Assembly (NCBI GenBank): GCA_003285105.1
Contig: CP030158.1
Coordinates: forward strand, 4,326,449 to 4,390,448
Reading direction: 5' to 3'
DNA: 64,000 nt
DNA from: Roseithermus sacchariphilus
Lineage (GTDB): Bacteria; Bacteroidota; Rhodothermia; Rhodothermales; MEBIC09517
The notes under the pieces are model-generated. The model saw only the letters and a program-made list of their open reading frames with translations, did no database searches and was not told the origin of the DNA. Shown in pieces: positions 1 to 64,000 of this stretch. The stretch's first letter is position 1. Every line of letters starts with the position of its first letter. The position numbers and the translations under genes are program-made.

Positions 1-929
1 GTGTCGGCGTAGGTGGTCACCACGCGCGCGGCCTCGGCGGCGATGGCCTCCTGGGCCTGCCGCGTCGAGGCGCCGATGTGGTGGGTGAAGTAGACGTTCG
101 GATGGCCGGCCAGGGGATGCGCGAACGGACCTTCTTTGGCCGCCGGCTCGCCCTCCATCACGTCCAGCGCCACCCGCAGGCCGCGGTGCTCCACGGCCCA
201 GGCCAGGGCGGCTTCGTCGACCACGCTGGCCCGCGTGGTGTTGACGAAGAGCGCCCCCTCCCGCATCGCCTCGAAGAAGGCCCGGTTCGCCAGGTGCTTC
301 GTCTCGGGCGTGGCGGCCACGTGGAGGGTGACGGCATCGGCCCGGGCGGCCACCTCCAGCGGATCGGAGGCGCGGCGGACGCCCCGTTCGGCCGCGGCGG
401 CCTCCGTCAGCGAGCGGCTCCAGGCCAGCACCGACATCCCGAAGGCCTGCGCCCGGCGGGCCACCGCCTGCCCGATGTGGCCCAGCCCCACGATGCCGAG
501 CGTGCGGCCCTTGAGGCCGTCGGCCCGGGAGAACGCCGCCTTGTTCCAGCGCCCGGCGCGGGCCTCGGCCACGTTGTCGGGGAGGCGACGGTCCAGCGCC
601 AGCAGCAACCCCATCGTCAGCTCCGCCACGGCATCGGCGTTCTTGCCGGGGCAGTTGGCCACGAAGATGCCCCGCCCGGAGGCCGCCTCGAGGTCGATGG
701 TGTCGTACCCCGCCCCGGCCCGCACGATCAGCTCGAGCGACGGCGCGGCGTCCATCGCCTCGGCCGGCACGCGCGTCGAGCGCACGATGAGCACCTGCGG
801 CTGTGCCTCGGCCAGCGCCGCGACCAGCGCCTCTCCGCCCAGGGCGGGCTGCTCCAGCACAGCGTGGCCGGCCGCTTCCAGCACCTCGATGGCGTGCGCC
901 GAGAGCCTGTCCGCTACCAGAATCCGCAT
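1..929 (-). CDS. serA: D-3-phosphoglycerate dehydrogenase, C-terminus cut by window edge
   Basis: This is a cytoplasmic NAD-dependent 2-hydroxyacid dehydrogenase that should oxidise 3-phosphoglycerate in the first step of serine synthesis. The start is the ATG at 929-927 (MRILVADRLS). About 309 residues are visible. They include an N-terminal substrate-domain half, the Rossmann loop GLGHIGQAVARR and the late HHIGAST segment typical of the family; the rest lies beyond position 1. An NCPGKNADAVAEL stretch matches the conserved NAP.NT.AVAE region, with lysine-asparagine in place of the usual residues. The DUF1015 gene starts upstream on the same strand, 14 bases away. That serA-DUF1015 adjacency is common in Bacteroidota and supports the assignment over other hydroxyacid dehydrogenases. 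Confidence 0.85.
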   Translation of the reverse strand, partial: MRILVADRLSAHAIEVLEAAGHAVLEQPALGGEALVAALAEAQPQVLIVRSTRVPAEAMDAAPSLELIVRAGAGYDTIDLEAASGRGIFVANCPGKNADAVAELTMGLLLALDRRLPDNVAEARAGRWNKAAFSRADGLKGRTLGIVGLGHIGQAVARRAQAFGMSVLAWSRSLTEAAAAERGVRRASDPLEVAARADAVTLHVAATPETKHLANRAFFEAMREGALFVNTTRASVVDEAALAWAVEHRGLRVALDVMEGEPAAKEGPFAHPLAGHPNVYFTHHIGASTRQAQEAIAAEAARVVTTYAD

Positions 930-943
930 GGGTCCTCCTCCGT

Positions 944-2173
944 TCAGCGCCCGGCCGCCTCCCACCCGTCGCCGAAGAGGTGCACCAGGATGCCGCTGCG
1001 CAGCTTCGGCTCGAACCACGTCGACTTGGGCGGCATCAGCAACCCGGCATCGGAGACGGCCATGAGTTCGTGCATGCCGGTGGGATACATCGAGATCGCC
1101 ATCTGCGCCTCGCCGTCCCGCACGAGCCGCTCCAGCTCGTCCGTTCCCCGGATGCCGCCGACGAAGTCGATGTTGGGATCCGTCCGCGGGTCGGTGATGC
1201 CCAGCAGCGGCTCCAGCAGATGCTCGTTCAGCCGGGCCACGTCCAGCTGGCTGGCGACGTCGTGGTGACGCGTGGGCGGCAGGTAGGTGCGGTACCACCG
1301 GCCGTCCAGATAGATGCAGACGACGCTCGACATCTCCGGCACGGGCCGGTCGGTCGGCTCCAGGCCCAGGTGCTCGTCGAGGCGGGCGCGGAAGGCGTCC
1401 GGGGGCTCGGGCAGGCGGCGGACGATGCGGTTGTAGGGCAGGATGGTCATCTGGCTCATCGGAAAGAGCACCGCCGGGAAGAAGGCGGCCTCGTCCGGCG
1501 GCGTGGCGCCCAGCTCGGCCGCGGCGCGGCTGGCGGCCTTGCAGCGATGGTGCCCGTCGGCCACGTAGAGCCGGTCGACCCCGGCGAAGGCCTCGACGAG
1601 GGGCGCCGGGTCCTCCAGCTTCCAGAGCGTGTGCTGCACCCCATCCTCGGCGGTGAAGTCGTAGAGGGGCGGGCGCTCCGTGGCGGCCTCGACGATGGCG
1701 CGCACCGGGTCGGTATCCCGATACGCGAGCATGACCGGCTCGGCGTGGGCCTGCTGCGTCAGAATGTGGCGGGTGCGGTCGTCCTCTTTCGCCGGGCGGG
1801 TCTTCTCGTGCTTGAGGATGGTGCCGTCGTCGTACTCGGCCACGGACACGCAGCCGAAGATGCCCGTCTGCGCCCGCCCGTTCATGACCAGCCGGTAGAG
1901 GTAGAGGGCCGGGGCCTCCTCCAGCACGGACGCCTCGCCGGCGGCATAGGCCCGCAGGTTCGCCGCCCCCTGCGCATACACCCGATCGTCGTGCTCGTCC
2001 ACCCCTTCGGGCAGGTCGATCTCGGGGCGGATGACGTGCAGGAAGCTGAGCGGCTTGCCTTCCGCCAGCGCACGGGCTTCCCGGCTGCTGATGACGTCGT
2101 ACGGTACCGACGCGACTTCGCGGACATGATCGGGGTGGGGACGCAAGGCCCGGAAGGGATGCAACGTCGCCAT
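944..2173 (-). CDS. DUF1015 family protein
   Basis: This 409-residue cytoplasmic protein matches DUF1015 over its whole length. Recognisable blocks are the N-terminal LHPFRALRPHP and VPYDVISSREA, and the central VADGHHRCKAASRAA, which looks like a catalytic or ligand-binding loop. It has no signal peptide or membrane segment. It sits immediately upstream of serA on the same strand with a 14-base gap, so the two are probably cotranscribed. In many bacteria this family travels with serine-biosynthesis genes, and a role linked to serine or phosphoserine metabolism is the usual guess. The reaction cannot be deduced from this sequence. Confidence 0.85.
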   Translation of the reverse strand: MATLHPFRALRPHPDHVREVASVPYDVISSREARALAEGKPLSFLHVIRPEIDLPEGVDEHDDRVYAQGAANLRAYAAGEASVLEEAPALYLYRLVMNGRAQTGIFGCVSVAEYDDGTILKHEKTRPAKEDDRTRHILTQQAHAEPVMLAYRDTDPVRAIVEAATERPPLYDFTAEDGVQHTLWKLEDPAPLVEAFAGVDRLYVADGHHRCKAASRAAAELGATPPDEAAFFPAVLFPMSQMTILPYNRIVRRLPEPPDAFRARLDEHLGLEPTDRPVPEMSSVVCIYLDGRWYRTYLPPTRHHDVASQLDVARLNEHLLEPLLGITDPRTDPNIDFVGGIRGTDELERLVRDGEAQMAISMYPTGMHELMAVSDAGLLMPPKSTWFEPKLRSGILVHLFGDGWEAAGR

Positions 2174-2464
2174 GAAACGGAAGGGGATGAGTGATCGAAA
2201 CGCCCGTGAACCCGCAGTATACGCATTTCGCGCGCACCCGTCGCCGGCCCCCTGCCGTGCCGGGGAACTTCACCGAAAAGCCATCGACACCGGCCCCGCC
2301 CGAAACTCGTTCAAACAAACGACGTTCGGATCAACGTCCGTTCGGTGCGAGGCGTCGTGCCCGCCCGCGCAGCTTTCCCGGCTCGCTGCCGGTGCAGCGG
2401 CCTCGCATCGCGTTTGCCGGGGTCCCATCCCCCATCTGGAATCTTTCTCCATCAGGAATCTGCC
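2174..2464. promoter_or_regulatory. Divergent intergenic region between the DUF1015 and NmrA-like genes
   Basis: This is a 291-base spacer between divergent genes, so it must hold promoters for both directions. The most structured part, around 2317-2345, contains two near copies of CGTTCGG (ACGTTCGGATC and GTCCGTTCGG) that could be an operator. No classical -35/-10 pair can be assigned with confidence. An AGGA lies about 11 bases before the ATG at 2465. Confidence 0.3.
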
Positions 2465-3361
2465 ATGAGCCACGCAACCCTTCTCGTCACCGGTGCTTCG
2501 GGACACCTGGGCCGCCGCGTCGTCGAGCTTCTCCTGGAGGCCCGTCCCTCGTCGCTGATCGCCACGACGCGGCATCCCGATCGGCTGGAGGATCTGGCCC
2601 GCCGCGGCGTGGACGTCCGCGCCGCCGACTTCGACCGGCCCGAGACGCTTCCGGCTGCGTTCGCCGGGGCCGAGCGCCTGCTGCTGATCAGCACCGACGC
2701 GGTGGACCGCCCGGGCCGCCGCGCCGAGCAGCACCGGCGTGCCATCGAGGCCGCCGTACAGGCCGGGGTCCGGCACATCGTCTACACCTCCCTCTTCGGC
2801 GTCGCCCCCGACTCGCCCATCCTTATCGCCGGGGATCATCTGCAGACGGAACAGGCGCTGGAAGCCAGCGGGGTCGGCTTCACGGCGCTGCGCAACAACC
2901 TCTACACGGATCTGCTGCTGATGAGCCTGCCGCCGGCCGTGGCCTCCGGCACGCTCTACGCCGCCGCCGGCGACGGCGGGGCCGCGTACGTCACGCGCGA
3001 GGACTGTGCTCGCGCCGCGGCCGCCGCGCTGGCGTCGGACTTCGAGGGCTCGCGGCGGCTGGAGATCACCGGACCGGGCGTCGTCACCTATCACGATCTG
3101 GCGGCGCTGGCCTCCGAGCTCTCCGGCCGGCCTGTCACGTACGTGCCGGTAGACCCCGAGGGCTATGTGGCCGGGGCCGTGGCCGCAGGCCTGCCGGAAC
3201 CCGTGGCACGCCTGATGGCCTCGTTCGACGTCGCCATGCAGCAGGGCCGTCTCGGGCCGGCCACGGACGCCGTGCGCACGCTGACCGGGCAGGACCCGAC
3301 GAGCGTGCAGGCCTTCCTGGAGGCGCACCGAGCGGCCCTCTCCCCTTCCCCGGCCGGCTGA
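2465..3361 (+). CDS. NmrA-like NAD(P)-binding oxidoreductase (QorB/YtfG type)
   Basis: This 298-residue protein has an N-terminal Rossmann motif TGASGHLGRRVVELLL at about residues 8-23 and a VDVRAADFDRPETL stretch after the second strand. AGAERLLLIST and GVRHIVYTSLFG follow, as in the atypical short-chain dehydrogenase subfamily of QorB and HSCARG. Members reduce quinones or act as NADPH sensors. The start at 2465 was chosen because the Rossmann strand begins five residues later and an AGGA precedes it; an in-frame ATG 120 bases upstream adds sequence with no family match. It stands alone between a divergent and a convergent neighbour. The substrate is unknown. Confidence 0.8.
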   Translation: MSHATLLVTGASGHLGRRVVELLLEARPSSLIATTRHPDRLEDLARRGVDVRAADFDRPETLPAAFAGAERLLLISTDAVDRPGRRAEQHRRAIEAAVQAGVRHIVYTSLFGVAPDSPILIAGDHLQTEQALEASGVGFTALRNNLYTDLLLMSLPPAVASGTLYAAAGDGGAAYVTREDCARAAAAALASDFEGSRRLEITGPGVVTYHDLAALASELSGRPVTYVPVDPEGYVAGAVAAGLPEPVARLMASFDVAMQQGRLGPATDAVRTLTGQDPTSVQAFLEAHRAALSPSPAG

Positions 3362-3425
3362 ACCACCGCCCCCGGCGCCCTGAAGCCGTCTCCCCGAGGC
3401 CGACGCTGAGGCCCGACCTGCCGTC

Positions 3426-4712
3426 TCATTGCACGCGGACGAGGGTGCGGACGGCGGTGCCGGCGGGGGTCTGGAGCCGGGCCAGGTAGAGGCCGGGCGG
3501 CCGGGCGGCGGCGTCCCAGCGCACGGTGTGGCGGCCAGCCGCCTGAAGGGCATCGACCAGCGTGGCGACCTCGCGGCCCATCAGGTCGTAGACGACGAGC
3601 CGGACCGGTCCCGCGGCGGGCAGGTCGTAGCTCAGGGCGGTCTGCTCGCGGAACGGGTTGGGGTAGCCGGCCACGAGCGTGGGACGGGCGGGCAGCGACG
3701 ACGGGGCCTCGGTGGCGACGGCGGTGGCCGGGGCGGCCACGAGGAGGATGTGGTCCTGGTCGAGCGCCGTGCAGATCCACGCGGGGATGCCGGCCTCCGT
3801 CTCCAGCGTCGTCGGGCGCACCTGCCAGCCGGCCTCGGTCGCGTGGAGCCAGCGCACGTCGCCCAGGCGCGCCGCCTGCACGTGCCGGTCGACGCGGGCC
3901 GCGCTGATGCAGACCTCGGCGGTGTAGCCCGGCGCGCCGTCGACGGCGAAGCGCCAGCCGCCCGGCACGGCCGCCACCAGGTCGTCGGGCAGCCCGCCGC
4001 CGGGGTCGAGGTGGTCGTCGCGTTCCAGCCGCACGAGCCGCTCGCGGTCCCAATCGGGGAAGCGCAGCTCGACGTCCTCCAGGTCGGGCAGGGTCCACGG
4101 CGTCGGCGGGTCGGGCGGGATCAGGGCCTGCCGGGCGCGGAGGCCGTCGCGGATCTGGCCGGCGTCGGCCTGGAGGCGGCGCAGCGCGAGGTCGGGCACC
4201 GCGGGCGTGCTGCGGCGAGCATCGCGCAGCGTGAAGGTCAGCGTCCCCTCGGCCGCGTCGTCGCGGAGGCGGAAGCGGAACTGCACGACGGCCCCGCGGG
4301 CCGCCGCGATGGCGGTCGTCTCGCCGTCGAAGAGCGTCACCCCGTAGGCCACCGAGGCGCCGCCGGCGTCCTCCTGGTCGACGGGGCCGACCTGATCGCC
4401 CAGCCCCGCATCGAGGGCTCCGGCGAAGAGCGTACCGGGAGTGTGGTCGAGGAAGGTGAGGCGTTCGGCGTCGTAGCCGAGCTTGGCGCTGAGGCCGAGC
4501 AGGTCAGCGGCGGGGATGCCGTCGAGGCCGAGGTGCAGGTGCACCTGCAGCGTGTCGCCCGGCCGGGCGGCGGGGCGGTCGAGCCAGGCGCGGAGCTGGG
4601 GCTCCTGGGCCTGCGTGGGAACGGCGACCGTCAGGAGGGCCGTCAGGGCCAGCAGGGCCGGCAGCCCCCGGCGGGGCATCGGCGTGCGGCCGGAGCGTGG
4701 GGATCGCGTCAT
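3426..4712 (-). CDS. Secreted cohesin-domain protein with T9SS sorting domain
   Basis: This is a 428-residue exported protein. After a signal peptide (LLALTALLTVAVPTQAQ), residues about 35-180 read as a cohesin-like beta-sandwich: RPGDTLQVHLHL, LGYDAERLTFLDH, and VQFRFRLRDDAAEGTLTFTL. The middle is unassigned. The C-terminal 80 residues are a type A T9SS sorting domain (YPNPFREQTALSYDL, VYDLMGREVATL, PPGLYLARL), so it should cross the outer membrane through the gliding/type IX machinery. A second ATG at 4679 would give a shorter and more conventional signal peptide. The gene begins only 13 bases after the stop of the giant dockerin-containing gene, so the two almost certainly form an operon and may bind each other. 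Confidence 0.8.
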   Translation of the reverse strand: MTRSPRSGRTPMPRRGLPALLALTALLTVAVPTQAQEPQLRAWLDRPAARPGDTLQVHLHLGLDGIPAADLLGLSAKLGYDAERLTFLDHTPGTLFAGALDAGLGDQVGPVDQEDAGGASVAYGVTLFDGETTAIAAARGAVVQFRFRLRDDAAEGTLTFTLRDARRSTPAVPDLALRRLQADAGQIRDGLRARQALIPPDPPTPWTLPDLEDVELRFPDWDRERLVRLERDDHLDPGGGLPDDLVAAVPGGWRFAVDGAPGYTAEVCISAARVDRHVQAARLGDVRWLHATEAGWQVRPTTLETEAGIPAWICTALDQDHILLVAAPATAVATEAPSSLPARPTLVAGYPNPFREQTALSYDLPAAGPVRLVVYDLMGREVATLVDALQAAGRHTVRWDAAARPPGLYLARLQTPAGTAVRTLVRVQ

Positions 4713-4725
4713 CGTGTTCGCGGAC

Positions 4726-7700
4726 TTATTTGACGAGGAGCATCTTGCGGACCTGGCGCTGCCGACCTATCTCGACGCGATAGAAGTAGATGCCGCTGGC
4801 GAGGCCGGTGGCATCGAACCGGACGGCATGCCATCCGGCCTCCCGCGGGTCGCGGTCCAGCAGGCGGGCCACCCGGCGGCCGAGGACGTCGTAGACCTCC
4901 AGGCTCACCGGACCGGCTTCGGGCAGGGCGAAGCGGATGGTCGTCGTCGGGTTGAACGGGTTGGGGTAGTTGGGCTCCAGCCGAAGCTGCGTGGGGACCT
5001 CGACGGCCTCGGGGCTCGCCAGCCGCAGCGCCGACGGATCGAGGGCGACGCCGGCGGCCGTCAGGGCGGCCGCCCGCTCCAGGACGACGTCGACGAACGA
5101 CGCCATCGGGGCCACCACCTCCACCTGCACGGTCACGACGGGCTCGCCGGCGAGGGGGGCGCTCCCGCCCTGCACGGCCCGGCGCGTGAAGGCCGCCGCC
5201 ACGAGGCCGTCGCCGGCCCGCACCAGCCGCAGCGCATCGGCGCCGTCGGCCACGAGCGCGGCGCCCGGATCGGCGCCGGCGTAGGCCAGCTCCGGCGGCA
5301 GCCGCAGCCGCAGCGACGCCCCCAGCACCTCGACGGCCGCATCGTCCGTCCCGGCGGACAGGTGGATCGGGAACGTTTTCCCCACGGGCAGCGGCTGGAT
5401 CTGGAGCCGAGCCATGCCCTCCGCCGCGCCTTTGCCGGCGGCGTCGGTGTTGCCGAAGTGGGTGCCCACGACCAGCACGTCGCCCTCGTCCACCACGCCG
5501 TCGCCGTTGGCATCGGCGGCCGCGGCGGCCTCGGGCGTCCAGACCAGCACCTCCTGCGCGGCCCAGTCGGCGGCGGTGCCGAGCCGGGACGGCCCGTAGG
5601 TGCCGAAGTGGGCGCCGATGGGCAGCAGGTCCTGCTCGTCCACGGCACCGTCCGTGTTCGTGTCGCCGGGGCGGACGGTCGTCGTGGCACCGACCAGCGC
5701 ATACGTCTCGCGGGCGGTCTTGAGCGCCTCTCGGTTGCCGGCATGGTCGGTGGCGAGCACGAAGAACTCGTACGTCGTGCCGATCTCGCCGGTGAAGGCC
5801 GTCTCGGTGCCGGTCAGGTCGGTCTGCACCGGCTCGAAGGGCCCGCCGTCGGCGGCGACGTAGAGCGTGTACGTGGCGATGCCGGCGCCCTCGCCGTCGT
5901 CGCCGGTCCAGCGCACCGTCGCCGAGACGTCGCTCAGGCCGGCCGGGGCCTCGACGATGCGGCTCGCGGGCGGCGCGGCGTCGAGGGTGTTGAAGATCGG
6001 CGGAGTGCGGATGACCTCGTTCTGGTCGAAGACGATGTCGGCGACGGCATCGAGGCGGGCGCCGGTGGGCGAGGCGGGGTTCGGCTCGATGGTATAGGTG
6101 ACGTAGCCCTGTCCCGCCCCGGCGGTATCGTTGACGGGCAGCATCCCCACGCGCGGATCCCGCGGCGGCTGGCCCGTGGCCGGGTCGATGGCCTGGAAGG
6201 TCCAGGTGAGGCGGTTGCGGACCACGTCCAGCCCGGCCATCACGTCCACGAACACCCCCAGCGTGTCCCGCACATCGACGCGGGTGCTGTAGAAGGCGCG
6301 GCCGGGCGGCACGGTGAAGGTGTGCCCGGCGAAGCCGAAGCCGCCCAAGCGAAACGAGCCGGCGTCGAAGTCGGGGTCGAGGGCCTGCTCGATGGTGACC
6401 CGCTGGGCCGGGCCGTTGGCGAACGTCGAGTCGTTCTCGAAGCGGATGGTGTAGGGCAGCGGCGCTCCGAGGCCCACCCAGCGCTCGGCGCCGTAGCCGG
6501 CCGGGCCGAGGAGGTCGTTGGGGTCCCTGGAACCCGTCGGGGTCGACGCGCCATCGTCGTCGTCCTCGTCGTTCGGCGGGGTGCGACTGCAGCCGCTCGC
6601 CCCGCACGTCCAGCCCGGCGGGTTGCCGCTCGGCGGGGGCGGCGGCGGGGTTTCTTCTTCCTCTTCTTCCCGGCACTTCTGCGCCCGCTTCATTTCCTTG
6701 TCGATCTCCTCCCAGAGCTTACCGTAGGCGCTTTCGAGGCCGGTGACGTAGTTGTACGCGCTGTAGATCTCGGCCAGGAGCGCGGCCGCGACGCCCAGGG
6801 GGCCGCCCAGTTCGGAGGCGATCAGCCCGGCGATCGTCGTGGCCATGTTCTTCAGCGCCGAGCCGGGCGTCAGGCCGGCGGCGCTCAGGAACTCCGCGAC
6901 GAGTCCTTCGACGTCGGCTTTGGTATCGCACTCTCCGGAGGCCTTGCCGGCCGCCGCCAGGTCGTTCTGTTCGATGGCCAGGGTGAGCAGGTTCACCATG
7001 TGCTTGAAGCCGGCAGCCGAGCGGATGTCCGCCATGCGGCCGGTGTCGGTGAAGCGGGAGCGGGTCAGCCGCGTCACCTTCGCGTTGAAGAACACCGTCT
7101 CACCGATCCGGCGGTCGCCCACGAGGTCGAGCACGAGGTCGACGCGGTCGCCGGGGGGCAGTTCGAAGACCTGGATGGGCAGGATGTTAGCGCCGGTCGT
7201 CTGGAAGTAGAACGGGCCGGCGTCCTCGCCGAACGTCAGCGGGGGGCGGCCGGGCAGCTCGGGCAGGAGGGCGTCGGGCTGCTGCGGCTCGATGGCGATG
7301 TCCGGCGGGGCAAAGACGGTGAGCATGTAGTCGAGCGCGTTGATCTCGCCCTCGTTGATGAGGGTGACGTGGACGGTCAGCGGCTCGAAGGGGCGGAAGG
7401 CGTCCGGGTAGCTGAGGTAGACGCGGGGCCGGGCGCTGCCGCCCTCGCGCACGTCGAAGCCGCCGGCGAGCACGGCCTCCTGCCCGGCGGTGCGGGCCAC
7501 GACGTCGTAGAAGCCCGGCACGGAGCCGCGCAGGTCGAACCTGGCGCGCATCAACGCGGAGTGGACGGGATACAGCTCGAAGGGGGCCATCTCGTCGCCC
7601 TCGGGGGAGCGGAGCAGGATCTCCGTCGCCTCGGAGAACTGCGCGCCCTCGACCAGCACCGTGACGACGCCGGCGGTGCCGCCGTAGGCCGGCGTGACGC

Positions 7701-10700
7701 GGGTCACGTCGAAGCCGAGCAGGTCGGCCCGGAGGTGTTGCGGGCCGGTGTATTCGGGCAGGTAGGCGAGCACGTAGACGGTGTCCGCCGCCGGCTGCGC
7801 CGGGAGCACCACGCGGCGCTCGGGGCCGAAGCCGGCGGCATAGGCGTCGTAGGTGCTGCGCGAGGCGAGGGTGCCGCGGCGGACGTACAGCTCGGCCGCC
7901 CCGCCGGCGGTGCCGGCCTGATCCAGCGACACGGCCACGTCGACGCCCGCCGGCACGGGCAGGCGGTAGTAGGCCATGCCGGTCGAGTCCAGCAATACGT
8001 CGGTGCCGGGCGTCAGATCGGGGATGCCGAGGGCGAGCGTGGCGTCGGAGGCGAGGCTGTTGTTGTCGTAATCGGTCTCGCGGATGCTTTCGAGCAGGTT
8101 GGCCCGGACGAGGACGTAGTAGTCGCCCGGCGGCAGGCCCGGCAGCGGCTCGGTGATGGTGCCGTCGGCCTCGGCGGCGTAGACGCGCAGGGGGCGAGCG
8201 GCCAGCTGCATCGAGGCGGAGGTCCCCGGCAGGAGATCCACCTCCTGCTCGACGAGGCCCAGCAGCGGGTCGTCCAGGTCCCAGACGGGGTCGGCAGAGA
8301 GGTAAACGGCCTGCCGCACGCTGCCGGTGGCGGGGTGGGTGCCCCGGTTGGCGAGGGTCCAGGAGATGGGCGCCGTCATGCCGGCCGTGCCGGTGGCGGG
8401 GACGGTGAGCTGCTCCACGACGAGGTCGGCCGGAGGCGCGAGCGTGAGGTTCATCAGGTGGGCCGCCGTGTTGGCGGCATGGCCCGGCCGCTCGAAGACG
8501 TCCTCGCTCCGGTTCGTCTCGACGATCAGGTAGTAGGCCCCGCTCAGGTGGCCGGGCAGGGTGACGTCGGCCGTGACGGTGTAGCTGCTGTCCGCCTCCA
8601 GGTCGGCCTCGCGCGTGATCGTGGCGACCAGCGTGGCGCTGTTGTTCGGGCGGGCACTCTTCGACAGCCACACGGCGTCCGTCCACGGTCCGGCGGCCAG
8701 GGTGTCGCCGTCGTTGCGGACGGTCCACGACACGCTGATCCGGGTGCCCGCGAGGGCCTCGTCCGGCACGGTCAGCGCGGGGACGGTCAGGTCGGCCGCG
8801 GGCGCCAGCGCGACGGCCAGCGGGACGGCCCGGAGGTTGTTGGCCCGGGTGGTGTCCAGCACCATCGCGCCGTCGCGATCCGCCACGGCGAGCAGGTACA
8901 GGTCGCCCCGGGTGCCGACGGGCACGGCGACGTCGCGCGCCCAGGTGTACGTGGCGCCGGCATCGAGGGGCGGGGCAGCGTCGGCCTCGGCCAACAGGAC
9001 GTCGGCATCGGCGTCGAAGGTGGTGTCGGCCGAGAGGTAGAGCGCATCCACCCAGGCCGTCGCCCGCGGCGAGGCCAGTCCCCGGTTGGTCAGGGTGACG
9101 GTGACGGGGATCGTCGTGCCGTCCAGGGCCGTCGCCGGGGCCTCGAAGGCCGTCACGGCGAGGTCCACCGGCGGGTAGGCAACGACGGTGATCGGCGGGT
9201 GCGCCTCGGCGGCGACGCCGGCGTTGTTGCCCTCGGCGCCGTGCTCATAGACGTCATCGCTCGCGTCGGCCACGACGATCAGGTGGAAGGGGCCGGCGAG
9301 GTCCACCGGCAGCCTGACGCCCAGCTCGCGCCGGTACGTCTGGCCGGGCGCCAGCGGCCCCGCCACCGCCGTGCTGCCCAGCAGGTAGGCGCCGGTCGTG
9401 TCGCCGGCGGCCGAGGTGCCGAGGTAGACGCGGTCCGTCCACGTGCCCTGCGCCGTGCCGAGCGCGCTCTGGTTGAGGACGCTCCAGCTCACCAGCACCA
9501 CGTCGCCGGCTTGCCCCTCGGCGGGAGCCGTCACGTCCGCCACCGTCAGGTCCGGCGCGGGCGTCAGGCTGACGGTCAGCGGTACGCTCGTCGTGTTGTT
9601 CGTCTCCCGGTCGTACTCGAAGACCCGCTCCGTCGCGTCCGTGACGACGTGCAGGTAGTGCGTTCCCTCCAGCCCCTCGGGCACGGTCACGTCGATGCTG
9701 TCGGAGTAGCTCTCGCCGGCCCGGAAGGGGGTGTAGCGGACGATCTGACGAAGCCGGGTGGCGGTGTCCCGGTCGAGCACGGCGTCGGCCGAGAGCCAGA
9801 TCTCGTCGTACCAGCTCCGGGCGCGGACGTCGCCGCCCCCCGCGTTGTCGACGGTCCAGCGGACCCGAAGCGGCTGGCCGGACCGGGCCTCGCCCTGCGG
9901 CTCGACGGCGCTCACTGTCAGGTCGGGCGGCGGCGCCAGCGTGACCGTGATCGGGTCCGAGGCGCGGACGTTGTTGTCGTCGAACGTGTATTCGAAGACC
10001 ACGTCATCCGGGTCGGTGACGACGAGGACGTGGTACGTCCCGTCTGTGTCGATCGGGAAGGTCACGGTGGCCGTGGTGTCGTAGCCCTCGCCGGGCAGCA
10101 ACTGGAGGGCCTGGTTGAAGGGCGGCGTGACGAAACGCAGAAACAGATCGTCGTCATCCAGCACCTCATCTTCGGAGAGGTAGAGATGATCTTTCCAGGA
10201 GGCCCGCTCTACGGTGCCCTCGCCCTCATTGGTCACCGTCCAGCTCACCGGGACGGGCTGGCCCGAAAAGACGGCCGGCGGGACCGTGAGGCCCGTCACC
10301 TGCAGGTCGGGCGGCGGTGTCAGGGCGATGTCGATCGCCACATAGGCGAAGTTGTTGTCCTCCAGGGCTTCGACGACAGAGCCCCTGTCGTGCGAGACCC
10401 GCCGGCCGCTCGTGCTGATGAAGGCGTCGTCGTTGTCGGTCGAGACGAACAGGTAGTAGGTACCGACGGCGTCCTCGGGCAGCTCGACCTCGACGGAACG
10501 GACGTACGACTCGCCGGCGTCGAGCGGGTACAGGTTGGACACGGTGGACAGCTGGATGTCGTCGCCCCGCCGCAGGTCGAGGTCGGTCGAGAGCCAGACG
10601 TAGTCGATCCATTCCGGCGCGGTCGTGGGGCCGGCGCCCGTGTTTTCGACCGTCCAGGTGACCGCCAGCGTGCCGCCGGAGCGCGGGTCGTCGCCGGGCT

Positions 10701-12924
10701 GAAGGTCCGCCACGATCAGATCCGGCGGGCCGTCGACGTACGTGGTGATGCCGGTGTCGTGGTTCGAGAGGCTGTTGCCGACCGAGTCGGTCAGCGTCAC
10801 GAAGAGGCGGGCCTCGCCGTTGTCGAGCCGGGCGACGTCGAGCACGGCCTGCCAGGTGCCGTCGTGGGCGGTGCCGGCCACGCGCGCGGCAAAGACGAGC
10901 GGGCTGGAGGTCCCATCCTCGTCTTTGAGCCAGGGGCGGACGGACTGTACGCCGCTTCCCTCGTCGCGCACCGCGAGCGTGACGATCCGCTCGGTGGGCG
11001 AGGCCGTCTCGTCCACGACGGGCGGGGCCGCCAGCACGGGCGCCACCACGTCGCCGCCGGTGACGCTCAGCGTCAGCCCGGTGTCGAATTCGGCGTCATA
11101 GCCGTTGGCATCTCTCGCCCAGATGTGGAGCGTCAGGTCCATGTCGGCGGTGCGCGGCGGCAGCGTGAGGGTGGCCTGCCAGGTGCCGTCGGTGGCGTCC
11201 CCCGTGAGGAGGGCGGCCGCCGGCGTGTAGACGGTGTTCCCCTCGTCATCCCGCAGGCGCATGGTGACCCGGTCCACGCCGGTGGCGTCGGTCAGGTGCG
11301 CGGTCATCGTCACGACCACGGCCCCGCCGGACAGATCGGCCACCGGGGGCGTCAGCGTGGGCGTGCCGGCGAGGGCGGGCGGCGCCTGGTCGCTGCCGGT
11401 GAGGGTGACGAACTGGCCGGTGTAGTACAGGGACTGGTTGCCCAGGCTATCCTCCGGGCTCACGGCGACTTCGTAGGTGTCTTCGGGCAGATCGGTCGAT
11501 ACGGTGCACTCGGTCTGCCAGGTGCCGTCGAAGGCATCGCCGCTGAGGAGCGTGAGCGGGGCACAGGAAATACTGCGGAAGGAGCCCGTCGTCGCGAGGT
11601 AGGTGCTCCGCAGACGGGCCACGCCGGAGGCATCCTGCAGGGGGAGCGTCAGCGTGAGCGTCGTCTCGCTGGCGGAGAGGTCGAGCGTGGTGGGCGAGAC
11701 GGTGACGGGCCCGGCGAGCACGGGCGGCTCGCTATCGCCGCCGGTGACGGTCAGCGTCAGCCCCGTCGGCAGGCTGGCCGCATTGCCGGCCGTGTCGCTG
11801 GCATAGACGGAGACGGACCAGTCGCCGGGGGCGGTGGTCGCGGCGATGGTGCAGACGGCCTCCCAGACGCCGTCGGTGGTCGTGCCGGAGACGAGCGTCT
11901 CGCTGCATGAACTGAACGATCCGCTGCCGGACCGGCCGAAGGTGACCGAGACGAAGCTGATGCCGGAAACATCCTGCAGCGGCAGCGTCAGCACAACCGT
12001 CTGGTCGCCGCCCGAGACGTCGACGGCTGCCGGGTCGATGGTCGGCGTACCCGAGAGCACGGGCGCCTGGTTGTCGACGGCGCTGCCGGTGATGTCCACG
12101 AACTGCCCCGTCTCGTCATAGCCGACGTTGCCGAGGCTGTCCTCCGGGCTCAGGAGGATCTCGTAGGAGCCGTTCTCCAGGTCGTCCGGGACGGTGCATT
12201 CGGTCTGCCAGGTGCCGTCGAAGGCATCGCCGCTGAGGAGCGTCAGAGGGGTACAGGTGAGGGCGATGTAGTCGAAAGAGGCCTCGCGCCAGAGGGCGGC
12301 GCTCTGCAGGCCGGCCACGCCGGAGGCGTCCTGCAGCGGGATCGTCAGGGTGAGCGTCGTCTCACCGGCGGAGAGGTCGAGCGCGGCGGGGTCGACCGTG
12401 AGAAGGCCGGTCCGTACGGGCGGCTCACCGTCGCCGCCGGTGACGGCGAGCGTCAGCCCCGTCGGCAGGTCGGTGCCGTTGCCGGCCCCGTCCACGGCAT
12501 AGACGGACGGAGTCCATTCGCCGTTCATCGTGTTCGGGCCGAAGGTGCAGACGGCCTCCCAGACTCCGTCGGCTGCCGACCCCGAGGCCAGCGTCGTCGT
12601 ACAGTCTCCCGGGCTCCCGGCCGCCGCGACGGGCCGGCTGCCCGGGCGGGCCGCCTCGAACTCCTCGAAGCCGTCCTGATAGAAAAAGGCCGAGACGGAC
12701 GCCACGCCGGAGGCGTCCTGCAGCGGCAGCGACAGCGTGACCGACTGCTCGCCGGCGGCCACGTCGATGGCATCGGGCGCAAGAGTCGGCGTGCCCGAGA
12801 GCACGGGCGGATCGGTGTCCTCCTGGGCGCGGGCCGTGGTGGGAAGCAGCAGAGCGGCGAACAGAAGCAACAACCACGGACGGACCGCCGCCGGTGGGGC
12901 CGAGAAACGGGAACGAGACGCCAT
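4726..12924 (-). CDS. Giant secreted Ig/CARDB/dockerin/cohesin protein with T9SS sorting domain
   Basis: This 2732-residue protein has a signal peptide (LLLLFAALLLPTTARAQ). Domains read in order: about six Ig-like repeats (residues 35-725, recurring PPVLxGxPT and LxLPLQDASGVA). Seven CARDB domains follow (about 730-1640, each opening PPDLxVxxL). A presumed beta-sandwich region with an acidic/proline linker (EEEEEETPPPPPP) comes next. Then come a DUF7619-like domain opening SRDPNDLLGPAGYG (2130-2310) and a fibronectin-like segment. Two dockerin-type calcium loops (DTNTDGAVDEQDLL and DANGDGVVDEGDVL, 2415-2495) and a cohesin-like domain precede a T9SS type A tail. It is probably a large surface-attached adhesin or scaffold. 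Ligand and function are unknown. The long open frame on the opposite strand is a GC-codon shadow. Confidence 0.88.
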   Translation of the reverse strand: MASRSRFSAPPAAVRPWLLLLFAALLLPTTARAQEDTDPPVLSGTPTLAPDAIDVAAGEQSVTLSLPLQDASGVASVSAFFYQDGFEEFEAARPGSRPVAAAGSPGDCTTTLASGSAADGVWEAVCTFGPNTMNGEWTPSVYAVDGAGNGTDLPTGLTLAVTGGDGEPPVRTGLLTVDPAALDLSAGETTLTLTIPLQDASGVAGLQSAALWREASFDYIALTCTPLTLLSGDAFDGTWQTECTVPDDLENGSYEILLSPEDSLGNVGYDETGQFVDITGSAVDNQAPVLSGTPTIDPAAVDVSGGDQTVVLTLPLQDVSGISFVSVTFGRSGSGSFSSCSETLVSGTTTDGVWEAVCTIAATTAPGDWSVSVYASDTAGNAASLPTGLTLTVTGGDSEPPVLAGPVTVSPTTLDLSASETTLTLTLPLQDASGVARLRSTYLATTGSFRSISCAPLTLLSGDAFDGTWQTECTVSTDLPEDTYEVAVSPEDSLGNQSLYYTGQFVTLTGSDQAPPALAGTPTLTPPVADLSGGAVVVTMTAHLTDATGVDRVTMRLRDDEGNTVYTPAAALLTGDATDGTWQATLTLPPRTADMDLTLHIWARDANGYDAEFDTGLTLSVTGGDVVAPVLAAPPVVDETASPTERIVTLAVRDEGSGVQSVRPWLKDEDGTSSPLVFAARVAGTAHDGTWQAVLDVARLDNGEARLFVTLTDSVGNSLSNHDTGITTYVDGPPDLIVADLQPGDDPRSGGTLAVTWTVENTGAGPTTAPEWIDYVWLSTDLDLRRGDDIQLSTVSNLYPLDAGESYVRSVEVELPEDAVGTYYLFVSTDNDDAFISTSGRRVSHDRGSVVEALEDNNFAYVAIDIALTPPPDLQVTGLTVPPAVFSGQPVPVSWTVTNEGEGTVERASWKDHLYLSEDEVLDDDDLFLRFVTPPFNQALQLLPGEGYDTTATVTFPIDTDGTYHVLVVTDPDDVVFEYTFDDNNVRASDPITVTLAPPPDLTVSAVEPQGEARSGQPLRVRWTVDNAGGGDVRARSWYDEIWLSADAVLDRDTATRLRQIVRYTPFRAGESYSDSIDVTVPEGLEGTHYLHVVTDATERVFEYDRETNNTTSVPLTVSLTPAPDLTVADVTAPAEGQAGDVVLVSWSVLNQSALGTAQGTWTDRVYLGTSAAGDTTGAYLLGSTAVAGPLAPGQTYRRELGVRLPVDLAGPFHLIVVADASDDVYEHGAEGNNAGVAAEAHPPITVVAYPPVDLAVTAFEAPATALDGTTIPVTVTLTNRGLASPRATAWVDALYLSADTTFDADADVLLAEADAAPPLDAGATYTWARDVAVPVGTRGDLYLLAVADRDGAMVLDTTRANNLRAVPLAVALAPAADLTVPALTVPDEALAGTRISVSWTVRNDGDTLAAGPWTDAVWLSKSARPNNSATLVATITREADLEADSSYTVTADVTLPGHLSGAYYLIVETNRSEDVFERPGHAANTAAHLMNLTLAPPADLVVEQLTVPATGTAGMTAPISWTLANRGTHPATGSVRQAVYLSADPVWDLDDPLLGLVEQEVDLLPGTSASMQLAARPLRVYAAEADGTITEPLPGLPPGDYYVLVRANLLESIRETDYDNNSLASDATLALGIPDLTPGTDVLLDSTGMAYYRLPVPAGVDVAVSLDQAGTAGGAAELYVRRGTLASRSTYDAYAAGFGPERRVVLPAQPAADTVYVLAYLPEYTGPQHLRADLLGFDVTRVTPAYGGTAGVVTVLVEGAQFSEATEILLRSPEGDEMAPFELYPVHSALMRARFDLRGSVPGFYDVVARTAGQEAVLAGGFDVREGGSARPRVYLSYPDAFRPFEPLTVHVTLINEGEINALDYMLTVFAPPDIAIEPQQPDALLPELPGRPPLTFGEDAGPFYFQTTGANILPIQVFELPPGDRVDLVLDLVGDRRIGETVFFNAKVTRLTRSRFTDTGRMADIRSAAGFKHMVNLLTLAIEQNDLAAAGKASGECDTKADVEGLVAEFLSAAGLTPGSALKNMATTIAGLIASELGGPLGVAAALLAEIYSAYNYVTGLESAYGKLWEEIDKEMKRAQKCREEEEEETPPPPPPSGNPPGWTCGASGCSRTPPNDEDDDDGASTPTGSRDPNDLLGPAGYGAERWVGLGAPLPYTIRFENDSTFANGPAQRVTIEQALDPDFDAGSFRLGGFGFAGHTFTVPPGRAFYSTRVDVRDTLGVFVDVMAGLDVVRNRLTWTFQAIDPATGQPPRDPRVGMLPVNDTAGAGQGYVTYTIEPNPASPTGARLDAVADIVFDQNEVIRTPPIFNTLDAAPPASRIVEAPAGLSDVSATVRWTGDDGEGAGIATYTLYVAADGGPFEPVQTDLTGTETAFTGEIGTTYEFFVLATDHAGNREALKTARETYALVGATTTVRPGDTNTDGAVDEQDLLPIGAHFGTYGPSRLGTAADWAAQEVLVWTPEAAAAADANGDGVVDEGDVLVVGTHFGNTDAAGKGAAEGMARLQIQPLPVGKTFPIHLSAGTDDAAVEVLGASLRLRLPPELAYAGADPGAALVADGADALRLVRAGDGLVAAAFTRRAVQGGSAPLAGEPVVTVQVEVVAPMASFVDVVLERAAALTAAGVALDPSALRLASPEAVEVPTQLRLEPNYPNPFNPTTTIRFALPEAGPVSLEVYDVLGRRVARLLDRDPREAGWHAVRFDATGLASGIYFYRVEIGRQRQVRKMLLVK

Positions 12925-13020
12925 GGGAGAAAGGCACGTGCGATGACGAGAGACGCGATGGGGCAGGCTTCGCCCCTAGACCCATGGCGACAAGCACCGT
13001 GCAATAAGGACATCCTCCCG

Positions 13021-13087
13021 CCAGCTTTCAGCGATCAGCCGTCAGCTTTCAGCCAGCAGCCAGCAGCCAGCAGCTTTCAGCCGTCAG
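13021..13087 (+). repeat. Heptanucleotide repeat array, AGCC family
   Basis: This is a run of degenerate 7-bp units of the form NNNCAGC (TTTCAGC, GATCAGC, CGTCAGC, TTTCAGC, then CAGCAGC three times, TTTCAGC, CGTCAGC). The four core bases keep strict heptad phase while the other three vary. Related arrays occur at 13240, 31058, 40633 and 48662. Confidence 0.85.
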
Positions 13088-13123
13088 CGGCCCGGGGCCC
13101 GGATCCGAAGTCGCAACCCAGAT

Positions 13124-13230
13124 CCTCCCCTTGCGAAGGGGAGGTGTCGCGCAGCGACGGAGGGGTAGCCCCCGGGCGGGGGCGGCGTCGCGGCGGGGTC
13201 TGACCCCCTTCCCCCTGCGGGGACTTCCCC
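13124..13230 (+). repeat. Dispersed palindromic element, copy 1
   Basis: It begins with a perfect hairpin CCTCCCCTT-GCG-AAGGGGAGG, followed by a second, GTCGC-GCA-GCGAC, then GGAGGGGTAGCCCCCGGG. About 70 bases are nearly identical to the reverse complement of 48583-48652. The two copies share the hairpin order and differ mainly by compensated or single-base changes, so this is a REP-like dispersed repeat and not a one-off terminator. Confidence 0.75.
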
Positions 13231-13239
13231 CTGTGCGGC

Positions 13240-13338
13240 CGTCAGCTATCAGCCGTCAGCCTTCAGCCTTCAGCCGTCAGCCTTCAGCTTTCAGCCTTCA
13301 GCTTTCAGCCCACAGCCAGAAGCCAGCAGCCCGCAGCC
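13240..13338 (+). repeat. Heptanucleotide repeat array, AGCC family
   Basis: This is the second arm of the composite, about fourteen 7-bp units of the form NTCAGCY (GTCAGCT, ATCAGCC, GTCAGCC, TTCAGCC and similar), ending in AGAAGCC, AGCAGCC, CGCAGCC. It ends 5 bases before the stop codon of the Ycf48-like gene. Confidence 0.85.
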
Positions 13339-13342
13339 CGGC

Positions 13343-14419
13343 TCACTCCATCGGCAGGCTCACCTTCGTGATGCGTCCATCGCGGCCCACGAGCCAGCCG
13401 GCTTCCGGGCCGGCCAGCGCCAGGCTCCAGTATTCCAGCGTGTCGAGCGGCATCCAGGACGCGGCATCGTCGGTCGAAAGCGCCGCTCCGCGCGGTCCGA
13501 CGGCGATCAGCGTCGGCGGCGACGCGCCGGGCACGTAGGCGCTGCCGTAGACCGGCCCCGGAAACGGCGGAGACGTGCCCGGCCGCCAGGTCCGCCCCCC
13601 GTCGCGGGTGACGGCCACGTTCGTCGTGAACGCGTCGGGGGCGGCCAGATCCCCGCCCATGGCCACGCCGTGCAGGGCATCGCGGAAGGCCAGCGTAGCG
13701 AGGCCGGCCGTCTCGCCGGCCCCCACCGGCGTATCGCTCACGCGCCAGGTGCGTCCCCGGTCGTCGGTGCGAAAGACCCGCGCCGTGGCGGCGGCCGCCG
13801 TGCCGAAGAGCGCCGTGCGGTCCCCCACCGTCGTCAGGCACGTGCCGCTCGCGGCGAAGCTGCCCTCACCCGGCAGCGCCGGCGGCAGCGCCGGCGGCAG
13901 CACTTCGGACGACACCGGCTGCCACGTACGCCCGCCGTCGGCCGTGATGATGACCGGAAAGCGTCCGTCGACGGCATCGCTGAAGGCGATCCCGTGCCGG
14001 GCATCCCAGAAATCCATGCAGTCGAAGAAGGCCTCCGGGACGTCGTTTTGGAAGGAGAGACGCCAGGTGCGCCCGGCGTCCGGGGTGTGGTAGATGCGGG
14101 ACGCCGGCCCCGGACCGATGCTCAGCAGAAAGGCCGTATCGGCGCTGACGGCGTGTACGTCGCGGAACTGCAGCGTGTCGGCCCCGGGCACCACCCCCGT
14201 GGTCCAGGACGCCCCGCCGTCGCGCGTCCATGCGTAGGTGCCCTGCGTGCCGGCCAGCCACACGGTCCGTGCATCGACGGCATCGGCCCCGATGAACAGC
14301 ACGTCGGTGCCGGCATCCTGCGGCATCAGCCGGGGCACGGGATCCGCACCCGGCGCCTCCGCCCGGCAGGCGGACAGCCACAGCGCCAGGCCCAGCCCGA
14401 CGAAGGAGACGAAACGCAT
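13343..14419 (-). CDS. Ycf48/BNR-like beta-propeller lipoprotein
   Basis: This 358-residue protein has a lipoprotein signal (LGLALWLSAC, lipidated cysteine at about residue 18). The rest is a beta-propeller with recurring Asp-box-like motifs: TRDGGASWTTG, TPDAGRTWRLS, TADGGRTWQPV, TDDRGRTWRVS and TRDGGRTWRPG. Such repeats occur in sialidase-like, Ycf48/HCF136 and VPS10-type folds. The short loops and even spacing match the WD40/YVTN/BNR-like proteins common in Bacteroidota, usually with no known enzyme activity. It probably sits on the periplasmic face of a membrane. It is divergent from rlpA with a 158-base spacer. Confidence 0.8.
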   Translation of the reverse strand: MRFVSFVGLGLALWLSACRAEAPGADPVPRLMPQDAGTDVLFIGADAVDARTVWLAGTQGTYAWTRDGGASWTTGVVPGADTLQFRDVHAVSADTAFLLSIGPGPASRIYHTPDAGRTWRLSFQNDVPEAFFDCMDFWDARHGIAFSDAVDGRFPVIITADGGRTWQPVSSEVLPPALPPALPGEGSFAASGTCLTTVGDRTALFGTAAAATARVFRTDDRGRTWRVSDTPVGAGETAGLATLAFRDALHGVAMGGDLAAPDAFTTNVAVTRDGGRTWRPGTSPPFPGPVYGSAYVPGASPPTLIAVGPRGAALSTDDAASWMPLDTLEYWSLALAGPEAGWLVGRDGRITKVSLPME

Positions 14420-14577
14420 GAGGCATCACCGATGAGGGTCGACGCCGTAACCTCGGGCCGCGGCCGCTGAGACGCAAGCCATCCCCCCCTCCGACCGAAA
14501 CCAACGCCGGCCCCTCGCATTCGAGGGGACGCCCGGCGACGTCCGGGCCCGGATCGCCGCCACCCACGTCCCCGCCG

Positions 14578-14964
14578 ATGCCTCGCTCGCTCGCCCCGGT
14601 CCTGCTGATCCTGACGATGCTGGCCGTCGGCTGTGGCAGCACCCGCCCCGGCACCGACGCCGCCACCGTCCAGACCGGCATCGCCTCGTACGTGGCCGAT
14701 CACCTGCGGGACCGCCCCACGGCCAGCGGCGAGCCCTACGACCCGGAGGCCCTGACGGCGGCCCACCGGAGCCTTCCCTTCGGCACCATCGTGCGCGTGA
14801 CGAATCTGTCCAACGGTCGCCAGGTGGTCGTGCGCATCAACGACCGGGGGCCGTTCGTATCCGGGCGCATCATCGACGTCTCCAGGCGCGCGGCCGACGC
14901 CCTCGGCTTCGTGCAGGACGGTCTGGCGCAGGTGCGCGTGGAGGTGCTGCCCCGCCACCCATAG
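14578..14964 (+). CDS. rlpA: RlpA-like septal ring lytic transglycosylase lipoprotein
   Basis: This is a 128-residue lipoprotein. The signal ends in the lipobox LAVGC and the mature part is almost entirely the RlpA double-psi beta-barrel: GIASYVADHLRDRPTASGEPYD, LTAAHRSLPFGTIVRVTN, NGRQVVVRINDRGPF, GRIIDVSRRAADALGF. The conserved Glu (SGE), His (AAHRSLP) and Asp (INDRGPF) of the family are all present. Members cleave glycan strands lacking stem peptides at the septum or bind them. The protein lacks the C-terminal SPOR domain of E. coli RlpA, as is usual for short family members. It converges with pgm, 28 bases away. Confidence 0.88.
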   Translation: MPRSLAPVLLILTMLAVGCGSTRPGTDAATVQTGIASYVADHLRDRPTASGEPYDPEALTAAHRSLPFGTIVRVTNLSNGRQVVVRINDRGPFVSGRIIDVSRRAADALGFVQDGLAQVRVEVLPRHP

Positions 14965-14992
14965 CCCGCCGGCCCCGGTCGTACGAAGGGTG

Positions 14993-16645
14993 TTACACGC
15001 CGGCCCGGGCGAACGCCGCGCTGATGAGCGCCTGCGCTTCCTCCTGGATCGCCTTCAGGTGCTCTGCCCCTTTGAAGCTCTCGGCGTAGATCTTGTAGAT
15101 CATCTCCGTGCCCGAGGGGCGGGCCGCGAACCAGCCGTTCTCCGTGACCACCTTCAGCCCGCCGATGGGCGCGTCGTTGCCCGGCGCGCGGGTCAGCGTC
15201 GCCAGGATCGGCTCACCGGCCAGCGTGTCGGCGTCGATGAGATCCGGGCTGAGGTTCTTCAGCACGGCCTTCTGCTCCAGCGTCGCCGGGGCGTCCAGCC
15301 GCTCGTAGACGCAGCGACCGAAGGCCTCCTCCAGCCCGGCGTAGAGCTCGCCCGGATCGCGTTCGGTGACGGCCACGATCTCCGCCGCCAGCAGATCCAG
15401 GATGATGCCGTCCTTGTCGGTCGTCCAGACCGTACCGTCCGTGCGCAGGAACGAGGCCCCCGCGCTCTCCTCCCCCCCGAAGCCGTAGCGGCCGTCGATC
15501 AGCCCGTCCACGAACCACTTGAACCCGACCGGCACCTCGGCCAGCCGCCGCCCCAGCCGCTTCGCCACGCGATCGATCATGGCGCTGGAGACGAGTGTCT
15601 TGCCCACGGCGGCGTCGGCCGGCCAGTCGGGACGATGCCGGAACAGGTAGTCCACGGCGACGGCAAGGTAGTGGTTCGGGTTGAGCAGCCCCGCGCTGCG
15701 CGTGACGATGCCGTGGCGGTCGTAGTCCGGGTCGTTGCCGAAGGCAATGTCGAAGCGATCCTTCAGGGCGATCAGCCCCGCCATGGCGTAGGGCGAGGAG
15801 CAGTCCATCCGGATCTTGCCGTCTTTGTCGACGGTCATGAAGGAGAAGGTCGGATCGACACGGTCGTTGACGACCTCCAGGTCGAGCCCGTAGCGATCGG
15901 CGAGGGGCGCCCAGTAATGCACGCCCGCCCCGCCCATCGGGTCGACGCCGATCTTGAGCCCGGCCGACCGGATCGCCTCCAGGTTCACCACGCTCGCCAG
16001 GTCGGCGACGTAGGGCTGGACGTAGTCGTATTCCTGCGTCGTATCCGCCTGCAGGGCGCGGGCCAGCGGGAGGCGCCGGACGGCCTTCAGGCCACCTTCC
16101 AGGATCTCGTTGGCGTGGTCCTGAATGGTCTGCGTCGCCTCCGTGCCGGCCGGGCCGCCGGTGGGCGGGTTGTACTTGAAGCCGCCGTCCTCGGGCGGGT
16201 TGTGCGACGGGGTGATCACGACGCCGTCGGCCAGGCCATCGCGGCGGCCCCGGTTGTAGGTCAGGATGGCGTGCGAGATGACTGGCGTGGGCGTGTAGCC
16301 CCGCCCGGCCTGCAGGACGATCGTCTGCTCGTTGGCCGCGAAGACCTCGATGGCCGTCGAGAGCGCCGCTTCGGACAGCGCGTGCGTGTCCATGCCCAGG
16401 TAGAGCGGGCCGGTGATGCCCTGCGCCTGCCGGTAGGCGCAGATGGCCTGGCAGACGGCCAGGATGTGGTCCTCGTTGAAGCTGGCGTTCAGGGAGGTGC
16501 CCCGGTGCCCGGACGTCCCGAAGGAGACGCGCTGGCCCGGCTCGCGGGGATCGGGCTGGAGGGTGTAGTAGGCCGAAACGAGGCGGGGGACGTTGACGAG
16601 CAGATCGGGCGGGGCCGGCTGGCCGGCGAGGTCGTGCAGAGCCAC
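14993..16645 (-). CDS. pgm: Phosphoglucomutase, alpha-D-glucose type
   Basis: This 550-residue enzyme interconverts glucose 1-phosphate and glucose 6-phosphate. All four active-site loops are visible: the phosphoserine loop [11 protein letters not shown], the metal loop DPDYDRHG, the sugar loop [12 protein letters not shown] and the phosphate loop RPSGTEM. The N-terminal FGTSGHRG motif matches the alpha-D-glucose-specific family, whose E. coli member has 546 residues. The GTG at 16645-16643 ([13 protein letters not shown]) was chosen because family similarity starts there; the upstream in-frame extension runs into a long inverted repeat. No operon partner is adjacent. Confidence 0.93.
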
Positions 16646-16708
16646 GGGGAGCAGACGGGATGGGTGAGTGGGATGCGGGCTGTGTGGAAGGATGGTACGG
16701 ACGGCGGC

Positions 16709-16766
16709 GCGGGCGTGCAACGCCCCGGACGCGGCAATTTACGCAGCCGGGGCGTTGCACGCCCGC
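16709..16766. repeat. Perfect 20-bp inverted repeat upstream of pgm
   Basis: The arms are GCGGGCGTGCAACGCCCCGG (16709-16728) and its exact reverse complement (16747-16766), with an 18-base loop. It lies 64 bases upstream of the pgm GTG and at the left edge of the decayed gene. There is no T-run, so it is not an ordinary terminator. It could be a dispersed palindrome or a boundary left by a mobile element. Confidence 0.8.
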
Positions 16767-16774
16767 CGTTCGGC

Positions 16775-17489
16775 CCGATGTGCCCCGACGGCCGGCACGT
16801 GGCCTACACGATGTGCCCCGACGAGGAGCGGAACGCCATCCATCGCGTTCCGTTGGCAGGCGGCACGCCGACGAGGTTACCGACGGAAGTACAACACGTA
16901 CCGTCCGCACAGCGGGCTGGATTACCTGACGCCATCGGCCTCTGCGGCACGTTGCTGCAAGCAGTCCGATATCATCCTGGAACCGGTGCCGGCACTATTA
17001 TAGCCCTGGCACAAAACATGGTGGCACTTCAGCCCTGCAGGACCGACGCGTCATGGTGATGGTGACGACCGGCGCGCACGGGTAGCTCCAGGGCCTCGGC
17101 CAGCACTGGGAGGGATGTTTGGCCAGGGAGGCATGACCAACCGCGACGCCCTCAAGACCGCCACGATCGACGGCGCCCGCGCGCTGGGCATGGACGGCAC
17201 CAGCGGCTTGCTCGAAGCCGGCAAGCTGGCCGACCACGTCATGGTCGACGGCAACCCGCTGGAGACCCTGCACGCCACCGAAAACGTCGAACTAGTGATG
17301 ATCAACGGCCGCCTGTTCGACGCCGCTACGATGAACCAGACCGGCAACCATCCGGAGGAACGCCCGCCGTTCTGGTGGCAGCGCGAGGGCGTCGATGATT
17401 CCTTCATCCGGATGCCCGCCCATGCCCTTCCCTCGAAGGCGGCGCCGTGTGCTCGTACGGACGCCATTCATTTCCTTGACGCGGCATGA
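16775..17489 (+). pseudogene. Decayed PD40-amidohydrolase gene
   Basis: Two ends of one protein family are visible. The first end is at 16778-16888: a PD40/TolB-like blade with PDGRHVAYT and IHRVPLAGGTPTRLPTE. The second is at 17040-17489: the C-terminal part of an amidohydrolase, VTTGAHG, LQGLGQHWEG, MFGQGGMTNRDALKTATIDG, GLLEAGKLADHVMVDGNPLE. Known members fuse an N-terminal PD40 propeller to an amidohydrolase and exceed 1000 residues, so most of the middle is missing. The remaining C-terminal part carries an in-frame TAG between GAHG and LQGLG, and a frameshift between HWEG and MFGQGG. An IS3 transposase scrap sits at the deletion junction. Confidence 0.75.
16878..16960 (+). mobile_element. 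IS3-family transposase C-terminal remnant
   Basis: About 27 codons read YRRKYNTYRPHSGLDYLTPS and then ASAARC. This matches the C-terminal end of IS3-family OrfB (consensus YNxxRPHSxLGYLTPxEFA). No other part of the transposase or its terminal inverted repeats can be recognised. It is out of frame with the PD40 fragment it follows and overlaps by a few codons. The match is short, so the family call is moderately secure. Confidence 0.6.
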
Positions 17490-17552
17490 GACATCAGGAA
17501 TGCGGCGTGAGACGGTCCGCCACAACCCAGACCACATCCCTCACACCCCGCC

Positions 17553-17600
17553 ATGATCCTCGCTGCCGAAGCCGCCCCACCATTCTTCATCGACTGCCAC
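17553..17600 (+). pseudogene. 5' stub of a KefB-like antiporter gene
   Basis: The first 14 codons (MILAAEAAPPFFID) are nearly the same as the start of the antiporter at 19308 (MILAAGAAPPFFVE), with about 40 of 46 bases matching. Similarity stops abruptly where the AT-rich segment begins. The differences are mostly at third positions, so this is an old paralogue or an old insertion scar and not a fresh target duplication. Confidence 0.55.
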
Positions 17601-17608
17601 TCGTCGCA

Positions 17609-18811
17609 CTACCTTTGCAAAACCATCATGATATATTCAGATGAATTTTCAACTTTCAATTTACAGATATATACTCCGCTTGATATTCCCGACGCATTCC
17701 ACAATATACTATGTGTCCCAGCAGGATATTCCCCATGCGCAAGCGTAGCAACTTCCCGCCCTATAGAATCATACACCTTGACCATTACATGACTTGATAT
17801 ATGCAAGTCAAATGTTATGAGAGTGGTCAAACCAAATGGATTTGGATGATTTTGCCTCAACTTATATGTATCTGGTAACATTCGTTTTGATCCTATATCG
17901 GTGGAGACATCCTTTTTGCTAATAAGTACCAGGTCTGTCGGATCAGCAAGATCTGTAAAGACATCCTCGACCTCAGTGCCATCAAAGTTAGAGCGTCGAA
18001 TTTTCCCCGCATCACGTTCCGTCCAATATATTTTCTTGTCTTGCAGATCGAGTGCAAGTTTAAACGGCGTTTGCAAATCAGTCAGAACATTCACAATGTC
18101 AGTACCATCAAGGTTGGCACGACGGATCAATCCAGGATATTCTGTCCAATACACCATGCTGGCATCAGGGTCAATCGCTATACCGGGTGTGTATTCCAGA
18201 TCATCTACGACAATATTCCACCTCCACTCCGTATCATCAACAGTAGCGCTCAGAACGGCACCGCTTGTCCAGTATAATTTTTGATGAGTGGAATCGAACA
18301 CAATACTTGAGGGAGGAAAAAGTCCATATAGCAGATTCTCCACCTCAGAACCGTCTAGGTTAGCTCGCCTGAGCATCACCTGACAATCGGAGTCATTGCC
18401 CCAGTATATTTTGTTTTTCTCTATGTCAAGCACAATATCAGTTATAGAACCTATACCACACAATCCCTCGGTTACGGTTTCAACCTCAGTCCCATCCAGG
18501 TTCGCACGCCTGATCTTTCCCTCTGCCGTTGTCCAATATACTTTACTCCCTGCCTCATCTACTGCCAGACCACGAGGCGTATCCGAAACCGCAACAACCT
18601 CTTCTACGACTAAACTCTCTATATCTCCTCGTTTGATTGCCTGATCACTTTCATCGATCCAGTAGACATAACGCACTCCTTTTTCACTACGCTCGAAGCT
18701 TAGGGATAAGCTATCTAGCATAGCTGGTGCCTGGGCATTGGTAGCATGGTTTCCCTTCACCCAAACGAGGACCAGCAAAGCAAGAAGACAGGTAGAAATG
18801 CGGCTTTTCAC
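17609..18811 (-). CDS. Secreted YWTD (LDL-receptor class B) propeller protein with T9SS sorting domain
   Basis: This is a 400-residue exported protein. A signal peptide (LLALLVLVWVKG) is followed by six YWTD-type blades: VRYVYWIDE, SKVYWTTAEGKIRRANLDGTEVE, KIYWGNDSD, KLYWTSG, MVYWTEYPGLIRRANLDGTD and KIYWTERDAGKIRRSNFDGTEVE. The C-terminus is a T9SS type A domain (NHPNPFGLTTLITFDL, VYDSIGREVATL, SSGVYICKL). The start is the GTG at 18811-18809 because a strong AGGAGGT lies 7 bases upstream. Base composition is far more AT-rich than every neighbour and third codon positions are often A or T, which indicates recent acquisition. No enzymatic role is apparent; binding of a surface ligand is the likeliest function. 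Confidence 0.85.
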   Translation of the reverse strand: MKSRISTCLLALLVLVWVKGNHATNAQAPAMLDSLSLSFERSEKGVRYVYWIDESDQAIKRGDIESLVVEEVVAVSDTPRGLAVDEAGSKVYWTTAEGKIRRANLDGTEVETVTEGLCGIGSITDIVLDIEKNKIYWGNDSDCQVMLRRANLDGSEVENLLYGLFPPSSIVFDSTHQKLYWTSGAVLSATVDDTEWRWNIVVDDLEYTPGIAIDPDASMVYWTEYPGLIRRANLDGTDIVNVLTDLQTPFKLALDLQDKKIYWTERDAGKIRRSNFDGTEVEDVFTDLADPTDLVLISKKDVSTDIGSKRMLPDTYKLRQNHPNPFGLTTLITFDLHISSHVMVKVYDSIGREVATLAHGEYPAGTHSILWNASGISSGVYICKLKVENSSEYIMMVLQR

Positions 18812-19307
18812 GAATCTGACCTCCTGCTGGCATTTTCTGTTGAGAAACTGGGATGTACTCTATGGACGAGAGACGTGGCAGGTGGATGCTTCCTGAGTGG
18901 CTGTTTGCCACCCTGCACCTGGCAGTAGCAAATGACCGAGGCTTTCAGTCCTCGATTCAGATGCTATTGCAGGAGCCTTCGCTCGAGGATTTTGTGCTTT
19001 ACTCAGCGTTCTTTTCCACTTGCACCTCCTCCATTTCCTTCGGCGCACATCGCACATCCGATGTAGCTTCCACACCGATCCATACCCACCGACCATAGCT
19101 TTTAGCTGCATCGCACACCCTACGCAATACCTCTTATAAAATCCCCCCCCCTTTTAGCTTAACATAAAGTTAACAAACAAGAACCAGGTGCCTTACAGAT
19201 ACGCTACGATTGGGCGCCTATTGAGGACGCATCATCGATGTAATGTCAGCCCGGCGACACGCATCATGGAAACTCCCCATGCTCCAGGCCACAACCCATC
19301 TCCTACC
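18812..19307. other. AT-rich gene-free spacer
   Basis: This 496-base stretch has no credible gene. It shares the low GC of the YWTD gene and must contain its promoter at the left end. A C9 tract sits at 19143-19151, followed by TTTTAGCTTAACATAAAGTT, an AT-rich promoter-like stretch. The normal GC level returns at about 19250, just before the antiporter start. No inverted terminal repeats were found by eye. Confidence 0.5.
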
Positions 19308-20300
19308 ATGATTCTCGCTGCCGGAGCCGCCCCGCCGTTCTTCGTCGAAGTCGCCGCCCTGCTCGTCGCCGGAGCGCTGATCGCCTACGTCTGCCACCGG
19401 CTCGGGCTGGTGCCCATCGTCGGGTTCCTCATCGCTGGCATCGTCATCGGGCCAAACGCGCCCGGGCTGGTGTCGGACCGGGAGCTGGTAGACGCCGCGG
19501 ACGAAGTGGGCGTGATCCTGCTGCTGTTCACCATCGGCATCGAGTTCAGCCTGGAGAAGCTGGCGAGAATCAAGACACTGATCTTCGGCGGTGGTGGGCT
19601 GCAGGTCGGGCTGGCGACAATGGCGACGATGGGCATCCTGATGGCGGTCGGCGTGTCGTGGCAGGCGGGGCTTTTCACCGGCTTCCTCGTCGCGCTCTCC
19701 TCCACGGCCATCGTGCTGAAGCTGCTGGGCGAGCGGGGCGATACGAACGCGCCGCACGGGCAGGTCGGGCTAGGGCTGCTGATCTTCCAGGACCTCGCCG
19801 TCATCGTGATGGTGCTGCTCGTGCCGATGCTCGCCGGCGCAGGCGGTTCGGCGGCGGACATCGGGATCGCGCTCGGGACGGCCGCCGCGCTGATCGTGCT
19901 GGTGCTCGTCGTGGCCCGCCCGGTGATGCCGAAGGTGCTGGAAGCCGTCGCCCGGACGTGCTCGCCGGAGCTGTTTCTGCTGACGGTCATTGCGATATGC
20001 TTCAGGACGGCCTACCTGACGAGCCTCGCGGGCGTGAACCTGTCGCTGGGCGCGTTCCTGACTGGGCTCGTGGTGAGCGAGAGCCGATTCAGCGAGCAAG
20101 CAATGAGCGAGATCCTGCCGCAGCGAACCGACTGGCTGGCCGCGCTGAAACCGGTGCCGTCCCACCTCCTCGTCCGCCCCGACAGCGCCCTCGATGGCTA
20201 CCGCGTCTCCTTCGACCCGTATCTGACTGTGACCTACCGTGGCGAGGACGAGCGGCGCACCTACGCCCGGTTCGCCTCCGACCTGACCAGCACGCGCTAG
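19308..20300 (+). pseudogene. KefB/CPA2-type cation:proton antiporter, truncated and fused to a foreign tail
   Basis: The first ~272 residues are a typical CPA2 membrane domain: VPIVGFLIAGIVIGP, EVGVILLLFTIGIEFSLEKL, LSSTAIVLKLL, GLLIFQDLAVIVMVLLVP, and LSLGAFLTGLVVSESRFSEQAMSEILP in two pieces. At that point the family continues with two more helices and cytoplasmic TrkA-N/TrkA-C domains (about 600 residues in all). Here it switches to about 57 unrelated soluble residues (RTDWLAALKPVPSHLL to TSTR) and stops. The truncated transporter lacks its last helices and its regulatory domain, so it is unlikely to work. The tail resembles nothing I recognise. The start at 19308 agrees with the stub at 17553. 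Confidence 0.75.
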
Positions 20301-20410
20301 GCAGCCCATCCCGTTACGACTATGTACCGAGGAATGAGGAGGGAGAGTGCACATACGCAGTGGCACCGCCTCGCCCTACCTGCTGATCGCTGACGGCGGA
20401 TCGCTGCCAT

Positions 20411-21574
20411 CTACGCGGCCAGGCTGGCCGTCAGAATCGCGCGCACGTCGTCCGGGCCGATGTCCCGGCGCTCGCCGAGCGGATAGAAGCCACGCTCCTT
20501 CAGGCGCTCGGCGACGGCCTCGACGGTGTCCGGGGTGACGGCCTCGTAGCGGCGCAGGCTCGTCGGCACGTCCAGCTGCTCGAAGAAGGCGGCCGTCCGG
20601 GCGATGGCCTGCTCGACGCGGTCGTCCTCGGGGCCCTCGGTCAGCCCCCAGACGCGCTCGGCGTACTGGAGCAGCTTGGCCCGCTTGCCCTGCCGCTGGT
20701 GCCGCAGCAGGCTGGGCAGGATGACGGCCAGCGTGCGCGCGTGGTCGATGCCGTGCAGGGCCGTCAGCTCGTGGCCGATGCGGTGCGTCGCCCAGTCCTG
20801 CGGCACGCCCAGGCCGATGAGGCCGTTGAGCGCCATCGTGGCACACCACATGAAGGTGGCCCGGGTGTCGTAGTCCTCCGGGTCCTCCAGCGTCTTCGGC
20901 CCCACCTCCAGCAGCGTTAGCAGGATGGCCTCGGCCATGCGGTCCTGCAGCGGCGCGTGGGCCGGGTAGGTCAGGTACTGCTCCAGCACGTGCGTGAAGG
21001 CATCCACGATGCCGTTGGCCACCTGGCGCGGCGGCAACGAGAAGGTCGTCGCCGGGTCGAGCACCGAGAAGCGAGGAAAAACCAGCGGGCTGGAAAACGC
21101 CAGCTTCTCCTGCGTCTGGCGGCGGCTGATGACGGCCACCGGGTTCGCCTCCGACCCCGTCGCCGGCAACGTCAGCACCGCCCCGAGCGGCCGCGCCTCC
21201 CGGACCGGCGCCTTGCGGCGGAGGATGTCCCACGGCTCACCCTCGAACGGGATGGCGGCCGCCACGAACTTCGTCCCGTCCAGCACCGAGCCGCCCCCGA
21301 CGGCCAGCAGGAACGTCACCCCCTGCGCCCGCGCCAGCTCGACGGCGCCCATCAGGGTTTCGTAGGTCGGATTGGCTTCGATGCCGCCGTATTCCAGCAC
21401 CGTGCGGTCGCCCAGCGCCTCCCGAACCTGCTCGTAGACGCCGTTGCGCTTGATGCTGCCGCCGCCGTAGAGCAACAGCGTCGTGCCGTCGCGCGGCACG
21501 GCTTCGTCCAGCTTTGCGATCTGCCCCCGGCCGAAATACAGTTTCGTGGGGTTGTAGTAGGTGAAGTTGTCCAT
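20411..21574 (-). CDS. yqhD: NADPH-dependent iron-containing alcohol dehydrogenase (YqhD/BDH type)
   Basis: This 387-residue cytoplasmic enzyme has the same length as E. coli YqhD and should reduce short aldehydes. It shows the N-terminal NFTYYNPTKLYFGRGQI, the nucleotide motif AVGGGSVLDGTKF, TLPATGSEANP, and the metal site formed by ANGIVDAFTHVLEQYL and HRIGHELTALHGIDHARTLA. The ATG at 21574-21572 was chosen over a longer frame because family similarity begins there and GGAAGG precedes it by about 4 bases. It is divergent from the TIM-barrel gene at 21804. YqhD detoxifies lipid-peroxidation aldehydes in E. coli; the same role here is an inference. Confidence 0.88.
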   Translation of the reverse strand: MDNFTYYNPTKLYFGRGQIAKLDEAVPRDGTTLLLYGGGSIKRNGVYEQVREALGDRTVLEYGGIEANPTYETLMGAVELARAQGVTFLLAVGGGSVLDGTKFVAAAIPFEGEPWDILRRKAPVREARPLGAVLTLPATGSEANPVAVISRRQTQEKLAFSSPLVFPRFSVLDPATTFSLPPRQVANGIVDAFTHVLEQYLTYPAHAPLQDRMAEAILLTLLEVGPKTLEDPEDYDTRATFMWCATMALNGLIGLGVPQDWATHRIGHELTALHGIDHARTLAVILPSLLRHQRQGKRAKLLQYAERVWGLTEGPEDDRVEQAIARTAAFFEQLDVPTSLRRYEAVTPDTVEAVAERLKERGFYPLGERRDIGPDDVRAILTASLAA

Positions 21575-21803
21575 GAACCTTCCGCGAGTGACACGGATGA
21601 CGAATGACACGATGTGCGATGGATCCTCTGCCAGGACGGCCGCCGCGGCCGGCGCGGCCGGCACTCATCCGGGCGGCGGCCCGGTCCTGACGGCCGGGTT
21701 CTACACGAGCAGAACCCCCGAGAAGATCCGGCTGCGTTTCTGGCCCGAAACCGTTACGTTGCATGCACGCCTCCTCTCCCCTTCCACCAACCCTACGACA
21801 CCC

Positions 21804-22670
<867 letters not shown>

Positions 22671-22712
22671 GCCGCACGCTCCACGTTGCCGCCTGCCGTC
22701 CGTGGGCGTCGC

Positions 22713-22748
22713 CGGGGGCCGGGGTGGGGATGCCCGCTCCGGCCCCCG
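22713..22748 (+). terminator. GC hairpin after the TIM-barrel gene
   Basis: A perfect 10-bp stem, CGGGGGCCGG (22713-22722) with CCGGCCCCCG (22739-22748), has a 16-base loop. It lies 43 bases past the stop codon. There is no T-tract, so termination is possible but unproven. Confidence 0.4.
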
Positions 22749-22860
22749 AGCGGCATCAGGCCGCAGGGCACAATGTTTGATTCAACGGCGGATCCGCGCT
22801 CCCTACCCCCTACACAGCCGGTCCGGGGTCAGGTTTTCCTCCCGCTCGGGCCTCTGCCTC

Positions 22861-25800
22861 ATGTCTTTCCCGCTCCCCGACGACGAAGCCGGCCGGCTGG
22901 CTGCCCTCGATCGCTACGACATCCTCGACACCCCGCCGGAGGAGTCCTTCGACCGCATCGTCCGCCTGGCGCGTCGGCTCTTCGACGTGCCGATCGCGCT
23001 GGTGTCTTTCGTCCATACCGAGCGGCAATGGTTCAAGGCCTGCGCCGGGCTGGACGTGCACGAAACCCCCCGCGAGGTCGCCTTCTGCGCCTACACCATC
23101 CTATCGCCCGAGGTGATGGTGGTGGAGGACGCCACCGCAGACCCGCGCTTCGCCGCCAACCCCCTCGTCACCGGCGCGCCCGGCATCCGCTTCTACGCCG
23201 GCGCACCGCTGACCACGAAGGAGGGGCACCGCCTGGGGACCATCTGCCTCATCGACCAACAGCCCCGCCGCTTCGACGCGGCGGACCGCGCCGCGCTGGC
23301 GGACCTGGCCGCCATGGTGATGGACACGCTGGAACTGCGCCGGGAAGCCCGAGAGCGCGCGCTGATCGAGGCCGAACGCAGCCGGCACGCCCGGCTCCTG
23401 GAGACGAGCAACGAGAACCTGCACCGGCTCCACCAGGTGCTGACCCACGCCTCCGGCGGCGTGCAGGAGCAGATGCAGGCCTACCTGCAAGCCGGCTGCC
23501 GGATCTTCGGGATGTCCACCGGCATCGTCAGCCGGGTCGAAGGCGACACGTACACCGTCCTGGCCGTCGAGTCCCCGTTCGAGGCGCTGCAGCCGGGGCT
23601 GGTCTTCCCCCTGGGCGAGACCTACTGCGCCGCGGTCATCCGCGACGGCTGCACGATCGGCTACACCCATGTGGGCGGCATGGAGGAGATGTGTGAGCAT
23701 CCGGTGTATCAGGCGATGAAGCTGGAATCGTACCTGAGCACCCCCCTCATCGTCGACGGCACCCTCTACGGCACGCTGAACTTCACCTCCACCGAGCCGC
23801 GGGCGCAGGAGTTCACCGACCAGGACTTCAACCTGATCGAGCTGATGGCGCAGAGCATCAGCCGGATGATCGCCCTGGAACAGCACGATCACACCCGCCG
23901 GCAGGTCGAGGCCGCCCTGCGCGAGAGCGAGGAGCGCTTCCGCCAGGCCTTCGACTTCGCCGCCATCGGCATGGCCCTCGTCGGGCCGGACGGGCGCTGG
24001 CTCAAGGTGAACCGGGCCGTGTGCGACCTCCTCGGATACACCCAGGACGAACTCCTGCGCATCGACTTCCAGACCATCACACACCCCGACGACCTGGAAG
24101 CCGACCTCGATCTGGTGCGGCAGATGCTGGACGGCACGATCCAGACGTATCAGATGGAGAAGCGCTATTTCCACAAGAACGGCGCGATCGTCTGGGCGCT
24201 GCTCAGCGTCTCGCTCGTGCGGGATCACGACGGCACCCCGCTCTATTTCATCTCTCAGATCCAGGACATCACCGAGCGCAAGCAGGCCGAGGCGGCGCTG
24301 AAGGAGAGCGAACGTCGCTTCCGGGCCATCTTCAACTCCACCTTCCAGTTCATCGGCCTGATGGCCCCCGGAGGCACGATGCTGGAAGCCAACGAGACGC
24401 TGCTGACCTTCACCGGGCTGGCTCCCGAGCAGATCATCGGCAAGCCGCTGCAAAAGATACCCTGGTGGCCGCCCGAGATGCGTGAGCGTATCCGCGAGGC
24501 CGTGGCGCAGGCCGGCCGCGGCACCTTCGTGCGCTTCGACATCGAGGTGCACGGAGCCCACGGCCGGCGCGAAATCATCGACTTTTCCATCAACCCGGTC
24601 AGAGACGAGAACGGCCGGGTCGTGCTGCTCATCCCGGAGGGGCGCGTCATCTCGGAGATCGTCGCCGTACGCAAGCACCTCGAACGCGCCCATCGCTTCA
24701 CCGAAGCGCTGCTGGACAGCCTGGAGGTGGGCATCGTCGCCTGCGACGCCGACGGCACGCTGACGCTCTTCAACGCGGCGGCCCGGCGGTTCCACGGGAT
24801 GGAGGCCTCCCCGCTCCCGCCCGAGCAATGGGCCGAACACTTCGACCTCTACCATGCCGACGGCCGGACGCTGATGGCGAAGGAAGACGTGCCGCTCTTC
24901 CGCGCGCTCCACGGCGGCACGGTGCACAACGCGGAGATGGTCATTGCCCCCGCCAACCTGCCGGCCCGCACGCTGCTGGCCAGCGGGCGCAGCTTCTTCG
25001 ACGGGAACGGCAACAAGCTGGGGGCCGTGGTGGCCATGACGGACATCACCGAACGCAAACAGGCAGAACAGGCCCTCCGGGCCAGCGAGGAACGCCTGGC
25101 CATGGCCGTCGACGCCGCCGACCTCGGCCTGTGGGACCTGGACTTCACGACCGGCCGCCACATCGTCAACGAGCGCTGGGTCCGCATGCTGGGCTACACG
25201 GCCGAGGAGGTCGAACCCACGCTCGAGTTCTTCGAACGCCACGTCCATCCCGACGATCGGGCGCGGGTGCGGGAGGCGCTGGACCGCCACCTTGCCGGCG
25301 AGACGGAGCGGATGCAGACCGAAGTGCGCCTGCGCGCCCGGGACGGATCCTGGCGCTGGATCCTGGACATGGGGAAACTGGTGACCCGCACCCGGGACGG
25401 GCACCCCCTCCGGGCCGTGGGAGTCCACCTCGACATCACCGAGCGCAAGCAGGCCGAGGCCGCGCTGAAACGGCTCAACGCTGCGCTGACGCGCCGCAAC
25501 GCCGACCTGCAGGCGGCCAACGAGGACATCAAGCGGTTTGCCTACATCGTCTCACACGACCTCCGGGCGCCGCTGGTCAACCTGCGCGGGTTCACGGAAG
25601 AGCTGTCCATGGCCGTCGACACCCTGCGGAATGCCTTCGAGGCGGCGGCTACGCTGCTGGAAGCGCCGCAGCGCGAGGCGGTGCGCCTGGCACTCGAAGA
25701 GGACATCCCCGAGGCCATGCAGTTCATCCAGGCCGCCATCGACCGGATGGACCAGGACACCCGGGCCGTGCTCCACCTCTCCCGCATCGGCCGCCGCGAA

Positions 25801-26292
25801 CTCACCTTCGAGCCGGTGGACATGGACGCCCTCACCCGGCGCGTCCTGGCCTCGATGGCCCACCAGATCGAGGCCCAGCACATCACCGTAGAGATCGAGC
25901 CCCTGCCCGTCGTGCAGGCCGATGCCGTGAGCATAGAGCAGGTCATGGGCAACCTGCTCGGCAACGCCATCCGGTACATGATGCCCGGCCGCCCGGGGCA
26001 CATCCGGATCCGGGCCGAACGCACCGAAGAAGGCACGACCTTTGCCATCGAAGACAACGGACGCGGCATTCCCGAGCAGGATCTGGAGCGCGTATTCGAC
26101 CTGTTCCGGCGCGGAAGCAATGCTACGAGCGAGGGAGAAGGCATGGGGCTGGCCTACGCCCGCAAGATCCTCCAACGCCACGGCGGAAGCCTCTGGTGCC
26201 AATCCACGTTACACCAGGGTACCACGTTCTTCTTCTCGCTCCCTGCCCGGCCCGGTCATGAATGGACGCCAACTGATCTTTCTGCTGATTGA
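22861..26292 (+). CDS. Multi-PAS/GAF sensor histidine kinase
   Basis: This 1143-residue soluble kinase has two GAF domains (about 25-160 and 190-340). Four PAS/PAC units follow (about 355-865, each opening SEERFR-like and three closing with ITERKQAEAAL). It ends in HisKA, with H899 in IVSHDLRAPLVNLRGF, and a HATPase (NLLGNAIRYM, EDNGRGIPEQD, GEGMGLAYARKIL). The H-box and the long insert after it resemble the phytochrome Cph1 type, but no bilin-binding PHY region is visible. There are no membrane helices, so it senses a cytoplasmic signal. Its last 35 bases overlap the following response-regulator gene, which implies translational coupling and a cognate pair. Start at 22861 is the Met before PLPDDEAGRLAALDRYDILDTP. 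Confidence 0.88.
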   Translation: MSFPLPDDEAGRLAALDRYDILDTPPEESFDRIVRLARRLFDVPIALVSFVHTERQWFKACAGLDVHETPREVAFCAYTILSPEVMVVEDATADPRFAANPLVTGAPGIRFYAGAPLTTKEGHRLGTICLIDQQPRRFDAADRAALADLAAMVMDTLELRREARERALIEAERSRHARLLETSNENLHRLHQVLTHASGGVQEQMQAYLQAGCRIFGMSTGIVSRVEGDTYTVLAVESPFEALQPGLVFPLGETYCAAVIRDGCTIGYTHVGGMEEMCEHPVYQAMKLESYLSTPLIVDGTLYGTLNFTSTEPRAQEFTDQDFNLIELMAQSISRMIALEQHDHTRRQVEAALRESEERFRQAFDFAAIGMALVGPDGRWLKVNRAVCDLLGYTQDELLRIDFQTITHPDDLEADLDLVRQMLDGTIQTYQMEKRYFHKNGAIVWALLSVSLVRDHDGTPLYFISQIQDITERKQAEAALKESERRFRAIFNSTFQFIGLMAPGGTMLEANETLLTFTGLAPEQIIGKPLQKIPWWPPEMRERIREAVAQAGRGTFVRFDIEVHGAHGRREIIDFSINPVRDENGRVVLLIPEGRVISEIVAVRKHLERAHRFTEALLDSLEVGIVACDADGTLTLFNAAARRFHGMEASPLPPEQWAEHFDLYHADGRTLMAKEDVPLFRALHGGTVHNAEMVIAPANLPARTLLASGRSFFDGNGNKLGAVVAMTDITERKQAEQALRASEERLAMAVDAADLGLWDLDFTTGRHIVNERWVRMLGYTAEEVEPTLEFFERHVHPDDRARVREALDRHLAGETERMQTEVRLRARDGSWRWILDMGKLVTRTRDGHPLRAVGVHLDITERKQAEAALKRLNAALTRRNADLQAANEDIKRFAYIVSHDLRAPLVNLRGFTEELSMAVDTLRNAFEAAATLLEAPQREAVRLALEEDIPEAMQFIQAAIDRMDQDTRAVLHLSRIGRRELTFEPVDMDALTRRVLASMAHQIEAQHITVEIEPLPVVQADAVSIEQVMGNLLGNAIRYMMPGRPGHIRIRAERTEEGTTFAIEDNGRGIPEQDLERVFDLFRRGSNATSEGEGMGLAYARKILQRHGGSLWCQSTLHQGTTFFFSLPARPGHEWTPTDLSAD

Positions 26293-26701
26293 AGACAACC
26301 CCGGCCACGCCCGCCTGATCGAAAAAAACCTGCGGCGCGCCAACGTCGCCAACCCGATCAAGTGGTTCGAAACCGGCCAGGCCGCCCTCGACTACCTCTT
26401 TGCCGACGCGACCGTCCTCCATCCCCCCGAACAGACCTTCCTCGTGCTCCTGGACCTGAACCTGCCGGACATGAGCGGCACCGAGGTCCTGCGCCGCCTC
26501 AAGCAGGAGGAGGAAACCCGGGCCATCCCGATCATCGTCCTGACCACCACCGACGAACCCCGCGAAATAGAGACATGCTACAGGCTGGGCTGCAACATCT
26601 ACATCACCAAGCCGGTGGACTACGGCCGGTTCATGGAGGCCATTCGCCAGCTGGGGCTGTTCCTGTCCGTCATCACCCTGCCGAACGCCCCGACCCCCTG
26701 A
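26258..26701 (+). CDS. Single-domain response regulator, Rcp1-like
   Basis: This 147-residue protein is one receiver domain with no output domain. It shows the acidic pair in LIEDNPGHARLIEKNL, the phosphoacceptor D66 in LLDLNLPDMSGTEVLRRLK, the Thr switch in IIVLTTTDEPRE and the Lys in YITKPVDYGRF. Its closest type is Rcp1, the partner of cyanobacterial phytochrome Cph1. That fits the kinase it overlaps by 35 bases. It probably passes phosphate to another protein; the kinase downstream, with its own receiver, is a candidate. Confidence 0.88.
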   Translation: MNGRQLIFLLIEDNPGHARLIEKNLRRANVANPIKWFETGQAALDYLFADATVLHPPEQTFLVLLDLNLPDMSGTEVLRRLKQEEETRAIPIIVLTTTDEPREIETCYRLGCNIYITKPVDYGRFMEAIRQLGLFLSVITLPNAPTP

Positions 26702-26718
26702 CCTCCATCCAGACCGGC

Positions 26719-28233
26719 ATGCCCGAGCCCCGTCCCACCCGCGTGCTCTGCCTGGAAGACGACCCGGGGCAGGCCCGTCTGATGCAACGGGCGCTGCAAC
26801 GCGCGGGATTCGAGGTGACCACCGCGCCGGACGGCCCGGCCGGCCTGGCCCTGCACGACGCCGACCCCTACGACGTCGTCCTCATCGACCACCAGATGCC
26901 GGGCATGACGGGGGTCGAAGCCCTGCGCCGCGCGCTGCACCATCCCCATCCGCCCGTCGCCATCATGGTCACGGGCAACGACGACGCCGCCGTGGCCGTC
27001 GAAGCCCTCAAGATGGGTGCTCACGATTACCTCATCAAGGACGTTGCCGGCGGCTACCTGCAACTGCTTCCCCTGGTCATCAACGATGCGGTGTTGAAGC
27101 AACGCCTGCAACAGGCCAAAGAGAAAGCCGAGTGGCTGCTGCGCCTGCAGGAAGCCCGCTTCCGCCACCTCATCCAGAACATCTCGGACGTCATCACCGT
27201 GGTCGACGCGGCGGGAACGGTCCAGTTCGTCAGCCCATCGATCACGAAGCTCCTGGGGCATATGCCCGGGGAACTGCTGCAGAGGTCCCTGCCGGATCTC
27301 GTGCATCCCGACGACCGGGAGGCCCTCCGGGCCTGCCTCTGCGGAACCGGGGCCTCCGGCATGATCCGCCTCCGGCTCCGCCGCCAGGACGGATCCTGGG
27401 TGGCCACGGCCGCCTCGTATACGGACCTGTCGGACGAGCCGAGCGTGAACGGCATCGTCGTCGTCCTGCGCGACGACACCGAGCGCACGGCCCACGAGCA
27501 GGGCCTCGTCGAGGCGCAACGGCGAGCCGAGGAGATGAGCCGCCTGAAGTCGACGCTGCTGGCCAACGTCAGCCACGAGATCCGCACGCCGCTGAGCGCC
27601 ATCATCGGCTTTGCCGAGATCCTGGAGCAGCAGCTCGACGGAGAACCCCGCGAGTTCGCCAATACCATCGCGCTGAGCGGGCATCGCTTGCTGCACACCC
27701 TCAACTCCATCCTGGACGCCGCCCGGCTGCAGTCGAACTCCATCCAGGTCACGCCCACCCCCTTCGACCTCGGCTCGCTCGTCGAGGGCGTCCTGAAGAT
27801 GCTCTCGGCCCTGGCCATCGACCGCGGGCTGACGCTGGAGGCCGTGCTGCCCGAGGACCGCTCGCTGAACGTCGTGCTCGACCGCGACTTCGTGGATCGC
27901 ATCCTGACCAACCTGGTCAGTAATGCCCTCAAGTTCACGGACGAGGGGCGCGTCACGGTTCGGCTCGTCCCGGCGGGCGAACAGATCCAGATGATCGTGG
28001 AGGACACCGGCATCGGCATCGAGCCGTCGTTCCTGCCCCATCTGTTCGACGAGTTCCGGCAGTCTACGTCCGAGGCCGCCCGTGGGCGCAAGGGGAGCGG
28101 GCTGGGGCTCTACATCACCCGGGAGCTGGTCGAATTGATGGGCGGATCCATCTCGGTCGAGAGTACCCCGGGTCAGGGCACCACCTTCACCGTCACGCTT
28201 CCGCGTACGCTGCCGGCCGAGCAGGCCGCCTGA
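26719..28233 (+). CDS. Receiver-PAS-histidine kinase
   Basis: This 504-residue cytoplasmic kinase has its receiver at the N-terminus (residues 5-120; D57 in VVLIDHQMPGMTGVEAL and K in YLIKDVAGG). A PAS domain follows (about 150-265, HLIQNISDVITVVDAAG), then HisKA with H286 in NVSHEIRTPLSAIIGFAEIL and HATPase motifs NLVSNALKF, DTGIGIEPSF, GSGLGLYITRELV. It starts 17 bases after the Rcp1-like gene and completes a three-gene cluster. The receiver-first layout suggests it is controlled by phosphotransfer or by direct contact with an upstream kinase. No DNA-binding output lies in the cluster. Confidence 0.87.
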   Translation: MPEPRPTRVLCLEDDPGQARLMQRALQRAGFEVTTAPDGPAGLALHDADPYDVVLIDHQMPGMTGVEALRRALHHPHPPVAIMVTGNDDAAVAVEALKMGAHDYLIKDVAGGYLQLLPLVINDAVLKQRLQQAKEKAEWLLRLQEARFRHLIQNISDVITVVDAAGTVQFVSPSITKLLGHMPGELLQRSLPDLVHPDDREALRACLCGTGASGMIRLRLRRQDGSWVATAASYTDLSDEPSVNGIVVVLRDDTERTAHEQGLVEAQRRAEEMSRLKSTLLANVSHEIRTPLSAIIGFAEILEQQLDGEPREFANTIALSGHRLLHTLNSILDAARLQSNSIQVTPTPFDLGSLVEGVLKMLSALAIDRGLTLEAVLPEDRSLNVVLDRDFVDRILTNLVSNALKFTDEGRVTVRLVPAGEQIQMIVEDTGIGIEPSFLPHLFDEFRQSTSEAARGRKGSGLGLYITRELVELMGGSISVESTPGQGTTFTVTLPRTLPAEQAA

Positions 28234-28385
28234 GCCGGCTGCCTGAACCGGCAGGGTGCCCGATCGGCCCGTTCTCCGTGAAATCGGTCCGGCGGTCCCG
28301 TGGGGGCGCGACGAGGGCGGAACTGCGCGGTGCCTGATGGTTTTCAGCCTCTGCTGTTCCCCCATCCTCGACGCGCTTTCCCGCC

Positions 28386-30866
28386 ATGATCGGCACGATC
28401 GGTTGGTTCTTGATCCTGGTGGCCTTCGTCGCCAGCGGGCTGTCGGCCATCGCATACTTTCAGGCCGCCCAGCAGGACGCCCCGGAGTGGCGCACCGCCG
28501 GCCGCACGACCTGGATGGTCATGACGGGGCTGCTGCTGGGCGCCGCCGGGCTGCTGTTCTACCTGTTCCTGACCCACCAATTCCAGTACGCCTACGTCTG
28601 GTCGAACTCCTCGCGGGACCTGCCGCTGCGGTACCTGTTTTCGTCGTTCTGGTCGGGGCAGGAAGGGTCGTTCCTGCTGTGGATCGTCTACATCTGCCTG
28701 GTCGGGCTGGCGCTGATGCGCTGGGCCGGGCGCAGCTACGAAGCGCCGGTGATGACGGTCGTGGCCGTCTGCCAGCTCTTTCTGCTTTCGATGATCGTGG
28801 GGCTGCAGATCGGCCCACTGGAGATTGGGTCGTCCCCCTTCAAACTGCTGGCCGAGCGCTTCCCGGACGCCCCCATCTTCCAGCAGGACCCGAACTTCGT
28901 CCCGGCCGACGGCTCGGGCCTGAACGACCTGCTGCAGAACCCCTGGATGGTCATCCATCCGCCGACGCTGTTCATCGGCTTTGCGACGATGATCGTGCCG
29001 TTCGCCTTTGCCATCGCGGCGCTGTGGAAGCGGCGCTACACCGAGTGGGTGCGCCCGGCGCTGCCGTGGACGCTCCTGGCCGTGATGATCCTGGGCATCG
29101 GCATCGCGATGGGCGGCTACTGGGCCTACGTGACGCTGTCCTTCGGCGGCTACTGGGCCTGGGACCCCGTCGAGAACTCCTCGCTCGTGCCGTGGCTCGT
29201 CGGCGTGGCGGCGCTGCACACCATGATCGTGCAGAAGCGCAGCGGGTCGAGCCACAAGGCGGCGCTGCTGCTGAGCATCCTGGCCTTCCTGCTCGTCGTC
29301 TACTCGACCTTCCTCACCCGCAGCGGGATTCTGGGAGACGTGTCGGTGCATTCGTTCGTGGATCTGGGGCTGAACAACCAGTTGCTGGTGTGGATCCTGA
29401 CGATGGCGCTGATCGGCTTCGGGCTGTTCGTGGCCCGCTACCGGGAGCTACCGACCCCGAAGCGGGAGCCCGACCTGTTCTCGCGCGAGTTCGTGATCTT
29501 CTCCGGGGCGATGCTGCTCTGCGCGCTCGCGGCGGCCGTCATCCTCGGCACCAGCGCGCCGATCCTGGGCCGCCTCTTCCGCGACAACCCCTCCACCGTC
29601 CCGATCGAGTTTTACAACAAATGGACGCTACCGCTGGCCATCGGCTTCACGTTTCTGATGGGCATCGGCCAGTTGCTCTGGTGGCACCGGATGAACGCGG
29701 AAACCGTCAGCCGCGTGCTGCTGCGGCCGGTGGCGCTGGCCGTGGTGGGCACCATCGCCGTGCTGCTGTTCACGCCGTTCGTGGAGGAGACGGTGCTCTT
29801 CCCCGCCGCTCCGGCGGCCGTGCAGACGACGGCCGAGGCGGGGCTGCTCGGCGGCCTGCAGGACTTCTGGGCCATGTACGGCCAGAGCCTGATGCTCACG
29901 CTGCTGCTCTTCGTCGCCTTCTTCGCCTTCTTCGGCAACGGCATCGTGCTGTGGAAGATCGGCCGGGGCAACCTGCGCCTGGCCGGCGGCGCGGTGACGC
30001 ACCTCGGCTTCGCCATCACGGTCTTCGGGCTGATCTCCTCGGGGGCCTTCAGCATGCCGCTCGGCCGGGAAGGCCGCATCCAGACCCGGAGCGCCGAGCA
30101 ACGGGACAACTTCGTCCTCACCCGCGGCGAGACGCGCACGGTCAACGGCTACCGGGTGACGTACACGGGCCGGGAGGTCAACGCGGAGGGCAGGCCCGTC
30201 TATGTGCTGGAGTTCACCGACCCGCGCGGCCGCTCCTTCACGCTGCGGCCGGTCGTCTACAAGAGCAACAAGGATCAATGGATCCAGCACCCGGACCTGA
30301 AGATCTTCTTCGAAAAAGACCTCTACGCCGCCGTCACGCCCAGCGTCATGTACGAGGACGCCGACCCCGAGGCCGCCGCCGCCCGCAACGGCGAGCTGGA
30401 ACTGGCCCGCGGCGAGGCGACCACCATCGGCAACCAGGAGTACGTCTTCCGCTTCGTCGACTTCGACCGCAACGTGGACCCGGAATTCCTGAGCGACTCG
30501 GTCCAGGTTGCCGTGGCCTCGGTGCTGGAGGTGACGCACCTGGCGACCGACGAAACGCGCACGCTACGCCCCATCTGGATGGTGATGCAGGACGGCTCGC
30601 AGCAGTACATCCAGAACCGCATCACCGACTGGGGGCTGACGGTCACCTTCACGGGCATCGACATCGAGACGGGTCGCATCTCGCTCTTCCTCGAAGGCGT
30701 CGAGGTGATGCCGGAGGACTGGGTGGTGGTGCAGGCTTATGAGAAACCGTTCATCAGCCTGCTCTGGTTCGGGATCATCCTGCTCAGCGGCGGCTTCTGC
30801 CTGGCCATCTACCGGCGCTGGCAGGACGCCCGCTTCACCCGCAGGGCAGCGGCCGGCGGTCCATGA
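28386..30866 (+). CDS. ccsA: Cytochrome c haem lyase subunit CcmF/CcsA-type
   Basis: This 826-residue integral membrane protein has about 14 hydrophobic helices and a large extracytoplasmic segment (about 575-770) before a last helix. It has the haem-handling WWD-type motif in GGYWAWDPVENSSLVPWLV and flanking conserved histidines (NPWMVIHPPTLFIG and AALHTMIVQKRSGSS). Length and the TFLTRSGILGDVSVHSF block match CcmF/NrfE, which attaches haem to apocytochrome c outside the inner membrane. No ccmE, ccmG or ccmH lies beside it here. An isolated ATG at 28386 follows a 152-base gap and begins family similarity. Confidence 0.9.
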   Translation: MIGTIGWFLILVAFVASGLSAIAYFQAAQQDAPEWRTAGRTTWMVMTGLLLGAAGLLFYLFLTHQFQYAYVWSNSSRDLPLRYLFSSFWSGQEGSFLLWIVYICLVGLALMRWAGRSYEAPVMTVVAVCQLFLLSMIVGLQIGPLEIGSSPFKLLAERFPDAPIFQQDPNFVPADGSGLNDLLQNPWMVIHPPTLFIGFATMIVPFAFAIAALWKRRYTEWVRPALPWTLLAVMILGIGIAMGGYWAYVTLSFGGYWAWDPVENSSLVPWLVGVAALHTMIVQKRSGSSHKAALLLSILAFLLVVYSTFLTRSGILGDVSVHSFVDLGLNNQLLVWILTMALIGFGLFVARYRELPTPKREPDLFSREFVIFSGAMLLCALAAAVILGTSAPILGRLFRDNPSTVPIEFYNKWTLPLAIGFTFLMGIGQLLWWHRMNAETVSRVLLRPVALAVVGTIAVLLFTPFVEETVLFPAAPAAVQTTAEAGLLGGLQDFWAMYGQSLMLTLLLFVAFFAFFGNGIVLWKIGRGNLRLAGGAVTHLGFAITVFGLISSGAFSMPLGREGRIQTRSAEQRDNFVLTRGETRTVNGYRVTYTGREVNAEGRPVYVLEFTDPRGRSFTLRPVVYKSNKDQWIQHPDLKIFFEKDLYAAVTPSVMYEDADPEAAAARNGELELARGEATTIGNQEYVFRFVDFDRNVDPEFLSDSVQVAVASVLEVTHLATDETRTLRPIWMVMQDGSQQYIQNRITDWGLTVTFTGIDIETGRISLFLEGVEVMPEDWVVVQAYEKPFISLLWFGIILLSGGFCLAIYRRWQDARFTRRAAAGGP

Positions 30867-30949
30867 ACGGCGATCCGGCGCCCTGACACGGTCGAAAAAA
30901 GAGCCAACGTCCTCGAAATCACGCAGGCAATCGCTCTTTGTGTCCTCAC

Positions 30950-31025
30950 CGTCATTCCCGCGCAGGCGGGAATCCAGGACGGATGAGCCTTTTTCTGGAT
31001 CCCCGATCGGTGTCGGGGATGACGA
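30950..31025. repeat. dRS3-like palindromic repeat
   Basis: It contains ATTCCCGC-GCAG-GCGGGAAT at 30954-30973 and ATCCCCGA-N6-TCGGGGAT at 30999-31020, with an outer ATCCAG/CTGGAT pair. ATTCCC-N8-GGGAAT is the consensus of the dRS3 repeats described in Neisseria, and similar elements are scattered through many high-GC genomes. Function is unknown; they often sit at 3' ends of genes, as here after ccsA. Confidence 0.75.
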
Positions 31026-31057
31026 GAACGCACGATGTCAGCGTATCAGGTAGCCAG

Positions 31058-31211
31058 AGTAGCCCGCAGCCAGTAGCCCGCAGCCAGTAGCCCGCAGCCA
31101 GTAGCCCGCAGCCCGAAGCCAGCAGCCAGCAGCCAGCAGCCAGTAGCCCGCAGCCCGAAGCCAGCAGCCAGTAGCCCGCAGCCCGAAGCCAGCAGCCAGT
31201 AGCCCGCAGCA
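31058..31211 (+). repeat. Heptanucleotide repeat array, AGCC family (longest)
   Basis: About 21 consecutive 7-bp units of the form AGCCNNN: AGCCCGC and AGCCAGT alternate, then AGCCCGA, AGCCAGC and so on. Higher-order blocks such as AGCCCGC-AGCCCGA-AGCCAGC recur, which indicates block duplication by slippage. It ends about 30 bases before the metal-operator palindrome. Confidence 0.9.
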
Positions 31212-31238
31212 TTTGCCGATCACAATTTGGTCAAAAAT

Positions 31239-31257
31239 ATTTTTAGCCAAAACTAAA
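31239..31257. promoter_or_regulatory. Putative DtxR/MntR-type operator before the metal importer
   Basis: The site reads ATTTTTAGCCAAAACTAAA, with TTTAG-N6-CTAAA half-sites at 31242-31246 and 31253-31257. Eighteen of 19 bases match the site at 56895-56913 before the TonB-receptor operon. The spacing resembles the SirR/MntR/DtxR family box (TTTAGGTTAACCTAAA). It lies 54 bases upstream of the importer start, a reasonable position for repression. Confidence 0.6.
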
Positions 31258-31310
31258 TCGCCCCTGCGGCGTTGACGAGGGCGTTTCTGGAAATCAACCG
31301 GTTGTCCCTC

Positions 31311-32273
31311 ATGCAACGCATCCTGCGAGCGGGCGCGCTGCCGGCGCTACTGGCGCTGCTGATCGGATCCTTCGGCTGCCGACCGGGGCCGGGGCCGTCG
31401 ACGGACCTGGCCACGCGCCCCGTGCGGGTCGTCGCCACCACCAGCATCATCGCCGACCTGGCGCGGGCCGTCGGCGGGGACCGAGTGGCCGTGACGGGCC
31501 TGATGGGGCCGGGCGTGGACCCGCACCTCTACAAGGCCAGCGAGGGGGACGTCGCCCGGATGGCCGGCGCGGACCTCATCCTCTACAACGGGCTGCATCT
31601 GGAGGGCAAGATGGTGGACCTCTTCGAGCAGATGCGGCAGCGGGGCGTGCCGATCTATGCCGTGGCCGAGGGGGTACCGGAAGACGCTTATCTGGCCTCG
31701 CCCGACTACCCCGGCAACTACGACCCGCACCTCTGGTTCGACGTGACGCTGTGGATGCAGGCCGCGCGCTACGTGGCGCAGCGGCTGGCCGCCCTCGACA
31801 CCACCCATGCCGCGACCTACACCGCCCGCGCCGACGCCTACCTGACCGAACTGGAGGCGCTGGACCGCTACGTCCGTGACCGGGCCGCCACCATTCCCGC
31901 GCCGCAGCGGGTGCTCATCACCTCGCACGACGCCTTCGGGTACTTCGGTCGCGCCTACGGCTTCGAAGTGCACGGCCTGCAGGGCCTCAGCACCGCCGTC
32001 GAAGCCGGCACCGCCGACGTCCAGCGCCTGGCCGACTTCGTGGTGGCCCGGCGCATTCCGGCGCTGTTCGTGGAATCGTCGGTGTCGCCGCGGGGCATCG
32101 AGGCGGTGCGGGCCGCCGTGCGTGCGCGGGGCTTCGAGGTGCAGATCGGCGGCCATCTCTACTCGGACGCGCTCGGCAACCCCGGTACCCCGGCCGAGAC
32201 GTACATCGGCACCGTCCGCCACAACATCGACACCATCGTCCAGGCGCTGGCTCCATCTAGCGCCACCCCCTGA
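31311..32273 (+). CDS. Metal ABC transporter substrate-binding lipoprotein (MntA/TroA/ZnuA family)
   Basis: This 320-residue lipoprotein (lipobox LIGSFGC) belongs to cluster A-I binding proteins for Mn, Zn or Fe(II). Ligand residues lie in the expected places: GVDPHLYKAS (first His), NYDPHLWFDV (second His), ITSHDAFGYFGRAYG and the late GHLYSDALG. It lacks the long His-rich loop of dedicated ZnuA proteins, which favours manganese or broad specificity as in TroA. It heads a four-gene operon with ATPase and two permeases. A DtxR-type palindrome 54 bases upstream predicts metal-dependent repression. Start at 31311 is the Met just before the signal peptide; an ATG at 31272 is also in frame. Confidence 0.88.
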   Translation: MQRILRAGALPALLALLIGSFGCRPGPGPSTDLATRPVRVVATTSIIADLARAVGGDRVAVTGLMGPGVDPHLYKASEGDVARMAGADLILYNGLHLEGKMVDLFEQMRQRGVPIYAVAEGVPEDAYLASPDYPGNYDPHLWFDVTLWMQAARYVAQRLAALDTTHAATYTARADAYLTELEALDRYVRDRAATIPAPQRVLITSHDAFGYFGRAYGFEVHGLQGLSTAVEAGTADVQRLADFVVARRIPALFVESSVSPRGIEAVRAAVRARGFEVQIGGHLYSDALGNPGTPAETYIGTVRHNIDTIVQALAPSSATP

Positions 32274-32280
32274 GCCCGCC

Positions 32281-33035
32281 ATGTCCGACACCGCCCCCCC
32301 ATCGACGTCTTCGACCTGACCGTCGCCTACCGCGACCAGCCCGTCCTCTGGGACATCGACCTGACCGTGCCGCCGGGCGTGCTGATGGCCATCGTCGGGC
32401 CGAACGGAGCCGGCAAGACGACGTTCATCAAGGCCCTGCTGGATCTCGTGCCGCGGGCCGCGGGTCAGGTTCGCATCTTCGGAGCCCCCTATGCCGAACG
32501 GCGCCACCTCGTCGCCTACGTCCCCCAGCGCGGCAGCGTCGACTGGGACTTCCCGACGAACGTGCTGGACGTGGTGATGATGGGGCTCTACGGCCGCCTC
32601 GGCTGGTTCCGGCGGCCCGGCCGCGCCGAACGGGCGCAGGCCATGCAGGCCCTGGACCAGGTGGGCATGACCGCCTTCGCCACCCGGCAGATCAGCCAGC
32701 TCTCCGGCGGGCAGCAGCAGCGGGTCTTCCTGGCCCGGGCGCTGGTCCAGGACGCCCAGATCTACCTGATGGACGAGCCGTTCCAGGGCGTCGACGCCAC
32801 CACCGAGCGCGCCATCATCGAGCTGCTGCGTACCCTCCGGGCACAGGGAAAAACCGTCCTCGTCGTCCACCACGACCTCCAGACGGTGCCGGAGTACTTC
32901 GACCAGGTGATGCTGCTGAACGTCTACAAGATCGCCAGCGGACCCGTCGAGAACGTCTTCACCGAGGACAACCTGCGCCTGACCTATGGCGGCCGGGTGG
33001 GCTTCCTCAGGACCCGGCCGAAGGTCGAAGGGTGA
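32281..33035 (+). CDS. Metal ABC transporter ATPase with out-of-frame start at a C7 tract
   Basis: About 245 residues of an ABC ATPase: [21 protein letters not shown], Walker [11 protein letters not shown]-loop [16 protein letters not shown], signature LSGGQQQR, Walker B IYLMDEPF and switch VVHHDL. The only ATG after the binding-protein stop is at 32281 (MSDTAPP), but it is in another frame. A run of seven C (32294-32300) separates it from the ATPase frame, and one extra C would join them. In the true frame there is no ATG, GTG or TTG between the upstream stop and the conserved first strand. The choices are a sequencing error, slipped-strand phase variation or slippage during expression. The C-terminal PKVEG is encoded by heptanucleotide repeat. 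Confidence 0.8.
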
Positions 33036-33100
33036 AGGACGGAAACGAAGCCGTCCGGCCATATCCGTCCTTTGCATTTCGCTCTTCCCTGACTCGACCC
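33015..33100. repeat. Heptanucleotide repeat, CGAA family, opposed arms
   Basis: The left arm reads GGCCGAA, GGTCGAA, GGGTGAA, GGACGGA, AACGAAG. After GCCGTCCGGCC, a right arm of reversed units follows (GTCCTTT, GCATTTC, GCTCTTC). The left arm begins inside the ATPase gene, supplying its last codons and stop. Related arrays are at 41883, 45591 and 46591. Confidence 0.65.
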
Positions 33101-33113
33101 TCCTCGTCCCTCC

Positions 33114-34256
33114 ATGGAGCTGTTTGCTGACTACACCCTCCGCATGGTGGCCCTCGGCTCGGCGACGCTCGGGCTGGTGAGCGGAGCGCTGGGGAGCTTT
33201 GCCGTGCTGCGCGGGCAGAGCCTGCTGGGGGATGCCATCTCACACGCCGCGCTGCCGGGCATCGCCCTCGCCTTCCTGCTGACGGGCAGCAAGGTCCCGC
33301 TGGTGCTGATGCTGGGGGCGGCCCTGGCCGGCTGGCTGGCGACGCTCGCCGTGATGGGCGTCACGCAGGCCACCCGCGTCCCCTACGACAGCGCCCTCGG
33401 CATCGCCCTGTCCGTCTTCTTCGGGGTCGGGCTGGTGCTGCTCACCTTCATCCAGAAGCAGCCGAATGCGAATCAGGCCGGGCTGGAGACGTTTCTCTTC
33501 GGTCAGGCCGCCGCGCTGGTCCATCAGGACGTGCTGACGATGGCCGGGTTGGGCGCGCTGGCGCTGCTGGGCCTGGCGGTGGCCTGGAAGGAATTCAAGC
33601 TGCTGGCCTTCGACGCGGCCTTCGGCGCGAGCCTGGGCCTTCCGATGCGGCGCCTGGACGTGCTGCTCACGTCGCTGCTGGTCCTTGCCATCGTCATCGG
33701 GCTGCAGACGGTCGGCGTGGTGCTGATGAGCGCGATGCTCGTGGCCCCGGCGGCGGCGGCCCGGCAATGGACGGACCGGCTGGGGCGGATGGTGCTGCTG
33801 GCGATGTTCTTCGGAGCGACGGCGGGGATGAGCGGGGCGTTCCTCAGCAGCCGCGTGGAACGGCTCCCGACCGGGCCCACCATCGTGCTGTGCGTCAGCG
33901 CCATCGTCCTCGTCTCGCTGTTGCTGGCACCGAACCGTGGGCTCCTCTGGCGCGGCGTGCGTGCCTGGCGCAACGGCCGCCGCCTGCGCGGCGAGGCGGT
34001 GCTGCTGAACCTGTACGCCCTGGCCGTCCACCACGACCGTCGCGACCACCCCCACGAACGGGGCGTGCTGGATGCGATGAGCCCGGAAGGTCCCACCGGC
34101 CCGGCCCTGCGGAAGCTGGCGGCCCGGGGGCTCGTCCGGCAGGTCGACGCCACGCGGTGGGCGCTGACGCCACAGGGCTGGCACCGGGCGGCTCAACTGG
34201 CCCGGGAGCGCAGCATCGCCGCCGGCCCTGCCACAGACGGGGAGGCCGCGCCATGA
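33114..34256 (+). CDS. Metal ABC transporter permease with C-terminal winged-helix extension
   Basis: This 380-residue protein has eight or nine membrane helices of the ZnuB/MntB/TroC family over residues 1-275 (GSFAVLRGQSLLGDAISHAALPGIALAF, GVVLMSAMLVAPAAAARQWTD). The remaining ~100 residues are soluble and look like a DtxR/MntR-type winged helix: LLNLYALAVHHDRRDHPHERGVLD, GPALRKLAARGLVRQVD, WALTPQGWHRAAQLARE. The family usually ends near residue 290, so this is a fusion. The stop codon overlaps the next permease start (ATGA), so the two are translationally coupled. The extension may bind metal and gate transport, or bind DNA; neither is shown. Confidence 0.85.
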   Translation: MELFADYTLRMVALGSATLGLVSGALGSFAVLRGQSLLGDAISHAALPGIALAFLLTGSKVPLVLMLGAALAGWLATLAVMGVTQATRVPYDSALGIALSVFFGVGLVLLTFIQKQPNANQAGLETFLFGQAAALVHQDVLTMAGLGALALLGLAVAWKEFKLLAFDAAFGASLGLPMRRLDVLLTSLLVLAIVIGLQTVGVVLMSAMLVAPAAAARQWTDRLGRMVLLAMFFGATAGMSGAFLSSRVERLPTGPTIVLCVSAIVLVSLLLAPNRGLLWRGVRAWRNGRRLRGEAVLLNLYALAVHHDRRDHPHERGVLDAMSPEGPTGPALRKLAARGLVRQVDATRWALTPQGWHRAAQLARERSIAAGPATDGEAAP

Positions 34257-35362
34257 CACCCGTTCAGCTCGAGATCCAGCTGGTCGCCGTGCTGGTGGCC
34301 GTGGCCTGCGCGCTGCCGGGGACGTTCCTCGTGCTGCGCCGCATGGCCATGCTGAGCGACGCCATCAGCCATGCCATCCTGCCCGGCATCGTCGTCGGCT
34401 TCTTCCTCACGCACGACCTCGGCTCCCCCCTCCTGATCGCCCTGGCCGCCCTGACCGGCGTGCTGACGGTGAGCCTGGTGGAGCTGCTGCACCGGACGCG
34501 CCTGGTCCGGGAGGACGCCGCCATCGGGCTCGTCTTCCCGATGCTCTTCAGCCTGGGCGTCATCCTCATCGCCCGCTACGCCGGCGACGTCCACCTGGAC
34601 ACCGACGCCGTGCTGCTGGGCGAGCTGGCCTTCGTGCCGTTCGACCGGCTGCTGGCGGGTGGGCTGGACCTGGGACCGCGGGCGGCGTGGGTGATGGGCG
34701 GGATTGTGCTGCTCAACACGCTGTTCATCACCGTCTTCTACAAGGAGCTGAAGCTGGCGGCCTTCGACGCCGGGCTGGCGGCGGCGCTCGGGTTTGCCCC
34801 GGCCGTGCTGCACTACGCGCTGATGGGCCTCGTCTCCGTCACCGCCGTCGCCGCGTTCGACGCCGTCGGCTCGATCCTCGTGGTGGCCCTGATGATCGGC
34901 CCGCCGGCGACGGCGCGGCTGCTGACGGACCGGCTGCCGTGGATGATCGGCGGGGGCGTGGTGCTCGGGGCGATGAGCGCCGTGGGCGGCTACGGGCTGG
35001 CGCATCTGCTGGACGCCTCCATCGCCGGGTCGATGGCGACGATGGTGGGCGTGCTGTTCGGCCTGGCCGTGCTGTTCGCCCCCGGTCGCGGGGTCGTGGC
35101 GGCCGCCCGCCGCCGGGCCGCGCAGCGCTGGACCTTTGCGCAGCAGATGCTGGCCGTCCACCTGTTGCACCACGAGGGCACGCCGGAAGAAGCCGACGAG
35201 AGCGCGGTGGACCACCTGCACGCGCACCTGCGCTGGCCGCCTGGCTTCGCCCGGCAGGTGGTGCACCGGGCCGAGCAGCAGGGCCTCGTGATCCGCCTCG
35301 GGGACCGGCTCCGGCTGACGGAAGCGGGCCGGGCCCTCGCCCGGCACAGCGTCAGGGCCTGA
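34253..35362 (+). CDS. Second metal ABC transporter permease with winged-helix extension
   Basis: This 369-residue paralogue of the preceding permease has a membrane domain at residues 1-280 (LRRMAMLSDAISHAILPGIVVGFFL, FDAVGSILVVALMIGPPATARLLTD). A soluble tail of about 85 residues follows: QQMLAVHLLHHEGTPEEADE, HLRWPPGFARQVVHRAEQQGLV, DRLRLTEAGRALARHSVRA. The tail again reads as a winged helix with a recognition-helix-like segment and an LTEAGRALA wing, as in MntR. Its ATG overlaps the previous stop by ATGA. The two permeases suggest a heterodimeric channel as in TroCD or MntCD. Its last 11 bases overlap the 3' end of the convergent hybrid kinase. Confidence 0.85.
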   Translation: MTPVQLEIQLVAVLVAVACALPGTFLVLRRMAMLSDAISHAILPGIVVGFFLTHDLGSPLLIALAALTGVLTVSLVELLHRTRLVREDAAIGLVFPMLFSLGVILIARYAGDVHLDTDAVLLGELAFVPFDRLLAGGLDLGPRAAWVMGGIVLLNTLFITVFYKELKLAAFDAGLAAALGFAPAVLHYALMGLVSVTAVAAFDAVGSILVVALMIGPPATARLLTDRLPWMIGGGVVLGAMSAVGGYGLAHLLDASIAGSMATMVGVLFGLAVLFAPGRGVVAAARRRAAQRWTFAQQMLAVHLLHHEGTPEEADESAVDHLHAHLRWPPGFARQVVHRAEQQGLVIRLGDRLRLTEAGRALARHSVRA

Positions 35363-38300
35363 CGTCCGGCCCGGACGGATCGGCCAGCGGATCGGCCAGG
35401 GGATCGGTTGGAGACGCCTCGGGCACGGCGGCCTCGACGGCGGCGGGCCGCAAGACGCCCTGCAGCGCCCCCAGCACCTGGCGCAGCTGCTCGGCGCGGA
35501 CCGGCTTGGGGATGTAGTCGTTCATCCCGGCTTCCAGGCAGCGCTCCCGGTCCCCGCGGACGGCGTTGGCCGTGACGGCGATGATGTAGGGCTGCTGCGC
35601 CTCCGGCACCGTCGCCCGGATCTCACGCGTCGCCTCGATGCCGTCCATGACGGGCATCATCACGTCCATGAGCACGACGTCGTAGGAGCGGGCCGTCACG
35701 GCGTCCACCGCCTGCCGGCCGTCGGTCACGACATCCGCCTCGTAGCCCATGTGCTGCAGCATCCGCCGGGTCACTTTCTGGTTGACCGGGTTGTCTTCGA
35801 CCAGCAGGATCCGCAGCGGGGCTGCCGGGGGCGCCTCGCCCTCCGCTTCCGCCCGTGCCGGATCCGGCACGGGGGCCTCCGGCCGGGACGCCTCCGGGGC
35901 AAGCGGCACCGGGGGGATAGACGACGCCTCCAGCACGCGGCGCAAGGCGGCATGGAGCGCCGCCGCCCTCACGGGCCGGATCAGCACCTCGGCCGGCTTC
36001 GGCAGGCCGGGCCGCGGTTGCTGCCCCATGCGTTGCACGCAGATCCACGCCGCCCGGCCGCCCCACAGGGCACCCTGCGGATCCTCCGCCGGCATCATCT
36101 CCGGAGCCGCCACCAGCAGGTCGGCCTCGCCCATACCCTCGGCAGGCCACGCCGGAGCCGCCTCCACCACCAGCCCGCACCGCTCCAGGTCCCGCACCAG
36201 CGTGCGTCGCGTGGGGGGATGCGGCTCCACCACCAGCGCCCGTCGTCCAGGGAACGACGGCACCGCAAGCGCCTCGGCGCTACGCCGGAGCGTCACCACG
36301 ACGTGAAACGTCGAGCCGATGCCTTCCGTGCTCTCCACCCACATCTGCCCCTGCATCAGGGACGCCAGACGGTAGCTGATCGACAGGCCGAGGCCCGTGC
36401 CGCCATACGACGGGGCGGTGGCGGCCGACGCCTGGTTGAACGGCTGGAACAGCCCCGGCAGCCGATCCGGCGGGATCCCGATCCCCGTGTCCCGGACGGC
36501 GAGGTGCAGGCGGCAGGCCGCCGGGTCCGGCTCCGGCGTGTCGCCGTCGGTCGGCTCCGCCCGCTCCACGGTCACCACCACCTCCCCGGCCGGGGTGAAC
36601 TTGACGGCGTTGGAGAGCAGGTTGACGAGAATCTGACGCAGACGCTGGGCGTCCCCGACGACGACGTCCGGCACGTCCGGCGCCAGCTCGTAGGCCAGCT
36701 CCAGCTTCCCGGCGGCCGCCCGGGGCGTCACCACGTCGAACGCGTCCTCGATGCATTGCCGGAGCACGAAGGGCTCCGCCGTGAGCCGCACGGCACCGGC
36801 CTCGATCCGGGAGAAATCCAGGATGTCATTGACCAGCCCCAGCAGCGCCTCCCCGCTCGTCCGTAGCGTCTCCAGATACTCGCGCTGCTCCTCGTCCAGG
36901 TTCGTTTCCAACAACACGTCTGCCATGCCAATGACCCCGTTCATGGGTGTGCGAATCTCGTGGCTCATGTTGGCGAGGAAGACACTCTTGGCCCGGGATG
37001 CCGCCTCGGCCTGCTTCCGGGCCGCCTCCAGCTCCGCAGCGTACCGCTTCAGCACCTCCCCGGCCGCGTGCTGTGCCGTGATGTCCTCGACGATGCCCTC
37101 GTAATATCGAATCGAGCCGTCGGCATCCCGCACGGCGTGGGCGCTCTCCCGCACCCGGATACGCCGTCCATCCCGCCGGACCCAGACCGACTCGAAGCCG
37201 CGCACCTCGCCGTGGCGCAGCAGTTCGTCCTCGAAGGCGCGGCGAGCGTGGGCTTCCTCGAAGCCCTCGTGTTCCAGGTTGCGCCGCTGGAGGTCGGCTA
37301 GGGACTCGAAGCCGAGCAGGGCGATGAGCGCGGGGTTGGCCGCCACGATGGCCCCGTCGGGGGTGGTCCGGTAGACGCCCACGGGCAGGCGCTCGAACAG
37401 CATGCGGTACCGTTCTTCCTCTTCCCGCAGGATCCGCTCGGCACGGCGCCGGCGGGCTTCTTTCAGGACGAGCGCCAGGTAATGCGCGGCGTCCTGCAGG
37501 AGCGCGATTTCGTGCGGCGTCCACGCGTGCACGTCGGCGGCATCCAGGCACAAGAGCCCGACCAGGTCCTGGCTGTGCTGCAACGGCACGTCCAGGAGTG
37601 CACGGGTGTGCCCCGCGGCCAGCGCCGCGGCCAGCGGGGCCAGGCGCGGGTCGGCGGAGACATCCTCCACCGCCACGACCTCCCCGGCCCGCAGCGCAGC
37701 GAGGTAGGCAGGTGCCTCAGAGAGATCCGCTTCGACGCCGACCAGCGGCGGCATCGCCTCCGGCCCCAGCGCAAACCGGACCGAGAGGCGTCCGTCGCCG
37801 TCGATAGTGCTGTAAGCCACGCGGTAGGCCGGGAAATAACGGTGCAGGTGCGTGACGAGGCGAACGATGATTTCGTCGGGGTCCCGCTCCGCCGCGAGGG
37901 CGGCCACGACGTCCCGGGCCAGTTGCGTGCGCATCAGCATGGCCGCCGTGAGGACGTCGCGCGGATCGGGCACGGCAGACAGACGCAGCATGAGCACGTC
38001 CTCCTCCTCGTACACGAGGGAGCGGGCGGCCGCTTCCACGAGGATCTCCCGGCCGTCGCGGTGCCGGAGGGCCAGCCGCTCGGTGGCCGCCATTGCCCGC
38101 CCGGTCTGTGTGAGCCGTTCCCAGCCGTCATCCACACAGAGATCCGGGAGGGAGCGCTTCGCCAGGTCCTCTTCGGCATAGCCCAGCAGCGCCCGGGCGG
38201 CGGCGTTGGCCTTCAGGAAGCGGGGGTGGGCTTCCTCCGGCGGCGTGTGCAGCAACAGCGCATCGGGCGCCTCCTCGAACATCGCCGCGTACCACGCCAC

Positions 38301-38405
38301 CTGCCGTTCCAGGTGGCGATGCGCGGCTTCCGCCCGGACCAGCGCCTCGCGCGAGGCGGCCAGCAAGGCAAACAACTCCTGTCGGGTGGGCTCCTGCCGT
38401 TCCAT
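35352..38405 (-). CDS. Hybrid sensor histidine kinase/response regulator
   Basis: This 1017-residue soluble hybrid kinase has a PAS domain (about 35-135), a GAF domain (about 170-320) and a second PAS/PAC (about 335-450, closing GIVEDITAQHAAGEVL). HisKA follows with H482 in NMSHEIRTPMNGVIGMADVLL, then HATPase (NLLSNAVKF, DTGIGIPPDRL, GGTGLGLSISYRL). A pseudo-receiver-like segment (RRALVVEPHPPTRRTLVRDL) lacks the usual aspartate. The true receiver carries D914 in VVLMDVMMPVMDGIEATREIR and K in YIPKPVRAEQLRQVL. It resembles BarA/EvgS-type phosphorelay kinases but has no HPt domain. Start at 38405 is the Met after the last upstream stop-proximal low-similarity stretch. It converges with the metal importer. 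Confidence 0.87.
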   Translation of the reverse strand: MERQEPTRQELFALLAASREALVRAEAAHRHLERQVAWYAAMFEEAPDALLLHTPPEEAHPRFLKANAAARALLGYAEEDLAKRSLPDLCVDDGWERLTQTGRAMAATERLALRHRDGREILVEAAARSLVYEEEDVLMLRLSAVPDPRDVLTAAMLMRTQLARDVVAALAAERDPDEIIVRLVTHLHRYFPAYRVAYSTIDGDGRLSVRFALGPEAMPPLVGVEADLSEAPAYLAALRAGEVVAVEDVSADPRLAPLAAALAAGHTRALLDVPLQHSQDLVGLLCLDAADVHAWTPHEIALLQDAAHYLALVLKEARRRRAERILREEEERYRMLFERLPVGVYRTTPDGAIVAANPALIALLGFESLADLQRRNLEHEGFEEAHARRAFEDELLRHGEVRGFESVWVRRDGRRIRVRESAHAVRDADGSIRYYEGIVEDITAQHAAGEVLKRYAAELEAARKQAEAASRAKSVFLANMSHEIRTPMNGVIGMADVLLETNLDEEQREYLETLRTSGEALLGLVNDILDFSRIEAGAVRLTAEPFVLRQCIEDAFDVVTPRAAAGKLELAYELAPDVPDVVVGDAQRLRQILVNLLSNAVKFTPAGEVVVTVERAEPTDGDTPEPDPAACRLHLAVRDTGIGIPPDRLPGLFQPFNQASAATAPSYGGTGLGLSISYRLASLMQGQMWVESTEGIGSTFHVVVTLRRSAEALAVPSFPGRRALVVEPHPPTRRTLVRDLERCGLVVEAAPAWPAEGMGEADLLVAAPEMMPAEDPQGALWGGRAAWICVQRMGQQPRPGLPKPAEVLIRPVRAAALHAALRRVLEASSIPPVPLAPEASRPEAPVPDPARAEAEGEAPPAAPLRILLVEDNPVNQKVTRRMLQHMGYEADVVTDGRQAVDAVTARSYDVVLMDVMMPVMDGIEATREIRATVPEAQQPYIIAVTANAVRGDRERCLEAGMNDYIPKPVRAEQLRQVLGALQGVLRPAAVEAAVPEASPTDPLADPLADPSGPDVRP

Positions 38406-38532
38406 TCGACCCCGGTGAAGGAAAAAGCTACCGATGGAACCGCCCTTCGACCCGGCCGGCCCCTGCTCCGCTCCAGCGTGCAAGCACGATGCCGTTCTGC
38501 CGGCTCCTGTGCCGCTCCACCGGCCGCTTCCC

Positions 38533-39687
38533 TCAGCGGAAGGCCCGGTCGGCGTCCGTCGGATGCTCCACCCAGTCCGCAACAAAGATGTTGGTGTCCC
38601 GGCTGTCGATGCGACGCGCGTTCCGGTTGGAAGCAAAGACGAGGCGCGTGCCGTCGTGCGAGAACATCGGGAAGGCATCGAACGTGCCGGAGTGGGTGAT
38701 CTGCGTCAGCCCGGAGCCGTCGACGCCGATCATGAAGATGTCGAACTCGCGGCCGCCCTCGGCCAGGGTGTGGTGGTTGGAGGAGAAGAGCACCCGCGAA
38801 CCGTCCGGGTGAAAGAACGGAGCCCAGTTGGCGCCCGGCAGATCCGTCACCTGACGCACGTTCCGGCCGTCGATGTCCGCCACGAAGATGTTCAACTCAT
38901 TCGGCTCGATGAGCCCCTGGGCGAGCAGTGCCCGGTAGGTTTCGGCCTCCTCTCCTTCGGGCCGGCTGGCGCGCCAGACGATCTGCTGCGAGTCCCGCGA
39001 GAAGAAGGCACCGCCGTCGTAGCCCAGGCCGTCGGTGAGCTGCAACAGCTCGCCCGTGGCGATCTCGTAGCGCCACAGTTCCAGGTCACCGGATCGCATG
39101 GAGGTGAAGACGATGAAGCGCCCGTCGGGCGAGACGGTGGCCTCGGCGTCGTAGCCCGGCCCGCCGATGAGCCGCTCGGTGCCGCTGCCGTCCGGGTTGG
39201 CGACGTAGATGTCGTAGCTGTCGTAGATCGGCCAGACGTAGCGGCCGCCGGGGCCGCGGAAGACGGGGGGCGGGCAGGCGGGGTCGGCCTCGTGCGTGGA
39301 GGCGTAGATCACGCGGCCGTCCGGCAGGAAGTAGCCGCAGGTCGTCCGTCCCTGGCCGGTGGAAACGAGCCGATAGGTCTCCCCCTCGGGCAACGGCGAG
39401 CCGTCGGCGTTCATGATGAAGATCTGATCGCATCCCTGCGGGTTGATCCGGTCCCAGTCGCTCTGAAAGACGAGCTGCCGGTCGTCGAAGCTCCAGTAGG
39501 CTTCGGCGTTGTTGCCGCCAAAGGTGAGCTGGCGGATGTTACGCAGGTGCACCTCGCCGGCGAAGCGGAGCGAGTCCGTGGCCGGATCGTAGGACGCGGC
39601 GGCGGGCGTCTCCGGGGACGAGGCACAGCCGGCCGTCAGGCCGATCAGGAGCGTGAAGATTCCGGGCAAAAAAAACTGACGTCGCAT
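38533..39687 (-). CDS. TolB-like PD40 beta-propeller lipoprotein
   Basis: This is a 384-residue lipoprotein (lipobox LTAGC at about residue 21). Its PD40 blades are AYWSFDDRQLVFQSDWD, YFLPDGRVIYASTHE, ATVSPDGRFIVFTSMRSGDLELW, AFFSRDSQQIVWRASR, PFFHPDGSRVLFSSN and PMFSHDGTRLVFASNRN. Each ends in a blade strand such as IFVADIDGRNVRQVT. The fold is that of TolB propellers, but there is no TolB N-terminal domain and no tol genes nearby. The start at 39687 is just upstream of an A8 run (in + orientation) encoding Gln-Phe-Phe. It is divergent from the thioredoxin-TPR gene with 129 bases between. Confidence 0.82.
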   Translation of the reverse strand: MRRQFFLPGIFTLLIGLTAGCASSPETPAAASYDPATDSLRFAGEVHLRNIRQLTFGGNNAEAYWSFDDRQLVFQSDWDRINPQGCDQIFIMNADGSPLPEGETYRLVSTGQGRTTCGYFLPDGRVIYASTHEADPACPPPVFRGPGGRYVWPIYDSYDIYVANPDGSGTERLIGGPGYDAEATVSPDGRFIVFTSMRSGDLELWRYEIATGELLQLTDGLGYDGGAFFSRDSQQIVWRASRPEGEEAETYRALLAQGLIEPNELNIFVADIDGRNVRQVTDLPGANWAPFFHPDGSRVLFSSNHHTLAEGGREFDIFMIGVDGSGLTQITHSGTFDAFPMFSHDGTRLVFASNRNARRIDSRDTNIFVADWVEHPTDADRAFR

Positions 39688-39816
39688 GGCAGGCGTTGTG
39701 AGTGGTCGGGGCGCCGGGTCGGACGCAAGCCGGCGTACGGGAGCCACGCCGTCGCCGGCCCTGACAGCACGCCCGACGCCCGTTCGTGACCCTCCGCGCC
39801 AGACTACGGCACGACG

Positions 39817-40632
39817 ATGAGCTACGAAGTAAAGAACTTTCAGCAAGACGTGCTCGAAGCCAGCCGGACGACGCCGGTGGTGGTGGATTTCTGGGCGCCC
39901 TGGTGCGGCCCGTGTCGGATGCTGGGGCCGGTGCTGGAACGCCTCGCCGCCGAGGCCAACGGCGCCTGGACCCTGGTCAAGGTCAACACGGACCAGCACC
40001 CGGAGGTGTCGATGCAGTACGGCATCCGCGGCATTCCGGCCGTCAAGCTGTTCGTCGACGGCGAGGTCGTCGACGAGTTCACCGGGGCGCTGCCAGAGTA
40101 TGCCGTGCGGCAATGGCTGGAGAAGGCGCTCCCGAGCGAGAACAAGCGGCGGCTGGAGCAGGCCGAAGCGGCGCTGGAGGCCGGCGACCCGGACACCGCC
40201 GAGCCGCTCCTGCGCGCCGTGCTGGCCGAAGAGCCGACCAACCCGAAGGCGAAGGTGCTCCTGGCCCGCATCCTGGTCTTCCGCGACCCCGATCAGGCCG
40301 AAGCCCTCGTCGACGGCGCCGACTTTGCCGGACCGGGCTACGTGCAGATGGCCGAGGCCGTCAAGACCCTCGCCCGCCTGACGCGACTCCAGCAGCACCC
40401 GGACGACCTGCCGGACGAACCGGGCCGGGACACCTACCGGGCCGCCCTCGACGCGCTGGCCGAGCGTGACTTCGACACGGCGCTGGCGCGCTTCATCGAG
40501 GTCATCCAGCAACACCGCTACTACGACGACGACGGCGCCCGCAAGGCCTGCATCGCCCTCTTCACCTTGCTCGGCCCCACCCACGAGATCACCCGCAAAC
40601 ACCGCCGCACGTTCGACATGTCGCTGTATTGA
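39817..40632 (+). CDS. Thioredoxin-TPR protein (CnoX/YbbN family)
   Basis: This 271-residue cytoplasmic protein joins a thioredoxin domain (residues 1-108, VVDFWAPWCGPCRMLGP with C30 and C33, and the cis-Pro loop GIRGIPAVKLF) to TPR helices (about 110-250). The length and layout match CnoX/YbbN, a holdase that hands substrates to GroEL and DnaK. E. coli CnoX has lost the catalytic CxxC, but this protein keeps CGPC and could have disulfide activity. It is monocistronic, followed at once by an inverted heptanucleotide array that may act as a terminator. Confidence 0.88.
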   Translation: MSYEVKNFQQDVLEASRTTPVVVDFWAPWCGPCRMLGPVLERLAAEANGAWTLVKVNTDQHPEVSMQYGIRGIPAVKLFVDGEVVDEFTGALPEYAVRQWLEKALPSENKRRLEQAEAALEAGDPDTAEPLLRAVLAEEPTNPKAKVLLARILVFRDPDQAEALVDGADFAGPGYVQMAEAVKTLARLTRLQQHPDDLPDEPGRDTYRAALDALAERDFDTALARFIEVIQQHRYYDDDGARKACIALFTLLGPTHEITRKHRRTFDMSLY

Positions 40633-40732
40633 GGCTTTGGGCTTCTGGCTGCCAGCTTCTGGCTGCTAGCTTCTGGCGGTGGGCGATCGTAGTCCCCACA
40701 GCCAGCAGCCCAAAGCCCACCGCCCACAGCTA
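40633..40732. repeat. Inverted heptanucleotide array between convergent genes
   Basis: The left arm has units ending in GGCT or GCTTC (GGCTTTG, GGCTTCT, GGCTGCC, AGCTTCT, GGCTGCT). The right arm has AGCCAGC, AGCCCAA, AGCCCAC. The outer 17 bases GGCTTTGGGCTTCTGGC (40633-40649) pair with 40700-40716 with one mismatch. It starts on the base after the thioredoxin-TPR stop and ends before the arsS stop, so it could serve as a two-way terminator. Confidence 0.75.
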
Positions 40733-40740
40733 ACAAACCC

Positions 40741-41871
40741 TCACGCAATCGCCCCGCCGCAGGAGCTGCCGGCGCCGGCGGTGCATCCGTAGCAATGGCG
40801 CGCCGTGCGGATCGTGTGCCGTTGCCAGACCTCCGGGTCGAAGTCGGCCACGTGCGGCCGCGGGTGGCCCGGCAACCGGGCTTCCAGTTCCAGCATCTGG
40901 TTGAAGTCACAGTCGAAGAGCCGCCCGTCCCACGACACCGAGAGCGTGTTGCGACACATCAGCCCGGCGATGGTGGCCGGGTTGAACGCGTTGACCAGCC
41001 GCTCCATATAGGCCTCCACCTGGCCTTTCTCCAGCAGCCATTCCAGGTAGCGAGAGATGGGCATGTTGTTGAGCGCCAGCAGCCGGTCGAACGTGACGCC
41101 GTGATGCCGGGCCAGCGCCTCCTTCCACTCGGCCTCCAGCGAGGCCTGGTTGCCCGCCAGAAACGCCCCGACGGGGTTGGTCACCAGCGTCAGCGGCCGG
41201 CGCGGATCACCCTGGCCGTAGCCGGCCTCGTTGAGCCGCCGCAGCGCCTCGATGGACCGGGCGTAGGTGCCCTCGCCGCGCTGGGCATCGGTGCCCAGAC
41301 GGCGGTAATGCGGCAGCGAACAGACCACCTCCACCCCGCGCTCGGCGAACCACTCCGGCAGGTGCCGGAATCGCCGCGTCGTCAGAATCGTCAGGTTGCA
41401 GCGGTCGATGACGTGCTTGCCCCGCTCGACGCAGGCGTCGACCAGGTACGCGAAGTGGGGATTGAGTTCGGGCGCCCCCCCGGTGAGGTCCACCGTATGC
41501 ACACCCGAGCGGTCGATGGCCCGCAGACACGCCTCCACCGTCGCCCGGTCCATGTTCTCCTCCATCCGGTCCGGCCCGGCGTCGACGTGGCAATGCCGGC
41601 ACGTCATGTTGCACAGCTTGCCCAGGTTGATCTGGAAGATTTCCAGCGTGGCCGGCCGCAGATCGGGCCAGCCCGAGGCGGCCAGATCGGCCTCGAAACG
41701 GCCTGTACCGGTGGGGCCGCCCTCGATCGGCACGGCGTCCAGCCGGGCCAGCTGCTCGGCCGGCTCGGCCAGCGGTGCACGGCGGTAATGCAGGCTGGTC
41801 GTCGTCTGCGGCCCGTCGATCGTCTCGGTGGACCCGTCCTCGTGAACCAGTTCGAGCGGAATGAAAGACAT
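40741..41871 (-). CDS. arsS: Arsenosugar biosynthesis radical SAM protein ArsS
   Basis: This 376-residue radical SAM enzyme has its 4Fe-4S cysteines at C87, C91 and C94 in LGKLCNMTCRHCHVDAGPDR, and GGAPELNP as the SAM-binding GGE-like motif. The C-terminal half carries MCRNTLSVSWDGRLFDCDFNQML and CYGCTAGAGSSCGGAIA, with extra cysteines for auxiliary clusters. This layout is ArsS/DUF3641, which adds a deoxyadenosyl group to dimethylarsenite on the way to arsenosugars. An AhpD-like gene and an arsR gene lie immediately upstream on the same strand, as in other arsS clusters. The methyltransferase ArsM is not in the window. Confidence 0.9.
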   Translation of the reverse strand: MSFIPLELVHEDGSTETIDGPQTTTSLHYRRAPLAEPAEQLARLDAVPIEGGPTGTGRFEADLAASGWPDLRPATLEIFQINLGKLCNMTCRHCHVDAGPDRMEENMDRATVEACLRAIDRSGVHTVDLTGGAPELNPHFAYLVDACVERGKHVIDRCNLTILTTRRFRHLPEWFAERGVEVVCSLPHYRRLGTDAQRGEGTYARSIEALRRLNEAGYGQGDPRRPLTLVTNPVGAFLAGNQASLEAEWKEALARHHGVTFDRLLALNNMPISRYLEWLLEKGQVEAYMERLVNAFNPATIAGLMCRNTLSVSWDGRLFDCDFNQMLELEARLPGHPRPHVADFDPEVWQRHTIRTARHCYGCTAGAGSSCGGAIA

Positions 41872-41882
41872 AAAGGGGTGTT

Positions 41883-41912
41883 GTTCGAGGGTCGAAGCGT
41901 GAAGCGAGGAGG
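41883..41912 (-). repeat. Short CGAA-family heptanucleotide run
   Basis: Units GTTCGAG, GGTCGAA, GCGTGAA, GCGAGGA lie in the 71-base gap between the AhpD-like gene and arsS. This is the shortest member of the family and only moderately convincing alone. Confidence 0.45.
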
Positions 41913-41942
41913 CCCGCCATCCGGAGCCGACGGCCGCCCCGG

Positions 41943-42275
41943 CTACATCATCACCTTCTTGACGTGATCGAGCATCTGCACGCCGTGTACGAGCGAGGCA
42001 CCGCCGCGGATCGCCGTCGCCACGTGCACGGCCTCGGTCATCTGCTCCAGGTCGGCGCCGGCCTCCAGCGAAGCCGCCGAGTACGCCTCGATGCAATACG
42101 GGCACTGCACCGTATGGGCCACGGCCAGCGCGATCAGAGCCTTCTCGCGCGCCGTCAGCGCACCGTCCTGAAAGACCTTGTTGTAATAGGCGAAGAAGGC
42201 ATCGGCCAGGTCCTTGTTGCCCTCCGCGATCTCACCGAAACGCGGCAGGTGTTCCGGCTTGTAATACGACTCCAT
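41943..42275 (-). CDS. Arsenosugar-associated AhpD/carboxymuconolactone decarboxylase-like peroxidase
   Basis: This 110-residue protein is a small AhpD-fold domain with the redox pair C58/C61 in VQCPYCIEAYSAASLEAG and the proton-relay histidine region EAVHVATAIRGGASLVHG. Proteins of this exact type are annotated with arsS as arsenosugar-biosynthesis peroxidase-like proteins. It sits between arsR (60 bases upstream) and arsS (71 bases downstream), all on the minus strand, so it is part of an arsenic-inducible operon. The reaction is unproven; protection against oxidation or handling of a thiol-arsenic intermediate is plausible. Confidence 0.87.
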   Translation of the reverse strand: MESYYKPEHLPRFGEIAEGNKDLADAFFAYYNKVFQDGALTAREKALIALAVAHTVQCPYCIEAYSAASLEAGADLEQMTEAVHVATAIRGGASLVHGVQMLDHVKKVMM

Positions 42276-42335
42276 GAGCGGGATACAGGGTTGGGTGGTA
42301 CAGATCGACTCTGGGTTGCGCAGATTGCCGGGATG

Positions 42336-42680
42336 TTACAGCCTGTTCTCGCCCGGTATCCGGGGGGAGGGTTCAATCTGCACGAACAGGAAGCGGGCGG
42401 CCCGCTGAAACGCCTGCAGGCCCTCCGGGTCCAGCGTATAGCACGAGCGGGGGCCCTCTGCCCGCACCCGGATCAGACCCGCCGCCCGCAGCGCCCGGAG
42501 GTGCTGCGAAACCGTCGCCTGAGCCAGCGGCAGCTCCTCCACGATGGCGCCGCAGGTGCAGGTGCCGTGCTCGGCCAGCAGCTTCAGAATGGCGATCCGG
42601 GCCGGATGTGCCAGCGCCTTGCAGTACGCGGACAGTTGCACCTCCGGCCGCAGGAACGCCTCGTTTTTGGGAGCCGCCAT
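42336..42680 (-). CDS. arsR: ArsR-family arsenic-responsive repressor
   Basis: This 114-residue winged-helix repressor is the first gene of the arsenosugar operon. C41 and C43 lie in HGTCTCGAIVEELPLAQATVSQHLRALRAAGL. This puts a Cys-x-Cys at the start of the DNA-recognition unit, where classical ArsR has ELCVCDL, so As(III) should release DNA. A third cysteine is at C20 and another in RSCYTLD. Three ATCG/CGAT half-sites lie just upstream and are the likely operator, giving autoregulation. Confidence 0.88.
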   Translation of the reverse strand: MAAPKNEAFLRPEVQLSAYCKALAHPARIAILKLLAEHGTCTCGAIVEELPLAQATVSQHLRALRAAGLIRVRAEGPRSCYTLDPEGLQAFQRAARFLFVQIEPSPRIPGENRL

Positions 42681-42687
42681 CGCCCTG

Positions 42688-42716
42688 ATCGTTTTTTTGC
42701 GATATACGATGATACG
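42688..42716. promoter_or_regulatory. Candidate ArsR operator
   Basis: ATCG at 42688-42691 faces CGAT at 42700-42703 across a T7 run. A further CGAT is at 42707-42710 and a CGTATC-type half-site follows on the other strand. The cluster lies 8 to 36 bases upstream of the arsR ATG, where an autorepressor should bind. Confidence 0.45.
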
Positions 42717-42734
42717 CCGGACCCGCGGTGTCCG

Positions 42735-43619
42735 TCAAGCCGCGCGGTCCGGCGCCTCGACGCGCGCCTTCACCTCCAGCGGGGTCAACTGGATCGTTTC
42801 GAAAGGCATCTCGATGCCGGCCTCGTTGAAGGCGTAGAAGATCTGCTCGCGCAGCTCGGAGCGTTTCACGATGTGCTGCCGTTCATCGGCCAGCCACACC
42901 TGCAGTTGCAGCGCCACGTTGTAGTCGTTCAGGGCCGTCACGATCACGCGGGGCAGAGGGTCGCTCATGTAGGCCGGGTCCTTGCGCACCAGATCCAGCA
43001 GCACCGCACGGGCGCGCTGGAGGTCTTCCGTCACCCCCACCGTGACGTCCACGTCCAGCCGCAGGTGCGGGAAGTTGGTGTAGGAAGCCACCGTGGAGTT
43101 GATGATGCTGGAGTTCGGCACCGCGAGCATCCGCCCGTCCGGGGTGACTACCCGGGTCGAGCGCAGGGTGATGCGGTCGACGCGTCCGTACTGGCCGCCG
43201 ACCTCCACGAGATCGCCGATGACGAAAGGCCGGTCCCAGAAGATGAGCAGGCCCGAGATGAGGTTCGAGAGCGCATCCCGCGCGGCAAAGCCGATGGTCA
43301 GGCCGGCGATCCCGAGGCTGGCGATGACGGCTGCGGTATCGATGCCGGCCGCCGAGAGCGCCTGCACCAGCCCGACGGCCAGCACGGTGTACTTGAGCGA
43401 GGTTTCGATGAAGCTGCCCGTCGTGGCGTCGATGCGTTCGGTACGGCGCAGCATCGCCCGCACGATGCGGTCCAGCACCCACCAGAACACGTAGAAGGCC
43501 AGGAAGGTCAGCATCCCGACGACCAGGTTCGCCAGGAACGTGGCGACGTTGCCGCCCATCGTCTCCAGGTTGAACTCGGCGCTCAACCGCTCCAGGATGC
43601 CGCGGAAGAAGGCTTGCAT
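42735..43619 (-). CDS. mscS: MscS-type mechanosensitive channel
   Basis: This is a 294-residue inner-membrane channel. It has three predicted helices. The third is the glycine/alanine-rich pore helix of MscS (VIASLGIAGLTIGFAARDALSNLISGLLIFWDRPF), followed by the beta domain (GDLVEVGGQYGRVDRITLRSTRV, DGRMLAVPNSSIINSTV) and the alpha/beta C-terminal domain. Length is close to E. coli MscS (286). It opens under membrane tension to release solutes. It lies 135 bases downstream of the ABC half-transporter on the same strand, in an array of membrane-protein genes. Confidence 0.9.
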   Translation of the reverse strand: MQAFFRGILERLSAEFNLETMGGNVATFLANLVVGMLTFLAFYVFWWVLDRIVRAMLRRTERIDATTGSFIETSLKYTVLAVGLVQALSAAGIDTAAVIASLGIAGLTIGFAARDALSNLISGLLIFWDRPFVIGDLVEVGGQYGRVDRITLRSTRVVTPDGRMLAVPNSSIINSTVASYTNFPHLRLDVDVTVGVTEDLQRARAVLLDLVRKDPAYMSDPLPRVIVTALNDYNVALQLQVWLADERQHIVKRSELREQIFYAFNEAGIEMPFETIQLTPLEVKARVEAPDRAA

Positions 43620-43754
43620 GGGGATGAGGCAGATGGCAGAGAGGACGTGTGGGCCGCAGGGCGCCGTTTGGAGGACCAGGGTGCCACGGCAACGGCATCG
43701 TCAGCCCGGCCGTCGGCAGCCCGGCCGTCGTCCTCGCCGCCTTCACCCCTGCGG

Positions 43755-45575
43755 CTACGCCGCCGTGCGCTCCTGCTCTTTGTACTGGAGTTCGTAGAGC
43801 TTGCGGTAGAGGCCGCCGAGGGCGAGGAGTTGCTGGTGCGTGCCGCGCTCGCGGAGCTCGCCCCGGTGCATCACCAGAATCTGGTCGGCGTGCTGGATCG
43901 TCGAGAGGCGGTGCGCGATGATGAGCGACGTACGCCCCTGCATCAGCTTCTCCAGCGCCTCCTGGATCAGATGCTCGCTCTCGGTGTCGACGCTGGAGGT
44001 GGCTTCGTCGAGCACGAGGATCTCCGGGTCGTAGACGAGGGCGCGGACGAACGAGAGCATCTGCCGCTGGCCGTGCGAGAGGCTGGCACCCCGCTCGCGG
44101 ACGTCCTGCCCGTAGGCCGCCGGCAGCCGCTGGATGAACCGATCCGCCCCGATGCTCGCGGCCGCCGCCCGCACCTGCTCGGGAGTGATCGACGGATCGC
44201 CCAGGGTGATGTTGTCTTCCACCGAGCCGGAGAACAGGAACACGTCCTGCAGCACGAGCCCGATGTGTCGCCGCAGATCGGCCAGGCGCAGTTGCCGGAT
44301 GTCGATCCCATCGACCAGGATCTGCCCGCGCTGGATCTCATAGAAGCGCAGCAGCAGGTTGATGATGGTCGTCTTGCCCGCCCCCGTCGCCCCGACGATG
44401 GCGACGGACGTGCCCGGCTCGGCCTTGAACGAGACGTCGCGCAGGATCCAGTTGGGCTCGGAGCCGTCGGCGGGCAGGTCGTCGTAGGTGAACCAGACGT
44501 TGCGAAACTCGATGGCCCCCCGCAGCCGGTCGATCCGGACGGGCGCGGCGGCCTCTTCGATGGCGTGGTCCTCGTCCAGCAGGCCGAAGATGCGCTCGGC
44601 CCCTGCCATGGCGCTCTGCAGCGTGTTGTACTGATCGGAGAGGTTGCGGATGGGCTCGAAGAACTGGCGGGCGTACTGGATGAAGGCGATCAGCACGCCG
44701 AGCGTGAGCGTGCCCGTCATGGCCCGCAGGCCGCCGATCCAGATGACCAGGCCGAGGGCGACGGACGAGATGATCTCGACGGCCGGCCAGAACAGGGCGA
44801 AGTAGAAGATCGTCTTGATCTGCGCGGCGCGGTGGTCGTCGTTGATGGCCCGGAAGCGACGCATCTCCTCCCGCTCCCGGTTGAAGGCCTGCACGATGGT
44901 CATGCCCGTCACGTGCTCCTGCATGAAGGAGTTGAGGCGGGCCACCTGCTTGCGCGTCTCGCGGTACTGCACGCGCACCTTCTGCTTGAACCACATCGTG
45001 ATGCCCAGCATCAGCGGCACCACAGCCAGCGTCACCAGCGCCAGGATCCAGTTCAGCGAGAACATGAAGTAGGCGATGAAGACGATCCGGAAGAGATCGC
45101 CCAGGATCGTCACGACCCCGGCCGAGAGCACGTCGCTGAGGCTTTCGACGTCGCTCGTCGTACGCGTGATGAGCCGGCCGATAGGCGTGCGGTCGAAGAA
45201 GCGGAGGGACTGGCGCTGGATGTGGCGATAGACGCGGGTGCGCAGGTCGTAGATGGCCTGCTGCCCGATCCACTGCGTGAGGTACGCGTTGATGAAGGAG
45301 AGCACCCCCTCGCCCACGAGCACGGCGATGAGGATCAGCACCATCCGCCGCAGCCCGTCGAGGTCCCCGGCCACGATGTAGTCGTCGATGGCAACCTGGA
45401 CGAGCCGGGGGCGCAGCGGCCCGAGGAAGGCCGCGGCCATGACGAGCACGAAGGCCAGCGCGACCCAGCCCTTGTAGGGCATCAGATAGGTGATGATGCG
45501 CCGCAGCAGATGGCGGTCCAGTCCCTGCGGACCCTGCGGCTCGTCCGGCTGCCTGTCGGTATCGGTCTGCGCCAA
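43755..45575 (-). CDS. ABC exporter half-transporter, consensus-Walker B subunit
   Basis: This 606-residue protein has six membrane helices (residues 20-330) and an ABC ATPase: Walker A GATGAGKTT, Q-loop LVLQDVFLFSGSV, signature SLSHGQRQM, Walker B ILVLDEATSSVD and H-switch IAHRLST. The catalytic glutamate is present but the signature is LSHGQ instead of LSGGQ. This pattern fits the BmrD/TM288-like partner of a heterodimer. The start is TTG at 45575-45573 (MAQTDTDRQ), since no ATG or GTG precedes the first helix in frame. RNase Z and the second half-transporter lie upstream on the same strand. Confidence 0.88.
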   Translation of the reverse strand: MAQTDTDRQPDEPQGPQGLDRHLLRRIITYLMPYKGWVALAFVLVMAAAFLGPLRPRLVQVAIDDYIVAGDLDGLRRMVLILIAVLVGEGVLSFINAYLTQWIGQQAIYDLRTRVYRHIQRQSLRFFDRTPIGRLITRTTSDVESLSDVLSAGVVTILGDLFRIVFIAYFMFSLNWILALVTLAVVPLMLGITMWFKQKVRVQYRETRKQVARLNSFMQEHVTGMTIVQAFNREREEMRRFRAINDDHRAAQIKTIFYFALFWPAVEIISSVALGLVIWIGGLRAMTGTLTLGVLIAFIQYARQFFEPIRNLSDQYNTLQSAMAGAERIFGLLDEDHAIEEAAAPVRIDRLRGAIEFRNVWFTYDDLPADGSEPNWILRDVSFKAEPGTSVAIVGATGAGKTTIINLLLRFYEIQRGQILVDGIDIRQLRLADLRRHIGLVLQDVFLFSGSVEDNITLGDPSITPEQVRAAAASIGADRFIQRLPAAYGQDVRERGASLSHGQRQMLSFVRALVYDPEILVLDEATSSVDTESEHLIQEALEKLMQGRTSLIIAHRLSTIQHADQILVMHRGELRERGTHQQLLALGGLYRKLYELQYKEQERTAA

Positions 45576-45590
45576 AACGCGGGGGGGTTG

Positions 45591-45672
45591 GGAACGTCGA
45601 TGGTCGAAAGCCGAAGATCGGAAGGGACAACGGATCAGCAGCCCGACCTTTGCCCTTCACCCTTCGACCTTT
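45591..45672. repeat. CGAA-family heptanucleotide repeat, opposed arms
   Basis: The left arm (about 45591-45625) reads CGATGGT, CGAAAGC, CGAAGAT, CGGAAGG. The right arm (45644-45672) carries reversed units ending CACCCTTCGACCTTTTCC. The right arm overlaps the 3' end of the RNase Z gene and encodes its last residues. Confidence 0.6.
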
Positions 45673-46589
45673 TCCAGATCGTATCGCTTCAACTCGACCG
45701 CTGCCTCGGTGTTCTGGAAGACCTGGCGGGCTTCGGCGACGAGCGCGTCGGGCGTGCGGTAGCGGGCGCTGAAGTGGCCGAGCAGCAGCCGCCGTGCGCC
45801 GGCGGCGCGGGCCACCTCGGCCGCCTCGCGCGCGGTGCTGTGGCCACGTGCCACGGCCAGCTCCCGGAGGTCGTGCAGGAACGTCGCCTCGTGGTAGAGC
45901 AGCGTCGCCTCCCGGGCCAGCGCGATCCCGCCGTCGCACGGCATCGTATCCGTCACGTAGGCGAACGACCCGCCGGGCTGCGGCGGCCCCACGACGGCCT
46001 CCGGCGGCACCACGCGTCCGTCCGGCAGCGTCACGGCCTCGCCGGCTTTCATCGCGCGGTAGTGCCGGTAGTCCGTCACCCCCAGCGCCCGCGCCCGCTC
46101 CACGTCCAGGTGGCCGGGGCGGGGCTTCTCCTCGAAGCGATAGCCGACGGCCGGCACCCGATGGGCCAGCGGGCGGGCGACGATGCGGTAGGCGTCGGCC
46201 TCCAGCACGACGGCCTCGTCGAAGGCGTCGGGGAGCTCCACGAAGCGGATCGGATAGGGCCGCTCGCCCTCGCCCAGCCCCGGCATGCAGCCCACCAGCC
46301 TCGCAACCCCCTGCGGGCCGGCCACGACGAGCAGCGCGGTGCGGTCCAGCAGGCTCAGCGTCGAGAGCAGACCGGGCAGCCCGAAGACGTGATCGCCGTG
46401 CAGATGGGTGATGCAGACCGCCTGGAGGCGCGACGGCTTGAGCTCCGCCGCCAGCAACCGCCGCTGCGTTCCCTCGCCGCAATCGAACAGCACCGACGCC
46501 CCCTCCCGCTCCACGGCCACGGCCGGCAGGTGCCGGTCCCGTGTGGGCAGCGCCCCGGCCGTACCGAGCGGGATGACGGTGGTGGTCAT
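45657..46589 (-). CDS. rnz: Ribonuclease Z
   Basis: This 310-residue metallo-beta-lactamase-fold endonuclease matures tRNA 3' ends. Metal ligands are in THLHGDH (61-67), AYVTDTMPCD and LLGHFSARY, with the family motif LYHEATFLHDLRELAVARGHSTAREAA near the C-terminus. Length matches bacterial RNase Z (about 305-310). The tRNA-Ala in this window has no encoded CCA, so RNase Z processing is expected in this organism. The gene lies between the two half-ABC exporter genes with gaps of 82 bases on each side filled by heptanucleotide repeats. Its C-terminus KVEG is repeat-encoded. Confidence 0.92.
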   Translation of the reverse strand: MTTTVIPLGTAGALPTRDRHLPAVAVEREGASVLFDCGEGTQRRLLAAELKPSRLQAVCITHLHGDHVFGLPGLLSTLSLLDRTALLVVAGPQGVARLVGCMPGLGEGERPYPIRFVELPDAFDEAVVLEADAYRIVARPLAHRVPAVGYRFEEKPRPGHLDVERARALGVTDYRHYRAMKAGEAVTLPDGRVVPPEAVVGPPQPGGSFAYVTDTMPCDGGIALAREATLLYHEATFLHDLRELAVARGHSTAREAAEVARAAGARRLLLGHFSARYRTPDALVAEARQVFQNTEAAVELKRYDLEKVEG

Positions 46590-46590
46590 G

Positions 46591-46675
46591 GGGGTCGAAG
46601 TTGGAAAGTCGAAGGGCGAAAGGGGCACCGTGTCCGCAGACCGGCCTTCTCCCTTGGTCCTTCGCCCGTTCCTAC
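46591..46675. repeat. CGAA-family heptanucleotide repeat, opposed arms
   Basis: The left arm reads GGTCGAA, GTTGGAA, AGTCGAA, GGGCGAA. The right arm (46641-46675) reads as the reverse complement of GGGCGAA, GGACCAA, GGGAGAA, GGCCGGT. It fills the gap between the exporter gene and RNase Z, beginning 2 bases from the RNase Z start codon. Confidence 0.65.
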
Positions 46676-48471
46676 AGCGCGGCGATCTCCTGTTCCAGGA
46701 GCTGCTTGCGGTAGAGGTCGGCATAGAGGCCGTCGTGGGCGAGCAGGTCGGCGTGGGTGCCGCGCTCGACGATGCGGCCTTCGTCGAGGACGAGGATCAG
46801 GTCGGCGTCCTGCACGGCCGAGATGCGGTGGCTGACGATGACGACGGTGCGCCGGCCGTAGTGGCGGCGGAGATGGCCCAGGATCGTCGCCTCCGTCCGG
46901 GTATCGACGGCCGAGAGGGCATCGTCCAGGATCAGGATGCGGGGCTGGCGGATGAGGGCGCGGGCGATGGAGGCGCGCTGCTTCTGCCCGCCGGAGAGCG
47001 TGATGCCGCGCTCCCCGACGTACGTCTCGAAGCCCCGGGGGAACGCCTCGATGTTGTCGAGCAGATCCGCCTCCCGGGCAGCCTGTTCGATGGCTTCCTG
47101 CGAGGCGTCCAGCGCGCCGAAGGCGATGTTGCCGGCCACGGTGTCGCTGAAGAGAAACACCTCCTGCGGCACGTAGCCGATGTGGGCACGCAGCACCTGC
47201 AGCGGGATCGTCCGCGCGTCCCGCCCGTCGATGCGCACGGTGCCCTCGGTGGGATCGAGCAGGCGCGGGATCATCTCCACGAGCGTGCTCTTGCCGGCTC
47301 CGGTGCGCCCGACGATGGCCAGCGTCGAGCCGGCCGGGACGTCGAACGTGACGTCCTGCAACACCGGCGGCCCCTCGGCCTCGTAGCGGAAGCCGACGTG
47401 CTCGAAGGTGATCCGGCCCTGAATGGTCTGAATGGAGGCATCGGTCGCCTCGCCGTCGGCGATGGACGGCTCGGCATCGAGGATCTCGATCAGACGAGCC
47501 ATCGAGGCCGACGCCCGCTGCACCATGGTGATGACGAACCCGATGGAGGCCACGGGCCAGGTCATCAGCGCCACGTAGATGATGTACTCCGCGATGTTGC
47601 CGATGGTGATGGCGCCCTCGGCCACGAGATGACCGCCCACCCAGACGACGATGATCGTCGCCAGCCCGATCAACACGAGGAAGACCGGCCGCCAGGCGGC
47701 GTCGACGAGGGCGAGGTCGAGGCTGCGGGCGCGGTAGGCGGCGCTCTCGCGCTCGAAGGCCTGCGCCTCGGCCTCCTCGCGCGTGTAGGCCTTGAGCACC
47801 CGGATGCCGCTCAGTGCCTCCTGCACGCGGCTCGTCAGGCGGGAATACTGCTGCTGGAGCGCATCGCTTCGACTGTGCACCATGTGCGCCACGAAAAACA
47901 CCGAGACCGCCAGAAACGGCATCGGGATGAGCGCATAGAGCGTCAGCGTCGGCGAAATGATCGTCATCACCGCGATGGCCGTCGCCATGACCACGACCGC
48001 CCGCGTCACGTACATCAGCGCCGGCCCGACGTATCGCCGCACCTGCTCGATGTCACTCGTCGCCCGCGTCATCACGTCGCCCGTCGAGAAGCGGTGATAA
48101 AACGCCGGGGGGAGCTTCTGCAGGTGCTCGTAGAGCACGTTGCGCAGATCGAACTCGATGTGACGGGAGGCCACGACGAGCGTCTGCCGCATCAGAAACG
48201 TGAACAGCCCGCTGAGCAGGCTCAGCACGACGATGACGAAGCCGAAGAAGAGCAGCGCGGCGAAGAAGTAGGCGTAGAGGTACCCCTGCACCTCCGTCCC
48301 GCCGAACAGGTTGTAGAGGTCGACGAAGTGCGGGATGCTGTCGACGGCCTGGCGCACGACGATGGGCACGGTGATCTGAAACACGGCCGAGACGACCGCG
48401 CAGAGCAGGCCGGGGATGAAGAGGTGCTTGTACTTCCGGTAGTACGGGTTCAGCCGGGCGAGCGGGCCCAT
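46672..48471 (-). CDS. ABC exporter half-transporter, degenerate-Walker B subunit
   Basis: This 599-residue protein has six membrane helices (residues 15-315) and an ABC ATPase: Walker A GRTGAGKST, Q-loop YVPQEVFLFSDTV, signature TLSGGQKQR, Walker B ILILDDALSAVD and switch VSHRISA. The catalytic glutamate after Walker B is aspartate. The same ILxxDDxxSxVD occurs in BmrC and TM287, the degenerate partner in heterodimeric exporters. Start at 48471 (MGPLARLNPYYRKYK) was chosen because the upstream in-frame extension is the dispersed palindromic repeat. Substrates of such pumps are usually drugs or lipids; none can be named here. Confidence 0.88.
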   Translation of the reverse strand: MGPLARLNPYYRKYKHLFIPGLLCAVVSAVFQITVPIVVRQAVDSIPHFVDLYNLFGGTEVQGYLYAYFFAALLFFGFVIVVLSLLSGLFTFLMRQTLVVASRHIEFDLRNVLYEHLQKLPPAFYHRFSTGDVMTRATSDIEQVRRYVGPALMYVTRAVVVMATAIAVMTIISPTLTLYALIPMPFLAVSVFFVAHMVHSRSDALQQQYSRLTSRVQEALSGIRVLKAYTREEAEAQAFERESAAYRARSLDLALVDAAWRPVFLVLIGLATIIVVWVGGHLVAEGAITIGNIAEYIIYVALMTWPVASIGFVITMVQRASASMARLIEILDAEPSIADGEATDASIQTIQGRITFEHVGFRYEAEGPPVLQDVTFDVPAGSTLAIVGRTGAGKSTLVEMIPRLLDPTEGTVRIDGRDARTIPLQVLRAHIGYVPQEVFLFSDTVAGNIAFGALDASQEAIEQAAREADLLDNIEAFPRGFETYVGERGITLSGGQKQRASIARALIRQPRILILDDALSAVDTRTEATILGHLRRHYGRRTVVIVSHRISAVQDADLILVLDEGRIVERGTHADLLAHDGLYADLYRKQLLEQEIAAL

Positions 48472-48582
48472 GCGGCGGCGGGAGGCTGGATGACGAAGGA
48501 TCGGGCGCGGCCGAACGACCGCTCGCGTGCAAACGGAAGACGCCGGGGCGGAGATCCACCCGCCTACGTTTTTCCAACGGCC

Positions 48583-48652
48583 TCGCCGCAATACCGCCCT
48601 CGCCCGGGGACTACCCCTCCGTCGCTCCGCGACACCGCCTCTTTGCAAGGGG
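48583..48652 (-). repeat. Dispersed palindromic element, copy 2
   Basis: The reverse complement reads CCCCTTGCAAAG, then GGTGTCGCGGAGCGACGGAG, GGGTAGTCCCCGGGCG and GGGCGGTATTGCGGC. It aligns with 13130-13198 with only scattered changes. As at 13124, a heptanucleotide array follows directly. Confidence 0.75.
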
Positions 48653-48661
48653 CTGCTCGCT

Positions 48662-48746
48662 GCCGGCTGACGGCTGCTGGCTGACGGCTGACGGCTGCTG
48701 GCTGACGGCTGACGGCTGCTGGCTGACGGCTGACGGCTGACGGCTG
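48662..48746 (-). repeat. Heptanucleotide repeat array, AGCC family (reverse)
   Basis: About twelve units of GGCTGAC and GGCTGCT follow one another, mostly as the 21-bp block GGCTGAC-GGCTGCT-GGCTGAC. On the minus strand these are AGCC-core heptamers. The near-perfect 21-bp period shows recent block amplification. Confidence 0.9.
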
Positions 48747-48888
48747 ACCGCCTTGTGAGGAGATGACACCGTTTCTACCTCTCAAACTTTTGGCGAGCCC
48801 CGATGTCCCTTTCTGGAGCGAAAATGCACGTGATAGGAAAAGGCCCGAGCGCCCGTCCGCTTTTTCCTTCCACGCTGTCATTCCCGCG

Positions 48889-51800
48889 ATGTCCCGTTTA
48901 TTCGCCTCTGCCGGCTCTCTGCTACCCGTTTTCCGGTCTCTGACCGCGCTCCTCGTCGCCCTGCTGCCGGTCCTGGCCGCCCGGGCCGACACGATCACCT
49001 GGACCGGCAGCGGCGACGGCACCTCCTGGAACGATCCCGCCAACTGGAGCGGGAACGCCGTGCCCGGTGCCGAGGATGATGTGCTGATCACCAACGACGG
49101 CACCTACACCGTCGTTCTGAACGTCCACGCTACCATCAACAGCCTCACGCTGGGCGGCGAGAGCGGAACGCAGACGCTCCGCACAGGGTCGGCCACCCTC
49201 ACCATGAACGCCGCCAGCACGATCGGCGCCAGCGGCGCCGTGGAGTGGACGGGCGGCACCATCGAAGGCGGACCGCTGACGAACGAGGGCCTGATGACGC
49301 TGACCGGGACCGCGACCAGCATGACCCTCGGCGCCGGCACCCTCGTCAACACCGGCACCCTCCGCTGGATCAGCGGCAACCTCTACCTCGCCACCGGCGC
49401 CACGCTCGACAACCGCGCCACCGTCGACCTCGCCGCCGACGTCGACCTGCGCCGCTCCGGCAACGCCCCGCAGACCCTCCGCAACACCGGCACGCTCGTC
49501 AAGTCCGCCGGCGCCGCCGAGGGCGAGAACTCCTTCCTCGACGTGCCCCTCGTCAACGACGGCGGCACCATCCAGGTCGCCCAGGGCACACTCCACCTCA
49601 CCCAGGGCGGCACCTACACCGCCGGCACCTACACCGCCGCCGAGGGCGCCGTGCTCGCCTTCAACAGCGGCACCCACACCATCAGCGGCACCCTCTCCGG
49701 CACCCCCGCCGGCACCGTCGCCTTCCGGGGCACCACGCTCGCCGCCGGGGCCGACGGCGCCACACTCGCCTTCGACGGCACCGGCTTCGAATGGCAGGGC
49801 CACACCCTCACCGCCGCCTCGACGCAACCGCTCACCAACTCCGGCCTGATGACGCTGACCGGGACCGCGACCAGCATGACCCTCGGCGCCGCCACCCTCG
49901 TCAACACCGGCACCCTCCGCTGGGTCAGCGGCAACCTCTACTTCGCCACCAACGCCACGCTCGACAACCGCGCCACCGTCGACCTCGCCGCCGACGTCGA
50001 CCTGCGCCGCTCCGGCAACGCCCCGCAGACCCTCATCAACTCCGGCACGCTCGTCAAGTCCGCCGGCGCCGCCGAGGGCGACAACTCCTTCCTCGACGTG
50101 CCCCTCGTCAACGACGGCGGCACCATCCAGGTCGCCCAGGGCACACTCCACCTCACCCAGGGCGGCACCTACACCGCCGGCACCTACACCGCCGCCGAGG
50201 GCGCCGTGCTCGCCTTCAACAGCGGCACCCACACCATCAGCGGCACCCTCTCCGGCACCCCCGCCGGCACCGTCGCCTTCCGGGGCACCACGCTCGCCGC
50301 CGGGGCCGACGGCGCCACGCTCGCCTTCGGCGGCACCGGCTTCGAATGGCAGGGCCACACCCTCACCGCCGCCTCGGCACAGCCGCTCACCAACTCCGGC
50401 CTGATGACGCTGACCGGGACCGCGACCAGCATGACCCTCGGCGCCGCCACCCTCGTCAACACCGGCACCCTCCGCTGGGTCAGCGGCAACCTCTACCTCG
50501 CCACCAACGCCACGCTCGACAACCGCGCCACCGTCGACCTCTCCGCCGACGTCGACCTGCGCCGCTCCGGCAACGCCCCGCAGACCCTCATCAACTCCGG
50601 CACGCTCGTCAAGTCCGCCGGCGCCGCCGAGGGCGAGAACTCCTTCCTCGACGTGCCCCTCGTCAACGACGGCGGCACCATCCAGGTCGCCCAGGGCACA
50701 CTCCACCTCACCCAGGGCGGCACCTACACCGCCGGCACCTACACCGCCGCCGAGGGCGCCGTGCTCGCCTTCAACAGCGGCACCCACACCATCAGCGGCA
50801 CCCTCTCCGGCACCCCCGCCGGCACCGTCGCCTTCCGGGGCACCACGCTCGCCGCCGGGGCCGACGGCGCCACGCTCGCCTTCGGCGGCACCGGCTTCGA
50901 ATGGCAGGGCCATACCCTCACCGCCGCCTCGGCACAGCCCCTCACCAACACCGGCCTGATGACGCTGACCGGGACCGCGACCAGCATGACCCTCGGCGCC
51001 GCCACCCTCGTCAACACCGGCACCCTCCGCTGGATCAGCGGCAACCTCTACCTCGCCACCAACGCCACGCTCGACAACCGCGCCACCGTCGACCTCTCCG
51101 CCGACGTCGACCTGCGCCGCTCCGGCAACGCCCCGCAGACCCTCATCAACTCCGGCACGCTCGTCAAGTCCGCCAGCGCCGCCGAGGGCGAGAACTCCTT
51201 CCTCGACGTGCCCCTCGTCAACGACGGCGGCACCATCCGCGTCGAGGCCGGCATGCTCCACCTCACCGAGGGCGGCACTTACACCGATGGCCGCTACGAG
51301 ACGGCGGCCGGAACGACCCTCCTGTTCAACAGCGGCACCCACACCTTCTCCGGCCGCTTTGAGGAAGAGATCACCGGCCACTTTCAGCTTGCCGGCAACA
51401 GCACCCTGGCCATCGATGCGGGCGGGGCCACGTTCGACTTCACGGGGAACGGGCTCGAATGGCTGTCCGGCACCATCGGAGGGGACGGCACGCTCCGCAA
51501 CCTCGGGCAGATCACGCTCACCTCTACCGCCGGCAAAACCCTCCGCGTGGCCTCGCTGCGCAACGAGGGTACGGTCGCCGTCACCGAAGGCTTCCTGACG
51601 CTGGACGGCACGACCCTCCAGAACGACGCCACGATGACCTGGGCCGGCAGCGGCCTCGCCATCCGTCAGAGCACGGTGACCAACGCCGGCACGCTGACCT
51701 GGCAGGCCGGAAACGTCAGCCTTACCGAGAGCACCCTGCGCAACGGCGGCACCCTCGACCTGCAGGGGGACCTCTCGCTCAGCGGCACCCCTGCCGGCAC

Positions 51801-53682
51801 CGACACCTTCGCCGTCGCCAACCTGACCGGCGGCCTGTTCCGCAAGAGCGCGGGCGAGAACACGGCGACGTTCAACGTCCCGGTTCAGAACCAGGCAGGC
51901 GCCACGCTGAGAGCGGTCTCTGGAACATGGCGTTTCACGAACCTCGTGGATCACCGGCCCGGAGCCATCATACAGGGAGACGCGGCGTTCGACTTCGCGA
52001 CGGCTGCCCTCACCCACGACGGCATCGTCCAGCCCGGCACCTCCCCCGGGCGGCTTACCTACGTCGGCACGTTTGCCCCGTCCTCGCCGGACGCCACGCT
52101 GCACATCGAACTGGGCGGACCCACCCCCGGGGAGGACTACGACGTCCTGACCGTCGCGCAAACCGCCTACCGCGTCGGCTTTCGCTACCTCGGCGGGGAT
52201 GCGCTCCTCGGCGGCACGCTGGATGTGCAGCTGCTCGACGACTTCACCCCGCAGGCCGAGGACTCGTTCACCGTGCTCATCGCCCCGGAAGGCATCGCCG
52301 GCGGCTTCGCGGCCCGCACCGGCCTCGTCCGGGGCGATCTTGCGCTCTACCCCACCCTCGGCGACACCACCGTCACCCTGACGGCCGTCCAGGGCGTGCC
52401 CACCATCACCGGTGCCATCGCCGCCGAACCCGCCCGCGTCGTGGGCGATGCCCTGCGGACGGTCCAGGTGACCGGCACCGGCTTCGGTCCGGACGTGCAC
52501 GTGCGGCTGGTCTGCACCGACTGCCAGGGCGCCGAAGGCGACGTGCCCGGCCTCGTCGGCACCATCACGCCGACGGCGATGACCGTGGCGTTCGACCTGC
52601 GTGAAGGGACGCGGCTGGGCCTCTACGACCTCGTCGTGACCGACCCACGCGGCGGCGAGGCCCGGACGCCGATGACGGTGGAGCCGGCGCCGCTCCAGGC
52701 CACCGTCTCCACCCTGCGGAGCCTGGCCTCCGAAGCCGACGGAGAACCCGGACTGATCCTCATCCGCCTGAATCACCCGACCTTCCAGCCGATCGCGCTC
52801 TCCTACACCCTCGGAGGCACCGCCACGCCGTTTGCCGATTATTCCCTGGACGTGCTGGGAGGCACCCTGTTGCTGCCTGCCGGAACGGACTCGTTCGTCG
52901 TGGCCGTCTTCCCCGTGAGCGACGACGTGGCCGAAGACGAGGAATCCATCACCTTCGCCGTATCCGGCGAGGCCCTGGCCTCCTCCGTCGGAACCGCCGT
53001 CGTCCGTATCGAGGACGGCCCACCCACTCACGCCTTCGCGGTGTACGCCTCCCGGCCCCGCGTAGCCGGCACCCTCGGCACGATGAGCGTGACCATCGGC
53101 GGGCAAGGATTCACCGAGGACGCTACAGTCCGCCTGTCCGTGAACGGCGGAGACGGCCTGGCTCCCCTCGGAAGCCGGGTGGAGGCCGGAGGAACACGCT
53201 TGAGGGCCGTCTTTGACGTGAGCGGCGTGCCTCCCGGCGTGCGGGACCTCGTGATCGTCAATGGCGACGGGGCCACGGCCACACTCCCCGGCGCGCTGAC
53301 GCTGGAAACCCCGGTCTTCCCCGAGGTCTTCGTCCAGGTCACCGCCCCACCCCGTGTGCCGCGAACGCGCGAGCGCACCTACACGGTGATCGTGCACAAC
53401 CGCGGCAATGTCGATGTCACCGGGTCCCCGGCCATCGCCGGGCTGCCTCTCGACGCCGAGTGGTCCGTCGATCCCTCGCTCTACCGTCCCCCCGCCGGCC
53501 AGGCGCTCACCTGGCACGACCTGAAGGCCCTCTACCCCGCTGAGGAAGGCGACGAAACGCAGGTGATCATGTTGCCGCGCCTCATCCTCGGCCCCGGCGA
53601 GATCCGCCGCATCGACGTGCACGCCAGCATCCCGACACCACAGACCCTCCGCCTCATCGGTGCCTGGGTCTACGACCGCTGA
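48889..53682 (+). CDS. Large secreted repeat protein with Calx-beta-like domain
   Basis: This 1597-residue protein has a signal peptide (LTALLVALLPVLAARA). The N-terminal part is a parallel-beta-helix-like repeat region rich in LxNxGTL and ATLDNRATVDL. It contains four copies of a 185-residue unit (555 bp), three nearly identical. Residues about 870-1110 hold diverged copies. The C-terminal third has an IPT-like module, a Calx-beta-like domain (EDEESITFAVSGEAL) and two CARDB-like modules, ending TLRLIGAWVYDR. There is no T9SS tail. The next gene starts 49 bases later and carries the DUF7619 and T9SS modules that the giant protein at 4726 has in one chain. Probably a surface adhesin. Start at 48889 (MSRLFASAGS) begins the signal peptide. 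Confidence 0.85.
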   Translation: MSRLFASAGSLLPVFRSLTALLVALLPVLAARADTITWTGSGDGTSWNDPANWSGNAVPGAEDDVLITNDGTYTVVLNVHATINSLTLGGESGTQTLRTGSATLTMNAASTIGASGAVEWTGGTIEGGPLTNEGLMTLTGTATSMTLGAGTLVNTGTLRWISGNLYLATGATLDNRATVDLAADVDLRRSGNAPQTLRNTGTLVKSAGAAEGENSFLDVPLVNDGGTIQVAQGTLHLTQGGTYTAGTYTAAEGAVLAFNSGTHTISGTLSGTPAGTVAFRGTTLAAGADGATLAFDGTGFEWQGHTLTAASTQPLTNSGLMTLTGTATSMTLGAATLVNTGTLRWVSGNLYFATNATLDNRATVDLAADVDLRRSGNAPQTLINSGTLVKSAGAAEGDNSFLDVPLVNDGGTIQVAQGTLHLTQGGTYTAGTYTAAEGAVLAFNSGTHTISGTLSGTPAGTVAFRGTTLAAGADGATLAFGGTGFEWQGHTLTAASAQPLTNSGLMTLTGTATSMTLGAATLVNTGTLRWVSGNLYLATNATLDNRATVDLSADVDLRRSGNAPQTLINSGTLVKSAGAAEGENSFLDVPLVNDGGTIQVAQGTLHLTQGGTYTAGTYTAAEGAVLAFNSGTHTISGTLSGTPAGTVAFRGTTLAAGADGATLAFGGTGFEWQGHTLTAASAQPLTNTGLMTLTGTATSMTLGAATLVNTGTLRWISGNLYLATNATLDNRATVDLSADVDLRRSGNAPQTLINSGTLVKSASAAEGENSFLDVPLVNDGGTIRVEAGMLHLTEGGTYTDGRYETAAGTTLLFNSGTHTFSGRFEEEITGHFQLAGNSTLAIDAGGATFDFTGNGLEWLSGTIGGDGTLRNLGQITLTSTAGKTLRVASLRNEGTVAVTEGFLTLDGTTLQNDATMTWAGSGLAIRQSTVTNAGTLTWQAGNVSLTESTLRNGGTLDLQGDLSLSGTPAGTDTFAVANLTGGLFRKSAGENTATFNVPVQNQAGATLRAVSGTWRFTNLVDHRPGAIIQGDAAFDFATAALTHDGIVQPGTSPGRLTYVGTFAPSSPDATLHIELGGPTPGEDYDVLTVAQTAYRVGFRYLGGDALLGGTLDVQLLDDFTPQAEDSFTVLIAPEGIAGGFAARTGLVRGDLALYPTLGDTTVTLTAVQGVPTITGAIAAEPARVVGDALRTVQVTGTGFGPDVHVRLVCTDCQGAEGDVPGLVGTITPTAMTVAFDLREGTRLGLYDLVVTDPRGGEARTPMTVEPAPLQATVSTLRSLASEADGEPGLILIRLNHPTFQPIALSYTLGGTATPFADYSLDVLGGTLLLPAGTDSFVVAVFPVSDDVAEDEESITFAVSGEALASSVGTAVVRIEDGPPTHAFAVYASRPRVAGTLGTMSVTIGGQGFTEDATVRLSVNGGDGLAPLGSRVEAGGTRLRAVFDVSGVPPGVRDLVIVNGDGATATLPGALTLETPVFPEVFVQVTAPPRVPRTRERTYTVIVHNRGNVDVTGSPAIAGLPLDAEWSVDPSLYRPPAGQALTWHDLKALYPAEEGDETQVIMLPRLILGPGEIRRIDVHASIPTPQTLRLIGAWVYDR
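49291..51240 (+). repeat. 555-bp coding tandem repeat, about 3.5 copies
   Basis: The same sequence begins at 49291, 49846, 50401 and 50956 (CTGATGACGCTGACCGGGAC), an exact 555-bp period. Copies differ at only a handful of codons (Ile/Val in RWISGN, Gly/Asn in ATGATL, Ala/Ser in VDLAAD). The fourth copy diverges after about 51235. Synonymous sites are also conserved, so the copies are kept alike by recent duplication or gene conversion. Confidence 0.95.
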
Positions 53683-53731
53683 GCCCTCGCCCCGCCCACC
53701 CCGACGCCCATCCCGCTATCTCCGACTGGCT

Positions 53732-55675
53732 ATGCGCTACCGTTCTGCCGTTCCGCCCGTGCACCGCGTGCTCTCGCTCCTGACCTGCGTGCTGTTCCTC
53801 GCCGTCTCCACCACCCGAGCACAGAACACCACCGTCGTCGTGGTCGATGGGGAAAAAAAGCTCCGGCACGAGAGCTTCTTCGACGGCGTCGAGTTGGAAA
53901 CGTACGAAAGCTACTTCGGCAACGATGCGGACGTGATGAGCGACGTCCTCGACGTAGCCATCGAGCGCTCCCCCCACGAGCGCTTCCAGTGGCACAAAAA
54001 GATTACGGACGGCCTGGACAACGCCTGCGAGGCCGCCGCGGAGAACATGTACGAGGAAGTCACCGGCCGGGGCACGTTGCCGGAGGGCTACGACATCCGC
54101 CAGGTGGGGACGCTGGGCACGCTGACCAATGTCGAAAACTACTTCTTCGCCTCCGGCGAGGACCTGATCAAATGGGGCTACACGGGAGATGCCTACGATC
54201 CACTGGCTCCCCCGTCTTACGCCCACAGCCTGAACGTCGTCAAAACCCCCGACGGGGACTATTTCCTCGTGGACAACTGGCAGGGCGGCATCAAGACGCG
54301 CCGGGTGTTTCCCATCGACGCCGACGCAACGTTTTTCTCGGAAAACCCGGATGAGACGGACGTTCGCAATGCCACCCATCGCCTGTCCAACCTGAATAAG
54401 CGGGGCCGTTCGTGGGATATGACCGAAGAAGAATACGAGGCTCAGTTCGACGGCCCGCTGCGTGACTACAGCAAGGAGGTCGTCAAGGACGACCCGCCGC
54501 GCTCCAGCGAGCAGGTCGAGGTGGAGGTGCTCACGTCGGCCGACCCCAACGACAAGCTGGGGCTGCTGGGCGTCGGCGCGGAGCGGTTCATCACGCCCCA
54601 CCAGCCGCTGCCCTACCTGATCCGGTTCGAGAACATGCCGGATGCCTCTGCGCCGGCGCAGGAAGTGCTCGTCCGGGATACCCTCGACGCCGACGTGTTC
54701 GACCTCGCGACGTTCGAACTGGGCGAGATCCGCTTCGGAGAGCGGCGGGTTCCCGTGCCCCCCGGCCGCCGCGCCTTCTCCACGCGCGTACCGCTCGACG
54801 ACCGCTTCGAAGTGCTCATCACCGCCGGCCTGGCCGAGGCCACCGGCATCGTGACGTGGCGGTTCACCACGATCGACCGCGAAACCGGCGACCTCCCCTT
54901 CGACCCGCTCGACGGGTTCCTCCCACCCAACCAGACGGCCCCCGAGGGCGAAGGCAGCGTCGCCTTCACGATCCACCTCCTCCCCGATATGCCGAGCGGT
55001 ACGGTGATTCGCAACCAGGCACGCATCATCTTCGACCTGAACGAGCCGATCGACACCCCCGTCTGGCGCAATGTCATCGACACGCAGGCGCCCACGAGCG
55101 CCGTCTCCAGCGTGTCGCAAAACACGCGCAGCGACAGCGTCCTGACGATCCGCTGGGGCGGCTCCGACCCGGAAGGCGCCGGCATCCAGTCCTACGACGT
55201 CTATCTGTCCATGGACGGCGGTCCGTTCAACCGATGGCTCCGCTTTACGGACGAGACGCAAGCGACCCTCCTGGCCGAAAACGGGCGTACGTACGCCTTC
55301 TACAGCATCGCACAGGACCGGGCCGGGAACGTGGAGCCGCCCAAAACCGCCGCCGATGCCAGCACCACGGTCGTCGTCTCCAACGAGGACGGACCGGCGG
55401 ACGAGGTGCCGGCGACCTACGCGCTCTGGCAGAACTACCCGAACCCGTTCAACCCGTCGACCACCCTCGCCTTCGACCTGCCCGAACCGACCCACGTGCG
55501 CCTGACCATCTATGACGTGCTCGGCCGCCGGGTGGCGTTGCTCATGGACGAGGAGCGCCCCGCCGGCCGCTTTCAGGTGGACTGGGACGCCTCGCGCCTC
55601 CCGAGCGGGACGTACCTCTACCGCCTCGAAACGGCCGGCTTCACGGCCACCCGCACGCTGACGCTGGTGAAATAG
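53732..55675 (+). CDS. Secreted DUF7619-like protein with T9SS sorting domain
   Basis: This 647-residue protein has its own signal peptide (LLTCVLFLAVSTTRAQ). Residues about 35-270 are unassigned. The rest parallels the end of the giant protein at 4726. It has a DUF7619-like domain opening TSADPNDKLGLLGVGAERF with LPYLIRFEN and RIIFDLNEPIDTP, then a fibronectin-like segment (TIRWGGSDPEGAGIQSYDVYLS). A type A T9SS domain closes it (QNYPNPFNPSTTLAFDLPEP, IYDVLGRRVALLMDE, PSGTYLYRLE). It lies 49 bases after the large repeat protein and is probably its operon partner, anchoring or completing it at the surface. It has no dockerin loops, unlike the giant protein. Confidence 0.85.
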   Translation: MRYRSAVPPVHRVLSLLTCVLFLAVSTTRAQNTTVVVVDGEKKLRHESFFDGVELETYESYFGNDADVMSDVLDVAIERSPHERFQWHKKITDGLDNACEAAAENMYEEVTGRGTLPEGYDIRQVGTLGTLTNVENYFFASGEDLIKWGYTGDAYDPLAPPSYAHSLNVVKTPDGDYFLVDNWQGGIKTRRVFPIDADATFFSENPDETDVRNATHRLSNLNKRGRSWDMTEEEYEAQFDGPLRDYSKEVVKDDPPRSSEQVEVEVLTSADPNDKLGLLGVGAERFITPHQPLPYLIRFENMPDASAPAQEVLVRDTLDADVFDLATFELGEIRFGERRVPVPPGRRAFSTRVPLDDRFEVLITAGLAEATGIVTWRFTTIDRETGDLPFDPLDGFLPPNQTAPEGEGSVAFTIHLLPDMPSGTVIRNQARIIFDLNEPIDTPVWRNVIDTQAPTSAVSSVSQNTRSDSVLTIRWGGSDPEGAGIQSYDVYLSMDGGPFNRWLRFTDETQATLLAENGRTYAFYSIAQDRAGNVEPPKTAADASTTVVVSNEDGPADEVPATYALWQNYPNPFNPSTTLAFDLPEPTHVRLTIYDVLGRRVALLMDEERPAGRFQVDWDASRLPSGTYLYRLETAGFTATRTLTLVK

Positions 55676-55684
55676 CCGTCCCCC

Positions 55685-56797
55685 TTACTCGCCGCGATAG
55701 ACCGCCGTCTCCGGCTTGAAGGCAAACCAGGCGAAGGCGAAGAAATCGCCGTGCGGCAGCGGCGTCAGGCGCTGCCCTTCGAGCGGTCCCGCGATGGCCT
55801 GCCCGGTCACGAGCCACGTGCTGCCCGTCGCCTCGTCGACGAAGCGGCCGTCTTCGTAGCGAAAGCGCAGCACCCTACCGCCGAGACGGACCTCGAACAC
55901 GCCGGTCGTCCCGACCTCCCGGGAACGGCGAATCCGGGCTTCGTCGAGCGCGGAAACGGCCCCCGGTGCGTGGAACACGACGATGGGGGTGCCGCCCACG
56001 GTGTCGTGCACCACCCGGCGCGCGCGGGTGAGGGTGTGCGGATAGGCTTTGTCCTCGCCGCCGTGGCTCACCGCCACCACCTTCTCCATCGGCGGCAACC
56101 GCTCGTCCTGCGGGCCGCGGTAGAGAAAGGGACGCTGGTCGATGTCGTCGTAGCCGACGTACGGGTTTCGCCCGTAGTCGCGCCGGTGCCCGGTCTCGCG
56201 GGAGAGCACCCGCCCCCCCGGATAGGCCGCCCGGAACTGCGCGAAGGAGACGATCTGCGCCGGTAGCGGATCGAGCACCGTGCCCGTCAGTTCGCCCACG
56301 ATGGCCTCCCCGTTGAGCTGCTGCCAGAGCGTCTCCGTCTGCCGGTCGAACATGACGAGATCGGCGTGCCGCAAGAGCCCGGACACCCCGAACGTGTACG
56401 TCGTGCCATCCACCGTGCGCGCGTAGGCGACGGCGCTGTAGCAGAGCGGGCAGAAGGTGACGGCCACCGGCACGCCCCCGACGCGGTCGTTGACGATCTC
56501 GTGCCAGATGAGGATCTGGAGCGGATAGGCCCGGGCATCCTCGTTTACCTCCAGCGCCACCACCGGCTCCTGCGGCGCAAGCCAGCCGGCGGCCGCCTCG
56601 GGCGCGACGAACAGCGGATCGTCGAGGGCGGGGATCCCGTCTTTCGGCGGCCCACCCGCCACGAGCTCATCCAGATCGATGGAGCGTTTGGAGAGGTCGG
56701 TCTCGAAGCCGGGCAGGCTCTGCCCGCAGGCCGGTGCCGCCGTCACCGGGAGCAGGAGCGGTAGCAGCAGAAGCAGGCGGATCAGCGTCTCGGACAT
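55685..56797 (-). CDS. DUF3179 domain-containing exported protein
   Basis: This 370-residue protein has a signal peptide (LIRLLLLLPLLLPVTAAPACG) and then one DUF3179 domain. It shows IPALDDPLFV, the CxxC of the family in PVAVTFCPLCYSAVAYAR, FGVSGLLRHADLVMFDRQTETLWQQ split across the core, and FAWFAFKPETAVY at the end. The FCPLCxS motif is the family hallmark and could bind metal or undergo redox change; function is not known. Start is uncertain. ATG at 56797 begins the signal peptide, and ATG at 56821 is also in frame. A GTG at 56851 has an AGGAG 4 bases upstream and would add 18 residues. It is divergent from a thioredoxin/TonB-receptor operon and shares its operator region. Confidence 0.82.
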   Translation of the reverse strand: MSETLIRLLLLLPLLLPVTAAPACGQSLPGFETDLSKRSIDLDELVAGGPPKDGIPALDDPLFVAPEAAAGWLAPQEPVVALEVNEDARAYPLQILIWHEIVNDRVGGVPVAVTFCPLCYSAVAYARTVDGTTYTFGVSGLLRHADLVMFDRQTETLWQQLNGEAIVGELTGTVLDPLPAQIVSFAQFRAAYPGGRVLSRETGHRRDYGRNPYVGYDDIDQRPFLYRGPQDERLPPMEKVVAVSHGGEDKAYPHTLTRARRVVHDTVGGTPIVVFHAPGAVSALDEARIRRSREVGTTGVFEVRLGGRVLRFRYEDGRFVDEATGSTWLVTGQAIAGPLEGQRLTPLPHGDFFAFAWFAFKPETAVYRGE

Positions 56798-56893
56798 CGG
56801 ATCGAGGAAGCACAGGCTCATCGCAGGCTCGTGCTTCTCTGTCGGAAGCACCGGGCTCCTGTTACACGCTTGCTTTTCCCCATCCAGATCCCC

Positions 56894-56917
56894 TATTTTT
56901 AGCCAAGACTAAAAATA
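56894..56917. promoter_or_regulatory. Putative DtxR/MntR-type operator between divergent DUF3179 and TonB-receptor operons
   Basis: A perfect palindrome, TATTTTTAG-N6-CTAAAAATA, is centred 20 bases upstream of the thioredoxin-like start. Its core ATTTTTAGCCAAGACTAAA differs at one base from 31239-31257. It lies in the 129-base divergent region, so it could repress both directions. AT-richness is exceptional for this genome. Confidence 0.7.
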
Positions 56918-56926
56918 TATTTTGCT

Positions 56927-57427
56927 ATGCCCTATCTCCTGTCGATCTGGATGGCCGCCTGTAGCCTGGGAGGGCTGCTGTTGCCGTGCGCCCCGGCTCA
57001 GCCCACCCCGGCGCTGCCCTGGCACACGCTGCCGGAGGCGCTGGCCGAAGCCCGGCAGACGCGGCGCCCGGTGCTGGTGTATGCAACGGCGCCCTGGTGC
57101 GGCCTCTGCCGGCGGATGGAGCGCGACGTGTTCCCCGCCGTCCGGCCGCTGCTGGCGCGGTTCGTCCTCGCCGAGCTTCGCTTCGACGACCACGACACCA
57201 TCCTATCCCTCGGAGGCCGCACACAGACGCCCTTCGCCTGGGGACGGGACCTCGGCATCGAGGCCACGCCCGGCATCGCGCTCCTGGCGCCGGACGGGAC
57301 CCGCATCACCCATGCCACCGGCTACCTCGACGCCGCCTCCCTCAGCCTGCTGCTCGCCTACGTCGCCACCGGGGCGTACCGGCATGTCTCCTTCGCCACC
57401 TACGCCGCGCAGACCGCCCCTCGCTGA
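56927..57427 (+). CDS. Exported thioredoxin-like protein
   Basis: This 166-residue protein has a signal peptide (LSIWMAACSLGGLLLPCAPAQ) and a thioredoxin fold. The redox motif is C58/C61 in VLVYATAPWCGLCRRMERDVFP, and the cis-Pro loop is GIEATPGIALLAPDG. It should act in the periplasm as a disulfide reductase or oxidase. It is the first gene downstream of the DtxR-type palindrome and is followed after 39 bases by a TonB receptor whose plug carries its own CxxC. That suggests the pair handle one metal or thiol-bound substrate. Start at 56927 is the only Met before the signal peptide. Confidence 0.83.
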   Translation: MPYLLSIWMAACSLGGLLLPCAPAQPTPALPWHTLPEALAEARQTRRPVLVYATAPWCGLCRRMERDVFPAVRPLLARFVLAELRFDDHDTILSLGGRTQTPFAWGRDLGIEATPGIALLAPDGTRITHATGYLDAASLSLLLAYVATGAYRHVSFATYAAQTAPR

Positions 57428-57466
57428 CTACCGGCATCATCGCAACCGCCATCGCTCGTCAGACCC

Positions 57467-59749
57467 ATGATGCATTGCTTCCCTACGTACACCGGACCCG
57501 TGCCGGGACGGTACGCGATCGTTCTGGCCGGGGTGATGCTGGCGTGCGCCTCCAACGCCGCCGGCCAGGGCCGGATCGTCGGGCGGGTAACCGCCGCCGG
57601 CGAGCCCGTCCCGTTCGCCAGCGTCGGCGTACGCGGCACGGCCTACGGCACAGCCGCGGACCTCGACGGTCGGTTCGTCATCGAGCGGCTGCCGGCGGGC
57701 CGCTACATCCTCGTCGCGTCGGCGGTGGGGTTTGCCTCGACCGAAGCGCCCGTCATCGTCGCCGACGGCGTCACGCGGACGGTCGATTTCGATCTGGAGG
57801 AGGCCATCCTGCAGACGGACGGCGTCGTCGTGACGGGCACGCTCGTCGAAACCTATACGCAGGATTCTCCGGTGAAGGTGAACGTGGTCTCGCCGCGTTA
57901 TCTGGAGAAGATCCCGACGGCCAACGTGATGGAGGTGCTGGAAAACGTCAACGGCCTGTACCAGCAGATCGACTGTGCCGTGTGCGGGACCAACAACATC
58001 CGCATCAACGGCATGGACGGCCCCTACACCGCCGTCCTCATCGACGGCATGCCGATCATGAGCAGCCTGGCGACCGTCTATGGCCTCAACGGCATCAGCC
58101 CGGCGCTGATCCAGCAGATCGAAGTCATCAAAGGCCCGATATCGACGCTCTACGGCTCGGAGGCGATGGGCGGCGTCATCAACATCATCACGAAGAACCC
58201 GCGGACGGCTCCGCGGGTCACGCTCAACACCTTCGGCACGACCCACGGCGAATACGCGCTCGACCTCGGCGTCGTCCCCTCGCGCGGGCGCCTGGCGACG
58301 CTCGTCTCCGGCACGCTCTTTCACAACAACGTCTTCCACGACGAGAACAACGACACCTTCGCCGACACGCCGCTCAACACCCGCGCCTCCATCTTCGGCA
58401 AAGCCTCGCTCACCGATGCCGAGGGCTGGAAGCAGTTCGACCTGTCGGCGCGCTTCTACTACGAGGACCGCCTCGGCGGCACCGAGCCGTTCATCGAGCG
58501 GTACTCCGAGGCGCTACGCGGCTCGGACGAGTTCTACGGCGAGACGATCCGCACGCGCCGCGTCGAGGTGGTCGGGGCTTACCATGTGGCGCCCCGCCGC
58601 GGCGTGCGTCTAGACCTGGCTTTCAACGACCACGACCAGGACAGCTTCTACGGCAGCGCCCACTACCGGGCCCGCCAGACGACCGGCTTCGCTCAGCTTC
58701 TCTGGCCGCTGCGCCTCGATGGCCGGCAGTCGCTGCTCGTGGGCACGACGCTGCGCGCCCAGCGCTACGACGACAACACCGGCTCGACGGGCCTCTTCGA
58801 CGACGCCGGCAAGGAGGTCGAGAACCGCCCCGACGACCGCCTCATCCCCGGCCTGTTCGTGCAGCACGAGTACGTACCCGGGAACCCGGTGCGGGTGTTG
58901 TCGGGGCTGCGCCTGGATTATCAGAAGGATCACGGCGTGATCGCCGCGCCGCGCCTGAGCCTCAAGCTGACGCCGCACGAAACCACGACGCTGCGCCTGA
59001 ACGGGGGGACGGGCTTCCGCATCGTCAACCTTTTCACCGAAGACCACGCCGCCTACACCGGCGCCCGTGCCACGGTGGTGCTCGAAGACCTCGACCCCGA
59101 GCGCTCCTACAGCGCCACGGCGACCCTCCAGCACATCGTGCCCTTCGGCGCCAACCCGCTCACCATCGACCTGGAAGGCTTCTACACGTACTTCACGAAC
59201 AAGATCGAGCCGAACTACGACACCCCCGGGCTCATCCTCTACGAAAACCTCGACGGCTCCGCGACCACGCGCGGTGTCTCGCTGACCCTCTCGCAGAGCC
59301 TGACGGCGATCCCGCTTACCTACACCGTCGGCGGCACCCTGATGGACGTGTTCGTGGACGAGGACGGCCGGCGCGCACCGCTGGAGTTCGCCCCCGACGT
59401 CCAGGCCATCGTGAACGCGACGTACCGCCTGCCGCGCGGCTTCGCCGTCGACTACACGATGAACCTGACCGGACCGATGAAGCTGCCGGAGTACGACCCA
59501 CCCTTCGAGCGACCGACCCGGTCGCCCACGTTCACCGTCCACAACGTCCAGGTGACCAGGGACATCGACCTGCCGAGCGGCCATCGGCTACAGGCCTACC
59601 TCTCCGGCGAGAACATCTTCGACTACACGCAGCCGTCCCCCCTCATCGACCCGGCCCACCCCTTCGGCGATCACTTCGACACGGCCTACGTCTACGGCCC
59701 CATCCACGGCGGCTGCTTCGGCCTCGGGCTGCGGCTCACGGTGCGATGA
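57467..59749 (+). CDS. TonB-dependent receptor with Cys-rich plug motif
   Basis: This 760-residue outer-membrane receptor has a signal peptide and a carboxypeptidase-regulatory-like domain (GRIVGRVTAAGEPVPFASVGV, residues 33-120). A plug follows (about 125-235; IRINGMDGPYTAVLIDGMPIM, QIEVIKGPISTLYGSEAMGGVINIITK), then a 22-strand-type barrel ending GLGLRLTVR. The plug contains C170 and C173 in QQIDCAVCGTNNIRING, where most receptors have a plain IRG loop. It should import a metal complex across the outer membrane. The shared operator with the metal ABC importer, and the thioredoxin-like gene before it, support a transition-metal substrate, but this is inference. The start could be either of the two adjacent ATGs. 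Confidence 0.88.
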   Translation: MMHCFPTYTGPVPGRYAIVLAGVMLACASNAAGQGRIVGRVTAAGEPVPFASVGVRGTAYGTAADLDGRFVIERLPAGRYILVASAVGFASTEAPVIVADGVTRTVDFDLEEAILQTDGVVVTGTLVETYTQDSPVKVNVVSPRYLEKIPTANVMEVLENVNGLYQQIDCAVCGTNNIRINGMDGPYTAVLIDGMPIMSSLATVYGLNGISPALIQQIEVIKGPISTLYGSEAMGGVINIITKNPRTAPRVTLNTFGTTHGEYALDLGVVPSRGRLATLVSGTLFHNNVFHDENNDTFADTPLNTRASIFGKASLTDAEGWKQFDLSARFYYEDRLGGTEPFIERYSEALRGSDEFYGETIRTRRVEVVGAYHVAPRRGVRLDLAFNDHDQDSFYGSAHYRARQTTGFAQLLWPLRLDGRQSLLVGTTLRAQRYDDNTGSTGLFDDAGKEVENRPDDRLIPGLFVQHEYVPGNPVRVLSGLRLDYQKDHGVIAAPRLSLKLTPHETTTLRLNGGTGFRIVNLFTEDHAAYTGARATVVLEDLDPERSYSATATLQHIVPFGANPLTIDLEGFYTYFTNKIEPNYDTPGLILYENLDGSATTRGVSLTLSQSLTAIPLTYTVGGTLMDVFVDEDGRRAPLEFAPDVQAIVNATYRLPRGFAVDYTMNLTGPMKLPEYDPPFERPTRSPTFTVHNVQVTRDIDLPSGHRLQAYLSGENIFDYTQPSPLIDPAHPFGDHFDTAYVYGPIHGGCFGLGLRLTVR

Positions 59750-59783
59750 TGCGCGCAGCCTCCATCGCCGGCCGATCCACAAA

Positions 59784-59819
59784 CGAACCCCCGACCTCTG
59801 CACGGAAGCCGGGGGTTCG
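59784..59819 (-). terminator. Hairpin terminator between TonB receptor and tRNA
   Basis: A perfect 10-bp stem CGAACCCCCG (59784-59793) / CGGGGGTTCG (59810-59819) has a 16-base loop. On the minus strand it is followed by TTTGT, so it can terminate the tRNA transcript; in the plus direction the T-tract is absent. Confidence 0.6.
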
Positions 59820-59842
59820 GTGTATTGCGAGATGACGGGTTG

Positions 59843-59915
59843 TGGAGCTAAGCGGATTCGAACCGCTGACCTCCTGGGTGCGATCCAGGCGCTCTACCAA
59901 CTGAGCTATAGCCCC
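59843..59915 (-). tRNA. tRNA-Ala (anticodon CGC)
   Basis: This is a 73-base cloverleaf on the minus strand beginning GGGGCTATAGCTCAG. The anticodon stem CCTGG/CCAGG encloses ATCGCAC, giving anticodon CGC for GCG codons. The T loop is GTTCGAATC. The acceptor stem pairs GGGGCTA with TAGCTCC and has the G3-U70 wobble that identifies alanine tRNAs. The discriminator is A and CCA is not encoded. Confidence 0.95.
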
Positions 59916-60182
59916 GTCGTGTGCCGGTAAACCCGGGGGCGACATACCCGGTTCCGTCACAGGCGGGCGAATATACAGCGGCGGCCCGGCCCGATGCAAA
60001 GCCACCTTCCCCCCCGGCCGGCCCTGTCCCCGGTGCTTCATTCCTTTTTCACCCCGGACCGAAGGCCCCCTGCACTTTGCCACCGCACTCCCCGAACAAA
60101 CGTGGTGGCTTTTTGGTACCTTCACCCCCCTTTTCGTACGATTCTACATTCTCTACCTACGGCACCAGTCACGACCGATCCT

Positions 60183-62905
<2,723 letters not shown>

Positions 62906-62927
<22 letters not shown>

Positions 62928-62993
62928 GCCGCTGCCGGACCGTTGCCGGATCCTCCTGGAGCCGCGCCGTGTTCCAACGGCGCGGCTCTTTTT
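62906..62993 (+). repeat. acnA 3'-end direct repeat, copy 1
   Basis: It contains the last codons of acnA (AACCAGGCCGTGGAAGCC), the stop, GCTGCCGGACCGTTGCCGG and the terminator. Nearly the same sequence returns at 63789-63914 on the far side of the toxin-antitoxin pair. Confidence 0.9.
62959..62993 (+). terminator. acnA rho-independent terminator
   Basis: A perfect 12-bp stem GAGCCGCGCCGT/ACGGCGCGGCTC with a 6-base loop GTTCCA is followed by five T. It is 32 bases after the acnA stop. Confidence 0.92.
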
Positions 62994-63034
62994 CATGCTA
63001 CAACCCGGAGCCTGCCATCCCCGGAGACCGCGTT

Positions 63035-63370
63035 ATGGAAGCACGGAGAAACTTCGCGCCGGACCAGCGCATCGAGCATCTGGTCCGGCAGATCGTGGAG
63101 ATCGCCCACCCGCTACGCATCCTCCTGTTCGGGTCGGCGGCCCGGGGTCAGGCTCAGCCGGATAGCGACGTCGACTTGCTCGTGATTATGCCTGAAGGCA
63201 CCCACCGACGGCGGGTAGCCCAGGAGCTCTACCGGCAGGTGTCCGGCGGTGGACAGCCGTTCGACGTGCTCGTCGCCACGCCGAGCATGCTGGAGCAATA
63301 CGCCGATCATCCGGGCTTGCTCTACCACACGATCTTAAAAGAAGGTCGCGAGGTCTATGCCGCCGGATGA
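63035..63370 (+). CDS. MNT-family nucleotidyltransferase antitoxin (MntA-type)
   Basis: This 111-residue minimal nucleotidyltransferase has the catalytic motif GSX10DXD complete: LLFGSAARGQAQPDSDVDLLVIM. In type VII toxin-antitoxin systems such proteins AMPylate and silence a HEPN toxin. The HEPN gene follows and overlaps by 14 bases, so both are made in step. Start at 63035 (MEARRNFAPDQRIEHLVRQI) was chosen because the upstream in-frame part overlaps the acnA terminator. The pair is flanked by two copies of the acnA end, which suggests insertion. Confidence 0.88.
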   Translation: MEARRNFAPDQRIEHLVRQIVEIAHPLRILLFGSAARGQAQPDSDVDLLVIMPEGTHRRRVAQELYRQVSGGGQPFDVLVATPSMLEQYADHPGLLYHTILKEGREVYAAG

Positions 63371-63758
63371 TCCACCACTCCCTGGAAGCCCGGCTGACTG
63401 GCTGCGCTATGCCCGCAGCGATCTGGCACTGGCCCGCGCCACCCCACCACCCGGCGTCCTTACGGAGGTGCTGTGCTTTCATGCTCAGCAGGCCGCCGAG
63501 AAAGCCTTGAAAGCGGTGCTGGTGCATCACGGTCGGGCCGTACCGCGCACCCACAACCTTACGACACTGCTGGAACGCCTACCCGAGACACTGACGCTGC
63601 CCCCAGGCCTGGATGCAGCCAAAACGCTGACGGTATATGCCGTTATCGCTCGCTATCCGGCAGATATCGAACCCGTCTCCGCGCAGGAATACCAGGAGGC
63701 GCTTCGCCTGGCTGAGATCGTGGTTTACTGGGCCGAACGCGTATGCGCATCATCCTAG
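63357..63758 (+). CDS. HEPN-domain toxin (HepT-type)
   Basis: This 133-residue alpha-helical HEPN protein shows ADWLRYARSDLALARA, EVLCFHAQQAAEKALKAVLVHHG and the RNase motif Rx4-6H in GRAVPRTHNLTTLL (Arg, then five residues, then His). Such proteins are RNases that cleave tRNA or other RNA and are inhibited by the MNT partner. The start overlaps the MNT gene end by 14 bases. It is followed after 30 bases by the second acnA-end repeat, whose terminator would end its transcript. Confidence 0.88.
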   Translation: MPPDDPPLPGSPADWLRYARSDLALARATPPPGVLTEVLCFHAQQAAEKALKAVLVHHGRAVPRTHNLTTLLERLPETLTLPPGLDAAKTLTVYAVIARYPADIEPVSAQEYQEALRLAEIVVYWAERVCASS

Positions 63759-63788
63759 CATTCCGACGCATGCACTCCCTGTCCCGGT

Positions 63789-63914
63789 CAACCAGGCCGT
63801 GGAAGCCTGAGCCGCTGCCGGACCGTTGCCGGGCCGTTGCCGGGCCGTTGCCGGATCTTCGTTGTCGGATCCTCCCGGAGCCGCGCCGTATTCCAACGGC
63901 GCGGCTCTTTTTTT
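63789..63914 (+). repeat. acnA 3'-end direct repeat, copy 2
   Basis: It repeats AACCAGGCCGTGGAAGCC, the stop and GCTGCCGGACCGTTGCCGG. It then has extra GGCCGTTGCC units and TTCGTTGTCGGAT before rejoining copy 1 at GATCCTCC and the terminator. It contains no functional gene start. Confidence 0.9.
63878..63914 (+). terminator. Rho-independent terminator, duplicate of the acnA terminator
   Basis: The same 12-bp stem as at 62959, with loop ATTCCA and a longer run of seven T. It would end the HEPN transcript. Confidence 0.9.
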
Positions 63915-64000
63915 CCGGGCTAGCCCTTCCACCGCCCCGCCAGGCCCCCCTTTCCGCCGTGCCCTTCGGCAGGCGACGGCGAATCATGATCCCTCTCTTC

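Follow-up and report, generated by a model that had tools for sequence, protein, structure and literature searches.

A gene in Roseithermus sacchariphilus probably encodes an exported, Periscope-like beta-helical rod whose length is set by recombination among modules of about 180 residues. The gene lies within a 64,000-nucleotide stretch of contig CP030158.1 (positions 4,326,449 to 4,390,448), referred to here as the window. Its repeat-protein ORF is 1639 aa as listed, with the ATG at 48889 being the more likely start, which gives a protein of 1597 aa. The N-terminus of the protein resembles a Sec-type signal peptide when judged by eye. The features of the repeat gene and its surroundings, in window coordinates, are as follows.

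48651..48748, no strand: GGCTGNN heptanucleotide tract (TRF), spacer between divergent genes
48763..53682, + strand: repeat-protein ORF, 1639 aa as listed
48988..49287, + strand: N-terminal cap with W-NDPANW motif; sub-threshold Amnionless match, 15.9 bits against a cut-off of 30.4
49288..49842, + strand: repeat unit 1, 185 aa (lag-555 identity, unit profile)
49843..50397, + strand: repeat unit 2, 185 aa (lag-555 identity, unit profile)
50398..50952, + strand: repeat unit 3, 185 aa (lag-555 identity, unit profile)
50953..51238, + strand: unit 4, near-identical first half (lag-555 identity)
51239..51492, + strand: unit 4, diverged second half, assigned to the same module by the profile
51493..52119, + strand: diverged terminal unit, 51% identical to a unit of G027 and at most 31% to its own neighbours
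52120..53679, + strand: C-terminal region; from 52207, 41-53% identity in G026, G024, and G027
53732..55675, + strand: downstream partner gene, 647 aa, ATG at 53732, signal-peptide-like start, DUF7619, type IX sorting tail

The tandem tract spans 49288-51238 (1,951 bp) within one ORF and comprises 3.5 copies of a unit that is exactly 555 bp long. Identity at a lag of 555 covers this whole interval, and the first mismatches flanking it are at 49287 and 51239. Copies start at positions 49288, 49843, and 50398, and a fourth copy from 50953 is represented by its first 286 bp only. The initial annotation had placed an exact 555-bp period at 49291-51240, which the measured tract confirms to within 3 bp. 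TRF was run with a longest period of 500, and the array is consequently absent from its listing. The best self-lag identity over 300 bp is 0.997; when the codons of the ORF were shuffled 100 times, it never exceeded 0.513. Copies match exactly over stretches of up to 275 bp when one unit apart (lag 555) and up to 277 bp when two units apart (lag 1110).

The three full copies contain no indels relative to one another, and the reading frame is intact. Per 555 positions, units 1 and 2 differ at 14, units 1 and 3 at 16, and units 2 and 3 at 6, with a protein identity of 95-98%. Among these units pS is 0.013-0.033 and pN is 0.010-0.027, so that the earlier description of copies differing at a few codons with synonymous sites conserved holds. 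The first 282 bp of unit 4 show 2-8 non-synonymous and 0 synonymous changes against units 1 to 3. The few changes among copies are scattered and not clustered at one spot. Because hardly any change has occurred at either synonymous or non-synonymous sites, the likeness of units 1 to 3 is, on these counts, one of recency or homogenisation and not of codon constraint. The window copies appear to show no sign yet of purifying selection between them.

Upstream, the GGCTGNN tract at 48651..48748 separates an ABC-transporter gene (- strand) from the divergent repeat gene (+ strand). GGCTGNN tracts are found in the window at 13018-13088, 13238-13310, 31058-31210, and 48651-48748. The window genome has 186 occurrences of the four-fold pattern and 0 of the reversed one. 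The four-fold pattern is present in 4 of 113 genomes of the order, the window genome included, with at most 10 in any other. The tracts are, judging from these counts, a genome-specific expansion.

Scans of the whole repeat protein against Pfam and NCBIfam gave weak or sub-threshold matches only, such as DUF6287 (15.6 bits) and fusolisin (27.8 bits against a cut-off of 999). Pfam identified no adhesive or tip domain in the ORF, and no autotransporter or two-partner secretion domain at E ≤ 0.1. The window copy of the C-terminal region has no Pfam match. TIG is weakly matched by one of its four homologs, and by eye the region gives the impression of IPT/TIG- and Calx-beta-like domains. The repeat module itself has no Pfam family; the window unit matched none, and other members had scattered weak matches only.

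The unit of about 180 residues is a predicted beta-helix module. A model of two units (370 aa, built from five alignment rows) is all beta, with a pLDDT of 88.8 and a pTM of 0.86. In its predicted beta-helix fold, the two-unit model resembles right-handed beta-helix proteins. The best rows from VIA-align are beta-helix proteins, and include the autotransporter UpaB (Z 17.4, 4.7 Å over 317 residues), Fap2 (Z 15.8, 4.5 Å over 347 residues), and Antigen 43 (Z 14.5, 3.4 Å over 246 residues), although Z scores can be inflated for repeat proteins. Foldseek returned no match to the two-unit model at E ≤ 0.001. A single-sequence model of 1200 residues (pLDDT 46.0, pTM 0.31) was too poor to show a continuous rod. 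Coaxial stacking of the modules over the whole protein is for these two reasons inferred only. The predicted two-unit model has its fold class in common with autotransporter passengers (UpaB, Antigen 43, pertactin, and Fap2). Unlike these, the repeat protein has no Pfam autotransporter domain, and its unit profile gave no match to a solved structure.

Repeats of this kind could instead multiply a ligand-binding site and so raise avidity, with stalk length incidental. Beta-helix proteins do include binders and polysaccharide enzymes, and Pfam located no separate tip domain. This reading is possible but doubtful, since the module has no known binding residues and the few changes among its copies are spread, not gathered.

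The module was next sought among relatives, using one genome per species; the genus and family of the window are represented by the window genome (G000) only. The repeat protein was matched in 29 of 114 genomes of the order (E ≤ 0.001). A profile of the unit matched 8 of a sample of 394 genomes of the phylum at a strict E ≤ 1e-8, six of them from the same order. Ten distant matches in a wider search of the genome collection were mostly to the N-terminal motif region. Within the searches made, the module family appears mostly limited to one bacterial order. After three rounds of growth over the fetched loci, the unit profile counts from 1 to 6 full-length units per protein in this order. The units stand in tandem; G032 and G033, which are congeners, carry five and four respectively. 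Many relatives carry their own DNA-level tandem arrays with periods of 531-579 bp, and in G048 and G036 the repeats are up to 100% identical over 90 bp. Fresh amplification is evident in G000, G048, and G036, which represent several families of the order. The window genome also contains a paralog of 2734 aa (L106, G000:C1:1079000-1096000) with 849/864-bp repeats and a sorting tail in cis.

A tree of 61 units shows that units mostly cluster by their own protein. With 17 protein labels, 20 changes are needed, compared with a mean of 47.6 after shuffling, and 0 of 200 shuffles were as low. Units 1 to 4 of the window form one group (support 100/99). Terminal units instead pair across genomes: the window's last unit, G000_u6, with G027_u1 (100/100), G033_u4 with G032_u5 (100/100), and G036_u6 with G041_u2 (99/77). 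Wherever a protein has three or more full units (11 of 11 cases), its final two neighbours resemble each other least of all its adjacent pairs; these proteins are related, and the cases are not an independent test.

Copies are also mosaic. Among the 210 informative site pairs in units 1 to 5 of G036, 54 fit no single tree. Unit 1 is nearest unit 4 (9 differences) and unit 5 is nearest unit 2 (3 differences), a pattern that may be read as that left after exchange of a three-unit block. The window offers one informative site pair, and it too fits no single tree (1 of 1); a mutation that arose twice could produce the same result. We infer concerted evolution through unequal crossing-over or gene conversion, from which the edge unit would escape.

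Adjacent-copy pS ranges from 0.00-0.06 (internal units of G036, window units 1 to 3) up to 0.71 (G024), and pN lies well below pS where arrays are older (G026, G024, and G032). Array ages thus seem to span fresh to old, with new copies apparently near neutral and old copies apparently kept as protein. Homogenisation is not universal, because G045b and G045c show no grouping of units by protein (all 500 of 500 shuffles were as low), internal units from G032 are intermingled with those from G033, and the units of G038 nest within those of G036.

The likeness of the window copies might merely date one recent triplication, with no turnover continuing today. The divergence among units 1 to 3 is low and near neutral, and the older arrays elsewhere could simply have diverged. 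Such a history is unlikely, since amplification recurs (G000, G048, and G036), copy numbers differ, and copies are mosaic. The initial annotation had proposed that recombination adds or drops 185-residue units; between species, the range of one to six full units, the clustering by own genome, and the G036 mosaics support this. Selection on codons or RNA, in place of recombination, is very improbable as the force keeping copies alike: synonymous sites are almost unchanged and the ORF codons are, by eye, strongly C/G-ended, but pN is close to pS among the copies and synonymous sites in relatives diverge freely, with the highest pS noted above, which contradicts it.

An assembly artefact, with copies lost or invented, is hardly credible. 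Exact repeats of up to 277 bp do exceed short reads, and arrays break contigs in draft relatives. The window genome, however, is one contig of 4,807,988 bp, its copies are distinguishable by their own differences, and other genomes have a like architecture. Collapse of copies, a concern of the initial annotation, is for the first two of these reasons unlikely here. The concern is better placed with drafts. An orthologous array was found in five genomes of genus g24 (G036, G038, G039, G040, and G041). It is intact in G036, with six full units on a 3.26-Mb contig, and in all four drafts (G038, G039, G040, and G041) a contig end falls within the array. In the same genus, G035 has one weaker unit at a contig end and G037 has no unit.

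The genome encodes the machinery of type IX secretion, with a PorU-family match of 998 bits (cut-off 420) and 104 places with a sorting tail. The 1639-aa repeat ORF itself lacks a type IX tail. The gene directly downstream carries one, with TIGR04183 matched at 36.6 bits (cut-off 23). The N-domain of this partner (53822-54526) has a Cys, a His, and an Asp that are invariant in 5 of 5 sequences. Neither Pfam nor the solved structures yielded a relative of this domain at a useful E-value. A guess from the motif would make it a cysteine enzyme.

Twelve unit-bearing proteins, the own-genome paralog among them, end in a sorting tail in cis, as type IX substrates with TIGR04183 do. The window repeat protein differs from such substrates in that its tail is encoded by the next gene. 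Seven unit proteins with a visible end lack the tail, and in six of these the next same-strand ORF has one; in the seventh, G046, the contig stops within the next ORF. The count excludes ORFs truncated at the edge of a contig, a locus, or an N-run (L017, L047 of 402 aa, and two of L045). The tail profile was trained partly on the counted proteins; it agrees with phmmer from the window partner, and with the TIGR04183 matches of that partner and of the own-genome paralog.

Partners are of two kinds. The first, present in G000, G026, G024, G027, and probably G046, has an N-domain with Cys-His-Asp followed by DUF7619 and the tail; in G024 the same gene pair is seen from a C-terminal fragment. The second, present in G036, G041, and G040, is about 150 aa long with a signal-peptide-like start and a tail. 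In L069 (1030-1491), L072, and L074, the repeat gene is immediately followed by one for such a small protein of about 150 aa, composed of the signal-peptide-like start, a short stretch, and the tail. In two G045 proteins the C-terminal module, a DUF7619 part, and the tail are fused in one chain, and this fusion links the repeat gene and the partner of the window. A 4146-aa ORF elsewhere in the window genome (L057, G000:C1:1036000-1052000) shares the C-terminal stretch of the rod, a DUF7619-like part, and the tail, with Asp-rich repeats between the shared parts.

In-frame readthrough from the rod into the tail gene was considered and dropped, the downstream ORFs examined each having, by eye, their own signal-peptide-like start. 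In the available text of the published account, it is by its own tail that a type IX substrate attaches to the translocon (PMC10994853). No description of type IX tails acting in trans, or of this module, was recognised in the literature searched. It is a tentative and rather doubtful proposal that the pair forms a split type IX substrate, in which a giant, tail-less repeat rod is carried or anchored by a co-encoded protein with a signal peptide and tail. On this hypothesis, the partner would export or anchor the rod. The initial annotation had called the repeat protein a surface protein; the signal peptide seen by eye, the beta-helix model, and the type IX tails of relatives and of the next gene support this indirectly, and the absence of a tail of its own counts against it.

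Under the preferred reading, the gene product would be exported as a rod-like beta-helix protein and placed on the cell surface by the type IX system, presumably with help from the neighbouring gene. RecA-type recombination between the tandem DNA copies, as suggested by their pattern, would multiply, delete, and homogenise modules, with unequal crossing-over and gene conversion as the modes of turnover. A change in copy number would then lengthen or shorten the rod and hold its ends at another distance, as in Periscope Proteins. By estimate, each added unit would extend the rod by about 4 nm if it has eight to nine coils.

CdrA of Pseudomonas aeruginosa, one of the two closest likenesses, is secreted by two-partner secretion, a route different from that proposed for the window rod. 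Like the proposed rod, CdrA is described in the available texts as a filamentous surface protein of a Gram-negative bacterium that bears tandem repeats, and variation in repeat number is reported (PMC10903470, PMC8201768). Periscope Proteins (SasG, Rib, and Sgo_0707) are, in the available text of PMC8201768, secreted proteins in which long, highly similar DNA repeats encode folded modules, with a change of length through repeat number as the proposed consequence. The window gene likewise has long, highly identical tandem repeats that, by the protein identity and two-unit pLDDT given above, encode predicted folded modules in a predicted secreted protein. Its modules differ from those so described in being predicted beta-helices of about 180 aa, with no Pfam family and in a type IX context. 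Periscope Proteins and CdrA would be the closest working likeness. Membership of the former is not claimed, because length differences are seen here between species only and no tip domain was found.

With this module, an unclassified family joins the proteins in which recombination may determine length. Its natural arrays of differing age offer material for studying the homogenisation of folded repeats. The pair of genes with a separate tail is the most novel lead and the part worth experiment; if functional, it would imply that addressing of type IX cargo in trans is possible.
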